In this document: positions 1-64,000 of the stretch, in pieces
Layout: every line of letters starts with the position of its first letter
Position numbering within the stretch: position 1 is the stretch's first letter
Assembly (NCBI RefSeq): GCF_000317025.1
Contig: NC_019689.1
Coordinates: 2,519,501 to 2,583,500 of the forward strand
Length of the DNA: 64,000 bases
Origin: Pleurocapsa sp. PCC 7327
Lineage (GTDB): Bacteria; Cyanobacteriota; Cyanobacteriia; Cyanobacteriales; Microcystaceae
Direction of reading: 5' to 3'
Program-made: the position numbers and the translations under genes
The notes under the pieces: generated by a model
Database searches by the model: none
Seen by the model: only the letters and a program-made list of their open reading frames with translations
What the model was told of the DNA's origin: nothing

Positions 1-1053
1 GCGGCACAACAGCAAGTGTTGGCACTGCTTGAGGGAGCTTTGCAAAAACTAGACTATCGCGTCCGTCGCCTTCCCGGTCGTCGGACGGGAGGACACCTGT
101 TAGCCATTGGGCGCGATCGCTCAAAGAATCAACCGACGCAACTGTTGCTGGGACATTGCGATACCGTCTGGCCCCTGGGAACCCTAGACAAGATGCCCCT
201 ATTACAAAAGGCAGGCAAACTGTACGGTCCCGGAACCTATGATATGAAAGCCGGATTGGTTCTGAGTCTGGCGGCGATCGAAGCCATTCGGGCGCAAGGA
301 CTCGAACCGGAAGTTGCCCCCGTCATTTTTATCAACTCCGACGAAGAAATCGGCAGCATTGAATCGACTCCCTATATCCGACGGCTGGCAAAAACCAGCG
401 ATCGCGTTTTTGTCATGGAACCATCTCTCGGTCCAACGGGAAAACTAAAAACGAGTCGCAAAGGTGTCGGTCGGTTTACCATTCGCGTCGTTGGCAAAGC
501 GGCTCATGCTGGCTTAGAGCCGGAGAGGGGGGCTAGCGCTATCCTAGAGCTATCCTTTGTCATTCAGAAGTTATTCGCCCTCAACGACCCACAACGAGGC
601 ATTACCGTTAACGTCGGTACGATTGACGGAGGGATTCGCCCCAACGTGATTGCTCCCGAAAGCGAAGCCGTTGTAGACGTGCGAGTTCTGCATCAAGAGG
701 ATGCCAGGGAAATCGAACGAGCCATCCTGGGATTGCAACCGACCACTCCGGGCACGCAACTTATTATCGAAGGTCGTATTGGACGACCGCCAATGGAGAG
801 AACCCCAGGCAACCAAAAACTCTGGCAGCAAGCGCAACAAGTCGCCGCCGAATTCGGATGGCAGCTTGAGGAAGAAACCGCTGGCGGCGGTTCCGACGGC
901 AATACAACCAGCCTCTACGCACCCACCCTAGATGGTCTGGGCGCAGTAGGCGACGCAGCCCATTCGCCAGGAGAGTTTGTCTACTTGGATCGGCTGGTAG
1001 AACGAGCCGCACTCCTATCGCGACTGTTGTTAGAGCCAGCAATTAGCGATTGA
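1..1053 (+). CDS. M20-family metallopeptidase / N-acyl amino acid deacylase, 5' partial
   Basis: Zinc-dependent amidohydrolase or carboxypeptidase of the M20 (glutamate carboxypeptidase-like) family. The frame is open from base 1, so the true start probably lies upstream; the first in-frame start-like codon is GTG at 16. Counting from there, the metal ligands are visible: H47 and D49 (GHCDT), D76 (GTYDMK), the catalytic acidic cluster DEE at 109-111, E135 (MEPSLG), and the C-terminal H of AAHSPGE. The dimerisation lid lies between about residues 145 and 255. About 30 N-terminal residues seem to be missing compared with the family. The gene ends 61 bp before a P-loop gene on the same strand, so the two may be co-transcribed. 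Substrate specificity cannot be read from the sequence. Confidence 0.85.
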   Translation, partial: AAQQQVLALLEGALQKLDYRVRRLPGRRTGGHLLAIGRDRSKNQPTQLLLGHCDTVWPLGTLDKMPLLQKAGKLYGPGTYDMKAGLVLSLAAIEAIRAQGLEPEVAPVIFINSDEEIGSIESTPYIRRLAKTSDRVFVMEPSLGPTGKLKTSRKGVGRFTIRVVGKAAHAGLEPERGASAILELSFVIQKLFALNDPQRGITVNVGTIDGGIRPNVIAPESEAVVDVRVLHQEDAREIERAILGLQPTTPGTQLIIEGRIGRPPMERTPGNQKLWQQAQQVAAEFGWQLEEETAGGGSDGNTTSLYAPTLDGLGAVGDAAHSPGEFVYLDRLVERAALLSRLLLEPAISD

Positions 1054-1114
1054 TGATTAGTGCTGGGGATTGGTTTAGGAGTTTCTCCTTTCCCTAGCAA
1101 TCGGAGGAAAAACG

Positions 1115-2128
1115 ATGTCTGATAAATACTTCTTCGCTTCTCTGACCCGGATCTCCGATCTAGAATCCCGTCCCTTTTCGGTTTGCCCTCTGCCTCGGTA
1201 TCAATGGGCGACGGGAGATTACGTCGTCGGAGAAGTCATTCCTCCAGTGTACCAGTCCTCAAGCGTTGAGTTAACTAACGGACGCATCGCGTATTTGCTG
1301 GAAGGAGACTTAATTATCGGTGCTTTTGGAATTCGTCGAGCGACTTTGGAAGCGGTAGGAGACTGGCAATCGATCGAATCCGACGATCGCATGGAGAACA
1401 TGACCACAGCAGGGCTTTTCGGGCGAGTCACTTCTAAGTCTTTCCTGCTAGCCCCGCTTACCTCTCTACTTTACCGAGGTCACGTCCTTCGAGATGGGCA
1501 GAAAGTCTGTATGAAAGATTTTGTTGCTGACCTGCCAGCACTTCAATACAATTGTCCGACGATTATTATTATCGGCACATCGATGTCAGCCGGAAAAACG
1601 ACGACGGCAAGGGCTATTATCCATCAGCTCAAGCGCATGGATCTGAAGGTGGTTGGCGCGAAGTTAACAGGAGCTGGGCGTTACCGCGATATTTTGTCAA
1701 TGGGCGATGCTGGAGCCGATAAAATCTTCGATTTCGTCGATGTCGGTCTTCCGTCTTCTATCGTTCCTCCCGAAGAGTTTCGCGTCTGCGTGCGCAAATT
1801 GCTGAGTGCGATCGCGGCTGAAAAACCCGATGTAGTCGTCGCAGAAGCGGGAGCCTCTCCTTTCGAGCCTTATAACGGTTCTGTCGTGTTAGAGGAATTA
1901 AAAGAGCAGATTCGCTGTACCGTGCTGTGCGCGTCCGATCCTTATGCAGTCGTCGGAGTTAGCCGCAGTTTTGGTTTAACTCCCGATTTGATTAGTGGAA
2001 TAGCCACCAGCACGACAGCAGGCGTGGAGTTGGTAGAAAAACTCTCAGGAGTCAAAGCTTTGACGCTCAGCGATCGCAAATCTCTACCCGAACTAACGCA
2101 AATGCTCAAAATTAAGTTAGCACTTTAG
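1115..2128 (+). CDS. P-loop NTPase-like protein with distant DUF1611 resemblance
   Basis: 337 aa. It has an N-terminal region of about 145 residues that I do not recognise, then a P-loop domain with a Walker A-like GTSMSAGKTT at 154-163, followed by a TGAGR...DAGADKIFDFVD segment and a VVVAEAGASPFEP segment. The order of elements in the C-terminal half resembles the DUF1611/MobB/dethiobiotin-synthetase group of P-loop proteins. A recalled DUF1611 protein has a similar TGxxG...DAG...ADFV run, but this is a memory-based comparison and not a search. The start is well supported by AATCGGAGG shortly before the ATG. It follows the M20 hydrolase on the same strand. Function unknown; alternatives are a MobB-like GTP-binding protein or a ligase/acetyltransferase-like enzyme. 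Confidence 0.7.
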   Translation: MSDKYFFASLTRISDLESRPFSVCPLPRYQWATGDYVVGEVIPPVYQSSSVELTNGRIAYLLEGDLIIGAFGIRRATLEAVGDWQSIESDDRMENMTTAGLFGRVTSKSFLLAPLTSLLYRGHVLRDGQKVCMKDFVADLPALQYNCPTIIIIGTSMSAGKTTTARAIIHQLKRMDLKVVGAKLTGAGRYRDILSMGDAGADKIFDFVDVGLPSSIVPPEEFRVCVRKLLSAIAAEKPDVVVAEAGASPFEPYNGSVVLEELKEQIRCTVLCASDPYAVVGVSRSFGLTPDLISGIATSTTAGVELVEKLSGVKALTLSDRKSLPELTQMLKIKLAL

Positions 2129-2175
2129 CAGGGGCAGGTTTTACCATCCAGTTATTGTCGTAGTCGGGATGCAAT

Positions 2176-2205
2176 AGAAAAATGGCTCTGCCCAACGCAG
2201 AGCCA
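2176..2205 (-). terminator. Rho-independent terminator downstream of acsF
   Basis: The inverted repeat TGGCTCTGC/GCAGAGCCA has a 5-base loop and, read on the minus strand, is followed by TTTTTCT. It sits 25 bp past the acsF stop codon. It may also serve the converging plus-strand P-loop gene, although there is no T-run on that side. Confidence 0.85.
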
Positions 2206-2229
2206 GATCGATGGGAAAGTTGTGGGATT

Positions 2230-3306
2230 TTAGCGAACTGTTCCTTCTAAGGAGTCAACCCGAATGGGTTTGATTAAGTACAATTTCAGGAACTGCCAAC
2301 CGTTGGAGACGAAATAAGGTAGCTTGCGCAACAGTTTTAAGAATTTGGGGCTGCTAGATTCATCGATCGCCCGCAATTGCTCGTTATTCTTAACGCAAAT
2401 CTCCAGGCGATCGTAAAATTCTGGATTTTCTACATCCAGAATGACTGGGAAAACTCGCCCTGCCGTTTCATTGGTTTTCTCAATCACGTACTTATCATAT
2501 GACCGAGCTTCTAAACCGATAGAAGCATAGAAGTCAGCACGCTGGATGTCGTTGAGATACATCGTTGCAAATACCGACAGCAGGAAGAAACGGCACCACA
2601 GTCTTGCCTTCCAATCATTCAAAATGTCGGGCTGCGATCTCATGATCGCATCGAAGAAATCTCCATGGCGATTTTCATCCTGACACCAGTTTTCAAAGAA
2701 GCGGAAGATCGGATATATCCGATTTTCTGGATGCTGCTCTAGATGGCGATAAATGGTGATATAGCGCCAGTAACCGATCTTTTCGGATAGGTAAGTGGCG
2801 TAGAAAATAAACTTAGGCTTAAAGAAAGTATACTTGTGATTTTTGGTCAGAAATCCTAAGTCCAGCGAGAGTTTAAAATCCGACATGGCTTTATTCAAGA
2901 AACCAGCATGACGGGCTTCATCTCGCGACATCAGCGTAAAACACTCTGCTAGGACTGGATTTTTATCCTTTAACCGCCGTCCTAATTCTTTGTAGAGTAA
3001 GAAACCAGAGAATTCCGCCGTGCAAGATCGTTCCAAAAACTCAATAAACAAGCGGCGAGTTTCCCCATCGATACGATCCCAAGATTGATTAAATTCTTCA
3101 TCCCGAACGAAGTGATGGCGGTTATAGTCAGCGCGGAATTCTTCTAGAATCGCTCTCAACTCGTCCTCATTGGCAGAGATATCCATTTGCGCCATTGCTT
3201 CAAAATCGGTCGTGTAAAACCGAGGCGTGAGGATTGTTTCTTTGGCAGGGACTTTGATTCCCGGACGCAGTTCTTCAAATTCTGGTTTTTTGAGGGTATT
3301 GACCAT
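2230..3306 (-). CDS. acsF: Mg-protoporphyrin IX monomethyl ester (oxidative) cyclase
   Basis: 358 aa, full length for AcsF/ChlA. This di-iron enzyme of chlorophyll synthesis uses O2 to close the fifth (isocyclic) ring of Mg-protoporphyrin IX monomethyl ester, giving protochlorophyllide, at or near the thylakoid membrane. The ferritin-like di-iron ligand motifs are seen: E98 in the TAEF segment, DEARH at 129-133 and DENRH at 210-214. The N-terminal PRFYTTDF segment is typical of the family. It is transcribed alone and ends at a strong terminator. Its promoter lies in the 328-bp divergent region shared with the MBL hydrolase gene. No other chlorophyll genes are adjacent. Many cyanobacteria carry two cyclase paralogues for high and low oxygen; I cannot tell which this is. 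Confidence 0.97.
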
Positions 3307-3634
3307 GGCTTGTTTATAGTGCTTTTTTCTTTGATTGGGCTGCCTGGTGGCGTAGCGAGGTTTGAATTCCTCACAATTGGGTAAGTCTAAATTGTCTTAT
3401 GCGAGGCTAGAATTCAGTCTACCAAGGTCTAGACGAGGAATTAAGCGGCTTTTCATTAAGAGTTATAACACAATATAAAATTTTGTTAAAAAAGCCAGCT
3501 AAAACCTTGACAAAATTTTGAGTGACCGCGATCTCGGCTAGAGATTGAGCGAATTCTCTGACACCCCGCTATTTTCTTGTTAGTCTGACTAATGAAAGAT
3601 TTAAACAGCAATTTTTAAACCCAGAAACTCAACA
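3307..3634. other. Divergent intergenic region acsF / MBL hydrolase
   Basis: 328 bp without a convincing gene. It is AT-rich at about 3450-3510 and contains a TTGACA at about 3507 on the plus strand, but no well-spaced -10 that I would defend. It must carry the promoters for acsF (leftward) and the MBL gene (rightward). Confidence 0.5.
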
Positions 3635-4522
3635 ATGCAGAACCAATTTCACATCAAATTTTGGGGCGTTAGAGGAAGTATCCCCTGTCCGGGAACGGAT
3701 ACCGTTCGCTATGGCGGCAATACTTCTTGCATAGAAATGCAGATAGGAGGCGAACGTCTAATTTTTGATGGCGGTACGGGACTGCGAGTTTTAGGCGAAT
3801 CTATGCTTGCCGAAATGCCCGTGCAAGCGCATTTATTTTTTACTCACACTCACTGGGATCATATACAAGGATTTCCCTTCTTTGTACCAGCGTTTGTTAA
3901 AGGCAATCGTTTCAGGATTTATGCGATTCCTGCTCCCAATGGAGCAACGATCGAACAACGCCTCCACGATCAAATGCTTCATCCCAACTTTCCCGTCCCC
4001 TTGCAAATCATGCAGGCAGATCTGCAATTTTATGACCTCGAAATCGGAGAAACTATCAAAATTGGCGAGCTAGTTGTTGAAACAGCCAGACTCAACCATC
4101 CCGGCGTAGCAGTAGGCTATCGCGTCAATTGGAGAGGGCTTTCAGCCGCCTACATCACCGATACGGAACATTTCCCCGATCGCCTTGACGAGAATGTTCT
4201 CTGGCTCTCTCGCGAAGCCGATGCGGTCATTATCGATGCGACTTACACTGACGAAGAATATTACGATGACAAATGTAGCAAAGTCGGTTGGGGACATTCA
4301 ACTTGGCAAGAAGCCGTAAAAATCGCCAAAGCTGCCAAGGTGAAACAGTTGATTCTCTTCCACCACGATCCCTCTCACAACGATGACTTTTTAGATCGCC
4401 TCGGCGAACGAGCTGCCCTAGCTTATCCGAATACCATTTTGGCACGGGAAGGTTTATCAATTGAGTTGATGGAAACAACTAAAAGATTTTCGATTCCAAA
4501 ACAAATCACCAATGACCAATGA
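3635..4522 (+). CDS. MBL-fold metallo-hydrolase (RNase Z / PhnP-like)
   Basis: 295 aa cytoplasmic metallo-beta-lactamase-fold hydrolase. The signature HTHWDH at 71-76 supplies the zinc ligands, and further His ligands are in RLNHPG, the ITDTEH segment and LFHHDPSHND near the C-terminus. The N-terminus KFWGVRGSIPCPG with GGNTSC is characteristic of the subgroup often annotated as cAMP-phosphodiesterase class II, PhnP or RNase Z-like hydrolases in cyanobacteria. The substrate is unknown. The gene is divergent from acsF and is followed 31 bp later by ribF; the space between contains two short accaatgacc repeats. True RNase Z usually has a different exosite arm, so a tRNA-processing role is not supported. 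Confidence 0.85.
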   Translation: MQNQFHIKFWGVRGSIPCPGTDTVRYGGNTSCIEMQIGGERLIFDGGTGLRVLGESMLAEMPVQAHLFFTHTHWDHIQGFPFFVPAFVKGNRFRIYAIPAPNGATIEQRLHDQMLHPNFPVPLQIMQADLQFYDLEIGETIKIGELVVETARLNHPGVAVGYRVNWRGLSAAYITDTEHFPDRLDENVLWLSREADAVIIDATYTDEEYYDDKCSKVGWGHSTWQEAVKIAKAAKVKQLILFHHDPSHNDDFLDRLGERAALAYPNTILAREGLSIELMETTKRFSIPKQITNDQ

Positions 4523-4553
4523 CCAATGACTAAATTGTGTCAAAATGTAAAGC

Positions 4554-5591
4554 GTGTGGGTAACATCTTCGACCGATAAAGTTTTAACGCCTAGCGCGAT
4601 CGCCCTTGGCAATTTTGACGGCCTTCACCGAGGGCATCAGAGAGTCTTGCAGCCAATTTTACAACAGGCTTCGGCTGTCATTGGTTGTCCGGCTTCTGCT
4701 CAAGAAGTTGTCAGAGATAGCCAATGTCCTTATGCGACAGTAGTTACTTTTAACCCCCATCCCCAAGAATTTTTTACGGGGCAAAGCAAACAACTACTAA
4801 CGCCACTCCCAGAAAAGGTTAAGCTACTAGAACAGTTAGGCGTAGAACAGTTAGTTCTGTTGCCCTTCGATCGCGAACTGGCTGCCTTGAGTCCGCAACA
4901 ATTTGTCGAAGAGATCTTAATGCGGCAGTTGCAGGCGACTCGGATTAGCGTCGGAGAAGATTTTCGCTTCGGGCACAAACGGGCAGGAACGGCAGAAGAT
5001 TTAAGAGCGATCGCGGCGAAATTTGGCGTAGAAGTTGTCATTACCTCCCTCCAAACCTGTCAAGGCAATGAAAGCGAGCAACCCACTCCCCGCATCAGTA
5101 GCTCTGCGATCCGCCAAGCCCTAGCAGAAGGAGACATTGCTCGAGCCAACCGCATGTTAGGACGTGCTTATACCCTGATGGGAACGGTCGTGAAGGGACA
5201 GCAGCTAGGCAAAACGATTGGCTTTCCGACGGCTAACCTACAACTTCCCCCCACAAAATTATTGCCCCGCTATGGGGTTTATTGTGTCAAAGTTTTCCTG
5301 GAAGGAGAGGAGGGGGAGACGGGGAGACTCCCAGAGGGGAAGAATATTATTACCCAGTCCTCAATCAAAGGTGTAATGAATATTGGCTGCCGTCCAACAG
5401 TAGCAGGCAATACACCGACTGTTGAAGTACACCTACTCGATTGGGCAGGGGATTTGTATGGGAGAACCCTTACCGTAAGCTTAGAAAAGTTTCTGCGTCC
5501 CGAACAAAAATTTCCTTCAATCGATGCCCTCAAAGCCCAAATTGCTTTCGACTGCGACTTAGCTAGAAAAATTCTTGAGCGAGCGACGTGA
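4554..5591 (+). CDS. ribF: Bifunctional riboflavin kinase / FAD synthetase
   Basis: 345 aa. It makes FMN from riboflavin (C-terminal kinase domain) and FAD from FMN (N-terminal nucleotidyltransferase domain). The adenylyltransferase signature GNFDGLHRGH is at 19-28, TFNPHP at 65-70 and the ISSSAIR motif at 181-187. The kinase domain starts near GRAYTLMGTV (203-), with GKTIGFPTANL. A GTG start is used; no better in-frame ATG precedes the signature. Oddities: about 15 extra residues around 44-59, and an insertion of roughly 18 residues at about 250-267 inside the kinase domain. The second insertion is encoded by a G-rich gggagacggggag stretch identical in character to this genome's intergenic repeats. 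The frame is kept open across both. Confidence 0.95.
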   Translation: MWVTSSTDKVLTPSAIALGNFDGLHRGHQRVLQPILQQASAVIGCPASAQEVVRDSQCPYATVVTFNPHPQEFFTGQSKQLLTPLPEKVKLLEQLGVEQLVLLPFDRELAALSPQQFVEEILMRQLQATRISVGEDFRFGHKRAGTAEDLRAIAAKFGVEVVITSLQTCQGNESEQPTPRISSSAIRQALAEGDIARANRMLGRAYTLMGTVVKGQQLGKTIGFPTANLQLPPTKLLPRYGVYCVKVFLEGEEGETGRLPEGKNIITQSSIKGVMNIGCRPTVAGNTPTVEVHLLDWAGDLYGRTLTVSLEKFLRPEQKFPSIDALKAQIAFDCDLARKILERAT

Positions 5592-5645
5592 AATCTGGCA
5601 GGGGAATCGGGAAAGTTAGTTAATAATTAGAATTTGACGATTACT

Positions 5646-6566
5646 ATGAGAGAAAAAATTGACACGCTGACCGAAAACCTAAGTCGCACGATTGTCGGAA
5701 AAGTGAATGCGATTCGGTTAGTATTAGTCGCCCTGCTGAGTGGCGGTCATGCCCTTTTGGAAGACGTTCCTGGAGTGGGTAAAACTCTGCTGGCAAAATC
5801 CTTAGCGCGATCGATTAACGGTCGCTTCCAGCGCATCCAATGTACCCCAGACTTGCTGCCAACTGATATTACGGGAACGAATATTTGGAATCCCAATACG
5901 AGAGAATTTGAATTTTTGTCAGGGCCTGCCTTTGCTAACGTTCTGCTCGCCGATGAAATCAACCGAGCAACCCCCCGCACCCAGTCCGCCTTGCTAGAGG
6001 TGATGGAAGAGAAACAGGTAACGGTAGACGGCGCAGCCCGTCCCGTTCCCCAACCCTTTTTTGTCATTGCCACGCAGAACCCCATCGAGTATCAAGGGAC
6101 ATTTCCCTTGCCAGAAGCACAAATGGATCGCTTTACCCTTTCTCTGAGTCTGGGCTATCCGACTGAACAAGAAGAACTGCAAATGTTGCAAAAACAACGC
6201 CAGAGAATTGGCACCGACGAACTGCAACCCTGTATTTCCCTAGAAGACGTTCTAGAATTACAACATCTCGTCAGTCAGGTAAAAGTGACCGCAGATTTAC
6301 AGAAATATATGCTCAATTTGGTGCGAGCATCCCGCAGCGATGACGAAATTACGTTAGGAGTGAGTCCGCGAGGCACCGTCGCTTTACAAAAGGCAACTCA
6401 GGCACTGGCTTTCCTAGAGGGACGAGATTATGCTATTCCTGATGATGTTAAATTGCTAGCACCTCACGTTTTGTCGCACCGTCTTATTCCCGCAGGCGGA
6501 CGACAAGCCAAGACAATTGTCGAAAGGTTGCTGCGTACCATCCCGGTGGAAATCGTTGCCACTTGA
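5646..6566 (+). CDS. MoxR-family AAA+ ATPase
   Basis: 306 aa from the ATG; a TTG four codons upstream at 5634 is an alternative. MoxR AAA ATPases act as chaperones, usually working with von Willebrand A-domain partners to insert cofactors or activate complexes. Seen: Walker A EDVPGVGKT at 39-47, Walker B LLADEINRATP at 100-110, sensor 1 ATQNPIEY, and a C-terminal lid with SPRGT. The expected partner genes (DUF58/VWA) are not adjacent here. The next gene, a dihaem cytochrome c, overlaps or abuts it, so co-expression is likely. The only VWA protein nearby is the exosortase target about 5 kb downstream. Confidence 0.93.
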   Translation: MREKIDTLTENLSRTIVGKVNAIRLVLVALLSGGHALLEDVPGVGKTLLAKSLARSINGRFQRIQCTPDLLPTDITGTNIWNPNTREFEFLSGPAFANVLLADEINRATPRTQSALLEVMEEKQVTVDGAARPVPQPFFVIATQNPIEYQGTFPLPEAQMDRFTLSLSLGYPTEQEELQMLQKQRQRIGTDELQPCISLEDVLELQHLVSQVKVTADLQKYMLNLVRASRSDDEITLGVSPRGTVALQKATQALAFLEGRDYAIPDDVKLLAPHVLSHRLIPAGGRQAKTIVERLLRTIPVEIVAT

Positions 6567-6574
6567 AACACCAA

Positions 6575-7090
6575 ATGTTCAACTTAGTTCGACAAAAACT
6601 GATTCGACACAAAACCATAAAGGCTCTTTCGCCGTTAATTTTGTTATTGGCGACCGCGTTGTGGTGCGTCGGACTGGGGTGGGGAATGGCATTTGCCCTC
6701 GATCCGATTCCCAGTCGCTACGAAAACGGACGAGATTTATATTTAGAAAATTGCTCTGGCTGTCATATCGCCATTCCTCCAGAAGTTATGCCAACGCAAA
6801 CCTGGAAACAACTTCTAGAAAACCCTGAAGACCATTACGGTCGATCGCTGACGAATTTGATTAGGATTACCCAACTTCTAATCTGGGATTACTTGAGTGC
6901 TTATTCCCGTCCCTTAACAACAAACGAACCCATTCCTTTGCTGATAGAGCAATCCCGTTATTTCAAGGCACTTCATCCCAGAGTTCAATTCTCCGAACCC
7001 GTTACTGCCGATGCTTGCGTTAAATGTCATCCAGGAGTGGCTCAATTTGACTATCGTACCCTGACCCCTGAATGGCAAGATGCGCCCTAA
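6575..7090 (+). CDS. Dihaem cytochrome c (DHC family), membrane-anchored/periplasmic
   Basis: 171 aa from the ATG at 6575; a TTG at 6563 would overlap the moxR stop. An N-terminal hydrophobic segment (SPLILLLATALWCVGLGWGM) serves as signal or anchor. Two haem c binding motifs are seen, CSGCH at about 60-64 and CVKCH at about 148-152. This fits the small dihaem cytochrome c family (DHC) of cyanobacteria and proteobacteria, with a likely periplasmic or lumenal electron-transfer role. It starts 8 bases after the MoxR stop, so the pair is probably one transcript. It converges with the amino-acid permease gene, with only 6 bp between stop codons. The redox partner is unknown. Confidence 0.85.
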   Translation: MFNLVRQKLIRHKTIKALSPLILLLATALWCVGLGWGMAFALDPIPSRYENGRDLYLENCSGCHIAIPPEVMPTQTWKQLLENPEDHYGRSLTNLIRITQLLIWDYLSAYSRPLTTNEPIPLLIEQSRYFKALHPRVQFSEPVTADACVKCHPGVAQFDYRTLTPEWQDAP

Positions 7091-7096
7091 TATCGA

Positions 7097-8269
7097 TTAC
7101 CTTTCCTTGATTTGTACCGAGCGGTTGAACCAGTTCATGAGCGAAGCAATAATTAAGTCAAAAATCAAATAGGTCGCCATAACGACTAGCAACATTTCTA
7201 CAGCGTTTCCCGTTTGATTGGAAATCGTGTAAGATACCGCGTAAATATCGCTGTAGAGAACGGCGATCGCTAAACTAGAATTTTTGGCTAAGTTGAGAAA
7301 TTCGCTAGTTAGGGGCGGAATCATGACCCGCAAGGCTTGGGGAAATATCACCAAACGCATGATTAGAGAGGGTTTTAGTCCTAATGCCCTCGCTGCTTCC
7401 CATTGTCCTTTGCCTACGGACTGAATCCCCGCGCGAACCACTTCTGCAATAAATGCCGCCGTGTAAACTGTCAGTCCGAACGTCAAGGCGGCAAATTCAG
7501 AAGAAAGGCTCAATCCTCCTTCAATACTATTAGTCGCGCGATCGAATTGAGGTTGCTGCCAATCGAGACCGAAAATTATGGTAAGAATGGCAGCGATCGC
7601 AATCCCAATCAATCCCACTTGGAAAACTCGTCCTGACGACCCTTGTCCTACGATTGCCTGGGTTTGTTTGCGCCAGATAATAGCGGCTAAAATGGCGCTC
7701 AAAACCAGAAATCCTAAAGATAGCCAGGTCTGTAAAGTTCCGGCCGGAAAAGGAATCTGCATTCCTCGGTTGGTGAGAAAAATGGAATCCCAAACGACGA
7801 GTGGATTGTCAATTTTCGGCAATCTGAGAAAAATGGCAAAATACCAGAAAAAAAGTTGCAATAGCAGAGGCGTATTGCGAAATGTTTCTACATAAACGGC
7901 GGCAATTTTTCGCACTAGCCAATTATCCGATAATCTGCCCATGCCAACGGTAATACCGAGGATGGTGGCAAGAATAATCCCGCTTAACATCACTCGCAAC
8001 GAGTTGAGCAAACCTACCAAAAGAGCACGAAAGTAGGGATCTGTAGGACTGTATGGGATGAGGGAATCGCCAATTTTAAAAGAAGCGGGGCGATCGGCAT
8101 CAAATAGAAATGCCAAGCTAAAATCTAAACCCCTGCGGCGAAAGTTACGAGCGAGATTATTTCCCAGAATAACGAAGATAGTAACGACAATGAAGACGAT
8201 TACTATCTGAACAAGGATTTTTAGGAAGCGATCGTCCCGCCAAAAAGGAATTTTTTCATTATCGGTCAT
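7097..8269 (-). CDS. natG: Polar/general amino-acid ABC transporter permease (NatG/AapQ type)
   Basis: About 390 aa from the ATG at 8269; an upstream in-frame start at 8308 is less likely because its codons run into repeat-like intergenic sequence. Inner-membrane permease of the His/Glu/Gln/Arg/opine ABC family. A long first periplasmic loop follows the first TM segment, as in AapQ/NatG, and the EAA-type cytoplasmic loop is seen in EAARALGLKPSLIMRLVIFPQALR. It lies downstream of the binding-protein gene on the same strand, separated by about 270 bp of repeats. No second permease (NatH) or ATPase (BgtA/AapP) follows, so the remaining subunits must be elsewhere. The symbol is by analogy with the Anabaena N-II system. 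Confidence 0.85.
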   Translation of the reverse strand: MTDNEKIPFWRDDRFLKILVQIVIVFIVVTIFVILGNNLARNFRRRGLDFSLAFLFDADRPASFKIGDSLIPYSPTDPYFRALLVGLLNSLRVMLSGIILATILGITVGMGRLSDNWLVRKIAAVYVETFRNTPLLLQLFFWYFAIFLRLPKIDNPLVVWDSIFLTNRGMQIPFPAGTLQTWLSLGFLVLSAILAAIIWRKQTQAIVGQGSSGRVFQVGLIGIAIAAILTIIFGLDWQQPQFDRATNSIEGGLSLSSEFAALTFGLTVYTAAFIAEVVRAGIQSVGKGQWEAARALGLKPSLIMRLVIFPQALRVMIPPLTSEFLNLAKNSSLAIAVLYSDIYAVSYTISNQTGNAVEMLLVVMATYLIFDLIIASLMNWFNRSVQIKER

Positions 8270-8329
8270 TGGATGAAAGGATTTTAGATTTTGGCGAAGC
8301 TGCCGCACGCTCCCGGAACCGCTTCCGGG

Positions 8330-8530
8330 AGAACGGCGGATTTTGGATTGGGGATTGGTCAGTTGTCCTTTGTCATTAGTCCTTTGATTTTGGATGCAAG
8401 GATTGAGGAGTAGTTAGTAGTTAGTGGTTGGTGGTTAGTGGTTAATTGTCTCCCCATTTCCCCGTCTCCCCCCACACTTCCCACACTCCCCACACTCCCG
8501 GTTCTCCCCACCCTCCCACTTCCTCCCAGT
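8330..8530. repeat. Composite intergenic repeat (gttagtggttag / ctccccgtctcccc type)
   Basis: Low-complexity repeat block between natF and natG. It has tttggattggggattgg units, then gttagtagttagtggttgg units, then a C-rich run of ctccccgtctcccc and cccacactcccc units. Sequence of the same character recurs at 29222-29285, 38523-38605, 50743-50905 and 53583-53655, and in G-rich orientation inside ribF. No gene is apparent. Confidence 0.8.
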
Positions 8531-8541
8531 TCCCCAGTCTC

Positions 8542-9570
8542 CTAACGGAAAGGTGGCGAATACATTAGTCCGCCTTTTGTCCAAAGGTTATTGAGTCCGC
8601 GTTCTAGCTGGAAAGGTTTGCCGATGTTGCGATCGTAGACTTCGCCATAGTTGCCGACGTGTCTGATGACGCGAGAGGCAAAATCATTGGGCAATCCCAT
8701 CTCTTCGCCCAGTTTTCCATCTTGACCTAGGAAACGTCTGATGTTGGGATCTTGGCTATTTTGAAATTTGGACAAGTTTTGAGAGTTGATGCCAAATTCT
8801 TCCGCTTGGATGAGCGTATAGGTAATCCATTTAACCGCATCAAACCATTGTGAGTCACCATCGGCAACCGCCGGTCCCAACGGTTCTTTTGAGATCTCCG
8901 CGTCTAGCAACACGTGGTTATCTGGTTTGGGCAGCAGGGTGCGCCGACTAACCAGTTTGGAGCGATCGGCACTAACGGCTTCGCAACGTTCTTGCTCGTA
9001 AGCGGTAAAAAGAGCATCGTCATTATCGGAGGTAACGGGAGTATAAGTCTTTACTCCTTCCTTGCGCAACCAATCTGCCAGGTTTTGTTCCGTTGTCGTT
9101 CCAGAAAGAACGCAAATAGATTTTCCTTCTAGGTTTTTTGCTCCAGTTATGTCGCTTACTTTAGCAACCATTATCCCCTGACCGTCGTAGAAGAGGGTAG
9201 GTCCAAATTCCATACCAACGGCTGTATCTCGGTTAATTGTCCAAGTTGTATTGCGACTGAGTATGTCAATTTCTCCTGTTTGTACCGCCGTAAATCGTTC
9301 TTGGGCGCTGACAGTACGGAATTCAACTTTTTTAGGGTCGTCAAATAAAGCCGCAGCAACGGCGCGACATAAATCGACATCCATACCGGAGTATTCGCCT
9401 TTTTCATCTGCGAAGCTAAATCCTGGAACGTCTCCGTTGATTCCGCAGATGAGAGTCCCTCGGTTTTTCACGACTTCCAAGCGACTTTCACTCTCTGCTT
9501 CGCCTCCTGCACAAGCGCTTAGGGACGAGGCAAGCAGTAAGGTTATCAATAGAAAACGCCATTTCTTCAT
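8542..9570 (-). CDS. natF: Amino-acid ABC transporter substrate-binding lipoprotein (NatF/AapJ type)
   Basis: 342 aa. The N-terminus is a lipoprotein signal (MKKWRFLLITLLL then LSAC at the lipobox, Cys20), so the mature protein is a membrane-tethered periplasmic binding protein. The body is SBP family 3: GTLICGINGDVPGFSF, the GMDVDLCRAVAAALF motif, and ILSRNTTWTINRD typical of AapJ-like general L-amino-acid receptors. Length matches AapJ/NatF. Its start ATG overlaps the stop of a small upstream ORF (ATGA arrangement). The permease natG follows. It delivers amino acids to a permease complex of which only natG is encoded here. Confidence 0.92.
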   Translation of the reverse strand: MKKWRFLLITLLLASSLSACAGGEAESESRLEVVKNRGTLICGINGDVPGFSFADEKGEYSGMDVDLCRAVAAALFDDPKKVEFRTVSAQERFTAVQTGEIDILSRNTTWTINRDTAVGMEFGPTLFYDGQGIMVAKVSDITGAKNLEGKSICVLSGTTTEQNLADWLRKEGVKTYTPVTSDNDDALFTAYEQERCEAVSADRSKLVSRRTLLPKPDNHVLLDAEISKEPLGPAVADGDSQWFDAVKWITYTLIQAEEFGINSQNLSKFQNSQDPNIRRFLGQDGKLGEEMGLPNDFASRVIRHVGNYGEVYDRNIGKPFQLERGLNNLWTKGGLMYSPPFR

Positions 9571-9800
9571 TGAGAAATTTCGGCGAGGAGCGCCGCCTCC
9601 ATAATCTTTGCAAAATCTTTACAGAGACTGGCTTTTGACCAATCTAATATAGAAATATGCTGAACTCGCTTAACGCGCTCGATTAGCTGTCGAGAGGCTT
9701 CTATGAATGCCCTCCTAATTCTGGGAATAGGTTGCGCAGTTAGGAATACAGCCTCAGACTGCTGGCGGAGATCGGTTAAAAGACCAGTGTTATCGGACAT
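9567..9800 (-). CDS. Small hypothetical protein overlapping natF start
   Basis: 77 aa and unrecognised. The protein is mixed-charge, with a RIRRAF...RQLIERVKR helix-like stretch and no membrane segment. Its stop overlaps the natF start codon as ATGA, an arrangement typical of translational coupling, and that is the main reason to keep it. It could be a short leader gene of the importer operon, or a fortuitous ORF in the natF 5' region. Codon use is not decisive. Confidence 0.4.
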   Translation of the reverse strand: MSDNTGLLTDLRQQSEAVFLTAQPIPRIRRAFIEASRQLIERVKRVQHISILDWSKASLCKDFAKIMEAALLAEISQ

Positions 9801-10030
9801 TTATTTATTCGATCGCTATTGCAAAGATTGTCTCTTAAAGTCTGGGACGATACAAGTTCGAGTTTCTGCTTTTACTATCTACCCGATCTCGGTTTAAAAA
9901 ATGTTGGCGACAGATAGATCTCTAAAACGCCCATTAGAAGTACCTTTCAAAATCCAAAATGGTATGAGTTTTGCATAAGAGGGGTGGCAGTAAACCAAAG
10001 GAATTGAGCAGATAGGGCTATTTGAATGTT

Positions 10031-10071
10031 CCGTCGCTCGAGCGCATAACTTAGGTCTAAGCGACGGTTTT
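10031..10071 (+). other. Long-loop inverted repeat before the exosortase gene
   Basis: CCGTCGCT at 10031-10038 pairs with AGCGACGG at 10060-10067, followed by TTTTGG, ending 24 bp before the xrtO start codon. It could be a leader hairpin or attenuator-like terminator. The 21-base loop makes this uncertain. No other feature is visible in 9801-10094. Confidence 0.35.
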
Positions 10072-10094
10072 GGCAATAACCGCCGAGGAGTATT

Positions 10095-11606
10095 ATGACG
10101 AATGAAGAAAGCTCGATTGGCTGCAATGCCAGTTCGGGGCGCGGGTTATGGAGTGGTATCGCAGTCAGTGGCGCGATCGCGCTGAGCTGGCTTTATCTAA
10201 ACTTGCTGACGCTGCAATGGTTGGCACGGGCAGTTCGGGAGATGAGTTTATTTAACCTCGTCCTGCTCGGATTGGCGGGGTTATTTTTTAGCGTGCAAGG
10301 GATACGGCACCGCCAACAGCTTCGTTGGTCGGCAGTTCCGGTGTTGCGTCCCTTGCCACTGGCGTTGATGTTTGGCAGCGCGATCGCCGCCAATGCTTTT
10401 CGCTGGTTTCTCGACCTGGATCGGTTGCCAGCAATCTGTTTTATTCTGGGCAGCTACGGTCTATTGGGGCTATTTTTAGATAGTGCGATCTGGCAGAGAA
10501 GATTATCGATCGCCGTCGCGATCGCAACTCTCCTGCCATTTTGCCTTAAGTTTGGTACGGGTTTAGGTTTTCCCGTCCGCATGCTTACCGCTCGCGCCGT
10601 TGAATTTATCCTGGCAAGAGCAAACGTTTCCGCCCTTTCTTCCCAAGACATCATCGTTTTGGAGAATGGCATTTCCCAAGTCGATCTGCCCTGTAGCGGG
10701 TTGAGAAGTTTGTGGATAGGAACCCTCTTCCTGCTGGCATTAACATGCTTAGAAGGTCGTTGCATTGATATCCGCTGGCTGTTAGTTAGCATCGTCAATC
10801 TGGTTTCGTTGATGCTTGCCAACATCGTGCGAGTGCTAGCGTTAGTCATCCTCGTCGATGGACTGAAACAGCCAGAAATTGCCAATATGCTACATATTCC
10901 TCTGGGTTTAATGGGTTTTCTTTCCTGCTGCTTGTTGGCGTGGGGATTGTTGCGGTTTGTGCCCAAACAGCGCTCGGAAAAACGAACTGAAGAAGTATCG
11001 AGAATTCAAAAGCAGAAAAATTTTAAATCCCTAGTTCCTCAAGCCCTCGTCGCGATCTGCGTTCTCGCGTTGACTTTGCTGCCCCAGCCTCCATCGATCG
11101 CGGCGCGATCGCTAATTCTAGCAGACTTGCAACTGCCATCGTCAATCGCAACGCAGGAGATCTCGCCGAGTCCTTACGAGCAAGATTTTTTTCAGGGTTA
11201 TCCCGGCGTAGAGGCTCACAAGCTGCGATTTGAGGTACGAGGGCTTTCTGGATCGGCGATCCTGGTATTTAGCCCCACCTGGCAAGCGCACCACTCGCCC
11301 GAACTGTGCTTGCTTGGGAGCGGATTTCAAGTCGATAAAATGGAGCGGCGGCAGCTCGCCCCCGATACGCTCGGACGCTGGTTATCGCTCAATAATGGCG
11401 AGCGATCGGCTGCTTATTGGTTTCAGTCATCCAAGCGAACCACCGATGAATACCTCGTTCGTCTGTGGGGAGAAATGAACCGTCGGGAACCGATCTGGGT
11501 GATGGTATCGGTTCTGTTCGATCGCGCTAGCCGTCCCGACGATTCGGCAGTGCAAACCCTAATTGCCAGTCTTAACCAGGCTATCGATCGCCGTTTGGAG
11601 GAATAA
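10095..11606 (+). CDS. xrtO: Exosortase (cyanobacterial, XrtO-like) with C-terminal EpsI-like domain
   Basis: 503 aa. Polytopic membrane transpeptidase predicted to cleave PEP-CTERM tails of exported proteins. The exosortase triad is visible: C200 in VDLPCSGLRSLW, R246 in ANIVRV and H267 in MLHIPLG. Residues 1-290 hold about eight hydrophobic segments. After another TM (about 313-332) comes a soluble domain with HHSPELCLLGSGF (399-411), the motif of EpsI-type exosortase-associated domains, so the two usually separate proteins are fused. It lies 4 bp before its probable substrate gene. The XrtO assignment rests on this fusion and on the adjacent VIT/VWA PEP-CTERM partner; another cyanoexosortase subclass is possible. 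Confidence 0.88.
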   Translation: MTNEESSIGCNASSGRGLWSGIAVSGAIALSWLYLNLLTLQWLARAVREMSLFNLVLLGLAGLFFSVQGIRHRQQLRWSAVPVLRPLPLALMFGSAIAANAFRWFLDLDRLPAICFILGSYGLLGLFLDSAIWQRRLSIAVAIATLLPFCLKFGTGLGFPVRMLTARAVEFILARANVSALSSQDIIVLENGISQVDLPCSGLRSLWIGTLFLLALTCLEGRCIDIRWLLVSIVNLVSLMLANIVRVLALVILVDGLKQPEIANMLHIPLGLMGFLSCCLLAWGLLRFVPKQRSEKRTEEVSRIQKQKNFKSLVPQALVAICVLALTLLPQPPSIAARSLILADLQLPSSIATQEISPSPYEQDFFQGYPGVEAHKLRFEVRGLSGSAILVFSPTWQAHHSPELCLLGSGFQVDKMERRQLAPDTLGRWLSLNNGERSAAYWFQSSKRTTDEYLVRLWGEMNRREPIWVMVSVLFDRASRPDDSAVQTLIASLNQAIDRRLEE

Positions 11607-11610
11607 AGCG

Positions 11611-14259
11611 ATGAACTTGCCAACTCAATTTAACCAATTGTCTCGCGTTCTTTTCTGGCTGTTCAACGGCTCGCTGCTATTAATCGTTTATCTGGGATTC
11701 TTACCCTTTTTAGCCCCTGCCATTATCGCCGATGCGATCGCCGGAAAGGTTCCCTTGAATTTCCTGATTCCTTTCGTCGGATTGGTGGGGGTTCCAACCA
11801 CCTGCACCGCGATCGGCGCAATCCCCAAACAAAAGCGATCGATATCCCTATTTCACTTATTCTACGGCGTAGAAGCGCCGCTATTGATTCTGTGTCTGGC
11901 TCGCTTTTTCTGGTTGCGCGATTTAACGCCCTTCACAACCTTACTACTGGCGAGTGGACTGCTAGGGACGCTGGCATTTACCCACTGGCTCTTGAGCGCG
12001 AGGGGTTCCAACTCTAGCAATGCTAACTGGTGGCATCTGGCAGGGCAGACGGTGATGCTGGCGATCGCTCTTTACCTCTTGACAATATCTGCATTTTATG
12101 CAGTGCCCTTCATTAGTTTTATCCTCGTCATCCTGATTATTTTGTTGTATCTGTTTCCCCTTGGCATCCTAACGATTGGATTTGGTACGCTCCCAATTGG
12201 TATGGCGATCGCTTACTTGCTAGCCTGGAAGCAGAACCTAAAACAACTTGCCAACCGCCACGGCAATTTTCTAGTCGGGGGATTTATCGTTGCCGTGTTA
12301 GCCGGATGGCTGGGAATTCTCATTGCTGTCGCCCATCAGCCCCAACATCAGGCATTTGCTTTGCTGCAAACCCCTCCGCAAACCGAACAAGCTCGTCAAG
12401 CGTTAGTGCAAAAATCGGAGGCGATTCGACGGGGATTGCTGAACGCCTACCTAGCGAAATACCGCTATCCTTGGTTTGAGAGCGATCGCCACATCTACGA
12501 CATCTACCGTAACACCTTTGCCTTCTCCGACAGATCTGCCCAAATCCTACAAAATCTCTACAGTGCCTTAACTGCTCCCTTTGCCTATCAGGGAACCGAA
12601 GCAGACGAGGCAAAAGCAGCCGAACTGTATGCCCAGTTTTTCGATACGCCGATTATGCGCGGAGAGCTAGCGGCAATTCAGAAGGCGCTTCAGTCTACCT
12701 TCAACCGAGGCGAGGCAAAAGCAGGACTGTTAGACATTAACGAAGAGCGGGTTTGGTTAGCCCAGCAGGAAATTACCGTCAACCCTCAAGGGAACTGGGC
12801 AGATGTGGAACTTTACGAAGTCTACCGCAACCAGACCCTCGACCAGGAAGAAATTCTCTACTACTTTTCCTTGCCCGAAAGCGCCGTCGTCACGGGCGTG
12901 TGGTTGGGCGAAACGCGCGATCGTGCCAAGCGATACGTCTTTCAAATTGCTCCGCGCGGTGCGGCTCAAGAGATTTATAACAATGAAGTCAGCCGTCGCG
13001 TCGATCCGGCTCTCCTAGAACAAGTTGGTCCCCATCAATACCGACTCCGCGCCTTTCCCATTCCGCCGTTAGGACAGGGAGAAATGCATTTATGGTTGAC
13101 TTACAAAGTCTTGAAGCAAGATGCGGGTTGGGCATTGCCCGAACTCCTCGAACGGCGCAATATCTTCTGGACAGCCAAAACGAAACGAATTGTCGATGGC
13201 AAGATAGTTGGAGCTGGGGATCGCTGGTTGCCCGCGACTTTGAGGGCAAAAAACGCGCAAGCTGTTAGCCACGAAGTCGTTTTACCCGATGGCGATCGCG
13301 TTCTCGCAAAACCGTTCGCTTCCTCCTATCGCCTTCCTCAAAATCAACGGTTTGCCATCATTCTCGATGGTTCCTACAGCATGAATCGCCATCGTCAGGA
13401 AACTGTTGAGACTTTCCGCTGGCTCAAAGATAACGTTCTCAAACACAACCAAGCCGATCTTTATCTAACGGCAACCAAACCAGCCCAACCCAAACGTTTG
13501 GATGGCTTGCCGGAATTCGCAGCGAATCAAACAACCTTCTATGGAACCCTGCAACCCAAAGAAATGCTGGAGCAGTTCTTGGCTTTGCGCGGCGATAGGG
13601 CTTACGATGCCATTCTGATCCTTACGGATTCGGGTAGCTACGAACTGACCCAAGATAGCAAATCGGTCTTACAAATGCCCGCTCCTCTGTGGCTAGTCCA
13701 TCTGGGCGGACTCCAACCCGCATACGACGATGCGACACTTCAAGCCATCCAGGATAGCGGCGGCGGCGTTGCCACTCAAGTCCAAGAGGTCGTGCGGCGA
13801 CTGGGTACGCAACCTAGTTTGGGCGAGTCTGCCATCAACTTAGTCGATGGCTATGCCTGGTTTTTGCAGAAAACTAGCGAACCACCGTCTCCAGTCGAGG
13901 GATTCAGTCCTATTGCGGCGCGACAGTGGATCGCGCACTTGAGCCGAACGACCAAACCCGATGACGTTCGGGAGTTAGATGCTATCCACGCGATCGCCAA
14001 GCAGTACGAAATTGTGACTTCCTACTCGTCAGCGATCGTGCTGGTAAACGCTCGCCAGCAAGAAGCCCTGCGGCAGGCAGAACAGAGGAGCGATCGCTTC
14101 CAGCGAGAAATTGAAGACCAACAATTACCTTCTCCTAGCTCTTTGAATACTGTCTCAGCCGTTCCCGAACCTGCCGAATGGTTGCTGATGATTGCGGGAG
14201 CGATCTGTCTTTGGTTTGTCTACCAGCGTCAGAGACAGCGAGGATGCAATAATGCTTGA
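11611..14259 (+). CDS. PEP-CTERM integral membrane protein with VIT and VWA domains
   Basis: 882 aa from the ATG at 11611, preceded by GGAGG; the upstream in-frame start at 11563 would overlap xrtO deeply. Residues 15-245 hold about six TM segments. A VIT (inter-alpha-trypsin) domain spans roughly 375-505. A VWA domain starts at FAIILDGSYSM, where 586-590 give the DxSxS metal-ion-dependent adhesion site. The C-terminus (851-882) is a sorting tail: VPEPAEW, a hydrophobic segment, then YQRQRQR. This matches the family described as PEP-CTERM integral membrane protein found beside a dedicated exosortase. It is presumably cleaved and surface-displayed or re-anchored by the adjacent enzyme; the biological role is not known. 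Confidence 0.88.
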   Translation: MNLPTQFNQLSRVLFWLFNGSLLLIVYLGFLPFLAPAIIADAIAGKVPLNFLIPFVGLVGVPTTCTAIGAIPKQKRSISLFHLFYGVEAPLLILCLARFFWLRDLTPFTTLLLASGLLGTLAFTHWLLSARGSNSSNANWWHLAGQTVMLAIALYLLTISAFYAVPFISFILVILIILLYLFPLGILTIGFGTLPIGMAIAYLLAWKQNLKQLANRHGNFLVGGFIVAVLAGWLGILIAVAHQPQHQAFALLQTPPQTEQARQALVQKSEAIRRGLLNAYLAKYRYPWFESDRHIYDIYRNTFAFSDRSAQILQNLYSALTAPFAYQGTEADEAKAAELYAQFFDTPIMRGELAAIQKALQSTFNRGEAKAGLLDINEERVWLAQQEITVNPQGNWADVELYEVYRNQTLDQEEILYYFSLPESAVVTGVWLGETRDRAKRYVFQIAPRGAAQEIYNNEVSRRVDPALLEQVGPHQYRLRAFPIPPLGQGEMHLWLTYKVLKQDAGWALPELLERRNIFWTAKTKRIVDGKIVGAGDRWLPATLRAKNAQAVSHEVVLPDGDRVLAKPFASSYRLPQNQRFAIILDGSYSMNRHRQETVETFRWLKDNVLKHNQADLYLTATKPAQPKRLDGLPEFAANQTTFYGTLQPKEMLEQFLALRGDRAYDAILILTDSGSYELTQDSKSVLQMPAPLWLVHLGGLQPAYDDATLQAIQDSGGGVATQVQEVVRRLGTQPSLGESAINLVDGYAWFLQKTSEPPSPVEGFSPIAARQWIAHLSRTTKPDDVRELDAIHAIAKQYEIVTSYSSAIVLVNARQQEALRQAEQRSDRFQREIEDQQLPSPSSLNTVSAVPEPAEWLLMIAGAICLWFVYQRQRQRGCNNA

Positions 14260-14535
14260 TTAGCGAGTATTTAACAAGAGGCAGTTTTCAAATCTGTCCA
14301 TGCGGAGATAGGAGAGAGTATATTTATTAGAATTCTCTCCTAAAAACCTTCATATTCCAGAAATAATCTTTTTAATCCCTTTAAAATCAAAAATTAAATT
14401 GACTAAATTCAGCCTATAAAATACCGCTTCAAATAATTTAGCGATCGCAATCTATCTAAAGGTAGAAGCCTCTTTAATAAACATAAATTAACAAAAGGAG
14501 ATTTTTGGGAGTTCGCCACCGTCAATCAAGGATAA

Positions 14536-16068
14536 ATGACAGACAATCCCAGTAAAGTTATCTATGATATAAAAAGTAATAAATCTTTAACAATATTCAT
14601 GGTTGTTTCCGATTCTCAATTAGAGCGGTTCAAAACCTTCTTGAAAAATAAAGTTCTTTTTGGCAACGAGCCAACCCCTGAGCTGATTGCCATCTTGTGC
14701 GTTTATTTCGTTCAGGGAATTCTTGGCTTGTCGCGCTTGGCAGTCAGCTTTTTTCTCAAAGATGACCTCGGTCTTAGTCCCGCTCAAGTGGCAGCCCTAG
14801 TAGGCGTTGCCGCCCTACCGTGGACGATCAAACCCGTGTTTGGCTTTCTGTCTGATGGCTTGCCGCTGTTTGGCTATCGTCGGCGCTCTTATCTCGTCTT
14901 TTCGGGCATTCTAGGCGCACTTGCCTGGGGAGCGCTAGCCACGGTCGTCAACAGTCCTTGGGCGGCGACGGCAGCGATTCTGGGGGCTTCCCTATCCATT
15001 GCCATCAGCGACGTGATTGTCGATTCCCTGGTCGTAGAACGGGCGAGGAAAGAATCTCTGGGGCAAGCAGGTTCTCTGCAATCGCTCAGTTGGGGAGTTT
15101 CAGCCTTGGGCGGATTGGTGACGGCTTACTTGAGCGGTTTGCTGCTAGAGCATTTTAGCAGCCGGACTGTCTTTGGCATTACCGCCACTTTTCCGCTGCT
15201 AGTCTCTGCCGTAGCTTGGTTAATTGCCGAAGAAAAAGTCAATCGCCGCGATCGCTCTGAATCTGAGAAGGCAACGGAAACGCCAGGCATACGGCACCAA
15301 ATCAAGCAATTGTGGCGAGCGATCGCTCAAAAATCCATTCTCTTGCCAACTGCTTTTATCTTCCTCTGGCAGGCGACTCCCAGCGCTGACTCGGCTTTTT
15401 TCTTTTTTACAACCAACGAACTCGGTTTTGAACCGGAATTTTTAGGGCGCGTGCGCCTCGTTACCAGTCTGGCTACTCTGTTGGGAGTTTGGCTATTTCA
15501 ACGCTTCTTGAAAACCGTTCCGTTTCGGAAAATTTTGGGCTGGAGTATCGTCATTTCTACCCTGTTGGGAATGACCAGCCTGCTTTTAGTGACGCATGCT
15601 AACCGCGCTTTGGGCATCGACGATCGCTGGTTCAGTTTGGGAGATAGCCTGATCCTTACCGTCATCGGACAAATCGCCTTCATGCCCGTTCTGGTGCTTT
15701 CGGCACGCCTGTGTCCTCCTGGCATAGAAGCCTCCCTGTTTGCCTTGCTGATGTCGGTTTGGAATCTTTCAGGCTTATTATCTCAAGAACTGGGAGCTAT
15801 ACTTACTCACTGGTTGGGAGTCACGGAAAATAACTTCGATAAGCTGTGGTTGTTGGTATTAATTACTAATCTCTCGACTCTCCTTCCCTTACCCTTTATC
15901 CACTGGCTGCCAAAAGGCGACCCGCAAGAATCGACTTCTGAAGGTTCGATAAATCGCTCCCTACCACTAGCAGAAGTCTACGAACATCATGCGACAGGCG
16001 CGATCGTAGAACAGCCTTTTATGCCCGACTTAGTTCCAGAATTCGTTACCACCAAAGAAGAAGGATGA
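14536..16068 (+). CDS. Folate/biopterin transporter family (FBT) membrane protein
   Basis: 510 aa polytopic protein with about 12 TM segments, of the FBT/BT1 branch of the major facilitator superfamily. Family hallmarks seen: GLSRLAVSFFLKDDLGLSP near the N-terminus, then WTIKPVFGFLSDGLPLFGYRRRSYL, and DVIVDSLVVERAR. The Synechocystis homologue family transports folates. The start is uncertain: ATG at 14536 follows AAGGAT, while ATG at 14599 would remove 21 residues. The stop overlaps the next start as ATGA, so it is translationally coupled to the carotenoid oxygenase gene. An inverted repeat AGGAGAGA/TCTCTCCT lies upstream at 14310-14341. The substrate here could be another pterin or an unrelated metabolite. 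Confidence 0.85.
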   Translation: MTDNPSKVIYDIKSNKSLTIFMVVSDSQLERFKTFLKNKVLFGNEPTPELIAILCVYFVQGILGLSRLAVSFFLKDDLGLSPAQVAALVGVAALPWTIKPVFGFLSDGLPLFGYRRRSYLVFSGILGALAWGALATVVNSPWAATAAILGASLSIAISDVIVDSLVVERARKESLGQAGSLQSLSWGVSALGGLVTAYLSGLLLEHFSSRTVFGITATFPLLVSAVAWLIAEEKVNRRDRSESEKATETPGIRHQIKQLWRAIAQKSILLPTAFIFLWQATPSADSAFFFFTTNELGFEPEFLGRVRLVTSLATLLGVWLFQRFLKTVPFRKILGWSIVISTLLGMTSLLLVTHANRALGIDDRWFSLGDSLILTVIGQIAFMPVLVLSARLCPPGIEASLFALLMSVWNLSGLLSQELGAILTHWLGVTENNFDKLWLLVLITNLSTLLPLPFIHWLPKGDPQESTSEGSINRSLPLAEVYEHHATGAIVEQPFMPDLVPEFVTTKEEG

Positions 16069-17564
16069 TATCAATTCTCAATTCCCAATTCACCATTCCC
16101 AATTCTTCTGAAAAGCCCTACAATCGTCAAGACTGGCAAAAAGGATACGAATCTCAGCCCAACGAATACAGCTATTGGGTTGATGACATTGATGGAGAAA
16201 TTCCTGCCGATCTAGAAGGAACGCTATTTCGCAACGGACCTGGATTGCTGGATATTCACGGGACTCCCCTTCGACATCCCTTTGACGGCGATGGAATGGT
16301 AAGCGCTATTACCTTTCAAAACGGTCGCGTCCATTTTCGCAACCGCTTCGTCCGTACAGAAGGCTATGTCGCCGAACGAGAGGCAGGAAAGATCTTGTAT
16401 CGCGGCGTTTTCGGCACCCAAAAACCTGGCGGCTGGTTGGGCAATGCCTTCGATCTCAAACTTAAAAATATTGCCAACACTAACGTTATCTATTGGGGGG
16501 ATAAATTACTTGCTCTGTGGGAAGCTGCCGAACCCCATCGCCTAGATCCCGCTACGCTGGAAACGTTGGGACTGGACTACTTGGATGGAGTTTTAGAACC
16601 TGGGGACGCTTTTTCTGCCCATCCTTGCATCGATCCCAGTTGCGAAGCGGATGGGGGCGAACCCTGTTTGGTCAATTTCTCGGTGAAAACAGGGCTTTCG
16701 AGTAAGATTACCATCTACGAATTCAATCCCCAGGGCAAACTCCTGCGCCGCCACGCCCACAGCATTCCGGGCTTTTCTTTTATGCACGATTTTGCCATTA
16801 CGCCACACTACTGCATTTTCTTTCAAAATCCAGTGACCTTTAATCCCCTTCCCTTTCTCTTCGGATTTCGGGGTGCAGGAGAATGCGTCCAATTTCAACC
16901 GGGGCGATCGACTCATATTATCGTTATTCCTCGGACTGCGCCTTACCAAGAAGTAAAAACCTTTGAAACGCCGTCAGGTTTTGTGTTTCACCATGCTAAT
17001 GCGTTTGAGTCGGGCGATCGCATTTGCATTGACTCGATCTGCTATGAGTCTTTACCCCAGGTCAATCCCGATGTTAGCTACAAAGAAGTAGATTTTGATG
17101 CCCTCGCACCAGGGCAATTGTGGCGATTTACCCTGAACCTAAAGGATGGAAAAGTGCAGCGCCAAATGCTGGAAAGTCGTTGCTGCGAGTTTCCAGCCGT
17201 CCATCCCGACAAAGTGGGGCGTTCCTATCGCTATCTATATCTCGGTGCGGCGCACGATGCCACGGGCAATGCACCCCTACAAGCGATTCTCAAGATCGAC
17301 TGGCAAACCGGAGAACGTCAACTTCACTCGTTTGCACCGAAAGGCTATGTTGGCGAACCTATTTTCGTTCCTCGACCCGATGCTAAAGTGGACGATGAAG
17401 GTTGGGTGCTAACTCTAGTTTACAATTCCAGTCGCCATTGCTCGGATGTAGTCATCCTCGACGGACAAGATTTAAATAAAGCTCCCCTTACACGAGTGCA
17501 TCTGACGCATCATATTCCCTACGGTTTGCATGGTAGTTGGAGTGCATCAACTTTCGGGAATTAG
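16065..17564 (+). CDS. Carotenoid (apocarotenoid) cleavage oxygenase
   Basis: 499 aa, RPE65/CCD family. Non-haem iron dioxygenase that cleaves polyene double bonds; the closest type by memory is the apocarotenoid-15,15'-oxygenase (Diox1/ACO) of Synechocystis. The four iron-binding histidines are recognisable at about H186 (SAHPC), H241 (FMHDF), H309/310 (FVFHHAN) and H489 (GLHGSW), near the ACO positions. GTLFRNGPG and DGDGMV are present. It overlaps the transporter gene by 4 bases. The first 14 codons consist of an aattc-type simple repeat, so the N-terminal extension is repeat-derived and unlikely to be functional. Product could be retinal or another apocarotenoid. Confidence 0.92.
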   Translation: MISILNSQFTIPNSSEKPYNRQDWQKGYESQPNEYSYWVDDIDGEIPADLEGTLFRNGPGLLDIHGTPLRHPFDGDGMVSAITFQNGRVHFRNRFVRTEGYVAEREAGKILYRGVFGTQKPGGWLGNAFDLKLKNIANTNVIYWGDKLLALWEAAEPHRLDPATLETLGLDYLDGVLEPGDAFSAHPCIDPSCEADGGEPCLVNFSVKTGLSSKITIYEFNPQGKLLRRHAHSIPGFSFMHDFAITPHYCIFFQNPVTFNPLPFLFGFRGAGECVQFQPGRSTHIIVIPRTAPYQEVKTFETPSGFVFHHANAFESGDRICIDSICYESLPQVNPDVSYKEVDFDALAPGQLWRFTLNLKDGKVQRQMLESRCCEFPAVHPDKVGRSYRYLYLGAAHDATGNAPLQAILKIDWQTGERQLHSFAPKGYVGEPIFVPRPDAKVDDEGWVLTLVYNSSRHCSDVVILDGQDLNKAPLTRVHLTHHIPYGLHGSWSASTFGN

Positions 17565-17662
17565 AGAGTATTTATCAAGTTAAGATAACGCCACGCGCTT
17601 CAGCGGACGGCGATCGTGTTTGCATTGTAACTGTCAGCATATCCCTATCGCGGCTTTAACGT

Positions 17663-18064
17663 TCAAGCGATAACTGGATCGGGCTTCTTGCTATCAACTG
17701 CTTCTGCTCTGGCAAGTTCCACTTCATGAAAATGTTCTGAAGCCCAATTACAGAGAGTTTTAAGGGGGTTTACCAGCGTTTCACCTAGAGGAGTCAAGGA
17801 ATACTCCACCATTGGCGGTACAACCGGATAGACCTTGCGATGAATCAGCCCGCTGTTTTCCAGATTGCGTAGGGTTTGAGTCAACATTTTCTGAGACACT
17901 CCGCCAATTTCACGGTGCAATTCACCATATCGTCTTGTGTTCCTAGATAGCGACAGAATCACTAAGGCCGTCCATTTATCAGCAATCAGATCGAGCACCT
18001 GACGAACATCAGATGTTTGGTCTAAGACACAAGGTCGAGATTGAGGTTCTATCATCTCACGCAC
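17663..18064 (-). CDS. HxlR-family transcriptional regulator
   Basis: 133 aa winged-helix regulator of the HxlR type. The family core is seen: VLDLIADKWTALVILSL, then YGELHREIGGVSQKMLTQTLRNLENSGLIHR and YSLTPLGETL. Such proteins sense reactive aldehydes, quinones or oxidants and often control an adjacent oxidoreductase. It is divergent from the SDR gene with 93 bp between them, which fits direct control of that gene. Because the SDR is truncated, the regulator may have lost its local target. Confidence 0.9.
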   Translation of the reverse strand: MREMIEPQSRPCVLDQTSDVRQVLDLIADKWTALVILSLSRNTRRYGELHREIGGVSQKMLTQTLRNLENSGLIHRKVYPVVPPMVEYSLTPLGETLVNPLKTLCNWASEHFHEVELARAEAVDSKKPDPVIA

Positions 18065-18157
18065 TTTTGGGTATGTATAGCACTTTCAAGTATGTACTTA
18101 TTTTCTAGATTGTAGCCCGTTGATAATGAAATTGCACTCAATCAAGCGAATTTCAGT

Positions 18158-18694
18158 ATGATGATTTTTTCAAATAAAGTCGCAATCGTTACAGGTGGAA
18201 CCTCTGGAATTGGTCGGGCGGCGGCGATCGCTTACGCCCAGCAAGGAGCCAACGTAGTGGTCGCTGGTCGTCGATCGCTTCAAGGGGAAGAGACAGTCAA
18301 AATAATTAAAGATGCTGGCGGAGAAGCATTGTTTATTCAAACAGATGTCACCCAAGAATCAGATATCAAAATAATGGTTGACAAAACAGTTGAAGTTTTT
18401 GGTCGTCTGGATATTGCGTTTAATAATGCGGGAACTTATGGCGAGAATACCTCGCTGATTGACCAACCGGACTCTGAATACGATCGCATTATGAATGTTA
18501 ATGTAAAAGGTGTTTGGTTGTCGATGAAGCATGAGATCGTGCAAATGCTGCGTCAGGGCAATGGCACGATCGTTAATACATCGTCTGTTCTTGGTGTAGT
18601 TGCGATGCCGAGTGTCCCTCTCTATACTGCGAGTAAATATGCCGTGGAGGGCTTAACAAAAGCGGCTGCACTGCAATATACCCGAATATTTTAG
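18158..18694 (+). pseudogene. Truncated short-chain dehydrogenase/reductase
   Basis: 178 codons of a classical SDR whose family is normally about 250 aa. The cofactor loop TGGTSGIG (12-19), NNAG, the catalytic Ser region NTSSVLG and YTASK are all intact. The frame ends abruptly at AALQYTRIF, just where SDRs continue into the KxGIRVNxVxPG segment. The last 70 or so residues (substrate loop and dimer helices) are missing, and the following sequence runs directly into the leader of the DUF937 gene 34 bp later. A deletion has probably joined the two. Activity is unlikely. It is divergent from an HxlR regulator. Confidence 0.8.
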
Positions 18695-18728
18695 TATCAT
18701 TCGGAAGAAACTTAAAATCGAGGAGATT

Positions 18729-19259
18729 ATGGGACTTTTTGACCAAGTTATCAACGCCATTAACGATCCCAATCAACAAGCCAACACCAACCAAATCGGT
18801 CAGATTATAGGTGTAGTGCAACAACTCGCTAGCAGTAAAGGGGTCGATCCCTCCGTTGCCCAAACCGTTACATCGGTTGTCGGCAATTACGTTCGTTCGT
18901 CACTCAAGCAGCAACAGGCAGCAGGCGGTACCCAACAAATATCAGCCATCCTCGACCAATTTAGCGGTACGCAAGCAAATCCAGCCGCCGTGCAAGCCTT
19001 ATTTAGCCCACAACAGCAGCAACACATCGCCCAAGATGCAGCCCAAAAAACTGGTTTAAACGCAGATACTATTCAATCTATGCTGCCACTCATCGTTCCA
19101 GTGATTCTGAACTTGTTGCAATCGGGCAAGCAAGCTAGTGCTGCCTCTGGTTTGCCCGCCGGGAATTCGGTACTCAGCAGTTTTTTAGATAGCGATTCCG
19201 ATGGAGATGTCGATATCGGAGATGCCCTTTCGTTTGCCAGCCGCTTTCTGAATCGTTAA
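18729..19259 (+). CDS. DUF937-domain protein with a C-terminal calcium-loop motif
   Basis: 176 aa, start preceded by GAGGAG. Residues 1-135 are helix-rich, Gln/Ala-rich and fit DUF937 (YidB-like) proteins. After a short GLPAGN linker the C-terminus has DSDSDGDVDIGDAL, a DxDxDG-type Ca2+-binding loop like a dockerin half or EF-hand, followed by an ASRFL helix. No signal peptide is visible. It lies immediately downstream of the truncated SDR, so it may be transcribed from the remnant SDR promoter. Function unknown. Confidence 0.75.
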   Translation: MGLFDQVINAINDPNQQANTNQIGQIIGVVQQLASSKGVDPSVAQTVTSVVGNYVRSSLKQQQAAGGTQQISAILDQFSGTQANPAAVQALFSPQQQQHIAQDAAQKTGLNADTIQSMLPLIVPVILNLLQSGKQASAASGLPAGNSVLSSFLDSDSDGDVDIGDALSFASRFLNR

Positions 19260-19294
19260 GAGATTGGGGATTGGGACAACATTCTAATCCCCAG

Positions 19295-21355
19295 TTACTG
19301 CCACTCATCCCAATTTTCATTGAATATTGAAGTATCTGGAAAAGCAGTCGGATTACCGCTTTTATTTAATAAACGCTGGAGTTCGAGTAATTTTCTCTCT
19401 TTGATAATCGGGGTTTGGTCAACTAGCTGATAAGGCAAAATTTTGCCATCATCTAGCACAAACGCTGCTGTGATACCAGTTGCCGCCCCCGACGACCACT
19501 CAAAGGAATGGACTCGATAGGCTGCTGCGGCAATGTGGCTGACAGCGATACTTTTTCCTGCCACTAACAAATTATCGATTCTCTGGGGAATCATCGCCCG
19601 CAGGGGAATCTGGAAAGGATAAGCTTGTCCTGCGCCTCGACGTTCTCCTTCTCGTTCCGTATTTCCGGGGGCTTCTGGGGGTGATTGAGTCATACAGGGA
19701 TGGAAATCGATCGCGTAGTGACCGATTCCCACCGAATCGGGATAAATAGTAGAACGCTTGCGCCGCTTGACGGCATCGGGCGAAACCTTGCCGCCAATGA
19801 CATCTAATCCTTCTAATCCCGCTAAAGTCGCTTGCAGACGGCGATAAGTTTCGGGGGATAGGGTTTGGCGATAGTAGTCATCTTGATAGTTGCGGCGGGA
19901 AATATCGATTTCTGTAATCGAGAAACCATCTGCATAGGCATAGGAAGGTCTTCCTAAAATTCGTCGTCCCTCGCGCATGTAGGGATACTTAGACAAACCG
20001 TGTGCCGTTCCCATAGGAGAATCCAATCCTGCGAGGAAACGATTATTGGGATTGGGTTTTTTCACGCCATCTCCCAGTTGAGAATCGGTCGTTCCCATCA
20101 CCAGCCAGTAAAAGTATGCTAAGGCGTGGTCTTCACCTCTGCGGAGGGTTTCTGTCCGCAATCCTCCCATCCAACCGCCAGGGGTTAATTGTCCGGTTGC
20201 TTTGAGTTGTTCGCGGGTGTAGATGAGATTATCTTGAGAGGTTCCCGGACGATAATCGTTGCCCCACGTCCAGTTTTGCATGGAAATATCTCCAGGCATG
20301 GGGGCATCAAAGGTAATGCCGCCAAATGTTTCCGATTGTCCTTCTTGCGGACTCCAAATGCGTCGATAGGTGAAAACTAAATTGAAGTTGGCTAGACGTT
20401 CTAATTCATAACTGAAGTAGGGGGCGTGCTGGAGATAAAATGGGGGCATCTCATGCTTTTGCGATTCCTCGGTCGCTTCCATGGCGAAGGTGTAAGTAAA
20501 TCCCTGGGTGCAATAGGGGTCGGCAGTCGCGCTAGAGGAGGAAGGTTCTAGATAGGAGCGAGGATCGATGCCCAAGCGATAGGGAACGTCTGCTAGACCG
20601 ACGATTTCTCCGGTTTCAGTCGCTTCGATAATGTACCAGTCAGCGGGTTTTTGTTGGTTGGAAGCTTTGGGAACGAAGCGAATGATGGTTTTCTTGAAGC
20701 GGGGGGAATTGTCGTAGCGATAGGCATCTTCAATAGTTTTCGAGAGGGGTTCGCTATTGAGAGGCGGTGCGCCTTCGGCAGGGCTATGTTGAATGGCGAT
20801 CGCGCCCTTAATTTGTTCCCCCGTTCCCCCATTCGGGACTTTGCCGATCTCTAACTCTTTAATAACGGTGGTCGGAAACCATTTCAACGTTCCTTCGCCC
20901 TTTTGGGCGGCATCCTGTAACTGTTCCATCAATAGTTGATGACCGTCGCTAGGAAGAAAACAGGATTCGCTAACCCAACAATTGCCAGGATTGAGTTTGC
21001 CGTATTTCTCTTCGATCCGCTTTCTTAATTCTAGATAGCCGCGAGGATAGAAGAGACGTTCTCGCTGGGTTTGACGTTCGTCTAGGGCAGAGGTTCCCTG
21101 AGAAGAAATTTGTCCTCCTACCCAGTCGGTAATTTCTGTCAAACAAACGGTTTTTCCTTTCAATAAGGCTTCATAAGCTGCTGCCGTTCCCGCTAGTCCG
21201 CTGCCAACAACCAAGATCTCGCATTCTATCGTTTGGTCGGGATTTCTCGGCGGCGCAGCAAGAGTTAGTGGAGACATCGATTCCCAAACAATTAGACTCA
21301 CGGGAATAGAAATAACACTCCGCCACCAATGACTGACAATCTTTTTCAACATCAT
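19295..21355 (-). CDS. Exported FAD-dependent oxidoreductase
   Basis: 686 aa. N-terminal signal-like segment (SVISIPVSLIVWESMSPLTLAAPP), then the dinucleotide-binding motif VVGSGLAGTAAAYEA and the EITDWVGGQISSQG segment characteristic of the PF12831-type FAD-dependent oxidoreductases. The C-terminal part holds NLLVAGKSIAVSHIAAAAYRVHS, the second FAD contact, and GAATGITAAFVL. It is likely periplasmic. The substrate is not evident; related proteins are often annotated as xanthan-lyase-like or hypothetical. The start could equally be the second Met at 21352. It converges with the DUF937 gene. Confidence 0.82.
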   Translation of the reverse strand: MMLKKIVSHWWRSVISIPVSLIVWESMSPLTLAAPPRNPDQTIECEILVVGSGLAGTAAAYEALLKGKTVCLTEITDWVGGQISSQGTSALDERQTQRERLFYPRGYLELRKRIEEKYGKLNPGNCWVSESCFLPSDGHQLLMEQLQDAAQKGEGTLKWFPTTVIKELEIGKVPNGGTGEQIKGAIAIQHSPAEGAPPLNSEPLSKTIEDAYRYDNSPRFKKTIIRFVPKASNQQKPADWYIIEATETGEIVGLADVPYRLGIDPRSYLEPSSSSATADPYCTQGFTYTFAMEATEESQKHEMPPFYLQHAPYFSYELERLANFNLVFTYRRIWSPQEGQSETFGGITFDAPMPGDISMQNWTWGNDYRPGTSQDNLIYTREQLKATGQLTPGGWMGGLRTETLRRGEDHALAYFYWLVMGTTDSQLGDGVKKPNPNNRFLAGLDSPMGTAHGLSKYPYMREGRRILGRPSYAYADGFSITEIDISRRNYQDDYYRQTLSPETYRRLQATLAGLEGLDVIGGKVSPDAVKRRKRSTIYPDSVGIGHYAIDFHPCMTQSPPEAPGNTEREGERRGAGQAYPFQIPLRAMIPQRIDNLLVAGKSIAVSHIAAAAYRVHSFEWSSGAATGITAAFVLDDGKILPYQLVDQTPIIKERKLLELQRLLNKSGNPTAFPDTSIFNENWDEWQ

Positions 21356-21476
21356 CTAGTAATTATCTATGTTTCGTACTTTATTATCGAATCTTCAGTA
21401 CTCATCGATCGCTTTTCCTCGATCTCTGTTCCCTAAATTAATGCAATTTAGATTGTGAAAAGATTGCCTATTTTCT

Positions 21477-21622
21477 TACAAGTCATCCCAAAAGTCTAGA
21501 ATGTTATGTTGAGCGGAGCGCTCGCTCCGCTCAACATCTGAGTATACCAACTCCAAACAGAGATTTTTCGTTATGCTCTCCTGCACTGAGAATGACCAAA
21601 TGGACTTTTGGGATGTCCTCTT
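21477..21622 (+). repeat. MITE-like element A, copy 1
   Basis: About 146 bp with imperfect inverted ends: CATCCCAAAAGTC on the left and GACTTTTGGGATG on the right, flanked by tta/taca. The interior contains a GAGCGGAGCG-CTCGCTCCGCTC hairpin and agtataccaactcc. It has no coding capacity. Homologous copies lie at 26642-26788 (inverted) and 62408-62835 (split). It occupies most of the 361-bp gap before alaS, which otherwise holds only the alaS leader. Confidence 0.85.
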
Positions 21623-21716
21623 ACATAGCGTTAAACTTTTCCGTTGCCTCTCTCCAACCTTTGCACAAGTGCCAAAATAGTAGATATTGCAGGAATTCTC
21701 TTGACTTGTAAAGCCA

Positions 21717-24350
21717 ATGTCTTATACGCCCAAGTATCTTAGTGGTAGCGAAATCCGACAAAAATTTCTAGACTTCTATGCACAGCGACAGCATAAAATC
21801 TTACCCAGCGCTTCTCTTATTCCAGAAGATCCGACGGTATTGCTGACTATCGCTGGAATGCTACCGTTTAAACCAATCTTCCTCGGTCAAAAGACACCGG
21901 ACTATCCTCGCGCCACCACCTCCCAAAAATGCATCCGTACCAACGATATCGAAAATGTAGGACGCACTGCCAGACATCATACCTTTTTCGAGATGTTGGG
22001 CAACTTTAGCTTTGGGGATTATTTTAAAGAAGAGGCGATCGCTTGGGCGTGGGAACTGTCTACCGAAGTCTTTGGTTTGCCGCCAGAACGTCTTATTCCC
22101 AGCGTCTTTGAAGAAGATGACGAAGCATTCGCTATCTGGCACGATAAAATCGGCATTCCTCCCCACCGGATCAAGCGTATGGGGGCAGACGATAACTTCT
22201 GGGTATCGGGCCCTACAGGTCCTTGCGGTCCCTGTTCGGAAATTTATTACGACTTTCACCCAGAATTAGGAGACGAGAACATCGATTTAGAAGACGACAG
22301 TCGCTTCATCGAATTCTATAATCTGGTGTTCATGCAATATAATCGCGATGCACAAGGAAATCTCACTCCCTTACAAAGCAAAAACATCGACACGGGAATG
22401 GGACTAGAAAGGATGGCGCAAATCCTGCAACAAGTCCCCAATAACTATGAAACCGATCTAATTTTCCCCATCGTTAAAACGGCGGCGGAGATTGCAGGGA
22501 TTGATTATTCAAAAGCAGACGAGAAAACCAAAGTATCTCTAAAAGTCATTGGCGATCACATTCGCGCTGTAGTCCATATGATTGCCGATGGGATTAGCGC
22601 ATCGAATATCGGTCGCGGTTATGTATTGCGTCGCCTTATTCGTCGAGTTGTGCGTCACGGACGCTCGCTGGGGATCGAAGGCGTCTTTACACCTCAAGTT
22701 GCTGAAGTTGCGATCGCGCTGGCTAAAGACGTTTATCCTAACGTTATCGCAACAGAAGAAGATATTAAAGGTCAACTGCAACGAGAAGAGTCCGCTTTCC
22801 TCAAAACTATCGAAAAAGGAGAAAAACTACTTACAGAAATTCTCCAGAAAGAAAAACAACAGATTTCTGGCGAAGATGCCTTTACGTTATACGATACCCA
22901 TGGCTTTCCTTTAGAACTGACTCAAGAAATCGCCGCAGAAAATAGTTTAACTGTAGATGTAGAAGGGTTTGAGAGGGAAATGGAGAAACAGCGCCAACGC
23001 GGCAGAGAATCTCACAAAACCATCGACCTCACCGTACAAGGTAGCCTAGATAAACTGGCAGAACATATTCATTCGACTGAATTTGTTGGCTATACTCAGT
23101 CTCAATCGACTGCCAAAGTCGAAGCTGTTTTAGTAGACGGAAAAACCGTCGAAGCAGCAGAAGCAGGAGAGCAAGTTCAAATCGTTCTCGATAAAACGCC
23201 TTTCTATGCAGAGTCTGGGGGACAAATTGGCGATAGAGGTTATTTAACTGGAGAAAATTTATTAGTCCGTATTGAAGATGTCCAAAAAGAATCGGATTTC
23301 TTTGTCCATTTCGGTCGCGTCGAACGGGGTATTATCCAGATAGGCGATACCGTCACCGCACAAATCGATCGCGCTTGTCGTCGTCGCGCCCAAGCCAATC
23401 ATACCGCAACCCACCTATTGCAAGCGGCGCTGAAAAAGATCGTCGATGATTCGATTTCTCAAGCGGGTTCTTTAGTCGCCTTCGATCGCTTGCGTTTCGA
23501 TTTTAACTGTCCTCGTGCTTTAACTCAGGAAGAATTACAACAAATCGAGGAACAAATTAATACTTGGATTGCTGAGGCGCACGATGCTCAGATTTCTATT
23601 ATGCCGCTAGAAGAAGCAAAAACCAAAGGCGCGATCGCGATGTTTGGGGAAAAATATGGCGCACAAGTCCGAGTCATCGATATTCCCGGCGTTTCGATGG
23701 AATTGTGCGGTGGAACTCACGTGAGAAATACCGCAGAAATCGGACTGTTTAAAATTGTCTCGGAGACTGGGATTTCTTCTGGAGTCCGGCGGATAGAAGC
23801 GGTTGCTGGTCCTGCGGTTTTAGAATATCTAAACGTGCGCGATAAAATCGTTAGAGAGTTGAGCGATCGCTTTAAGGTTAAACCCGAAGAAATCAGCGAT
23901 CGCATCACCAGTTTACAAGCAGAATTAAAAGCGACTCACAAGCAATTAGAAGCTGTCAAACAAGAACTCGCGATCGCAAAATCCGGCCAATTATTAGCAC
24001 AAGCAGAGTCAGTCGGCGCGTATAAGGTTTTAGTTGCAGAAATGGGAGATATCGATCCTGATGCGCTGAAAACTGCTGCCGAAAGATTGCAACAAAAACT
24101 CGGCGAAGCTGCTGTTGTTTTAGGTTCCGTTCCTGAAGAAGGTAAAGTCAGTTTAGTTGCTGCTTTTAGTCAAAAAGTGAATAAAGATAAGAACCTACAA
24201 GCCGGTAAATTCATCGGCGAAATCGCCAAAATCTGTGGCGGTGGCGGCGGTGGAAGACCGAATTTAGCTCAAGCTGGCGGACGCGATCCGAGTAAGTTGA
24301 AAGAAGCGTTAGAAACTGCCAGGAAACAGTTAGTTGAAAGCTTGCAGTAA
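21717..24350 (+). CDS. alaS: Alanyl-tRNA synthetase
   Basis: 877 aa, normal length. Class II synthetase charging tRNA-Ala. Seen in order: catalytic core with motif-2 region [20 protein letters not shown], and [14 protein letters not shown]; the tRNA-recognition segment; the editing domain with [13 protein letters not shown] and [15 protein letters not shown] (zinc/editing ligands); and the C-Ala domain ending in [16 protein letters not shown]. It is transcribed alone and followed by a 13-bp imperfect hairpin. Confidence 0.99.
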
Positions 24351-24354
24351 TCCG

Positions 24355-24382
24355 TAGGGTAGGCAATATTGTCTACCTTACT
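24355..24382 (+). terminator. Hairpin after alaS (possible terminator)
   Basis: GTAGGGTAGGCAA pairs with TTGTCTACCTTAC (two G-T wobbles) around a TA loop, 4 bp past the alaS stop. There is no T-run, so this is a weak terminator call. Confidence 0.45.
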
Positions 24383-24435
24383 CCAAATTGTTGAAGCTGT
24401 ATATCTTGTTTACCATAACCAGTAAACATTAAAAT

Positions 24436-24510
24436 CTCGCCAAGAAATTTATTTCTTGGCTAATAGCATAAGTCCATTAAAACTGAGATCTTGCACCATT
24501 CTCAACAACT
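24436..24510 (+). repeat. Repeat B, partial copy
   Basis: Fragment related to the full element at 28921-29103: an imperfect palindrome CCAAGAAATTTATTTCTTGG, then agtccatt, then AAACTGAGATCTTGCACCA, the terminal sequence of repeat B. The centre of the element is missing. The rest of the 24351-24729 gap shows no gene. Confidence 0.7.
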
Positions 24511-24729
24511 GTTCTTGTAATTAATTTCCTGTTCGTAAGTTAGGGAAAAAAGAAAACTTAACAAAAGAGGGATAACCAGTGACCAGTGGATTGAACAGCT
24601 GGTCACTGATTATAAAGGACGTACTCTTTCTATTTAGGCAGATAAAACCCTCTCCTGAGAAGAGTGCTTTCTGAAAAATCTTCTCAGCGATCGCGCTTCT
24701 TGCTTTTAAGGTATTATATTTGTTTCTTA

Positions 24730-24803
24730 CGGGCTTGGAGGGACTCGAACCCCCGACCTTGTGGTCCGTAGCCACACGCTCTAATCCACTAAGCTACAAG
24801 CCC
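24730..24803 (-). tRNA. tRNA-Arg (ACG)
   Basis: A full cloverleaf reads on the minus strand: acceptor GGGCTTG/CAAGCCC with discriminator G, D-arm GCTTAGTGGATTAGAGC, anticodon stem TGTGG/CCACA with loop CTACGGA (anticodon ACG), and T-arm GGGGG-TTCGAGT-CCCTC. CCA is not encoded. ACG is read as ICG after wobble deamination and decodes CGN Arg codons. Confidence 0.96.
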
Positions 24804-24847
24804 TTGGTTTCATTCAACAGTAATCATACTATCACAAGATTCTAGCG

Positions 24848-25351
24848 ATGACACAAGATTTAACCGGCGATCGAAAACTTTCTCATCTTAATGCCCAAGG
24901 AGAAGCCCAGATGGTAGATGTTTCCCACAAACAGTCTACCCGACGGGAAGCCATAGCCGCAGGTCGGGTGCGGATGTCAAAACATACCTTTGAAGCGATT
25001 GAAGCAGGAAATTCCCCCAAAGGAGACGTTTTAGGAATGGCAAAAGTCGCCGGGATTATGGCAGCAAAACAGACTGCAAATTTGATTCCTCTGTGCCATC
25101 CCCTACCTTTGCACAAGATAGACGTTCAAATAATTCCCGATGCCGAACTCCCCGGCTACCAAATTCGGGCTTCCGTCGCCACTAAAGCAGAAACGGGTGT
25201 AGAAATGGAAGCCCTGACAGCCGTTTCAGTAGCTGCTCTAACGCTCTACGACATGGCAAAAGCACTAGAAAAGTCAATGCAGATTGAGTCAATCTGCTTA
25301 CTCAGTAAAACTGGCGGAAAATCGGGAGATTATCTCAGCCAGAAAGATTAA
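24848..25351 (+). CDS. moaC: Cyclic pyranopterin monophosphate synthase
   Basis: 167 aa. Molybdenum-cofactor biosynthesis enzyme acting after MoaA to form cPMP. Characteristic segments: [42 protein letters not shown] (active-site CHPL), [22 protein letters not shown], and KTGGKSGDY at the C-terminus. Length is normal. It starts 44 bp from the tRNA-Arg gene on the opposite strand and converges with a small membrane-protein gene. No other mo-co genes are in the window. Confidence 0.97.
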
Positions 25352-25363
25352 AATAATTTAAAA

Positions 25364-25540
25364 TTAGATCAAATCGTATTTGTGACAGATCGCAGCAAAC
25401 AAGGCAGCTAGAGCAGTGATTGCCAAGGCAATTAGGGGATGTTGTCCTTGGCTGACGGCAAAGGAAGTCACAACCCCAGCACCTAACCCAGCAGTTAATG
25501 CTGCCCCAACAAAATCTTTATCCGTGTTTTTTTTGTACAT
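25364..25540 (-). CDS. Small hydrophobic protein (58 aa)
   Basis: The frame on the minus strand reads MYKKNTDKDF, then a Gly/Ala-rich hydrophobic stretch (VGAALTAGLGAGVVTSF), SQGQHP, a second hydrophobic stretch (LIALAITALAALFAAI), and CHKYDLI. The pattern is an N-terminal basic head with two short TM segments, typical of a real small membrane protein rather than a random frame. Its stop lies 12 bp from the moaC stop, convergent. I do not recognise the family; function unknown. Confidence 0.6.
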   Translation of the reverse strand: MYKKNTDKDFVGAALTAGLGAGVVTSFAVSQGQHPLIALAITALAALFAAICHKYDLI

Positions 25541-25734
25541 AAACGTTCTATCCAGTAGCTAAATGACTGACGAGAGAAAATAGTGTTCTCAAACATAGCA
25601 CCCCGTTTCGAGCTGCTGAATAGCAAACTGAAATATTGCAATCAAGCTTTAGATTTAGCTAATTTTCTTAACAATAGAATGGAGTCTCGAACGATACATT
25701 AGATCGAGATGGAGTCCAGATTATTGCGCGATTT

Positions 25735-26052
25735 ATGTCCAAAACTCATACTGTTGAAATTCGTCACCAAGGCAATACCCATATCATCCAAGTTTCAGAG
25801 GAGCAAACTATCTTAGAAGCGGCTTACGCTGCGGGGATAGATTTGCCGAGTTCTTGCCATGCCGGGGTTTGTACCACCTGTGCCGCTCAAATTCTTCAGG
25901 GAGAAGTCGATCGCGGCGATGCGATGGGAATTTCTCCCGAACTGCAAAGCGAAGGTTACGTGTTACTATGCGTTGCCCGTCCTCTTTGCGATCTAAAAAT
26001 CGAATCGGAGAAAGAAGAAGCAGTATATCAGCGACAATTCGGACAGCCTTGA
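25735..26052 (+). CDS. [2Fe-2S] plant-type ferredoxin
   Basis: 105 aa. Soluble electron carrier with the [2Fe-2S] ligands C41, C46 and C49 in SSCHAGVCTTC and C79 in VLLCVA. The body resembles chain-type ferredoxins, but the pI and the ending EEAVYQRQFGQP differ from PetF, so this is probably one of the divergent low-abundance ferredoxins (Fdx2/Fdx-like) and not the main photosynthetic one. Transcribed alone. Confidence 0.92.
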   Translation: MSKTHTVEIRHQGNTHIIQVSEEQTILEAAYAAGIDLPSSCHAGVCTTCAAQILQGEVDRGDAMGISPELQSEGYVLLCVARPLCDLKIESEKEEAVYQRQFGQP

Positions 26053-26099
26053 TTCGGGCAAGAAATCGACGATCGCTCAGATGCGAAGATTGGCTGGGA

Positions 26100-26393
26100 C
26101 TATCCATTCAACCCCAACAACCGCTTAGTGTGGATTACAGCTGCGATCGTCACGATTTCTTCTTTTACCCGATAGATGATGCGATAGGTATAGGCGTTTT
26201 TTTCTAGGATAGCTGGGTCGCTAAATTCAGGAACGACCGACCCAGCCCAAGGACATTCGATGAGGTCGCGGGTGGTATCTACAATCTTTTTTACCACCGC
26301 TGCCGCATAGGAAGGCGAGTCGCGGGCTATGTACGTGGCAACTGCGTCTACATCTTCAACTGCTTTAGAAGACCAAACTACTCGATAAGCCAT
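26100..26393 (-). CDS. ParE/RelE-family toxin
   Basis: 97 aa. Fold features of the RelE/ParE superfamily: MAYRVVWSSKAVEDVDAVATYIARDSP at the N-terminus, then PWAGSVVPEFSDP, then the strand YRIIYRVKEEIVTIAAVIHTKR ending in an R-L-L tail. It overlaps the upstream antitoxin gene by 16 bases, the classic type II toxin-antitoxin layout. The ParE (gyrase) versus RelE (ribosome mRNA cleavage) choice cannot be settled; the WSSKAVEDVDAVATYI pattern favours ParE. Confidence 0.88.
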   Translation of the reverse strand: MAYRVVWSSKAVEDVDAVATYIARDSPSYAAAVVKKIVDTTRDLIECPWAGSVVPEFSDPAILEKNAYTYRIIYRVKEEIVTIAAVIHTKRLLGLNG

Positions 26394-26566
26394 TTTCTTA
26401 GAAGCCCTTCGACCTCCTCCTGTTTCAGCCCATTTTCTGTATCTGCGATATCCAGTCCTTGACGGACTTTTTCCAGGACATATAGATGATACTGGATATC
26501 TTCAATTGAACAATCATCTGGTAATTGATTCAAGATAGATTTAATGGCTTCTTTGATGGTATTCAT
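26378..26566 (-). CDS. Antitoxin of the ParE/RelE pair
   Basis: 62 aa acidic protein encoded immediately upstream of the toxin with a 16-base overlap. The IKEAIKSILNQLPDDCSIEDIQYHLYVLEKVRQGL core matches a family of short cyanobacterial antitoxins whose C-terminus, here GLKQEEVEGLLRKWLIE, wraps the toxin. No ribbon-helix-helix DNA-binding signature is obvious. Autoregulation is expected by analogy. Confidence 0.82.
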   Translation of the reverse strand: MNTIKEAIKSILNQLPDDCSIEDIQYHLYVLEKVRQGLDIADTENGLKQEEVEGLLRKWLIE

Positions 26567-26641
26567 ACAGATATTACTGATTTTTAAAAGGTTAGAGAAA
26601 TTATTAAACTTAAGTTAAAATTGCGATCGCCTCAATCGTAG

Positions 26642-26788
26642 TAGAGGACATCCCAAAAGTCCATTTGGTCATTCTCAGTGCAGGAGAACGTAACGAAAAA
26701 TCTATGATTGGAGTTGGTATACTCAGATGTTTCGCTTCGCGATCGCTCCGCTCAACATGACATTCTCTACTTCTCAGACAACCTGTTA
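26642..26788 (-). repeat. MITE-like element A, copy 2 (inverted)
   Basis: 147 bp in reverse orientation to copy 1. It begins TAGAGGACATCCCAAAAGTC and ends CTCAGACAACCTGTTA; the far end has decayed from the CCCAAAAGT consensus. It lies just upstream of the toxin-antitoxin pair, in a 476-bp gap (26567-27042) that otherwise contains no gene I can support. Confidence 0.85.
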
Positions 26789-27042
26789 GCCACTGCGAGC
26801 GAGGGCAACAGTAATGAGCTATTGGCAATGCGTTCTACTGTTGGTAGCTGCCTATTAGGAAATAGTATAGTATCTTCACCCGATAGAGTGAAGAAAAAGT
26901 CAGGGTTCTTAAACCTTGGAATGTATGCTCTCTTGCTCTTTCTAGAAGAAATAAGCGACAAAAATAGGGGATTTAGAACCAGAAAACTCCCTCTACTAAC
27001 TCCTCGTTCCTTAGATAAGCGATCTATCTCTAAATCGTTTGA

Positions 27043-27714
27043 TTAACCAATCATCGAAGCCGTTAAAAAAATGACTCCAATCGTACTAATAGCCAACCCT
27101 AGCGATCGCATGACTGGAAAAGCGCGATCGCTAAATTTTTCTAAAATCACTTTACTAATCGCCCAGATTATGCTGCCAACGAGGATTTGAATAATTGCAA
27201 AACCTGCTAAGTATGCAACTAACGGAGTCATTTGTGCCCCAACAATTGACTCTCCATAGGCATAACCGTGAAAAATTCCGGCAACAATTGCTAAAGCGGC
27301 TAAAACAATGCCATAAAATTTAGGCGGATTCACCCTTATGTTTCTTAGTGCCAACAAGATTCCAAAAAGTACGACCGATGCAGAAATAATAATTTCGGGA
27401 AAAGGCAAGTTAACTGCTTGCAGATGAATTCCCGTTCCTAGCAGAGTCGCTAAAATAAAAACAATGGGAATATAAATGCCGCGATCCACAACCGCCGCGA
27501 TCGCGCCAATTGCCACCACAAAAGCAAAATGATCCAAACCAATAATCGGATGGGCTAACCCCGAAATAAACCCTTCAAAGAAGTTAGCTGGCGTCTTCCC
27601 TCCGATAGCGTGGTGCGCCATCGCCTGTTGAGTAAAGCCCAAAAACGCGATTGCGACAATGGTGGAAAGCGTACCAATCTTGAACCACCGTTGACCAACT
27701 GTTAAATTGAACAT
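27043..27714 (-). CDS. hupE: HupE/UreJ-family metal (Ni/Co) transporter
   Basis: About 223 aa from ATG at 27714 (MFNLTVGQRW). The upstream in-frame start at 27768 lies inside the riboswitch and is rejected. Signal-like N-terminus ending in QQAMAHH, then six or so TM segments. Family motifs: GFISGLAHPIIGLDHFAFVVAIG (His-Pro...HDH-like metal-binding signature of HupE/UreJ) and GIFHGYAYGE. Secondary transporters of this family import nickel or cobalt; the cobalamin riboswitch upstream argues for cobalt. It is transcribed alone. Confidence 0.92.
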   Translation of the reverse strand: MFNLTVGQRWFKIGTLSTIVAIAFLGFTQQAMAHHAIGGKTPANFFEGFISGLAHPIIGLDHFAFVVAIGAIAAVVDRGIYIPIVFILATLLGTGIHLQAVNLPFPEIIISASVVLFGILLALRNIRVNPPKFYGIVLAALAIVAGIFHGYAYGESIVGAQMTPLVAYLAGFAIIQILVGSIIWAISKVILEKFSDRAFPVMRSLGLAISTIGVIFLTASMIG

Positions 27715-27742
27715 CCTCTGTACCTCGCAGATAGATAGAAAA

Positions 27743-27948
27743 ATGCCAGTTCTTTTATCGGCGGGCATCCTGACTCATCGATTTTGGATTGATAACTCAC
27801 TAGATTGCTACTAATCCAATCCAAAATCTAAAATCCTTTCATCCAAAATCAAAAATCAAATCACAGTTGCGGGACAGCGTTGGACTTGCACCAAACTTTC
27901 CCCGTTACCTCTAATGGCTGCTCCCCATTAGAACCGATAATCCGGCAT
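27743..27948 (-). promoter_or_regulatory. Cobalamin (B12) riboswitch controlling hupE
   Basis: Read on the minus strand: P1 closes as ATGCCGG with CTGGCAT (7 bp). The core GGGGAA, GGTGCAAGTCC and the B12-box-type GCTGTCCCGCAACTGTGA are followed, after a long variable arm, by GAGTCAGGATGCCCGCC. These are the conserved blocks of the cobalamin aptamer. The variable arm contains a 12-bp stem, GATTTTGGATTG with CAATCCAAAATC (27817-27828 with 27780-27791), built from a dispersed repeat. The 3' end is 28 bases before the hupE ATG, so translational or early transcriptional control by adenosyl/methyl-cobalamin is expected to repress hupE when B12 is plentiful. Confidence 0.92.
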
Positions 27949-27973
27949 CATACCATTATTGAGAACGCAAAAT

Positions 27974-28894
27974 TCAAATAGCTTGGGCAATGACGGTACG
28001 ATGTCGAGGACTATTAGGAATGATAGTAGGGTTCTTAAACCCCGCTTCAAGCAAAGCTTGTTTGATATCCAAAGCAAAATATTGACCGAGAAAGGGTTCC
28101 GTACTTTTGAGTAACGTCAAAACGTAAGGCGGCATTTTCTTGTACGCCTCAGAGTGAGGATTCATATCCATAAGAGTGAAATATCCGCCAGGCCGCAACA
28201 ATCGGCGTGCCTCGCGCAAGATTTCCCTGGCTGCTTGTTGAGGAAGTTCGTGGAACATCAAAAAAGCAGAGACTAGATCGAAAGAAGCATCCGGTAAACC
28301 TGTCGATTCCGCAGCAGCGTGTATCCAATCAATCCTGGCGTTGCGTTCTCTAGCCCGATATTGGGCTACGGCTAGATAATAAGGAGACAAATCCAAGCCA
28401 GTAATTTTTGCTTGGGGATAAACCTTCTGTAGCGCAAAGGTACTCAGTCCTACGCTACAACCCATGTCTAAAATATCTTGAGGCTCGATCGAGAGTTGTG
28501 CCCCTAAGACATCATGATAACTCTGGCGAAGCTTTGGATCTCCATTAATCCCTGCACCTTGCCAAATTGTGGCATGAACAGCATAAGCAGCCGATTCTAA
28601 TTCTAAGGCGGCATCCCAGTTTAAATTCCCTTTTTCGTAAGCATGGAAGGAACACAGATAATAATCGGGATAGGTTAATTGGGAGTTGTCTACTGTAGCG
28701 AGTTCGCTTTCCCAGTCGTGAGATCGCAATTTTTGTACGTTTTCCCGCCAAGGCACGCCAATTTTTTCTGCCCGTTTAATCATCATGTTGCGGGCTTGGT
28801 GTTTTGCTAGGTTAGCTAAAGGTTTGATGGAAAGTATGCCATCAATCAGAGAAGAAGCTAATCTCAATTGCGTTTTAATTGATGTGGCTGTCAT
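27974..28894 (-). CDS. Class I SAM-dependent methyltransferase
   Basis: 306 aa. Cytoplasmic. The SAM-binding motif ILDMGCSVGLSTFAL is at 141-155, followed by the acidic strand GLDLSPYYL, then AAAESTGLPDASFDLVSAFLMFHELP and RLLRPGGYFTLMDM, a UbiE-like methyltransferase 11 core. The N-terminal 100 residues (with KHQARNMMIKRAEKIGVPWR) are specific to a cyanobacterial subgroup. Substrate unknown. The riboswitch lies just downstream but belongs to hupE. Its promoter is next to repeat B copy 1. Confidence 0.85.
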   Translation of the reverse strand: MTATSIKTQLRLASSLIDGILSIKPLANLAKHQARNMMIKRAEKIGVPWRENVQKLRSHDWESELATVDNSQLTYPDYYLCSFHAYEKGNLNWDAALELESAAYAVHATIWQGAGINGDPKLRQSYHDVLGAQLSIEPQDILDMGCSVGLSTFALQKVYPQAKITGLDLSPYYLAVAQYRARERNARIDWIHAAAESTGLPDASFDLVSAFLMFHELPQQAAREILREARRLLRPGGYFTLMDMNPHSEAYKKMPPYVLTLLKSTEPFLGQYFALDIKQALLEAGFKNPTIIPNSPRHRTVIAQAI

Positions 28895-28920
28895 GGAAAT
28901 TCTTGATGTGAAGTTGATTT

Positions 28921-29103
28921 AAACTGAGATCTTGCACCATTCTCAATAACCCGCCCCTCGATTAAAATCGCTGCCTCATATATAAAGTATAAAGTCGTCT
29001 TAAGACGACTAAATATTTATTCAGTCCATTTTAATGGACTTTACATGTAAGCCAGGAAATTTATTTCCTGGTGGCTAATGCGACTGGTACAAGATGTAAG
29101 TTT
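28921..29103. repeat. Palindrome-rich MITE-like repeat B, full copy
   Basis: 183 bp with inverted ends AAACTGAGATCTTGCACCA and (inverted) AAACTTACATCTTGTACCA. The interior is a series of palindromes: a perfect AGTCGTCTTAAGACGACT at 28993-29010, AGTCCATT-TT-AATGGACT at 29023-29040, and CCAGGAAATTTATTTCCTGG at 29052-29071. Related fragments are at 24436-24510 and 62001-62105. No coding potential. The rest of the gap 28895-29538 has another simple repeat at 29222-29285 and no gene. Confidence 0.82.
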
Positions 29104-29538
29104 AAATAAAAAACGGCTTTTCTTAGCATATGAGTGCAACTTCACTATTTTAAATCCGAGGGGTGAGTTTTTCGCAGTAAGTGTAGATAAATCTCTAGCG
29201 TTTTTAGATAAACTCGCCCGTACGGTGGTTAGTAGTTAATTATCTCCCCGTCTTCCAGTCCCCCCGTCTCAGAAGTCTCTCCTATCTGTGGGACTGACTG
29301 TATCTCTTTCTTGGGACCTACATAAACCTGCGATCGCGCAATAGAATAGAAGTAGAGTCCTCGAAAGCTAGAGTCTGAGAGACGTTATTGCGCCTTTAGC
29401 GCTCTGTTTTTTTCATTACTGTGCTTTAAATCGAGATCGAGATAGCAGCCACGTTTCTATCTCGGTGCAGATTATTTCTCTATGAAATTAGTTTGAGTGC
29501 AGTTTGGTCGTTTAGTAGACTTTGTCAGGGAACGGCTT

Positions 29539-29808
29539 ATGTTAAATTATCCATCATTGCATCAAGAACCGCGTTACGCACCAGCAGGAGTAATTCCCCT
29601 CAATCGAGATCGTTCGCATCTAGATTGGTTAGCAGCCCATGGTCGTCTTATTGCTCGCCAACGCGAAGAAACCGAAGATCGGTTGCTCGATAGTATAGAT
29701 TTATCGGATTTACTCGATGTAGAAGAGGATATCTTTGAGGGTACCGAAGTTGAAACCGACCAGGAGTTAGATACCCTAGACGAAGAGTACCTCGACGAAA
29801 CCGCATGA
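29539..29808 (+). CDS. DUF3134-type small acidic protein
   Basis: 89 aa from the ATG at 29539; a longer frame from 29497 would add residues not typical of the family. The N-terminus LNYPSLHQEPRYAPAGVIPLNRDRSHLDWLAAHGRLIARQ matches what I recall of the cyanobacterial DUF3134 family, which is followed by a strongly acidic tail, here rich in D/E from residue 46 on. Function unknown. Confidence 0.78.
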   Translation: MLNYPSLHQEPRYAPAGVIPLNRDRSHLDWLAAHGRLIARQREETEDRLLDSIDLSDLLDVEEDIFEGTEVETDQELDTLDEEYLDETA

Positions 29809-29985
29809 AGCTCTCAATCTTCTCAACCTTGTGGCAAAAATCTTACTGTCTATTATTTTCCCATTAATGGGTCAAAATCAATTACAAAAGTAGGTAAGAA
29901 AGGCAAAATTGAAAAGTTTCGGGAAAAATTCTATTTTTCTCGAACACGCCTTTCATTGTCTGGCGCGATTCGGAGAATAAGCGCG

Positions 29986-30453
29986 ATGCCCCTACTCAAT
30001 CGTCGATATTGGTTTCCATTACTAATGATTTTAGGGGTTGCACCCGCGATCGCGCAAGGAGCTAACTTCGGACAATTAAAGCTGGCTAGCGGTTTCGATC
30101 GAACAACGGCTGTCGTTAGCGGCTACACTAGCGGCTCTTACTCTCTCTCGTCCATTGCCAACACAGATCGATATCGCAGACCTTGCGTTGGCTACGGTGC
30201 GCCCAACCCCGATCATATCTTAGTACTGGAAAATGATTTTCCGAAACTGGCATTGCAAGTAGACAGTGGTGGAAAAGATACCACCCTGGTTATTCGAGGA
30301 CCGGATAAAAATACGATTCGCTGTAACTTCGGCACCAATGACAGCCAAGATGCTCGCATCGAAGACAGTGACTGGAAAGCAGGACGATACGAAATCTGGG
30401 TTGGCTCGATGAAGTCCGGTCAGCGTTTGAACTATAGACTATCTGCCCAGTAA
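29986..30453 (+). CDS. Exported hypothetical protein
   Basis: 155 aa from the ATG at 29986 (MPLLNRRYWF), with a signal peptide FPLLMILGVAPAIAQGA. The mature part has two cysteines that may pair (RPCVGYGAPNPDHILVLE and TIRCNFG) and beta-rich segments ending GRYEIWVGSMKSGQRLNYRLS. This resembles the pre-peptidase C-terminal (PPC)-like beta-sandwich seen in cyanobacterial periplasmic proteins. No enzyme motif. An upstream start at 29956 is less likely because it disrupts the signal peptide layout. Confidence 0.7.
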   Translation: MPLLNRRYWFPLLMILGVAPAIAQGANFGQLKLASGFDRTTAVVSGYTSGSYSLSSIANTDRYRRPCVGYGAPNPDHILVLENDFPKLALQVDSGGKDTTLVIRGPDKNTIRCNFGTNDSQDARIEDSDWKAGRYEIWVGSMKSGQRLNYRLSAQ

Positions 30454-30500
30454 TGGGATAGAATTATGAAAGAACAAAATTAAGATAATGGAGTAATCTA

Positions 30501-30779
30501 GTGACTCAGCGACTAAAACGATGGGAGTCGCCGCGTCGCCAAGGACGCAACGATAAGGGGAAAGGCGGTTCGGCACGACAAAGACAACTGAAAAAACAAC
30601 AACAAATGCTGCGCAAAAAGCTAAAAGAGAATTCTCAAGCCAAGCAGCCAAACCAACAAGGGGGAAGAGAAATAAATCTCTTCCCTCTAATTTTTTGTCG
30701 GGCGATCGCGTTCTATTTTTTTATTTTAAGCAGCAACTTGGCTCAACTCGCCATTCGCGCCCATGAAAGACTCGTCTGA
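30501..30779 (+). CDS. Small basic protein, probably with a lost stop codon
   Basis: Frame of 92 codons starting at GTG. Residues 1-55 are strongly basic and Gln-rich (RLKRWESPRRQGRNDKGKGG, then RQRQLKKQQQMLRKKLK), which could be an RNA- or DNA-binding protein. From about codon 55 the frame runs through a clear Rho-independent terminator and then antisense to the globin relic, giving an unrelated hydrophobic tail. The true gene probably ended just before the terminator and its stop was lost, or the whole ORF is fortuitous. No homologue recognised. Confidence 0.4.
   Translation: MTQRLKRWESPRRQGRNDKGKGGSARQRQLKKQQQMLRKKLKENSQAKQPNQQGGREINLFPLIFCRAIAFYFFILSSNLAQLAIRAHERLV
30662..30696 (+). terminator. 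Rho-independent terminator inside the basic-protein frame
   Basis: Perfect stem GGGAAGAGA/TCTCTTCCC with loop AATAAA, followed by TCTAATTTTTT. It is correctly placed to end the small basic-protein transcript. Confidence 0.85.
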
Positions 30780-30941
30780 CATGAGTTTGCCAATCGTCTC
30801 AAACATCTCGATCCAAGCTCGTTGCATCTGTACCGTCCACTCTGCTTCTAAGAACTCTGCAAAGGTAGATACTAAAGCTTGGCTAACCGAAAGATAATAT
30901 TCTGGCGTAGCATGGTATCCGACATGGCTAGCCCCAACCTA
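30726..30941 (-). pseudogene. C-terminal relic of a globin-family protein
   Basis: The minus-strand frame between stops encodes about 71 residues: VGASHVGYHATPEYYLSVSQALVSTF-type sequence, then EFLEAEWTVQMQRAW and an ETIGKLM end. The SHVGYHATPEYY segment matches the F-helix region of flavohaemoglobin-like globins (proximal His, then PexY). The A-to-E helices are absent and no start codon precedes the fragment; the 150 bp up to apcF show no remaining globin sequence. It is a 5'-truncated pseudogene, lying downstream of apcF on the same strand. Confidence 0.7.
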
Positions 30942-31090
30942 TTAATAGTCAAGATCGTAGCGATTATAAACATTATTCTTGTACTGAATTAACAGCTGGC
31001 TCCGACGCAAAAGATTACATTTTGTAAAGAAAAAGGCGATCGCTCTCTGGAGTTTCCCATTGCGATCGCACTAATTTTTCTGTTACGAGT

Positions 31091-31600
31091 TTAAACTGAA
31101 ACTTCGCTCAACTCGCGGGTCATATGATCGAAAGGCTCGTCTACAAAAGAAGTATCTGATACTCCAGCCTCAAAGACCAACTCTTTAACCATTTCTTTCA
31201 TAATTTGAATGCCTCGCACCGTTGGTCCGATGGGCACTCCCAGGGAGTTATAGGTTTCTCGCAATCCTTGCAGCACCCGTTCGTCCAAGACGTTAGTATC
31301 TCCTGCAACCAGCGCATAACTGGCATAGCGCAGGTAGTAGTCCATGTCCCTCAAACAAGCCGAATAACGACGAGTCGTGTAGGCATTGCCTCCAGGACGA
31401 ATCAATTCTGGAACTTCTTCAAATAGTTGAGAACCCGCTTTTTTAACGATGACAGGAGAATTGGCATTAATGACGGCTGCTGCGGTGATGCGGGCAGTGC
31501 CAGACTCGAAATAAGTCTTCAGCTTGTCCATTGCATCCCGATCCAAATAACGTCCTGTCACGTCATAATTTCTAATCAGCTTAGTAACTGCATCTCGCAT
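31091..31600 (-). CDS. apcF: Allophycocyanin beta-18 subunit
   Basis: 169 aa, the ApcF length. Minor core component of the phycobilisome that pairs with ApcE in the terminal-emitter trimer, passing excitation to photosystem II. The chromophore-binding cysteine is in TTRRYSACLRDMDYYLRYASYALVAGDTNVLDER. ApcF-specific features are the N-terminal NYDVTGRYLDRDAMD and the C-terminal DTSFVDEPFDHMTRELSE extension, which ApcB lacks. Monocistronic, as usual for apcF, and divergent from glnA across 370 bp. Confidence 0.97.
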   Translation of the reverse strand: MRDAVTKLIRNYDVTGRYLDRDAMDKLKTYFESGTARITAAAVINANSPVIVKKAGSQLFEEVPELIRPGGNAYTTRRYSACLRDMDYYLRYASYALVAGDTNVLDERVLQGLRETYNSLGVPIGPTVRGIQIMKEMVKELVFEAGVSDTSFVDEPFDHMTRELSEVSV

Positions 31601-31819
31601 TAAATTTTTCTCCCAACAGCAATTTTTTTAGTGGCTTACAAACTTAAGGAAGCAGCGCGAATCTCTTCACGCTGACCCTTGAGTTTCGATCTATTTATTT
31701 ATAATCCCACAGGGATGAACTGCTATAGACTTCGTTCGAGTAAGTCATTTATGTTGTTTGACAATATCGTTACTTTTCTATAGATTTCTTCATAAATAAA
31801 GCCCAACAATCAATAGTTA

Positions 31820-31860
31820 GTATAGTTAAATACATTTTTGTATTGTTTACAGATTTGAGT
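31820..31860 (+). promoter_or_regulatory. NtcA-activated promoter of glnA
   Basis: The exact NtcA consensus GTA-N8-TAC occurs at 31820-31833 (gtatagttaaatac), 137 bp before the glnA start. A TA-rich -10-like segment lies about 20 bases further on, the usual class II NtcA spacing. The rest of the 31601-31970 gap carries the apcF promoter region and no gene. NtcA itself is encoded at 49029-49709. Confidence 0.8.
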
Positions 31861-31970
31861 GCGATCGAGATAGAAAATTTTGTATCAAATAATACAAACC
31901 AAGAGCGAGCCTCTCTCTACGATGAATGATTCGAGACATAAAATACAGTTAAATCCGCAAGGAGTCATCC

Positions 31971-33392
31971 ATGCCCGAAACGCCCCAAGAAGTCTTGAAG
32001 ATGATTCAAGACAACAACATTCAAATAATCGACCTCAAATTCATTGACATGCCGGGGATCTGGCAGCACTGCTCTTTTTATCGAAATCAAATTGACGAAA
32101 GTTCTTTCGTTGATGGGGTTCCTTTTGATGGTTCGAGCATTCGGGGTTGGAAAGCCATTAATGAATCCGACATGGCAATGGTACCCGATCCAAAAACTGC
32201 ATGGATCGATCCCTTCTACAAAGAGCCAACCTTGAGCATGATCTGTAGCATTAAAGAGCCTCGCACGGGGGAATGGTATACTCGCGATCCTCGCTCTATT
32301 GCTCAAAAAGCCGTTGATTTCTTAAAAAGTACTGGCATTGGCGATACGGCTTTTTTTGGTCCTGAAGCTGAATTCTTCGTTTTTGATGACGTTCGCTTCG
32401 ATCAAACCGAAAGTCAAGCTTATTATTATGTAGACAGCGTTGAAGGTCGCTGGAATACGGGTCGCATGGAAGAAGGCGGCAACTTGGGTTACAAGCCTCG
32501 CTATAAAGAGGGCTATTTTCCCGTTGCTCCCACGGATACGCTGCAAGATATGCGTACCGAAATGCTGCTGACGATGGGCAAATGCGGCGTGCCTATCGAA
32601 AAGCACCATCACGAGGTAGCAACTGGAGGACAAAATGAGTTAGGTATCCGCTTTGCTACGCTGATTGATGCGGCTGACTACCTAATGACCTACAAGTATG
32701 TCATCAAAAACGTTGCCAAGAAGTACGGCAAAAGCGTCACTTTCATGCCCAAACCCCTGTTCAACGACAACGGTTCTGGGATGCACACTCACCAGTCTAT
32801 CTGGAAAGACGGACAACCCCTCTTCTGGGGCGACGGCTATGCTAACTTGAGCAAGATGGCGTTGAATTATATCGGCGGTTTGCTCAAACACGCTCCCGCT
32901 CTCCTAGCGTTAACTAACCCAACAACCAACTCCTACAAGCGTTTGGTGCCTGGTTTTGAAGCGCCCGTAAACCTTGCCTACTCTCAAGGAAACCGTTCGG
33001 CTTCTATTCGCATTCCCCTATCCGGCACAAATCCCAAGGCAAAGCGTCTGGAGTTCCGCTGTCCCGATGCTACCTGTAACCCTTATCTGGCTTTTGCTGC
33101 GATGCTTTGTGCGGGTATTGATGGCATTAAGAACGAAATCGATCCGGGCGATCCTTTAGATGTTGATATCTACGATCTCAGCCCCGAAGAGTTGGCTAAA
33201 GTTCCTTCTACTCCCGGCTCTCTAGAAGCTGCTTTGGAGAATTTGGAAAAGGATCGTGCCTTCTTGACGGATTCGGGGGTCTTTACCGAAGACTTCATCC
33301 AAACCTGGATCGAATACAAACTCGACAACGAAGTAAACCCGATGCGCCTGCGTCCTCATCCCTACGAGTTTGCGCTCTACTACGATGCGTAA
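31971..33392 (+). CDS. glnA: Glutamine synthetase, type I
   Basis: 473 aa. ATP-dependent condensation of ammonia with glutamate; entry point of nitrogen. GSI segments: the N-terminal beta-grasp, [10 protein letters not shown], the FFGPEAEFF metal ligand strand, the [16 protein letters not shown] segment, [16 protein letters not shown] (ATP/ammonia), and [23 protein letters not shown]. It is preceded by an NtcA site and followed by a strong terminator, so it is monocistronic and nitrogen-controlled. In cyanobacteria GSI is usually controlled by small inactivating proteins and not by adenylylation; no such gene is in the window. Confidence 0.99.
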
Positions 33393-33437
33393 AAGCGATT
33401 AGCTTGACGTTGATGAGTTCATATTTTCTCATTTTTT

Positions 33438-33462
33438 GCCACCTCTTAAGGGTGGCTTTTTT
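33438..33462 (+). terminator. Rho-independent terminator of glnA
   Basis: GCCACC/GGGTGGC-type stem (GCCACCTCTTAAGGGTGGC) followed by TTTTTT, 46 bp past the stop codon; it separates glnA from the converging ATPase gene. Confidence 0.92.
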
Positions 33463-33484
33463 ACTTCAGTCCCAACCGCTCCCC

Positions 33485-36346
33485 CTAACTAGCTCTCTTT
33501 CTGGAAAGAAACCAACGAATCAATAATTTCTCTAATTCAACCCACACGAACATTAAAGTACTAAAGCCTATACAGATAAGTAACTGCTCCATGGTGAGAA
33601 ACTGGGTGCCAAAAAATCTTCGTAAGGGTTCGACGTAGATCAACATTAACTGGAAGATAGTTGTTATCATGACTGCGGCGAGTAAATAGGGATTGGAGAG
33701 AGGATTCATTTCTATAGTAAGCCGAGTACTCGAACGAACTGCGATCGCGTGACCCATTTGCGCCAGACACAGCGTTGTAAATACCATCGTTTTCCAACTA
33801 TCGGGATGGCCGACTTGGCGGGCTTGGGTAAACGACCAGATCATTAAACTGATGCTAATAATAGAGAAAATCAGACCGATACGAATGATGTAAGAGCCTA
33901 ATCCTCTAGCAAAAATGCTTTCTTTGGAACTAAAAGGCAGACGGCGCATGATATTGGGATCGGCGGGTTCTACCGCTAGCGCCAAGGCAGGCAATCCATC
34001 CGTAACCAAGTTCATCCAGAGAATTTGTAGCGGTGTTAGGGGAACGTCTGGCACTCCCAAAAGCGGTGCGGCAGCGATGGTAATGACTTCGCCGATATTG
34101 CTGCCAAGAATATACTTGACAAAAAGACGTATATTGTTGTACACAACCCTGCCTTCTTCTGTAGCGGCAACGATGGTGGCAAAGTTGTCGTCTAGAAGAA
34201 CCATATCGCTCGCTTCTTTACTGACATCGGTTCCGGTAATTCCCATGGCAATGCCGATGTCTGCTTGTTTGAGCGCGGGAGCATCGTTTACCCCATCTCC
34301 CGTCATGGCTACAAATTTACCTCGCTTCTGAAGCGCTTGTACGATCCGCAGTTTGTGTTCGGGGGCGACGCGGGCATAGATCCTAACGCGATCGACTTCT
34401 TCTTCTAGCTGGCTTTGGGAGAGCTTTTCCAACTCTCGTCCCGTGAGGATGCGATCGCCCTCCTGAATGATTCCCAATTGTTTGCCGATTGCCTGCGCCG
34501 TTAACTGGTGGTCTCCGGTAATCATTATCGTGCGAATGCCTGCCTCGCGGCATTTGGCGACTGCCTCTTTGACTTCTGGTCTTGGGGCATCTAACATGCC
34601 CACTAACCCCAGCCAAATCAAATTTTGTTCGATTGTTTCCGCCGAGTCAACCTCTGGAATAGCTTCCAGAGGTTTGTAAGCAAATCCCAACACTCGCAAC
34701 CCGCGCCCTGCCATGTCGTTATTCATTTGGAGAATTTGCTGTCGTTGCTCGTGGGTCAGAGACAGGATGCGATCGCCGAGTTGAGAGAATTGACAATGCT
34801 CTAAGACTAACTCTGGCGAGCCTTTGGTAAACATTAAATAGCTTACAGCTTTTAGCGATAAGCTTTCAGCCAACCGGTCGCCGATCGCCCAATTCCCAGA
34901 CCAACAAATAACGCTCATCCGCTTGCGTTCGGAGGAAAAAGGAATTTCTTCCACTCGCTTGAAGTGGCGACTGAGGGCTTGCTGATGGAAACCTGCTTTT
35001 CCTGCTAGGGCAAGCAATGCCCCTTCCGTGGGATCGCCAACGATCTTCCATTCCTCTTGTCCCTGCTGGGTAAGTTGAGCGTCGTTACATAGCGCGCAAG
35101 CCATTAACAATACCTGCAATTCCAGATAGTTTTCGATCGCGAGCGCTCGCCCGTCTTCATCGAGAAATTCTCCTATAGGTGCATATCCTTCTCCCGTCAC
35201 TTGGAAGCCGCTCTCAAGAAGATCGACTTCTCGAACCACCATTTTATTTTGGGTGAGCGTTCCCGTTTTATCCGAGCAGATGACGTTGACAGAACCAAGA
35301 GTTTCTACGGCTGGTAATTTGCGAATCAGCGCGTTGCGCCTGACCATGCGCTGCGTTCCCAGTGCCAAGGTCACGGTAATGACGGCAGGCAAGCCTTCGG
35401 GAACGACGGCTACTGCCATGCTCAGGGAAACTTCTACCAATTTTTGTAATTGTCCCCAACCTGCCTGAATGACTCCAATGGCAATGACGAGTGCGACTAA
35501 AATCAAAGAGCCGGAAACTAGGACGTTGCCTAATTGCCCCATTCGCTGTTGCAGGGGAGTGGCTTCGGTTTCTACCAATTGAAGCATCTGAGCAATTTTA
35601 CCGAGTTCCGTCTCCATGCCCGTCCTAGTGACGATAACCTTGGCACGCCCTTGAATGACTTCGGTTCCCGTGAAGACCATATTGCGGCGATCGCCTAAAG
35701 GGGTATCTTCGGCTAATCCAGGGTTAATTTGATGTTTGTGTACTGCCTGCGCCTCTCCCGTCAGCGCCGATTCCCTCACTTGCAAGCTTGAAGCTTCGAT
35801 GACTTGCCCGTCCGCACACAATTGCGCTCCCGCTTCGAGCAACATGATGTCTCCCGGTACTAACGTCGGCGCGTCAACTTCTATCCTTTGCCCGTCCCGA
35901 ATGACTTGTACCTTAGGAGAGGAAAGGCGCTTGAGTGCGGCCAAGGCTTTCTCGGCACGGCTTTCTTGCAAGTAGCCCAGAACGCCGTTGAGGATGACGA
36001 TTAATAATATGGCAATAGTATCTTTAAAAGGAACCCCCTCCTTTGGGGCAGCTGCGTTCTGTAATTCGACCACATCCAGAACTCCAGAGACGATCGCGAC
36101 AGCGATCAGCATCAGCAGCATGATGTTTTTGAATTGATCGAGTAAGATTTCCCAGTTACTTCGACCCGCCGTTTCTTGGATTTCGTTAATTCCGTAATGC
36201 TTTAGGCGCTGTTCGGCTTCATCAGTTGTCAGTCCTTGTTGGGCATCGCTGCCTAAGATTTCTAGGGTTTTTTCAACTGGATAAGTATGCCAAGATTGTT
36301 GCTGTACGGGCAAACAATGGGAAGAATAAGATGTAGTCACGGGCAA
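33485..36346 (-). CDS. P-type cation-transporting ATPase (P2, Ca2+-type)
   Basis: 953 aa, ten-TM P2-type ATPase. The catalytic phospho-Asp is D359 in [19 protein letters not shown] is the actuator motif; PEGLP at 316-320 is the TM4 cation-binding kink of Ca2+/Na+ pumps; the hinge [21 protein letters not shown] and the [18 protein letters not shown] nucleotide region are present. Cyanobacterial relatives (PacL-like) export Ca2+. Na+ or other specificity is possible. Monocistronic; start and length are typical. Confidence 0.93.
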
Positions 36347-36841
36347 TCTACTCGAATCTAAATATGCTATTTGAAGGTCAACTGATAACCTAACAAATAT
36401 TAAGAAACATCAAGCATTCTCGCGATCGCTCTCTCATAAAAATTTATATAAATCAACCAAATTGCTAACATAACCATTCTAAAACGATCCTAATTTTTTC
36501 CAGTCTAGCTCGTCATAAATGACTCGAAGCAAACCAGGAATCAAACAAGCGATTGAAGACGATCGCAAGGCTGCCAAGAAGGAAATAAAAATAGTAAGTC
36601 TATTTAATGTGTGAAAAGTAGTGAGATCGTCTTGCTCGCGCTCTTCGGACGATCGCCCTACAATGTTCATAATTCTTCTAGACCCACTATAAAATAATTC
36701 TTAATCAAAAAAGTTTTAAAAAATTAATATTCACCCCTTCAAGCAAATAAGTTCAAAATGAGCATTCAAAGAAAGTCTAAGATTGATAAGGTAAGGGATT
36801 GCAGCGATTTATAGAAGACTGCATTTATCAAATATTGAAGC
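36347..36841. other. 495-bp intergenic region
   Basis: Between the P-type ATPase and the propeller-transglutaminase gene, which are divergent. AT-rich, no tRNA and no convincing gene. A 63-codon minus frame (36479-36670) lacks a recognisable domain. No repeat of the A-C families was seen. Confidence 0.5.
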
Positions 36842-38527
36842 ATGATTCCCGATCTGACCACCCCTACTTCACTCAAAAACCAACTTAGTGCAAAAACGAT
36901 TCGACCCATTGCTGCGTCATCGATCCACGGCATTGCTTTTCGAGGAGACGCGATGCTGGCGATCGACGCCAAAAATGGCTATCTCCTAGAAATCAATCCC
37001 TCCACCAACAACACGAAAATCCTCAACCCCCAGCACTGGCAGGACTTTGTCGGGGCAACGGGTTTGGCAGTTGCTGGCGATGTACTCTGGTTTGCAACGG
37101 AAGAAAGCGTTTATTTCTGCTCTCTTGTTGAGGGCGATTTTACGCCGCAACTGTTTGTTAGACTGTCTTACCCAGCTAATGGGGTAGCAGTTTGGGAGTC
37201 TACAGTTTACGTGACTTGCCAAAAGACAGGCGATATTCTCGTCTTCAGTCGCGAGACGGGCAAGCAGATTACCCGTTTTTATGCGCCTGGAATCGGGGTA
37301 GAAAATCTTACGGTTAAAGGCGAGGAACTGTGGGTTTCCGATACCCTCGAACAGACAGTCTATTGCTTGGATCGAGCAACAGGTAAAGTCATTTTTAGCG
37401 TGTTGACTCCGTTTGAGTCGCCAACGGGACTAACGTTTTATATCGACCCAGAAACAGGCAAAGAAACGCTCTACGTTGCTTACTCGCATTGGGAACCCTA
37501 TATTCGAGACAATCCCAACGCCGAACCCGAACGCGAACTCCAGTACCGCGATCGCACCTTCATTCATCCCTTACATTTCCACTATTACCCAGATAAGCGC
37601 TACGCCCTCTCCAACGGCTATCTGGTAGAGATGTCCTACGTCGAAGAACTAGCTCCCTTAGATCCGATCGAACTCAATAACCTAGAATGGCGCATTGCCC
37701 TTCCTGCGGAAACGCCGCGTCAGAAAGTCAGAAAAATTGAAGCGATCGGACTGCCGTTTACCGAAGAAATTCGCGACGGACAGCGAGTAGCGGTGTTTAA
37801 ATTCGACCAACTAACCGATCGCGATCGCCATATTTTTGGCTGGAAGGCATTGCTGGAAGTCTGGAGTATTAAATATCGCATTAAACCTAAAGACTGCGAA
37901 GATCTGCCGGAACTGCCAGAAGAATTTCAAAGCCGCTATCTCGTCGATAATGACGATTTGGCAATGGATACGGATATTATCCGTCGAGCGGCAGTCGAAG
38001 CGATCGGCAGGGAAACCAATCTGTTGCGCAAAATGTACAGCATTCGCAATTACATCTACGATCGTCTTTCCTACGGCATTAAACCCCACATCGATACGCC
38101 AGATATTGTCCTTAGACGGGGCGTAGGCTCCTGCGGCGAGTATTTGGGCGTGCTGCTGGCTCTCTCGCGACTCAATGGCATTGCCTGCCGCACCGTCGGA
38201 CGTTATAAATGCCCTCCCTATCCCCTCCAGCGTGGTGTTCCCCTAGAACCCGATTTCAATCACGTCTGGATGGAGTTTTACCTGCCGGGATTCGGGTGGC
38301 TGCCAATGGAATCCAACCCCGATGACATGGTTGACGGAGGTCCCTATCCAACTCGCTTTTTTATGGGGTTGGCTTGGTATCACGCAGAAATGGCAAAAGG
38401 GATTCCTTTTGAAACCTTAACAAGCGAAGGCGTTCTCGTGCCCAAAGAAAAGGTGTCGATCGGAGAGCTAGCAATCAATCACGTACAGTTTACGATTTTA
38501 GAAGAGTTAGAACCAGAAGAAGGGTGA
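36842..38527 (+). CDS. Beta-propeller / transglutaminase-like protein
   Basis: 561 aa, no signal peptide. Residues about 20-265 carry NHL/YVTN-like propeller blades (GNG-type GLAVAGDVLWFAT, VENLTVKGEELWVSD, PTGLTFYID). Residues about 380-510 are a transglutaminase-like fold with the triad C431 (GVGSCGEYLG), H474 (NHVWMEFY) and D494 (ESNPDD). Such domains act as peptidases or cross-linkers; the cyanobacterial function is not known. The combination of propeller and transglutaminase in one cytoplasmic protein is uncommon. Divergent from the ATPase gene; followed by repeat C. Confidence 0.8.
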   Translation: MIPDLTTPTSLKNQLSAKTIRPIAASSIHGIAFRGDAMLAIDAKNGYLLEINPSTNNTKILNPQHWQDFVGATGLAVAGDVLWFATEESVYFCSLVEGDFTPQLFVRLSYPANGVAVWESTVYVTCQKTGDILVFSRETGKQITRFYAPGIGVENLTVKGEELWVSDTLEQTVYCLDRATGKVIFSVLTPFESPTGLTFYIDPETGKETLYVAYSHWEPYIRDNPNAEPERELQYRDRTFIHPLHFHYYPDKRYALSNGYLVEMSYVEELAPLDPIELNNLEWRIALPAETPRQKVRKIEAIGLPFTEEIRDGQRVAVFKFDQLTDRDRHIFGWKALLEVWSIKYRIKPKDCEDLPELPEEFQSRYLVDNDDLAMDTDIIRRAAVEAIGRETNLLRKMYSIRNYIYDRLSYGIKPHIDTPDIVLRRGVGSCGEYLGVLLALSRLNGIACRTVGRYKCPPYPLQRGVPLEPDFNHVWMEFYLPGFGWLPMESNPDDMVDGGPYPTRFFMGLAWYHAEMAKGIPFETLTSEGVLVPKEKVSIGELAINHVQFTILEELEPEEG

Positions 38528-38608
38528 GGGGGGAGTGTGGGGAGACTTGGGGGACAGAGAGACTCTGAAGAAGAAGACAAGCTACCGATCGCTAACCACT
38601 AACTACTC

Positions 38609-38740
38609 ATATCAAATCCGTTTAATCAGTCATAATATTGTCGTGCGACTATCTAGGTCGCGAGCGGGACGTATGTCCTAACGGATATGCTACGCTTGCC
38701 GCACTACTTGTTATTGTGGTCGTTCAACCGGATTTGATAT
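38609..38740. repeat. MITE-like repeat C
   Basis: 132 bp bounded by the inverted repeats ATATCAAATCCG and CGGATTTGATAT; the next inner bases, TTTAA against TTCAA, also nearly pair. Non-coding. It follows a G-rich simple repeat at 38523-38605 downstream of the transglutaminase gene and precedes psb27. Confidence 0.75.
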
Positions 38741-38821
38741 CATTAAACCCCTATTGCCAGTCGCCAATAATGGTAGGATAAGTGGAACTTGATATCGTTA
38801 GTCTGATTAAACTTAATAATC

Positions 38822-39226
38822 ATGCATTTAAAATCCTACCTATCGCGTTTTCTGGCTTTAGTATTAGTAGTTGTCGTCGGTTTATACGGTTGTTCGTCCA
38901 GTCCAGGGGGATTAACCGGCAATTACAGCCAAGATACTCTAAATGTAATCGAAACGTTGACGACAGCGATTGACTTATCCCCCGATGCTCCTAATAAAGC
39001 AGAAATCCAATCGCTAGCACGCAAACAAATTAACGATTATATCGCTCGCTATCGGCGCAAAGACAAATCGGACGGACTTCGTTCTTTCACTACCATGCAG
39101 ACGGCATTAAATTCCTTGGCAGGGTATTACACTGCCTATGGAAACCGTCCTTTACCTGAAAAGCTCAAGAGTCGTCTCAAACAAGAGTTTAACCAAGCGA
39201 AATTAGCAGTGGAGCGAGGGATTTAA
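38822..39226 (+). CDS. psb27: Photosystem II assembly lipoprotein Psb27
   Basis: 134 aa. Signal peptide with lipobox VGLYGC, so Cys24 is lipidated and the protein sits on the lumenal face of the thylakoid. The mature four-helix bundle (NYSQDTLNVIETLTTAIDLSPDAPNKAEIQSLARKQI... core, then YIARYRRK) binds CP43 of PSII assembly intermediates before the Mn cluster is built. Length is normal. Confidence 0.95.
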   Translation: MHLKSYLSRFLALVLVVVVGLYGCSSSPGGLTGNYSQDTLNVIETLTTAIDLSPDAPNKAEIQSLARKQINDYIARYRRKDKSDGLRSFTTMQTALNSLAGYYTAYGNRPLPEKLKSRLKQEFNQAKLAVERGI

Positions 39227-39255
39227 AGTCAGAAAAACGATAGAGACGCAACCGA

Positions 39256-39873
39256 TTAGCGATCGCCTTGACGAACAGCTACGAGATAGCGAAAGATGTA
39301 TTCGGCTACCTCAACGTAATTTTGCGCCGTTTGGGGAGAATCTGCCCAAACGGTAACCCCATGATGGCGAATGAGCAAGGCGGGAATTCGGGGTGGGGAG
39401 ACCGAGAAGCGATCGCGAATGGCACGAGCAATGCGAGGAACTTCGAGATAATTCTCAAAGACTGGCATGGCAACTTCGGGGTTTTCTTCCCACACCCCCA
39501 ACCCCTTAACCATTTCCAGGGGAGGTAAAGACAAGCTATCTCCCGCTGCCCAGCTAGAGACTAAATTCGCCTCGACGGAGTGAACGTGGTAGCAAGCTTT
39601 AGCTTCTGGAAACAGAGAATAAATGGCTTGGTGAATGCTGGTTTCAGCCGAGGGGCGGTTGCTCGGATGGCACAAATCGAGGACTTCGCCGTCTATCGTC
39701 ACGCGAACAAAGTCATCTTCTTGCAATTGTCCTTTACTTTTTCCGCTAGCCGTAATCCAGAAGCTGCCATCGGGCAGCTTAGCAGAAAGATTGCCAGCCG
39801 TTCCTACCATCCAACCGAGTTGATAGAATTGGCGAGCAGAAGCAATCAAAGCAAAACGGGGATCGGGGTCCAT
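39256..39873 (-). CDS. mtnB: Methylthioribulose-1-phosphate dehydratase
   Basis: 205 aa, class II aldolase/adducin fold. Methionine-salvage enzyme that dehydrates methylthioribulose-1-P. Zinc-binding and family motifs: GNLSAKLPDGSFWITASGKSKG, PSNRPSAETSIHQAIY, CYHVHSVEAN (His ligands) and LIRHHGVTVWADS. It is the downstream partner of mtnX on the same strand, but about 640 bp with a beta-lactamase relic separates them, so the two may no longer be one transcript. Confidence 0.92.
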   Translation of the reverse strand: MDPDPRFALIASARQFYQLGWMVGTAGNLSAKLPDGSFWITASGKSKGQLQEDDFVRVTIDGEVLDLCHPSNRPSAETSIHQAIYSLFPEAKACYHVHSVEANLVSSWAAGDSLSLPPLEMVKGLGVWEENPEVAMPVFENYLEVPRIARAIRDRFSVSPPRIPALLIRHHGVTVWADSPQTAQNYVEVAEYIFRYLVAVRQGDR

Positions 39874-39922
39874 CAGTAATCAGCAATCAGTAATCGGTTA
39901 TCAGTGGTAGAGGCGGGTTTAA

Positions 39923-40528
39923 TTGTCAAAATCATCAATCTTGTTCGCACGAATCAATCGAAACCCGCCCATACAGCGATCGGATATTCTGGGAATGCCG
40001 CGTTGCAAATTCCGAAATCGAAGCATCCAACAGTGTAGTTTAAAGCTGTTCGCGATTTCATTCACTCATGAAATCATCAACCGAAGCTCGTATTTAGCGA
40101 TCGCGATCGTACTCGCTTTAGGTTGCTTTATCTTCATTCTATTTCAGCCGATCCGGTCGGCTTTGACAATGCCCAACCCAGCGATTCAGCCTTCCGAACG
40201 CGCAGAGGTTGCTCAACAACCCAATTTTGGACGGCATTTTCAAGAACTGGAGGTTGAAGGATCGATTCCTATCTACGATTTGAGCCGCGATCGTATCTTT
40301 CAACACAATCGATCCCGGAACACAAATGACCACACGATCGGGGGCAAGACGGGTTGGATTGGATTTGACGATAGCGTGAAACCCCAAATCGGATGGTTGG
40401 TTGGGTACTTAGAGAAAGAAAAAAATGTTTACTTTTTTGCCACAAATATAGAGATTCGTAAAGAAAAAGATGCTTCTGCCCGAATAACATTGACGCGCCG
40501 TTGCTTCAACGATCTAGGACTGTTGTAG
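39923..40528 (+). pseudogene. Class D beta-lactamase-like relic with internal deletion
   Basis: 201-codon open frame from TTG; the N-terminal residues may be adventitious. After a TM-like segment (56-76), the sequence reads EVEGSIPIYDLSRDRIFQHNRSR, the beginning of a class D (OXA-type) beta-lactamase. It then passes abruptly, at codons about 129-140 (nt about 40307-40345), to GGKTGWIGFD, the KTG box of strand b5, followed by PQIGWLVGYLEKEKNVYFFATNI and the C-terminal helix. The segment carrying the STFK catalytic serine and SxV motif (about 120-130 residues) is missing, so it cannot be catalytic. Oriented opposite to mtnX/mtnB; its 3' end overlaps the mtnX 3' end by 15 bp. Confidence 0.8.
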
Positions 40529-41173
40529 GCGCTTTTGCAGAAAATCGCGGATTTCAAAAAAGTCGTTCCAGGGAATATAAGGTTTATTTTCCGATTCCAT
40601 ATAATCGATGAGGCGATCGCGAGCAAAAACCAAATCGGCTTTCAGTGCCATATTGATATCCGTAACGGAATCGCCAATCGCGATCGTTTCTTGAGCGGGA
40701 TATCGGGCCATCACTTGTACTTTAGCAACTAATTCCGTCTCTCCCTCATAGTCCGAGTAAACTTGCAGATAGTCTTTGCTGGTGTCGATATCTACGGCAG
40801 AGATGGCAGCTACTCTTTCTAAGAGTCCATAGCGAGATAAGACTTTCGTTACCATTCCCCGCAGTCCGCCAGAAATAACGACAAAAGGCGTGTTTTGGCG
40901 ATCGAGAAAGTCTAGTAAAGCCTCTAATCCGGGGCGAATGGGTTTGTCCGAGGCATAGTCAAGGATTTCGGGATAGCGAGAGGAGGGAATCGATTCTAGC
41001 AGTTGGCGAATGCCTTCTCGTAGCGTTAGGGTGCGATTATACATTTGGGGCATCAGTTTTGCCGATAAATCTGGGGCAAACGCTTTGAGCATTCCCGCAA
41101 AGGTTTCGATCGCAGTAATAGTGCCATCAAAGTCGCAGAAAACAACTTTTTGGTAGATGGGGGATTGGGACAT
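40514..41173 (-). CDS. mtnX: 2-hydroxy-3-keto-5-methylthiopentenyl-1-phosphate phosphatase
   Basis: 219 aa, HAD-superfamily phosphatase. The HAD nucleophile pair is CDFDGT with D14 and D16; VISGGLRG and AIGDSVTDINMALKAD carry motifs II-IV. It matches MtnX, which removes phosphate in the methionine salvage pathway, and sits beside mtnB in many cyanobacteria. Here the two are separated by a beta-lactamase relic. The rest of the pathway (mtnA, mtnC/D) is not in the window. Confidence 0.85.
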   Translation of the reverse strand: MSQSPIYQKVVFCDFDGTITAIETFAGMLKAFAPDLSAKLMPQMYNRTLTLREGIRQLLESIPSSRYPEILDYASDKPIRPGLEALLDFLDRQNTPFVVISGGLRGMVTKVLSRYGLLERVAAISAVDIDTSKDYLQVYSDYEGETELVAKVQVMARYPAQETIAIGDSVTDINMALKADLVFARDRLIDYMESENKPYIPWNDFFEIRDFLQKRLQQS

Positions 41174-41348
41174 GATACCATTTGGGATTTGGGATTTTGG
41201 ATTGAGAAAGACCGAATCTTATAAAGGTTTTAAAAACCCATTTGTAGCCAAGATTTTTCAGATTGGGATGAGAAAGTGCCGACCTATTTTATCAGGACTT
41301 ACGGGAAAATAGATTTTCATGCCTTCTAGAGATGGCAGTTAGTGACGA

Positions 41349-44300
41349 CTACTTAGAAAAAGCCGATTGAGAACAAACTTTTAGCTTTTCTCGTTCTTGC
41401 GAATGACTGACTAAATAATCGTCCAACCACTTACATCCTTGTTCGAGAAGACCTTCCAATCTCGCTAATTCTTCTTCTACTTGCCAAAGTCTAACCGTGC
41501 CATTCCTGGAAACCGTTACCACCTGTTGGCTATCTTTTTTAGAAAAAGGCGATCGCTCGGCTTGAAAATTGATTCCGTAGAGCAAATCTCGATCTCCCTT
41601 AAACTCTGCCCTGAGATTTCCTTGTAAGTCCCAAACTCTCGCCGTCCCGTCGCTAGAAGCCGTTGCTACTCTTTTTCCATCGGGACTAAAACTGACGCTG
41701 TAGACGGGGAAGGGATCGCCTTTCAAGTCAGCGATTAGGTTGCCTTGCAAGTTCCATAACTTAGTCGTCCCATCTCTAGAGGCGGTAGCAATGGTGCGTC
41801 CGTCGGGATTAAAGGTGGCTCGGTAAATTAAATCCTGATGTCCCTTAAACTCGGTTAATAGATTGCCCTGCAAATCCCACAGCTTAGCCGTTCCATCTCT
41901 GGATGTCGTGACGATTTGCTGTCCGACTTCCGGGGAAAGCGTCAAGCGAACGGGACTGAAACTGACGCTGTAAACCGCTTCCCGATGCGCCTTGAAACTC
42001 GTGACTTTCTTGGGTCGATCTCCTCCTACATCCCATAACCAGACATCGCCATCTCTAAATGCGATCGCCAGCAACTGCCCGTTAGGACTAAAATTGACAC
42101 CGTATACGGGAACGGAATTGACTTTTAATTCTACTAACGCTTCGCCTTGCAAATTCCAAATTTTGACGATCCCGCTGCTTGAGGCAGTAGCAATTTGCCG
42201 ACCGTCGGGGCTGAAGTTAATGCTGTAAATTCGATCGCGATGAGCTTTGAACTGATGTTTGAGATTGCCTTGCAAATCTTGCAAATAAACCATACCATCT
42301 TTAGAAGCGATCGCAATTAACCGTTCGTCAGGACTGAAACCAACGCTAGTGACGGTATCTTCTATGATTTTAAACTCTCCTGGGGGTCTCTCTTTGAGGT
42401 GCCATAGCTTAACAAGGGTATCGCTAGAGGCAGTCGCCACTTGTTGTCCGTCGGCACTAAACGCCACATCATAGATAGGTTCTTGATGTCCTGCAAGCGT
42501 TGCCAACACGTTTCCTTGCCAGTCCCACAGCTTAGCGGTTCCATCGCTCGAAGCCGTTGCTATCTTCTCTCCGTTGGGGCTAAAGGCAACGCTATTGACT
42601 AATTCTTGATGTCCTATTAGAGTCAAGATCGGATTGCCCTGTCTGTCCCATATTTTTGCCGTACCGTCTCTAGCGGCGGCAGCGATATGCTTTCCATCTG
42701 GACTCCAAGCGACGCTGTAGAAAGCATTGGTAACATCCTGAAAAATTGCCAACTGTTTGCCCTCTAAGTTCCACAGCCTCACCGTTCCATCTCTGGAAGC
42801 AGTTGCTATCTGTTTCCCGTCGGGACTAAAACTAATATCATCGACCGACCTTTGGTGTCCTACTAAAATCGCCAGCTGCCTGCCCTGCCAATCCCAGATC
42901 CTAGCCGTTTCGTCTCTCGAAGCCGTGGCGATTCTCGTGCCGTCGGGACTCCAAGCAACGCTATAGACCGAACTTTCGTGTCCTTTAAACGTGGCTAGTT
43001 CCTGCCCGCGTAAGTTCCAAAGTTTGACCGTACCGTCTTTAGAAGCCGTTGCCAGCGTTTGTCCGTCGGGACTCCAAGCAACGCTATAGACATCGCTTTG
43101 GTGTCCTTGAAAGATAACGCGCCCGTTACCTTGTCGATCCCACAACCGAGCCGTTGCATCTCTAGAAGCAGTAGCAATCCATTTCCCGTCGGGACTGAAG
43201 CTGATGCTGTTGACTGTCTCTTGATGTCCTTCTAGCTGATTTTTTTCCTGAATGGTGTCGAGAATTTGTTGCAGAGCGAGTATGGGGCTGGTAGCAGGAT
43301 AGTCTTGCAAGGGACGATTGTCTTTTTGAATCAGGTTTTCTAATTCTTGTCCCGCTTTCATAGCGGTGAGCAAGGCTTCGAGTTGCTCGAACTCGAACTG
43401 CCGCCACGCCGTATCCCCCATTTTTTGAAGCTGGGTGCCGAGGCGAGCTTGTTGCTGCTTGTTGAAGGCATAAATTGCCGTCGAGAGCGCGATCGCCGAT
43501 CCTAGAACAGAAACGATTAAAATAGCAGAACCGATGCGAATCATGCGCGTGGCTCTTTCGTTGGCATCGGTCAAAATTTTGTTGGCTTTGCGTTCGGCTT
43601 CTAATTTGCGTTCGGCTTCTCGTTTGTCTAATTTTTGACTGGCGGTCAAAAATTGATAGTCTACATTGCTAAGATTTTTTCCCACAGCCCAGGCTAGCGC
43701 GTCTTTTAAAGCTTGCCCTCGCAACAGGCGAGATTCATCTTGATATTGAGAAACTTGCCAAGCGACGAGTGCCTCGGCGTAAGGACGCAGCTTTTCTAAT
43801 TGTTTGTCTACCCAAGGGCGATTGAAAACGGCTTGATAAATTGGGTTGTAGGCTTGTAATTTCCCATCGCGCTTGACGACTAACCCCGATAGCCGCAATT
43901 CGCTTTGTTCGGGACTGCCGTCTGCTTCGATGAATCCTTGTTGCAAGATTTGCTGATAGAATCCCAGAAGCGCGCCGGCGCGTTGTTCGTTGACCAAAAG
44001 GCGATCGCGAATCGTTTTCAGATGGATGGGTTCGTCTTGGGATTCCCAGTTTTCAATAATGCGATCGCGCGCTATTTTTTCGACAATTTCTGCTTCATCG
44101 CCTAAGGGAATGAAAGTGTCAGCCGTAGCGACGATCTGACAAAGCTTTTGAGTTAGAAAAGGTTGTCCTCCCGTCCAATACAATATTTCTTTGAGAACGG
44201 CGCCAGGATTTTCGGCAATGTTTTTTAATCCTCGCTCTAGGGGTCGAACTTCTTCGATTGTAAAACCCGTCAGTTCAATCGCAACTCCGATATTAAAGGA

Positions 44301-44930
44301 CGTTTGGGTTTTCTCTCGTATTAAGTCCGAAGGCGTGGCAACCCCAAATAAGGCAAACGCTAGGCGATTGTATTGCGGATTTTCAGCCCGCTGATTGTAG
44401 CAGAAGCGAATTAAGGAAAAGAAATCGTCTAGAGGGAAATCAAGACTGATAACCTTATCAATTTCATCGATAAAAATGAAAATTTTTTTTCCCGGACAGT
44501 TGACTAAAATTACCGCTTCAATAAACTGTCCCAATTTTTGAATGGGAGGAAGTTCTTCTCTCTCTCTCAACCATGCTTTTAAATTAATTTTTTCAGTCAG
44601 ATTAAAACCCAAACATAGCTGCGTAATAATCCCGCTATACCACTGCTGCTGGCTAACATGGCTTCCCAAGCTGGTCAGATCGATCGATGCACAACTCATG
44701 CCTTGGGCTTGAAGCCGATGCATGGCACGCACGCGCAGGCTAGACTTGCCCATTTGTCTGCAATTGAAGACATAGCAAAACTTTCCCAATCTGAGGGCAT
44801 CTAAAAGTTCTTTATCTGCCCTTCGTTCTACATAGGTAGGGTGATCGAATGCTAGACTTCCACCAACTTTGTATAGGCAACCGGAACTGAGGGCAGAAGG
44901 TACAGCAGAGAAGTCATGCATAGGCGGCAA
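41349..44930 (-). CDS. AAA-like NTPase / TM / WD40 repeat protein (nSTAND-type)
   Basis: 1193 aa. Residues about 25-380 are an AAA-like (PF14516-type) NTPase with Walker A NCRQMGKSS at 56-64 and Walker B FIFIDEIDKV. Then come an EAERKLEAERKANK coiled region, one TM segment (about 465-485) and 14 WD40 units, each ending in a KLWDLQGN-type strand, followed by a short C-tail. Fourteen repeats suit two seven-bladed propellers. Such STAND-like proteins are probable signalling hubs in filamentous and large-genome cyanobacteria. No target known. Monocistronic; several repeats are nearly identical, suggesting recent blade duplication. Confidence 0.88.
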   Translation of the reverse strand: MPPMHDFSAVPSALSSGCLYKVGGSLAFDHPTYVERRADKELLDALRLGKFCYVFNCRQMGKSSLRVRAMHRLQAQGMSCASIDLTSLGSHVSQQQWYSGIITQLCLGFNLTEKINLKAWLREREELPPIQKLGQFIEAVILVNCPGKKIFIFIDEIDKVISLDFPLDDFFSLIRFCYNQRAENPQYNRLAFALFGVATPSDLIREKTQTSFNIGVAIELTGFTIEEVRPLERGLKNIAENPGAVLKEILYWTGGQPFLTQKLCQIVATADTFIPLGDEAEIVEKIARDRIIENWESQDEPIHLKTIRDRLLVNEQRAGALLGFYQQILQQGFIEADGSPEQSELRLSGLVVKRDGKLQAYNPIYQAVFNRPWVDKQLEKLRPYAEALVAWQVSQYQDESRLLRGQALKDALAWAVGKNLSNVDYQFLTASQKLDKREAERKLEAERKANKILTDANERATRMIRIGSAILIVSVLGSAIALSTAIYAFNKQQQARLGTQLQKMGDTAWRQFEFEQLEALLTAMKAGQELENLIQKDNRPLQDYPATSPILALQQILDTIQEKNQLEGHQETVNSISFSPDGKWIATASRDATARLWDRQGNGRVIFQGHQSDVYSVAWSPDGQTLATASKDGTVKLWNLRGQELATFKGHESSVYSVAWSPDGTRIATASRDETARIWDWQGRQLAILVGHQRSVDDISFSPDGKQIATASRDGTVRLWNLEGKQLAIFQDVTNAFYSVAWSPDGKHIAAAARDGTAKIWDRQGNPILTLIGHQELVNSVAFSPNGEKIATASSDGTAKLWDWQGNVLATLAGHQEPIYDVAFSADGQQVATASSDTLVKLWHLKERPPGEFKIIEDTVTSVGFSPDERLIAIASKDGMVYLQDLQGNLKHQFKAHRDRIYSINFSPDGRQIATASSSGIVKIWNLQGEALVELKVNSVPVYGVNFSPNGQLLAIAFRDGDVWLWDVGGDRPKKVTSFKAHREAVYSVSFSPVRLTLSPEVGQQIVTTSRDGTAKLWDLQGNLLTEFKGHQDLIYRATFNPDGRTIATASRDGTTKLWNLQGNLIADLKGDPFPVYSVSFSPDGKRVATASSDGTARVWDLQGNLRAEFKGDRDLLYGINFQAERSPFSKKDSQQVVTVSRNGTVRLWQVEEELARLEGLLEQGCKWLDDYLVSHSQEREKLKVCSQSAFSK

Positions 44931-45165
44931 AAAAGGTCGATTAAGCCATTAGCTCTAGCTTATCTCAAGCGCCGCACCGAACCCACAAGCGCGATTCGCC
45001 TGGAAGGCGCTGCGCCCGGCGCAATCGCTCTTCCAAAATTGGAGTAGTTTAATGCTTCGAGAGTCGCATTAGTTTAGCGATCGCTTCGGTTTGCCCGTCA
45101 AGCGCCTACAATAGGAAGAGGAAAATGTTGAGAATTGTATAGCTTGTCCAAGCACGGAAACATTT

Positions 45166-46185
45166 ATGGCTCCTGCCGTTATCATCGAACAGCTAAAAAA
45201 ACGATACGGCTTTGTAGAAGCCGTTAAAGATATTTCTTTTAAAGTCCAAAGCGGAGAAATATTCGGCTTACTCGGACCTAATGGTGCTGGGAAGACGACG
45301 ACGATTCGCTGTCTGTGTACCCTGACTAAGCCCGATGCTGGCAAAATTGAGGTTGGCGGAGTTTCCGTCATCGATCGCCCCAAAGCGGCACGCAGGCGAC
45401 TGGGTTATGTGGCGCAAGAAGTAGCGCTCGATAAAGTCCTGACGGGACGGGAATTACTTCAGTTGCAAGCAGCGCTCTACCACTTGCCCAAGGATAAAGC
45501 TAAAGAGCGCATCGCGCAATTGCTCGCATTGCTCGGTTTAGAAGAATATGCCGATAAGAAAACGGGAACTTATTCGGGAGGAATCCGCAAGCGCCTCGAT
45601 TTGGCGGCAGGTTTGCTGCATCAACCCGAAGTCCTGGTACTCGACGAACCCAGTGTCGGGTTAGATATCGAAAGTCGTTTCGTCGTCTGGGATTTCCTGC
45701 GCAAGCTGCGAGAAGCCGGAACGACGGTGTTAATTACGAGTCATTATTTAGAAGAAATCGACGCGCTTGCCGATCGCTTGGCGATTATCGACCGAGGAAT
45801 GGTGATTGCTCAAGGAACGCCATCGGAATTAAAAAATAGAGTTGGCGGCGATCGCGTTACCTTGCGCATTCGGGAATTCTCGCCCGCCCAAGAAGCGCAA
45901 AAAGCTCAAGAAATTTTACAAGCTCTCCCATTTGTAGAAGAAGTTATTATCAATAGCGCTCAAGGAAATTCCCTCAACCTCATCGTCACTTCTGGGGGCA
46001 ACCCTCTCAGCCAGATCGAACAATCCTTGCAAGAAGCTGGCTTGCCTATCTTTAGCATGGCACAATCGCGTCCCAGTCTCGACGATGTTTATCTAGCAGC
46101 CACGGGACGGACTTTATTAGATGCAGAATTAGCTGCCGTCGGCACTCGCGATCTTAAGGCAGAGAAAAAACAAGAAATGAAATGA
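45166..46185 (+). CDS. ABC-2 type transporter ATP-binding protein (DrrA-like)
   Basis: 339 aa cytoplasmic ATPase. Walker A GPNGAGKTTT at 37-46, signature YSGGIRKRLDLAAGL, Walker B VLVLDEPSVGLD, and H-loop SHYLEE. The C-terminal extension, with RIREFSPAQEAQKAQE, is typical of DrrA-type exporters. It is paired with the ABC-2 permease gene 38 bp downstream. Substrate unknown. Confidence 0.93.
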   Translation: MAPAVIIEQLKKRYGFVEAVKDISFKVQSGEIFGLLGPNGAGKTTTIRCLCTLTKPDAGKIEVGGVSVIDRPKAARRRLGYVAQEVALDKVLTGRELLQLQAALYHLPKDKAKERIAQLLALLGLEEYADKKTGTYSGGIRKRLDLAAGLLHQPEVLVLDEPSVGLDIESRFVVWDFLRKLREAGTTVLITSHYLEEIDALADRLAIIDRGMVIAQGTPSELKNRVGGDRVTLRIREFSPAQEAQKAQEILQALPFVEEVIINSAQGNSLNLIVTSGGNPLSQIEQSLQEAGLPIFSMAQSRPSLDDVYLAATGRTLLDAELAAVGTRDLKAEKKQEMK

Positions 46186-46223
46186 ATGCTCAATGATGAA
46201 ATTAGATAGGGAAAGATAAAGCT

Positions 46224-47120
46224 ATGAGTCAAACGATTACACCGTCAAAATTTGAGCCGAGTTTAGCGCCGAATCCCGCGATGGGAAAGCAAGTAGATGA
46301 AGCTGGCAATGGGTTAGGAGAGTTTCTACAAGAAACCTTAGCCCTAACCAAACGCCTGTTTATTCAACTGCAACGCCGTCCCTCGACCTTAATCGCTGGG
46401 ATTATTCAACCATTTATGTGGTTAATCTTGTTTGGCGCGTTGTTTGACAATGCCCCGCAAGGGTTATTCGGAAATGACCTCGGTTATGCCAAATTTCTCG
46501 CTCCTGGAATCATCGTTTTTACGGCTTTTTCGGGCGCGTTGAATGCAGGTTTGCCCGTCATGTTCGATCGCGAATTCGGTTTCCTCAACCGCCTTTTAGT
46601 CGCGCCTCTCGCCTCGCGCTATTCGATTGTCGCAGCTTCGACGATTTATATCATCGCCCTCAGCTTTATCCAAACGGCTGTTATTGTAGGAGCTAGCGCC
46701 TTATTGGGGGCGGGGTTGCCCAGCTTAGCCGGATTGGGAACAATTGCCTTCATCGTCTTTCTAATCGTTTTAGGCGTGACGGCATTGAGTTTGGGTTTGG
46801 CGTTTGCTTTGCCCGGTCATATCGAATTGATTGCCGCGATCTTTGTCACTAACTTGCCTTTGCTCTTTGCCAGTACTGCTTTAGCGCCACTTTCGTTCAT
46901 GGCAGGATGGTTGCAAATCGTTGCCAGTCTCAATCCCCTAACCTACGCGATCGATCCGATTCGCTATCTCTATCTCAACAACGACTGGACATTTAATAGC
47001 GTAGTGCTGCATACGCCCTGGGCATCGCTTGATTTTAGCGGCACGCTGCTAATTTTGGTAGCTTTTGATGCGCTAGTATTGTTAGCAATTCAACCCTTAC
47101 TCCGTCGCCGTTTTGCCTAA
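46224..47120 (+). CDS. ABC-2 type transporter permease
   Basis: 298 aa, six TM segments, with the ABC-2 permease pattern LFGALFD...YAKFLAPGIIV...NAGLPVMFDREFGFLNRLLVAPLA and the C-terminal PLSFMAGWLQIVASLNPLTYAID motif. It forms an efflux complex with the preceding ATPase. The N-terminal 40 residues are soluble. Co-transcribed with the ATPase; the next gene, 33 bp on, encodes a small exported protein. Confidence 0.93.
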   Translation: MSQTITPSKFEPSLAPNPAMGKQVDEAGNGLGEFLQETLALTKRLFIQLQRRPSTLIAGIIQPFMWLILFGALFDNAPQGLFGNDLGYAKFLAPGIIVFTAFSGALNAGLPVMFDREFGFLNRLLVAPLASRYSIVAASTIYIIALSFIQTAVIVGASALLGAGLPSLAGLGTIAFIVFLIVLGVTALSLGLAFALPGHIELIAAIFVTNLPLLFASTALAPLSFMAGWLQIVASLNPLTYAIDPIRYLYLNNDWTFNSVVLHTPWASLDFSGTLLILVAFDALVLLAIQPLLRRRFA

Positions 47121-47153
47121 AAAATTCTCTCTGGGTTCCATGGTTTATCTATT

Positions 47154-47516
47154 ATGAAAAGCTACAACTCTACCTTGAAAACACTAGCGATCGCTCTCAG
47201 TCTCTGCTTGGGAGCAACAGTCGCTTTCGGACAGTCAACTTTAGCTCAGTCCGTCAATTCGATGGATAATCGCGATCGCGACGGCTATCAATCTAACGAA
47301 CAAAATGTTTTGGGCGGTAATATCGGTAGCGGTTCTTTTGACGCTTTTGACTTAATTCACCGCGCCAATACAAATCGCGGTCGCAGTATGGGCGAGTTTC
47401 AGCAAGAGACGGATTCCGGCATTAGAAATGCAGCTGACGAGTTCAAGCGCCAACAAAACGAGCGATTGCAAAATCGACAGCCAGAAGCAGTGACCGATCC
47501 CAATCCTCAAAATTAG
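47154..47516 (+). CDS. Small exported hypothetical protein
   Basis: 120 aa. Signal peptide LAIALSLCLGATVAFGQSTLAQS, then a polar, Asp/Asn/Gln-rich mature part of about 90 residues with no cysteines. Not recognised. It lies 33 bp downstream of the ABC-2 permease gene and just before a bidirectional terminator, so it may be the last gene of the exporter operon and could be periplasmic. Confidence 0.65.
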   Translation: MKSYNSTLKTLAIALSLCLGATVAFGQSTLAQSVNSMDNRDRDGYQSNEQNVLGGNIGSGSFDAFDLIHRANTNRGRSMGEFQQETDSGIRNAADEFKRQQNERLQNRQPEAVTDPNPQN

Positions 47517-47525
47517 CTCGATTAA

Positions 47526-47552
47526 TAAGGGTATGGCACTGCCATACCCTTA
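47526..47552. terminator. Bidirectional hairpin between convergent genes
   Basis: TAAGGGTATGGCA pairs perfectly with TGCCATACCCTTA around a single C. It lies between the stops of the exported protein (plus) and the DUF3084 protein (minus) with no strong T-run. Confidence 0.7.
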
Positions 47553-47554
47553 TG

Positions 47555-49015
47555 TCAATAAGTACTGAAAAGAATTTTGCTGTCTTTGAGGGCGACTAAC
47601 CGCAACTTAAGCGGACCTGCTGTATAGGCTGTCTCCGATGCGATCGCTTTGATCTCATCGGGGACATCTTTAGATTGACTGAGTTGCTCGATGAAATTCA
47701 AAATCTTTTTAATGCGACCGTCCTCAACTTGAATATCTCCGACAATTCCAGAGCGACGAGCGCGAAATTGCGAAGCCGACAATAAAATATCGAGTCGATT
47801 TTGGAGAGCGGCTTCGGTTAGCTCTTTTGCATCGACTGAATCGACCGAGATAGTCGCAATGATATCATTTTGCTCGAATATCTTTTGATTGAGAGCGACA
47901 TCAGCAAAGACGCGCACTTCCTTTTCCCCCTGGACGTAGTTTCCTGCCGAGAGAATTCGTACTACATAATCTCGCCCATCCTTAATTTGCGCCATTAATT
48001 GTTCGACCTGGGCTTTGGTAATTTTAACGACTCGTTCTCGAACTTCTTCATTGCTGGGTTGAGTAGCAGAAATAGCAGTACGATTGGCTTGACTTAAAAG
48101 GCGATCGATCGCTCCCACTACTGCATTGGGATCGACAATGCGAACGGCAGCAAAGGAGAGAACTTGACCTCTGACGATCGCAATTCTCCTTTCTCGTAAT
48201 TCTTGATAAGTCTGATAATAGTCTTCTAAAACTTCGACTTCTCGCTTGAGAAATGCTTGTTGGGATTCTAGTTCTTTGAGTTGTTCTTCTTTGCTTTTAA
48301 GACTTTGGTCTTTGTCAGAAATTGACTTATCTAATTGTCCGATTAACCGGTCTTGCTCGTCGATTTTTCCTTGAAGTAAACTTTGCTGTTTTTCTAATTC
48401 CTGAAGGCGAGTTTGTCTTTGTTGTAAAATTTCAGTTTGTCGGGCAATTTTTTGGTCTTGTTCGCTTAAGGCTCTGTCTTTTACTTTGAGCTGTTCTTGA
48501 AATCGAGCAATTTGTTGAGATAGGTCATTTTTTTGCCGAACTAGCTGCTGCCTCTCTGCCAGTAGCGTTTTAATATCTTCTCGAAGTGTCCTAGCTTGGT
48601 TAGAAATCGTTTTCAATTGCGATCGCGCGCGAACGAAATTTTGATTGATCTCTTGAAGGCGACCTTCAACAGTTGTTTGTTCGCTTCTGGCAACAGAAAG
48701 TTCTCGTTCGACTTGATTTCTTTGTTGTTTGACTCGTGCTAACTCGCTCTCAACTTCTCTCTTCTCTTTGAGGATCCGATCTAAGTCAAACACCCCCTGA
48801 CGCAAAGATTTACTGAGGGCAAACAAAATTCCTAACGTCGAAAGAGCAATTAACGTTCCCGTCAAAACTGTGACTAACTGCGCCGTTTGACGAGGACGCA
48901 AACCGAATAGTGTCAGGCGAGCTTTACCGATCTTGCTGCCTAAGCGATCGCCCAATACAGCAATTAAGCCTCCCAAAATAACAATTGCTGCAATTAGGAC
49001 GTAGGCGCTAGTCAT
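47555..49015 (-). CDS. DUF3084 coiled-coil membrane protein
   Basis: 486 aa. Two N-terminal TM segments (MTSAYVLIAAIVILGGLIAVLG and LVTVLTGTLIALSTLGILFAL) joined by the GSKIGKARLTLFGLRPRQTA linker. A long heptad-rich coiled coil (about 75-250) follows, then a C-terminal globular domain. This is the cyanobacterial DUF3084 family. It lies immediately downstream of ntcA, 13 bp from its stop, so the two are probably transcribed together. Role unknown; a link to nitrogen signalling is only inferred from position. Confidence 0.9.
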   Translation of the reverse strand: MTSAYVLIAAIVILGGLIAVLGDRLGSKIGKARLTLFGLRPRQTAQLVTVLTGTLIALSTLGILFALSKSLRQGVFDLDRILKEKREVESELARVKQQRNQVERELSVARSEQTTVEGRLQEINQNFVRARSQLKTISNQARTLREDIKTLLAERQQLVRQKNDLSQQIARFQEQLKVKDRALSEQDQKIARQTEILQQRQTRLQELEKQQSLLQGKIDEQDRLIGQLDKSISDKDQSLKSKEEQLKELESQQAFLKREVEVLEDYYQTYQELRERRIAIVRGQVLSFAAVRIVDPNAVVGAIDRLLSQANRTAISATQPSNEEVRERVVKITKAQVEQLMAQIKDGRDYVVRILSAGNYVQGEKEVRVFADVALNQKIFEQNDIIATISVDSVDAKELTEAALQNRLDILLSASQFRARRSGIVGDIQVEDGRIKKILNFIEQLSQSKDVPDEIKAIASETAYTAGPLKLRLVALKDSKILFSTY

Positions 49016-49028
49016 TCGAGACGATCGG

Positions 49029-49709
49029 TTAAGTAAACTGTTGGCTGAGAGCGACTGGATTATAAACGGTTATTTTTTTCTTGTGAATGGAAATCATCCC
49101 GCGATCGCGCAGATCTCCGAGCAGTCGAGTAATCGTCACGCGAGTAGAACCAATAGCTTCGGCGATCGCCTGGTGAGATAGCTTCAGATCGATGCGAATG
49201 CCATCGGTAGTCGGCATGCCAAAATCTCGACAGAGAATCAAAAGAAAACTGACCAACCGAGAACCCATATCTCTATGAGCGAGGGTTTCGATCATCATTT
49301 CTGTCTGCAAAATTCTAGAAGAAAGCCCGCGCAACATCAACATCGACAGTTCGGGATTGCTTTTGAGCGATTGCTCTACTTGCTCGATAGGGGCAGAAAG
49401 CAATTCTACAGGCGTAAAAGCAACGGCATGATAAAAGCGATCGGAGCGCTGTCCCGTAATCAGAGACAATACTCCGAACACGCTATTTTCTCGCAACAAG
49501 GCGACAGTAATTTCTTCCCCAGCTTCGTATACTCTCGATAGCTTAACTGCTCCTTTGAGCAAAAAGTAAACTCTTTCGGCAGGATCGCCTGGGAAAAAAA
49601 TCGTTTTTCCTCGCTCAAACGTTTCGACGACCGGAGGAAAGCCTCCGCCACCAATTTGTCGGAATACGGCTGCTAGCGGTTTATCTTGAGTCAGGGACAG
49701 ATCCATCAC
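49029..49709 (-). CDS. ntcA: Global nitrogen regulator NtcA
   Basis: 226 aa CRP/FNR-family activator-repressor that senses 2-oxoglutarate and binds GTA-N8-TAC. The cyclic-nucleotide-binding-type domain spans 30-130; the HTH recognition segment is [30 protein letters not shown], identical in type to NtcA. It controls glnA, whose promoter in this window has a perfect site. A near-palindrome GTACAAAAATTATAC with N9 spacing lies upstream of the adjacent fabI and does not fit the consensus. Confidence 0.97.
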
Positions 49710-49928
49710 GGGTTTAAAACAATGGAAAAGTGAGTTGTAGACTATCCTTATGGCGTTTTTAACTTAGGAGATAGATAAAACACTTTATCTAAATTGCCAA
49801 AGTTTCTGGTACTTTTTGCTTCAAAATAATTGTATTGAGAGCAATAATTTCCGCTTTCGTACAAAAATTATACATGCCAATCCTAGTAATAGGAGGATTG
49901 AGCGGCTCAAATTTAAAGATTCAAGATC

Positions 49929-50705
49929 ATGTTAGATTTAACCGGAAAAAATGCGCTAGTCACTGGCATCGCCAACAATCGCTCTATTGCTTGGGGAATT
50001 GCCCAGCAACTCCACAAAGCTGGCGCGAATATCGGTGTCACTTACTTACCAGATGACAAAGGGCGTTTTGAAAAAAAAGTTGGCGAACTGGTAGAACCCC
50101 TTAATCCTAGTATATTCGTTCCTTGCGACGTACAGAATGAAGATCAAATTACCTCTGCCTTCGAAGCGATCGCGCAAAAATGGGGCAGGTTAGATATCCT
50201 CATTCACTGTCTTGCTTTTGCTGACAAAGAAGGATTGACAGGCGACTTTAGCGCGATCCCCAAAGCCGCTTTTACTCAAGCCCTAGAAATCAGCACCTAT
50301 TCTCTTGTCAGTTTAACAAAGGCAGCCAAACCTTTAATGAGTCAGGGAGGAAGCATTCTCACTCTCACCTATCTAGGCGGCGTTAAAGTGATTCCCAACT
50401 ATAACCTGATGGGAATTGCCAAGGCTGGTTTAGAAATGAGCGTTCGCTACCTAGCCTCAGAATTAGGTCCGCTCAATATCCGCGTTAATGCGATTTCTGC
50501 CGGACCCATCCGAACGCTTGCTTCCTCAGCCGTCGGGGGAATCTTAGATATGATCCACCATGTAGAAAAAGTCGCCCCCCTGCGACGAACTGTTACCCAA
50601 GTAGAAGTTGGCAATACAGCCGCTTTTCTCTGTAGCGATCTCGCCAGCGGGATCACCGGACAGATTATCTATGTGGATGCCGGGTACGAAATTATGGGCA
50701 TGTAG
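49929..50705 (+). CDS. fabI: Enoyl-[acyl-carrier-protein] reductase [NADH]
   Basis: 258 aa. Final reductive step of each fatty-acid elongation cycle. SDR-type FabI signature: GIANNRSIAWGIAQQLHKAGA for NADH binding, the Y-x6-K pair in YNLMGIAKAGLEMSV, and NAISAGPIRTLASSAVGG. Transcribed rightward, divergent from ntcA. Length is typical. Confidence 0.97.
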   Translation: MLDLTGKNALVTGIANNRSIAWGIAQQLHKAGANIGVTYLPDDKGRFEKKVGELVEPLNPSIFVPCDVQNEDQITSAFEAIAQKWGRLDILIHCLAFADKEGLTGDFSAIPKAAFTQALEISTYSLVSLTKAAKPLMSQGGSILTLTYLGGVKVIPNYNLMGIAKAGLEMSVRYLASELGPLNIRVNAISAGPIRTLASSAVGGILDMIHHVEKVAPLRRTVTQVEVGNTAAFLCSDLASGITGQIIYVDAGYEIMGM

Positions 50706-50742
50706 CTGAAGTCGGAAGGTAGAAGGCAGAAATTATATCATT

Positions 50743-50905
50743 TTGGATTTGGGATTTTGGATGAAAGGATTGGGAATTAGTTAGTGGTTAGTGGTTGGTG
50801 GTTAGTTTCCTCCCTTGTCTTTCCCCCCTCCCGGTTCTCCCCGTCTCCCCGTCTCCTTGTCCCCCCCCACACTCCCAGCTCTCCCAGTCCCCTTCTCACC
50901 AATCC
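50743..50905. repeat. Composite intergenic repeat (copy of the 8330 type)
   Basis: ttttggatttgggattttgg units, then gttagtggttagtggttgg units, then a C-rich run of ccccgtctccccgtctcc and ccccccacactccc units, between fabI and the chorismate lyase gene. No coding potential. Confidence 0.8.
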
Positions 50906-50957
50906 CTTGCTTTCTGCTATCATAAGCTTAGCGAAGAGTTAAGTTTTGTAAAGAGCC

Positions 50958-51593
50958 TTGACTGCTACCTTTAAACCTCATGATGAAACGACGCGAGCAT
51001 CTCAATGGTATTCTCTAACCCCTATCTGGGAGGGAGGTGAAGACGTTGTTCGCCAGGGATTACCTCACGCTCAACTAGCACCGACATGGCAAATATTGCT
51101 GTTAGGAGATGGTTCGCCGACTCGTCATCTACAACTCTTGACGAGAGAGAAAACAGAAGTGGATGTCATCGATATGTCTTTCATCGGAACCGACGATGAC
51201 AGGGCGCCCAATCAGGTAAAAGCCGTTCCCGAACCGAGGTTGCGACGACAGGTTTGGTTGCGCACAGCATCAGGACAAAGATTAGCATATGCAGCCTCTT
51301 GGTGGGATGCCAACCATGTAGACGAGTATTTGCAGAATCGCTCTCTGCCGATTTGGGAAAGCCTCTCGCGCTTGCATGCCGAGTTATACCGAGATATTCA
51401 GGGCATCTATTACGGTCATTCCCAGGAATTGGAAGTCGCATTCGGCGAAAAAGGACCTTTTTGGGGTCGTCATTACCTCTTTTGGCACGATAGCAAGCCG
51501 ATAACGCTGATTTATGAAGTATTTTCTCCCTATTTAAGAAAATATTTGGGGCAGATGAGCGAAATTCTTCCGGACTCGCGATCGCCTGCGTAA
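50958..51593 (+). CDS. Chorismate lyase (cyanobacterial DUF98 type)
   Basis: 211 aa from TTG. Converts chorismate to 4-hydroxybenzoate, the head-group precursor of plastoquinone. The cyanobacterial enzyme differs from UbiC and belongs to DUF98: LLGDGSPTRHLQLLTREKTEVDVI, RRQVWLRTASGQRLAYAASWW, and SLPIWESLSRLHAELYRDI. A TTG start fits because no nearby ATG precedes the conserved WYSLTPIW. Monocistronic. Confidence 0.85.
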   Translation: MTATFKPHDETTRASQWYSLTPIWEGGEDVVRQGLPHAQLAPTWQILLLGDGSPTRHLQLLTREKTEVDVIDMSFIGTDDDRAPNQVKAVPEPRLRRQVWLRTASGQRLAYAASWWDANHVDEYLQNRSLPIWESLSRLHAELYRDIQGIYYGHSQELEVAFGEKGPFWGRHYLFWHDSKPITLIYEVFSPYLRKYLGQMSEILPDSRSPA

Positions 51594-51741
51594 GCGCTTC
51601 GCGATCGCGCTTGAACGACTTGGAAATTGCCAAGAGAAAAAATAATTGTTGGTAACTTCGAGGGAGATTCTGGGAATTCTGGTAGGTAGAGAAGAATAAA
51701 CCAACTACAGAACTTACCCATCTTCTTTGGAGACTACGATT

Positions 51742-52329
51742 ATGGCATCTTCTGTCAATCTTTACGAACGCCTGCAAATCTTAGAGAATCTGCTCGAAAC
51801 ATTCACCCGCGAATTTCACCAACTCAAAAGAGAGTTGGATGCCGCGTCAAGAACTTCTACTCAAAGCACTACTGTCAAAGAACCCGAAATGCAATCCTCG
51901 CCCAAAAGGAAGTTTGCAGGCGATAAAGAAGCTACCATGATTTCTGAAGATTTCTTCAGCGAAGAGTCGCGGCAGATGGGTCATCAACAGCAACCTGGCA
52001 GAAGATTTGCAGGCGATAAAGAAGCTACCATGATTTCTGAAGATTTCTTCAGCGAAGAGTCGCGGCAGATGGGTCATCAACAGCAACCTGGCAGAAGATT
52101 TGCAGGCGATAAAGAAGCTACCGTAATTGCTGACAATCTCTTTGCTGAAGAGTCTCTGATTTATGAAGAATTAAACGCTTCTGGAGAGTGGGAAGATTTA
52201 CACAAAGAATTAGATCCTGGGAAAGCAACGATCGCTTTTGATTTTTCTGTGGGAGACCAACCTGCACCAAAACCCGTCGAACCATCCAAATCGCCATCTA
52301 ATAAACACATGCCCGATCCTTGGGCATAA
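51742..52329 (+). CDS. Hypothetical protein with a perfect 31-residue tandem repeat
   Basis: 195 aa from the ATG at 51742, with a TTG 5 codons upstream as an alternative. A short N-terminal coiled segment (LYERLQILENLLETFTREFHQLKREL) is followed by the 31-residue unit (FAGDKEATMISEDFFSEE-type) twice, and a third, divergent partial copy FAGDKEATVIADNLFAEES. The acidic C-terminus ends PSNKHMPDPWA. No domain recognised; not a signal-peptide protein. Strong terminator downstream. Confidence 0.75.
   Translation: MASSVNLYERLQILENLLETFTREFHQLKRELDAASRTSTQSTTVKEPEMQSSPKRKFAGDKEATMISEDFFSEESRQMGHQQQPGRRFAGDKEATMISEDFFSEESRQMGHQQQPGRRFAGDKEATVIADNLFAEESLIYEELNASGEWEDLHKELDPGKATIAFDFSVGDQPAPKPVEPSKSPSNKHMPDPWA
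51913..52150. repeat. 93-bp perfect tandem duplication in the coding sequence
   Basis: Unit length 93 bp. The units starting at 51913 and 52006 are identical over the whole 93 bases as far as I can read; a third unit beginning at 52099 matches its first 25 bases and then diverges, including ATGATTTCT to GTAATTGCT. The exact identity of two units indicates a recent duplication. Confidence 0.95.
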
Positions 52330-52361
52330 ATCGAAATCTTAATTTGTTCGTTCGAGCTGCT

Positions 52362-52385
52362 AAAAACCCGCCTGGGCGGGTTTTT
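52362..52385 (+). terminator. Rho-independent terminator
   Basis: AAAACCCGCC pairs with GGCGGGTTTT, then TGTGTTTTT. It ends the repeat-protein transcript before glpX. Confidence 0.93.
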
Positions 52386-52542
52386 GTGTTTTTAAACCTT
52401 CTTTGTAGAAAAACTTAACAATTAGCAAGACTAGACTTAATTTCAAGGAGTTCCCACTGTCTGATAGACTTTTGACTGTGAAGCGAACAAACAACGCCAG
52501 GAAAACCAAATAACTAGATAAGCTGTTGGGAGGAAAAATTCC

Positions 52543-53580
52543 GTGGAAAGTACGCTGGGTTTAGAAATTATTGAAGTTGTCGAACAAGCCGCGATCGCCG
52601 CAGCCAAGTGGATGGGCAAAGGCGACAAAAATACCGCCGACCACGTAGCCGTAGAAGCGATGCGGGAGCGGATGAACAAAATCCATATGCGGGGTCGCAT
52701 CGTCATTGGCGAAGGCGAACGGGATGAAGCCCCCATGCTTTATATCGGAGAAGAAGTAGGCATCTGTACCCGCGAAGATGCCAAAGACTATTGTAATCCA
52801 GACGAACTGATCGAGATTGATATTGCCGTCGATCCCTGCGAAGGCACCAACCTAGTCGCCTACGGACAAAACGGTTCTATGGCAGTACTAGCCATTTCCG
52901 AGAAAGGAGGTTTGTTTGCTGCGCCAGACTTTTACATGAAAAAATTAGCAGCGCCACCCGCAGCTAGAGGTCATGTAGACATTAACAAGTCGGCAACAGA
53001 AAACCTCAAAATCCTCTCTGAGTGTTTAAATCGCGCGATCGAGGAATTGGTCGTCATCGTGATGGATCGTCCCCGTCACAAAGAACTGATCCAAGAAATT
53101 CGAGAAGCTGGCGCGAGAGTTCGACTCATTAGCGATGGTGATGTCTCGGCAGCAATTTCTTGTGCGTTTTCAGGAACAAACGTTCACGCGCTGATGGGAA
53201 TCGGTGCAGCGCCCGAAGGCGTAATTTCCGCAGCAGCAATGCGTTGCTTGGGCGGTCACTTCCAAGGACAGTTGATCTACGACCCCGAAATCGTCAAGAC
53301 TGGCTTGATCGGCGAGAGCAAGGAAGGCAACATCGCTCGTCTAAAAGAAATGGGCATTAGCGACCCCGATCGCTGCTACAACGCAGAAGAACTGGCAAGC
53401 GGAGAAACAGTTTTATTTGCTGCCTGCGGCATTACCCCCGGTACTTTAATGGAAGGCGTTCGTTTCTTCCATGGCGGCGCGAGAACGCAAAGCTTAGTTA
53501 TTTCCTCCCAGTCGATGACAGCCCGCTTTGTCGATACGATTCACATGTTTGAGAAGCCCAAGACAATACAATTGAGATAG
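52543..53580 (+). CDS. glpX: Class II fructose-1,6-/sedoheptulose-1,7-bisphosphatase
   Basis: 345 aa from GTG (VESTLGLEI). Calvin-cycle bifunctional F/SBPase of cyanobacteria. GlpX signatures: [42 protein letters not shown] (metal ligands), [11 protein letters not shown], and [11 protein letters not shown]. The preceding sequence ends in GGGAGG, a good ribosome-binding site. It is followed by hemA after 234 bp containing a simple repeat. Confidence 0.97.
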
Positions 53581-53582
53581 GT

Positions 53583-53660
53583 CGTTAGGAATTAGTTAGT
53601 CGTTAGTAGTTAGTAGGAAGTAACCACTAACAACTAACCTCTAACTCATTAATTGAAATC
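53583..53660. repeat. Simple repeat gttagtagttag / taaccactaac
   Basis: Tandem and inverted gttagtagttag and ccactaacaactaac units in the glpX-hemA gap, of the same kind as the other simple repeats. No gene. Confidence 0.7.
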
Positions 53661-53814
53661 GAGAATTAACGATCGTGTTGTCTCATTCATAAAGTTTGTT
53701 TTCAAATCCTTTCTCTAAGAACCGATCGCGTTTAAATTGCAAAGATTAGAGACTTGTAAGTTCCTCTGTAGTTTTAATTCGAGCAACGGAAGACAAAAAA
53801 CTCTAGGAGAACAC

Positions 53815-55101
53815 ATGAATATTGCTGTTGTGGGTCTGAGTCACAAGACAGCCCCCGTGGAAATTCGTGAAAAATTGAGTATTCAAGAAGCCAAGCTAGA
53901 AAGCGCCCTAGCTCACCTGCGAAGCTACCCTCACATCATTGAAGTTGCGATTATCAGCACCTGCAACCGATTGGAGATCTACGCGATCGCAACCGAAACC
54001 GACCAGGGCGTGCGAGAAATTAACCAATTTCTCTCCGAGATCGGTCACATTCCCCTCGACCGACTGCGGCGGTACTTGTTCATTTTGTTGCACCAAGACG
54101 CAGTACGCCATCTGATGCGAGTCGCAGCAGGACTAGAAAGTCTAGTGTTAGGGGAAGGACAAATATTAGCACAGGTTAAAAATACTCATAAATTGGCACA
54201 AAAATATCAAAGTCTCGGACAAATCCTCGATCGCCTCTTCAAACAAGCGATGACGGCAGGCAAGCGAGTCCGCAGCGAAACGAATATCGGTACTGGCGCA
54301 GTTTCTATCAGTTCGGCAGCCGTAGAATTAGCGCACATGAAAGCCGAGAATTTAGCCGCCCGTCGCGTCTGTATTATTGGTGCGGGGAAAATGTCTCGCT
54401 TGTTGGTTCAGCACTTGTTGGCAAAAGGAACACAACAGATTTGCATCGTTAACCGTTCTCATCGGCGTGCCGAAGAATTGGCAAGTCAGTTTCCAGAAGC
54501 GCAACTCAAACTTTATCCTTTGACAGAAATGATGAGTGCGGTAGCCGCATCGGATATTGTCTTTACCAGTACCGCCGCCACAGAACCGATTATCAATCGC
54601 TCGCGATTAGAAGCCTCATTAACTCGCGATCGCGAGTTAATGTTATTTGACATTTCCGTGCCTCGCAACGTCCATGCCGATGTTGGGGGAATGGAAAGCG
54701 TTCAGTCCTACAACGTAGACGATCTCAAAGCAGTAGTGGCACAGAACTACGAAAGCCGCCGTAAAATGGCACAAGAAGCTGAAGCCCTGCTAGAAGAAGA
54801 AATCGCAGCGTTCGAGTTGTGGTGGCGATCTCTCGAAACCGTTCCCACTATTAGTTGTTTGCGCTCCAAAGTTGAAACCATCCGCGAGCAAGAACTAGAA
54901 AAAGCTCTCTCGCGCTTGGGTACGGAATTCGCCGAAAAACACCAAGAAGTCATCGAAGCGCTCACGAGAGGCATCGTTAACAAAATTCTTCACGAACCGA
55001 TGGTACAGCTGCGGGCGCAGCAAGATATCGAAGCCCGTCGGCGATGCATTCAGTCTTTGCAAATGTTGTTTAATCTAGAAATAGAAGAACAAGTAATCTA
55101 G
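53815..55101 (+). CDS. hemA: Glutamyl-tRNA reductase
   Basis: 428 aa from the ATG at 53815, preceded by AGGAGAACAC; a 26-codon extension from an upstream frame is rejected. First committed step of tetrapyrrole (chlorophyll, haem, bilin) synthesis: Glu-tRNA to glutamate-1-semialdehyde. Catalytic Cys in [29 protein letters not shown] at the N-terminus; NADPH motif [16 protein letters not shown]; the C-terminal dimerisation helix with [10 protein letters not shown]. Sits after glpX, an order seen in other cyanobacteria. Ends at a hairpin terminator. Confidence 0.98.
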
Positions 55102-55141
55102 TTAGGTTCTAAAAAGAACGTAACACCACAAAGCTCCTCCC

Positions 55142-55167
55142 AACCTCCCTTCATAGGGGGAGGTTTT
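55142..55167 (+). terminator. Terminator-like hairpin after hemA
   Basis: AACCTCCC pairs with GGGAGGTT, loop TTCATAGG, then TTC, 41 bp past the stop. T-run is short. Confidence 0.65.
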
Positions 55168-55606
55168 CGACGAGAAGTAGCCAAGAGACAGACATCGAGA
55201 GTAGGAGCCGACGCGCTCGTCAGAGAAGCACCCTTCGAGAGGGAAGAGCATTGCGCACTAACGCGGAGCATGAGCCAACCTCTTCTCGGTGCTTCCCTAT
55301 CCCCGTGTCTACGTGTCCATCAATCTCCTAATCTAAACTACCTACCCTTGACAGAAGTCAAGCGGTAGATTCATCTGTTGCCAATATTGAGACGGATTTT
55401 CGAGTGAGTAGAATAGAGGATTTTTTCCCCCTTCCCCCAATCGACCAATGCCCGTCTCTCATCTAACTGAAAACTGCTATAAGGTCACACTTCATACGGT
55501 GGCGAAAATTTCAAAAAGAAATTAGAGTAAAGCATGCTTACAAATTAAAATTAATAAGTTTTATTTGCCATTTTTGGTTGAAGATTATAAATTTGCTTTT
55601 AAATTT
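55168..55606. other. Intergenic region hemA / antiporter
   Basis: About 440 bp without a gene I can support. Contains a longer GAAGCACC...GGTGCTTC inverted repeat at about 55220-55300 and, near the end, weak promoter-like A/T sequence before the antiporter. Confidence 0.5.
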
Positions 55607-57658
55607 ATGGAGCAATTAATAAACTTTTTACATGAAGATCCGGTCATTACTTTTGCTATTCTCCTAGCAGTAATTTTAGTCGTACCTCTATGCTTCGAGA
55701 GACTGCGGCTCCCTGGAATGATAGGGTTACTCTTTGCAGGTGTAGTACTAGGTCCTAACGGACTAAAAATACTAGACTCCCAATCGCAAATGATGACGCT
55801 GCTGTCGGACATTGGATTGCTGTATCTAATGTTCGTCGCCGGACTAGAGATCGACCTCGAACAATTTCGTCGAGTTAAATATCGTTCTATTGGCTTTGGC
55901 AGCTTGACTTTTCTAGTTCCTTTAATTACTGGAATTGCGATCGGTCGAATTTTTAACTTTGATTGGAATGCGGCAATTTTATTGGGTTCTTTGTTAGCTT
56001 CTCACACGCTTCTTGCCTATCCCATTGTTAGCCGTTTGGGAGTTGTAAACAATGAAGCCGTTACCGTAACCATCGCTGCCACTATTTTTACCGATATCGG
56101 CGCTTTGCTCGTTTTGGCAATTTGTGTGGGGGTTAATAAAGGAAATTTCAGCCTTGTTAACTTGCTATTTCTATTAGGATCGCTTGCAGTTTACACTGTA
56201 GTTGTGCTTTTTGGTTTCGATCGCGCCGGACGAGAATTTTTTCGCCGTTCTGGGGCGGATGAAGGTAACCAGTTTTTATTTGTGTTGCTAGCCGTATTTC
56301 TTGCCTCCTTCGGGGCAGAATTAGTTGGCGTAGAAAAGATTGTTGGAGCTTTTTTGGTAGGGCTGGCAGTCAATGACGTTCTCGGCGAGAGCAGCGTCAA
56401 AGAAAAAGTTCTCTTCGTTGGGAATGTCCTTTTCATTCCTATTTTTTTTGTTGACATTGGCTTGATTGTCGATATTCCAGCCTTCATCAGCAGTCTGTCA
56501 TCGATTTGGCTATCGCTAGCCATGACGGTTGGATTAATTTCCAGCAAATTTACGGCTGCCTTAGGAGCGAAACTGCTTTACCGCTATAACTGGCGCGAAA
56601 TGCTGACTATGTGGTCTTTGTCACTGCCGCAAGTTGCGGCAACGCTGGCAGCGGCGCTGGTTGCCAAGCAGGCTGGGATCGTCTCGCAAGAGGTGTTAAA
56701 TGGCGTGGTCGTAATGCTGTTGGTGACGGTCATTCTTTCTCCCCTAATCGTCCGCAAAACCGCACCCGGTCTTTCCCTACCAGAAACTAACTCCAAGGCG
56801 GCTACAGAGCTATTTAGCTGGAAAACAGGCTTGAGTGAAGACGAGCCGTTTACAGTCGTCGTTCCCGTCTACAACCCTGAAACTGAGCGGTATTTAATCG
56901 AGATGGCGGCATTACTAACTCGCCACGAAGGCGGACGGATCGTTCCTTTGTCGATCGTAACCGACAATCCTTATATGGAAGCTTCTCAAGTGCAAACAGC
57001 CCTACGTCAGGGCGAGGAGTTACTAGAAAAGGCGATCGCTATCAGTGAAGAATTAGATGTTTCCGCCCAACCGCTGTTACGCATTGATGATAATGTCGCT
57101 CAAGGTATTACTAGAGCCAGTCAAGAACAAAAAGCCAGTTTAATCATCATGGGTTGGGGGCAAAGAGCGGGTTTGCGAACTCGCTTATTTGGCAGTATTA
57201 TTGACAGGGTTTTTTCCACCGCCCACTGTCCGGTAGCAGCTACGCGCTTGTTGACTTCTCCGACTAAAATCCGGCGGATTTTGGTGCCTGTAGAAAATGA
57301 TTCCCCGCAAGTCGTCCGAAAAGTTTATTTTACCCAAATTTTGGCACATGCCAACGATGCTGAAGTGACATTGTTGCAGGTTTGCGATCGCAGGCTTTCA
57401 GGCGGGCAAAAAAGCAAGATTGAGTCTAAAATGCGATCGCCGATCTCCGAATTTGCCCCTCAAACTAAGATCGAAACCAGAGCGATCGCCAGCAACGATC
57501 CCGTCAGAGCGATCGTGGATTGCTCGCAACAGTTCGATTTGGTCGTGTTGAACTCTCAAAAAAATATCACTAATGCGGAAGGATTTGCGTTTAACAATAT
57601 CACTAACAGGTTAGTACATCAACTAACCTGTTCCGCGATCGTGTTAGGAGAGCCATAA
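55607..57658 (+). CDS. CPA2-family cation:proton antiporter with C-terminal USP domains
   Basis: 683 aa from the ATG at 55607 (MEQLINFLHED); the TTG at 55565 is an alternative. About 12 TM segments occupy residues 10-385, with the CPA2/Kef-type core GLLFAGVVLGPNGLKIL and LYLMFVAGLEIDLEQFR. The cytoplasmic C-terminus (about 405-683) has two universal-stress-protein-like domains, the first with a GSIIDRVFSTAHCPVAA ATP-binding-type motif. Na+/K+:H+ exchange is expected. Found alone. Confidence 0.9.
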   Translation: MEQLINFLHEDPVITFAILLAVILVVPLCFERLRLPGMIGLLFAGVVLGPNGLKILDSQSQMMTLLSDIGLLYLMFVAGLEIDLEQFRRVKYRSIGFGSLTFLVPLITGIAIGRIFNFDWNAAILLGSLLASHTLLAYPIVSRLGVVNNEAVTVTIAATIFTDIGALLVLAICVGVNKGNFSLVNLLFLLGSLAVYTVVVLFGFDRAGREFFRRSGADEGNQFLFVLLAVFLASFGAELVGVEKIVGAFLVGLAVNDVLGESSVKEKVLFVGNVLFIPIFFVDIGLIVDIPAFISSLSSIWLSLAMTVGLISSKFTAALGAKLLYRYNWREMLTMWSLSLPQVAATLAAALVAKQAGIVSQEVLNGVVVMLLVTVILSPLIVRKTAPGLSLPETNSKAATELFSWKTGLSEDEPFTVVVPVYNPETERYLIEMAALLTRHEGGRIVPLSIVTDNPYMEASQVQTALRQGEELLEKAIAISEELDVSAQPLLRIDDNVAQGITRASQEQKASLIIMGWGQRAGLRTRLFGSIIDRVFSTAHCPVAATRLLTSPTKIRRILVPVENDSPQVVRKVYFTQILAHANDAEVTLLQVCDRRLSGGQKSKIESKMRSPISEFAPQTKIETRAIASNDPVRAIVDCSQQFDLVVLNSQKNITNAEGFAFNNITNRLVHQLTCSAIVLGEP

Positions 57659-57816
57659 TTCCCAATCACCTCAAGCGATGGTCATTGGTTAAAAGGAAGA
57701 TGGGGAAAGACGAAGCCGACGCAGCCCCCCGAACCTGCGTCCAGGGGAACGTCGGACAAATGACAAGGGACAAAGCTAAGAAAAGGGAATGAGCTTAACT
57801 TCTCACAGATTGCCAC

Positions 57817-59154
57817 TCACTCATAACTAATACAAGTTTTAAGAAATTCCTCAACTCCATTGACGGGTAAAATTTTAATTCCTAATTGGCTAGCGACTTC
57901 TTCTACTGTTAAATCGTCCAAAAATTTATACTCATCATATTTTAGCATAACCGATGGCAATAAAATCGCTTCTCCTAACTCCTTTTCTCTTAATCCTTCT
58001 ATTAAATCCTGTCCGGTGAGCAAACCAGTTACAGTAATTTCTTGTCCCCAATAATTGCTGCGCAAAGGAGCTAAATTTACCTCTAATCCTTTAACCTGAT
58101 TGAGCTTTTCTACCAAAGGTTTAAAAGCAATTTCAACAGCATTTCCTACCACCCAAGTAAATTTTCGAGGTTTCTTTAGTTGAGCAGGAAGTATCTTTTT
58201 CGCAGTTGCTTGATATTGTTTGATAAACTGACAAATCGAACCTACTCCATTGCCAATTTGAGGATAATCTTCGTAGTGAGATTCTGGCGGCAATTCTTGT
58301 CGAGCAATGAGAAACCATTCATCTGCTAGCCAAGCGAAATTACTGCCAAATTCTTGACGAAACTTTTCTTGCAATTTCTCAACTTGAGAAATAACCTCTG
58401 TCGCTTTTTCTTGGCTGACAGGAATTAACTCATCCTCTGTAGGACGAAAGCGAGTTAATCCGACAGGAACGACCGCAGCAGAAGCAACAGCAGGAATTTC
58501 TCCTCGATGAAATGAGGCTAAATCCAAGAGAGTTTTTTCTAAATGAATTCCGTCGTTAATACTGGGACAAACAACGACTTGAGCGTGAATTTGTAAGCGC
58601 CTTTCTTGAAACCATTGAAACTGTTCCATGATTTGTCCTGCACGGGGATTTTTTAAGAGGCGAATGCGAACTTCTGGTTCTGTGGCGTGGACGGAGACAT
58701 AGAGAGGAGAAAGGCGCATTTGCTCGATGCGCTGCCATTCTTTTTGGGTTAAATTGGTTAGTGTTAAATAACTTCCATAAAGAAAACTCAGGCGATAGTC
58801 GTCATCTTTGAGATAAAGACTATCTCTTTTTCCTGGTGGTTGTTGCTCTATAAAGCAAAAAGGACAGCGATTATTACATTGAATGAGACCATCAAAAAGA
58901 GCCGTTTCAAATTCTAATCCCAGATCGTCGTCGTAGTCTTTTTCTATTTCAATATGATGAGTTTTTCCGGCAACGTCGATTACTTCAATTTCTAAAATTT
59001 CATCCGCACAAAGAAACTGATAGTCAATGAGATCGCGGGGCTTAGTTCCATTAATAGAAACGATCGCATCTCCCGGTTCAAATCCAATTTCGGCTGCAAT
59101 AGAGTTAGGAATGACTTTATTGATTCGAGCAGGACGAATAGAAGTTTCGCTCAT
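57817..59154 (-). CDS. PDZ / radical-SAM-like / DUF512 protein (TIGR03279 type)
   Basis: 445 aa from the ATG at 59154 (MSETSIRPARI); the longer start at 59193 adds a hydrophobic stretch and is unlikely. Order: PDZ-like domain (KVIPNSIAAEIGFEPGDAIVSINGTKP), then an Fe-S cysteine cluster CNNRCPFCFI of the CxxxCxxC type, then a radical-SAM-like barrel, then DUF512. The family is widespread in cyanobacteria and clostridia; its reaction is undetermined. Monocistronic. Confidence 0.88.
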   Translation of the reverse strand: MSETSIRPARINKVIPNSIAAEIGFEPGDAIVSINGTKPRDLIDYQFLCADEILEIEVIDVAGKTHHIEIEKDYDDDLGLEFETALFDGLIQCNNRCPFCFIEQQPPGKRDSLYLKDDDYRLSFLYGSYLTLTNLTQKEWQRIEQMRLSPLYVSVHATEPEVRIRLLKNPRAGQIMEQFQWFQERRLQIHAQVVVCPSINDGIHLEKTLLDLASFHRGEIPAVASAAVVPVGLTRFRPTEDELIPVSQEKATEVISQVEKLQEKFRQEFGSNFAWLADEWFLIARQELPPESHYEDYPQIGNGVGSICQFIKQYQATAKKILPAQLKKPRKFTWVVGNAVEIAFKPLVEKLNQVKGLEVNLAPLRSNYWGQEITVTGLLTGQDLIEGLREKELGEAILLPSVMLKYDEYKFLDDLTVEEVASQLGIKILPVNGVEEFLKTCISYE

Positions 59155-59381
59155 AATAAAAGAATAAAAGATAAAAGTTCTCAATAGTATCAAGAAGACT
59201 AATCGATCCGAAGGGTCGAAGAATGGCGCGATCGCTCCTCAAACCCCACTGCCAAGCTTCAAATAGCACACAGTCGATAGCCTATGCCTCTAACCGTTTT
59301 AATGGCTTCACTGCCGAATCGTTAGTTATCTAAATATCATTATGATGGGATTAGTTCGCACTTGTGCTGTCGAATATATAG

Positions 59382-59689
59382 TTACGTTGGCGAACTATCT
59401 TCAGCATTGGCATCATTTTCAATTAATTCAAAAAAAAATTGTGAAATTTGTTGAGTAGATCTGATGTAATAAACACTTTTGGTGCTTTGAGCCTGCTTGA
59501 TATACTCACGATATCTTGGGGTCAAATATTTGTGGCATAACCAAAGCATACGGTAACTATTAATCGACCCTCCGATTGATATTTAATCTTGTCCAAGACA
59601 TGAAGTAGCAAACCAGTAATTTCCGATAATCTCTTGCTTAGCGTTGATTTACCGCCTCCAGTGTTGCCAAATACTGCAACTTTTTTCAT
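59382..59689 (-). pseudogene. P-loop kinase (adenylate-kinase/topology-modulator-like), internally deleted
   Basis: The minus frame starts at ATG 59689: MKKVAVFGNTGGGKSTLSKR, then EITGLLLHVLDKIKYQSEGR, after which it stops at 55 codons. A second frame, beginning about 59560, continues with SYRMLWLCHKYLTPRYREYI and VYYIRSTQQISQFF and ends at TAA 59382-59384. Both halves match, from memory, the N- and C-terminal parts of the small FlaR/topology-modulation-type kinases, whose middle (about 80-90 residues) is missing here; the two halves are also out of frame. Not functional. Confidence 0.78.
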
Positions 59690-59837
59690 AGCCAATCTTC
59701 TTTTGGTGCGATCGAATCACCTCTTATTTAGACTTATTATGCTGGGTTAATATTAAAGCAATTTAAGATGCGATCGCGTTAATAACCATAAAGCGCGATC
59801 GCATACCGTTTTGAATTGCCCCCTTAAAGAAATAAGT

Positions 59838-61835
59838 TTATGCGCCACCGCGCAACTTATCGAGTACGCTGCGGTCTTCTAGCGTCGAGGTATCGCCTGC
59901 CACTTCTTGACCTGATGCGATGCTGCGCAACAAACGACGCATAATTTTACCCGATCGCGTTTTAGGCAAAGCATCGGTAAAGCGAATTTCTCCCGGACGC
60001 GCGATTGGACCAATCTCTTTACTGACGTGTTGTCTCAGCTCGTCGATCAGCTTTTCGCTAGGACTATGCTTGCTTTCTAGGGTAACAAAAGCAACGATTG
60101 ACTCGCCCATCACCTCATGGGGTTTGCCGACGACTGCCGCTTCAGCGACGGCAGGATGAGATACCAAGGCAGATTCGATTTCCATCGTCCCCAGACGGTG
60201 CCCGGAAACATTGATTACGTCGTCTACGCGACCCATTATCCAGAAGTAACCGTCTTTATCCTTTCTCGCTCCATCCCCAGAAAAGTAAAAATATTGTCCG
60301 TTTTTGGGCGGAATGTGTTCCCAATAGGTGCTGCGGTAGCGGTCGGGATTGTTATAAACAGTACGCAGCATACCGGGCCAGGGATGTTTGATGACTAAGT
60401 ATCCTCCTTCTTCACCTTTAACGGGATTGCCATCTAAATCCACGACATCGGCAACAATGCCGGGAAAAGGAAGCGTCGCAGAACCCGGTTTCATGGGAAT
60501 AGCACCGGGGAAGGACGCAATCATATGACCTCCCGTTTCCGTTTGCCACCAAGTATCGGTAATCGGACACCGTTCGCCGCCAATAACGCGGTAATACCAC
60601 ATCCACGCTTCGGGGTTAATCGGTTCGCCGACCGTTCCCAACAGTCGCAAGGAAGAGAGATCTCTGGCTTTGGGTAGGTGTTCGCCCATCTTAATAAATG
60701 TCCGAATTGCTGTTGGTGCGGTGTAGAAGATATTTACCCCGTATTTTTCGACAATATCCCAGAAACAGCCAGGATTGGAAGGACGGGGCACGCCTTCATA
60801 CATTAGACTCGTCGCACCGTTTGATAGGGGACCATAGACAATGTAACTGTGACCCGTAATCCAGCCCACATCCGCCGTACACCAGTAAACATCGGTATCT
60901 TTGATATCAAAGATCCATTTGGTTGTCATGTGGGTGTAGAGATTGTAGCCTCCGGTAGTGTGAACGACTCCCTTGGGTTTGCCCGTGCTACCGCTGGTGT
61001 AAAGGATGAACAGCACGTCTTCGCTGTCCATTGGTTCGGCAGGGCAATCGGCAGATACTTCTTGTTTGAGGTCGTGCCACCAATGGTCGCGCCCCGGTTC
61101 CATAAGAATTTGTTGTTGGCTGCGTCGAACGACTAAGACCTTTTCCACGGTTGGCGCGCCGTTATCGGCTAGGGCGCGATCGACTTGTTCTTTGAGGGGA
61201 ATGATATTATCTTTGCGATAGCCTCCATCTGCGGTAACGACCAGCTTAGCTTGCGCGTCTACGAGTCGATCTTTGAGGGCTTCGGCACTGAAACCGCCAA
61301 AAACAACGCTATGGGGCGCACCAATTCTCGCACAGGCTAGCATTGCAATCGCGGCCTCGGGAATCATGGGCATATAAATGCCGACGCGATCGCCTTTCTT
61401 AATGCCCAATTGTTTCATGGCATTGGCAAACTGGCAAACTTCCCGATGCAATTGGGCATAGGTCAGCGTGCGCGAGTCTCCGGGTTCTCCTTCCCAAATC
61501 AAAGCCGCTTTGTTTTTGCGCCAGGTGGTGAGATGTCTGTCGAGACAGTTATAGGAAATGTTAATCTTGCCGCCGACAAACCATTGGGCGAAGGGGGGTT
61601 GCCAGTCGAGAACTTTGTTCCACTTCTGGAACCAGTGTAATTCCTGCTCGGCTAATTCTCCCCAAAACTGCTCTGGATTGGCTTTGGCTTTATCATAAAG
61701 CTGCTGGTATTCGCTGAAGCTGCCCACATAAGCTTTTTGAGAAAACTCCGGCGGGGGCGCAAATAAACGCTTTTCCTGAAGGATTGATTCTATGGTTGCT
61801 TGCGTTGCTTGTGTCATATTAATTTTGCTTGTCAT
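59838..61835 (-). CDS. acs: Acetyl-CoA synthetase
   Basis: 665 aa. Activates acetate to acetyl-CoA via acetyl-AMP. AMP-binding motif [17 protein letters not shown], the [12 protein letters not shown] motif, the A8 hinge [18 protein letters not shown] and the acetylatable Lys motif [14 protein letters not shown] at the C-terminus. ATG at 61835 follows AGG at a sensible distance; the alternative ATG at 61817 would remove six residues. Transcribed alone. Confidence 0.98.
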
Positions 61836-62000
61836 AGAATACCTATCACTATTTTGTCATGAGAGAGCGATACTAAATGTTTTTTAAGCTCTTTTGGCAC
61901 GGCACAGAAAATAATTCAAAGCAGTATGCAAAGTTTTTTAAACAATGGTGAAGAAATAAAACACGATAGTTAAATTCAATCGTCAGTTTCGCAACAGGTG

Positions 62001-62105
62001 CATGGAAATTAATTTCCCAGCTTACAGATTGAGTCCATTAAAATGGACCGCAATACTTCTCTAGTCGAATGAAGATGACTTGAAATATGAGGCAGCAATA
62101 GAACA
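62001..62105 (-). repeat. Repeat B, partial copy
   Basis: The + strand holds gaaattaatttccc, agcttaca, then gtccattaaaatggac, then tgaggcagc, matching the reverse complement of the central part of the element at 28921-29103. Its terminal inverted ends are not visible. Confidence 0.65.
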
Positions 62106-62407
62106 TCGCTGACTTCCTTCCTAAACACCAAAGTCGTTTTTGACAGAAGAAACAGTGGAATTTTTGAGGTGTTTTGTTTGAGTTGAATAAATTTCTTTGA
62201 TGGTTTCAAAAAACTAATCCAAATTAAAAATTGTAAACGCGGCTTTTGCGGCGCGATCGCTGTCTTTATTCATTGAATTTTTGTAATTATTACTATTGAA
62301 TAAATCGCGGAGCTAACAAGCGAGCGGGATGGAAAAAAAGCGATCGTTTTTCCGAACTTTTTATCTATCTGGTTAGTGCTTGAATGCTGCCTCAGTGTCT
62401 AACTCCT

Positions 62408-62835
62408 TACAGGTTGTCCCAAAAGTAGAGAATGTCATGTTGAGCGTCGCGATCGCGAAGCGAAATATCTTATAGCAATTCGCAATTCGCAATTATCAAT
62501 TCGCAATTGGGAAATAGAGATAGATTCTAGCTAGAAATTCAATGTTTTTAGATTTTAATGGCGAATTATCAATTGCGAATTATCAATTAGCCAGCCGCTC
62601 TGGGTGTAAGACTTTTTCCCTCGAGCATCTGTAGCGTTCTTTTTTAGAGATGGTCTTATAGCACTTTTCGGTTAGATGAGACACCAAATTGGTCGATTGG
62701 GTGAAAGGGATAAGGGAAAAAATTCTGTATTCTACTGACTTGAAAATCCATCTAGTATACCAACTCCAAACAGAGATTCTTCGTTACGTTCCACTGTACT
62801 CAGAATGACAAAATAGACTTTTGGGATATCCTCTT
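62408..62835 (+). repeat. MITE-like element A, copy 3, split by an insertion
   Basis: The left part, TTACAGGTTGTCCCAAAAGT and on to GCGAAATATCT (62408-62469), and the right part, AGTATACCAACTCC and on to ACTTTTGGGATATCCTCTTA (62753-62835), together equal one element. The 283 bp between them (62470-62752) is an insertion rich in aattcgcaatt and its inverse. The left end preserves the terminal bases that are changed in copy 2. Confidence 0.82.
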
Positions 62836-63141
62836 AAAAGCTAGAAAACCTATGACTAGGATAGATTTTGAGCTAATATCGTTTTTTCATCAATCGTTCT
62901 CCTTTCTCTTCTGCCTTACTTGCATCATAAAACTTACTTAGGTAAATTGCCTAGATTTTTTCAACATAATTTATGAGGTGAGTTATGTTGAAGGGAAATA
63001 ATGCAAATATTATCGGAGTTTTCGAGCATGAATTATGCATACTATACCATAAACTAATAGCAGAGGCTGCCGAGCCAAGTTATGCTTGAGTGAATATTGC
63101 CTAAAATTACATGGAGTAAAGTTCCCTACCCTAATCGATCG

Positions 63142-64000
63142 ATGAATTTTGAAGAAACCCTGAACTTTGTAGATGCTATCGTTTTTCAGCAAGCAGGCAG
63201 ACACCTGAGCGCCCCAGAGGTAATCATCCTTGAGGGAACCTGGCAAGGAATGACCTACGACCAAATGGCAGAAAACTCCCAGTACAGTCTCAATTACCTC
63301 ATGCGCGACATTGGACCTCGGCTCTGGCGAATGCTTTCAGGAGTTTTGGGAGAAGAAGTTAGCAAAACCAATTTTCGGGTCATTTTGGAGAGACGCTTGT
63401 TTTCCCTACCAGTCAAAACAACCCTATCGCAGCTAATCCAAGAAAATCCAAATGAGAAAAACATTGGATCGATCTCTTATGAAGAATTGGACGGGCATGT
63501 CACCTCAGAAATAGCAACATGCCACAATTGGAACGAAACGCCGGAACGATCCGTCTTCTTCGGTCGAACTGAAGAACTAGCCACCCTCAAACAATGGATA
63601 CAAGATGGCTGTAATCTAATCGCCATACGAGGCATTAGCGGCATTGGCAAAACGGCTCTCGCCAGACAACTGGCAGAAGAAATTCGAGAACAGTTTGACT
63701 GCACGCTCTGGTGCTCTTTGAGTCAAGCTCCTAGGCTCAAAGAACTGCTTGCCAGCCTGCAAAAAGCGTTTTCTGGCGCGCAATCGGAATATGAAGACGA
63801 TTCACTATCTTCGCTGATGGGTTATTTACGCTCGTCGCGCTGTTTGCTAGTCCTCGACGGCGTGGAAGCCATTTTACAACCCAATCAACTAGCCGGACGC
63901 TATCGGGAAGGTTACGAGAATTACGGCGAACTGTTTGCGCGAGTCGGAGAAGAATCCCATCAGAGTTGCTTGTTAGTCACCAGTCTAGAAAATCCGAGAG
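63142..64000 (+). CDS. HTH / NB-ARC STAND NTPase (WD40-type expected), 3' partial
   Basis: Open from ATG 63142 to the window end (286 codons seen), so the gene is cut by the window. Residues 1-110 match the N-terminal helix-turn-helix-like domain found in cyanobacterial STAND proteins (MNFEETLNFVDAIVFQQAGRHLS; WQGMTYDQMAENSQYS). Then FFGRTEELATLKQWI and the P-loop AIRGISGIGKTALARQLA begin an NB-ARC domain, followed by the CLLVLDGVEAIL Walker B. Comparable proteins continue into WD40 or TPR repeats. Role unknown; signalling or defence is possible. Confidence 0.8.
   Translation, partial: MNFEETLNFVDAIVFQQAGRHLSAPEVIILEGTWQGMTYDQMAENSQYSLNYLMRDIGPRLWRMLSGVLGEEVSKTNFRVILERRLFSLPVKTTLSQLIQENPNEKNIGSISYEELDGHVTSEIATCHNWNETPERSVFFGRTEELATLKQWIQDGCNLIAIRGISGIGKTALARQLAEEIREQFDCTLWCSLSQAPRLKELLASLQKAFSGAQSEYEDDSLSSLMGYLRSSRCLLVLDGVEAILQPNQLAGRYREGYENYGELFARVGEESHQSCLLVTSLENPR

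Follow-up and report, generated by a model that had tools for sequence, protein, structure and literature searches.

Class D (OXA-like) beta-lactamases carry seven fingerprint motifs, as given in an excerpt of PMC12389319, and most cyanobacterial OXA-like genes are placed near YbxI, with little expected activity, in an excerpt of PMC13095955. The described proteins to which our locus can be compared are the cyanobacterial enzymes represented by PDB 6nhs and by the genes of Chlorogloeopsis fritschii PCC 6912, Atlanticothrix silvestris, Aphanothece sp. and Gloeocapsopsis crepidinum (L101-L104), which have 56-61% overall identity to it. The N- and C-terminal parts of these proteins align with our sequence, and KTG and GWxxG(W/Y) are common to both, whereas our sequence lacks STFK, SAV, YGN and FWL together with 138 residues and has its start out of frame. 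Like ordinary bacterial pseudogenes it has a shifted start, an internal deletion, a sister copy broken in another way and near-neutral differences; the one contrast is that its frame happens to stay open. We found no literature on this remnant.

Class D matches (E <= 0.001) are present in 14 of 57 other relatives and in 106 of 291 genomes of the order, the genome under study included. The named class D relatives of the remnant, taken as the best 80 of at least 519, are nearly all cyanobacterial. In 75 of these 80 loci, counted by a looser criterion than the filter used for conserved columns below, STFK and the C-terminal part lie in one frame. The gene is split over frames in five of the 80 (L107, L116, L146, L172 and L178), so broken copies recur.

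The window analysed here is a stretch of 64,000 nucleotides (C1:2519501-2583500) from Pleurocapsa sp. PCC 7327 (G000), whose genome is a single contig of 4,986,817 bases with a reported completeness of 100%. The features of the locus are as follows, G002 being a sister species and L003 an intact relative of 301 amino acids.

39256..39873, minus strand: mtnB, methylthioribulose 1-phosphate dehydratase (score above the cut-off of TIGR03328)
39923..40528, plus strand: open frame with the class D remnant, 201 codons and a stop, TTG start (matches to class D beta-lactamases)
39923..40072, plus strand: first 50 codons of the frame, derived from leader DNA and open by chance (comparison with G002)
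40068..40070, plus strand: ATG matching the G002 start codon, out of frame with the remnant
40073..40294, plus strand: retained N-terminal part comparable with G002, 74 codons, with the membrane segment and first strands
40322..40327, plus strand: approximate junction of the 414-bp internal deletion (alignment with L003 and G002)
40346..40354, plus strand: KTG box (class D motif 6)
40391..40408, plus strand: GWLVGY (class D motif 7, Y replacing the last W)
40514..41173, minus strand: mtnX-like HAD phosphatase (profile search)

The mtnX-like gene passes only the broader HAD-SF-IB model, its top models PRK09552 and salvage_mtnX both staying below their cut-offs. Both mtn genes are on the minus strand, 640 bases apart, and the remnant frame between them is on the plus strand, convergent to mtnX, with a 15-base overlap of the two tails. 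The photosystem II gene psb27/pbs27 lies at 38822-39226 of the same window. Upstream of it is an inverted repeat (38604-38745; 34-nt arms, 74% complementary, 74 nt between them) which resembles a small mobile repeat and has about 10 further partial matches in the genome.

The initial annotation held that mtnX and mtnB are normally close. This is fair but not general: of the 21 relatives that have a clear mtnX (excluding G002), 8 have the two genes adjacent (7 of 20 tested loci, plus G043 by coordinates). No class D gene was found within the flanks examined at the 20 mtnX loci tested. The interval is interrupted by other genes elsewhere too: in G053 mtnX and mtnB are separated by a 541-codon frame (L097, 3320-4942). 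Fischerella sp. PCC 9431 (L105) has a single-frame class D gene about 5 kb from its mtnX-mtnB pair, perhaps by chance. An apparent mtnB beside the class D gene of Calothrix sp. PCC 7716 (L153) was rejected at 25.6% identity over residues 2-85 only. The same-genus genomes G001 and G003 were likewise discarded as sources of a same-place orthologue, their single-frame class D genes being on contigs other than that of mtnB in these draft assemblies.

The open frame matches the Pfam Transpeptidase model (1.4e-5), the NCBIfam class D models (down to 1.3e-16, all below the full-length cut-offs) and PDB 6nhs (7.8e-26, in two stretches, query 94-136 and 108-201). Judged by these profile and pairwise comparisons, the class D match is beyond chance. 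The frame contains two separate class D stretches, an N-terminal one and a second running from the KTG box to the C-terminus. The initial annotation was right that mtnX and mtnB are separated by a gutted class D gene on the other strand. The retained pieces comprise the N-terminal membrane segment, the first strands, the KTG box and the C-terminal helix.

Five of the seven fingerprint motifs are lost, KTG and GWxxG(W/Y) being those that remain; the Y in place of the last W is also present in the intact cyanobacterial relatives aligned. PASTFK (SxxK), with the catalytic serine and the carboxylated lysine, is missing from the frame and its position falls in the deleted part, which bears out the earlier statement that the catalytic serine is gone. 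The position of FxxW (motif 2) falls there too, and SAV, YGN and FWL are missing from the frame. Among the marks of a functional class D beta-lactamase the frame thus has KTG and GWxxGW, and lacks SxxK, SAV and YGN/FWL. The alignment with L003 that places the junction gives a net loss of 138 residues (414 bp); the initial annotation had put the loss too low, at about 120-130 residues.

The C-terminal part of the window's copy has no frameshift, and the frame is open throughout from 39923 to 40528. The single open frame described initially lacks a proper start. Beside the ancestral start codon the window and G002 differ in length by one nucleotide, which puts the ATG at 40068 in another frame than the remnant. 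In G002 the stretch matching the upstream 50 codons contains two TGA stops. Five in-frame starts are left: three precede the membrane segment (TTG 39923, TTG 39941, ATG 39995) and two follow it (TTG 40163, ATG 40169). With the ancestral start judged by this sister sequence, the open frame is not an intact gene.

G002 belongs to the same genus and is the closest relative compared (94% and 95% DNA identity in two aligned blocks); the comparison at this place rests on it as the one close relative with the gene. It carries the same class D gene at the same place, split over two contigs, and neither it nor G000 has a class D gene over the family cut-off. The N-terminal part of the G002 gene is next to mtnB, at the extreme end of contig C6, where homology ends after DLNSDR and is followed by 55 bases. 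Its C-terminal part lies beside mtnX on contig C23. This part opens with MILEQTPDDTIRDKTGW, which adjoins the end of a repeat element, and shows two one-base gaps (frameshifts) relative to the window. G002 keeps MILEQTP, to the right of the window's junction, which aligns with KDIMIMEKTPDY of L003; the window keeps IFQHNRSRNT, to the left of the break in G002. Since each copy keeps codons missing from the other, the damage is separate and was done to a copy longer than either. A single deletion common to both genomes was rejected on the same ground. The deletion had been proposed to be recent, and it is so in the sense that it postdates the split from G002.

The repeat element is about 930 bp long, encodes pieces of a DDE transposase (PF13613, PF13359) and has at least 23 copies in G000 among the scored matches, for example one at about bases 219-1144 of L192 (G000 C1:2671900-2673200). 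Five G000 copies that we compared are 99% identical and have common ends and differing flanks. Two G000 copies matched a few bases further, and we considered whether the first bases of the G002 C-terminal part are element sequence. This was rejected, because the five copies with differing flanks fix the end of the element before these bases, which align with intact genes.

The element copy beside the G002 C-terminal part lacks its middle. On its far side is a ferritin-domain gene (PF00210), which we take to be dps, in a stretch matching G000 2152408-2153080. Contig C41 of G002 has a stretch matching G000 2153276-2155166 with an Fe-S protein gene, presumably glcF, followed by another element copy, and contigs C41 and C6 end in the same 55 bases. 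From these matches, G002 appears to have been rearranged between the class D gene and the interval at about 2152408-2155166 of G000, with element copies at the break points.

Next, we examined the codons that remain. Over 138 codon pairs the remnant has 22 nonsynonymous and 8 synonymous differences between G000 and G002 (dN 0.072, dS 0.090, dN/dS 0.80), a pairwise ratio that spans both lineages, so the laxity may in part be that of G002 alone. The count includes the last five codons of the C-terminal part, which overlap mtnX, and leaves out codons at which G002 has a gap. The neighbours mtnB, mtnX and pbs27 together have 17 nonsynonymous and 36 synonymous differences over 558 codons (dN 0.013, dS 0.098, ratio 0.14). 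The remnant differs from the three neighbour genes (Fisher p = 5e-4) at similar dS. It is compatible with neutrality (p = 0.66), whereas the neighbours are not (p = 8e-12). These ratios speak against constraint on the remaining frame.

We also counted changes in columns with at least 90% conservation across 63 intact relatives, this set being what strict text filters left of the 80 named loci after removing 17. The window is changed at 4 of 34 such columns (0 of 9 in the N-terminal part, 4 of 25 in the C-terminal part), and one of the four sits at the deletion junction. When each relative was left out in turn, 61 of the 63 had 0-3 such changes and two had 8 and 9. Erosion on the window side is thus mild, which, like the open frame and its C-terminal part free of frameshifts, counts against the pseudogene reading, and the conserved-column count is only suggestive of relaxed constraint. 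Disruption relative to intact homologues (the internal deletion and the out-of-frame start) and relaxed constraint on the remaining codons are both what is found in pseudogenes.

Does the frame nonetheless encode something? The initial annotation had read the kept frame as a hint of another role, for example a membrane-anchored KTG-domain protein. Such a new protein would be made from an upstream start (TTG 39923, TTG 39941 or ATG 39995) and would bind, not cut, beta-lactams or wall peptides. The 201-codon open frame with its upstream starts would allow it, and the AlphaFold2 model, made with 24 relatives in the alignment (mean pLDDT 69.1, pTM 0.48), has confident strands at 113-119, 124-128, 155-165 and 168-178 and a confident helix at 181-197, although the alignment steers the model to the parent fold and the confident pieces are no proof that the remnant folds. 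The KTG box falls in residues 134-147, where pLDDT is below 50 and no strand is formed; the lack of a KTG strand in this model speaks against a function built on KTG. The lost start and the near-neutral codons also count against a new role, as does random damage in a close relative, an outcome that the initial annotation had itself named as refuting and that is seen here in the split and frameshifted gene of G002. The short form was seen in none of the 80 named loci, and among the matches listed from the 291 genomes of the order only the window's own genome combines the two halves in a single stretch of such length. A scan of 39850-40600 gave no sigma-70-like promoter, where chance alone would give 1.5; with one promoter type scanned this is weak evidence. 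All in all we regard a KTG-domain protein as very improbable. We give equally little credence to the gutted frame serving, in this species alone, as a short anchored protein of first strands and C-terminal helix with a binding or regulatory role.

The stretch could instead matter as DNA or as an antisense transcript that tunes mtnX or mtnB, as its convergent orientation, its tail overlap with mtnX and the separation of the two genes might suggest. We think this extremely improbable: no Rfam family was found in 38400-41400, the promoter scan was equally empty, and in G002 the two genes lie on separate contigs, each of which carries a part of the stretch. An assembly error that hides a whole gene present in the cell has next to no likelihood, given a single-contig genome reported as complete and a shifted start that is a second lesion apart from the deletion.

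The reading in which we have high confidence is therefore that the remnant is a pseudogene. Its parent would be an acquired cyanobacterial class D gene, which lost its function independently in each of the two sister species, and it is by coincidence that the deletion kept the frame. What was observed in support of the pseudogene reading is homology to class D, loss of motifs and of the start, breakpoints that differ between the two species, and near-neutral differences. By this account, in the common ancestor with G002, a class D (OXA-like) gene of a kind common in cyanobacteria would have occupied the space between mtnX and mtnB, on the strand opposite to theirs, and this copy was presumably whole and active. 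Loss of function would have followed, by lesions whose order we infer. In the window's lineage, a one-nucleotide length change would have put the start out of frame, and the 414-bp deletion would have removed the catalytic core while keeping the frame by chance. In G002 the gene would have broken separately, at repeat elements and through small frameshifts. The remnant would then be without protein function and probably without a product. A deletion that keeps the frame has a one-in-three chance and so needs no special explanation.

The remnant itself matters little, as it is a clear case of gene death by ordinary decay and not a new protein. More generally, the locus is a warning that a KTG box in an open frame is not enough to identify a resistance gene. 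The same acquired beta-lactamase-like gene was lost in both sister species, in each by its own route, which suggests that it was dispensable there.
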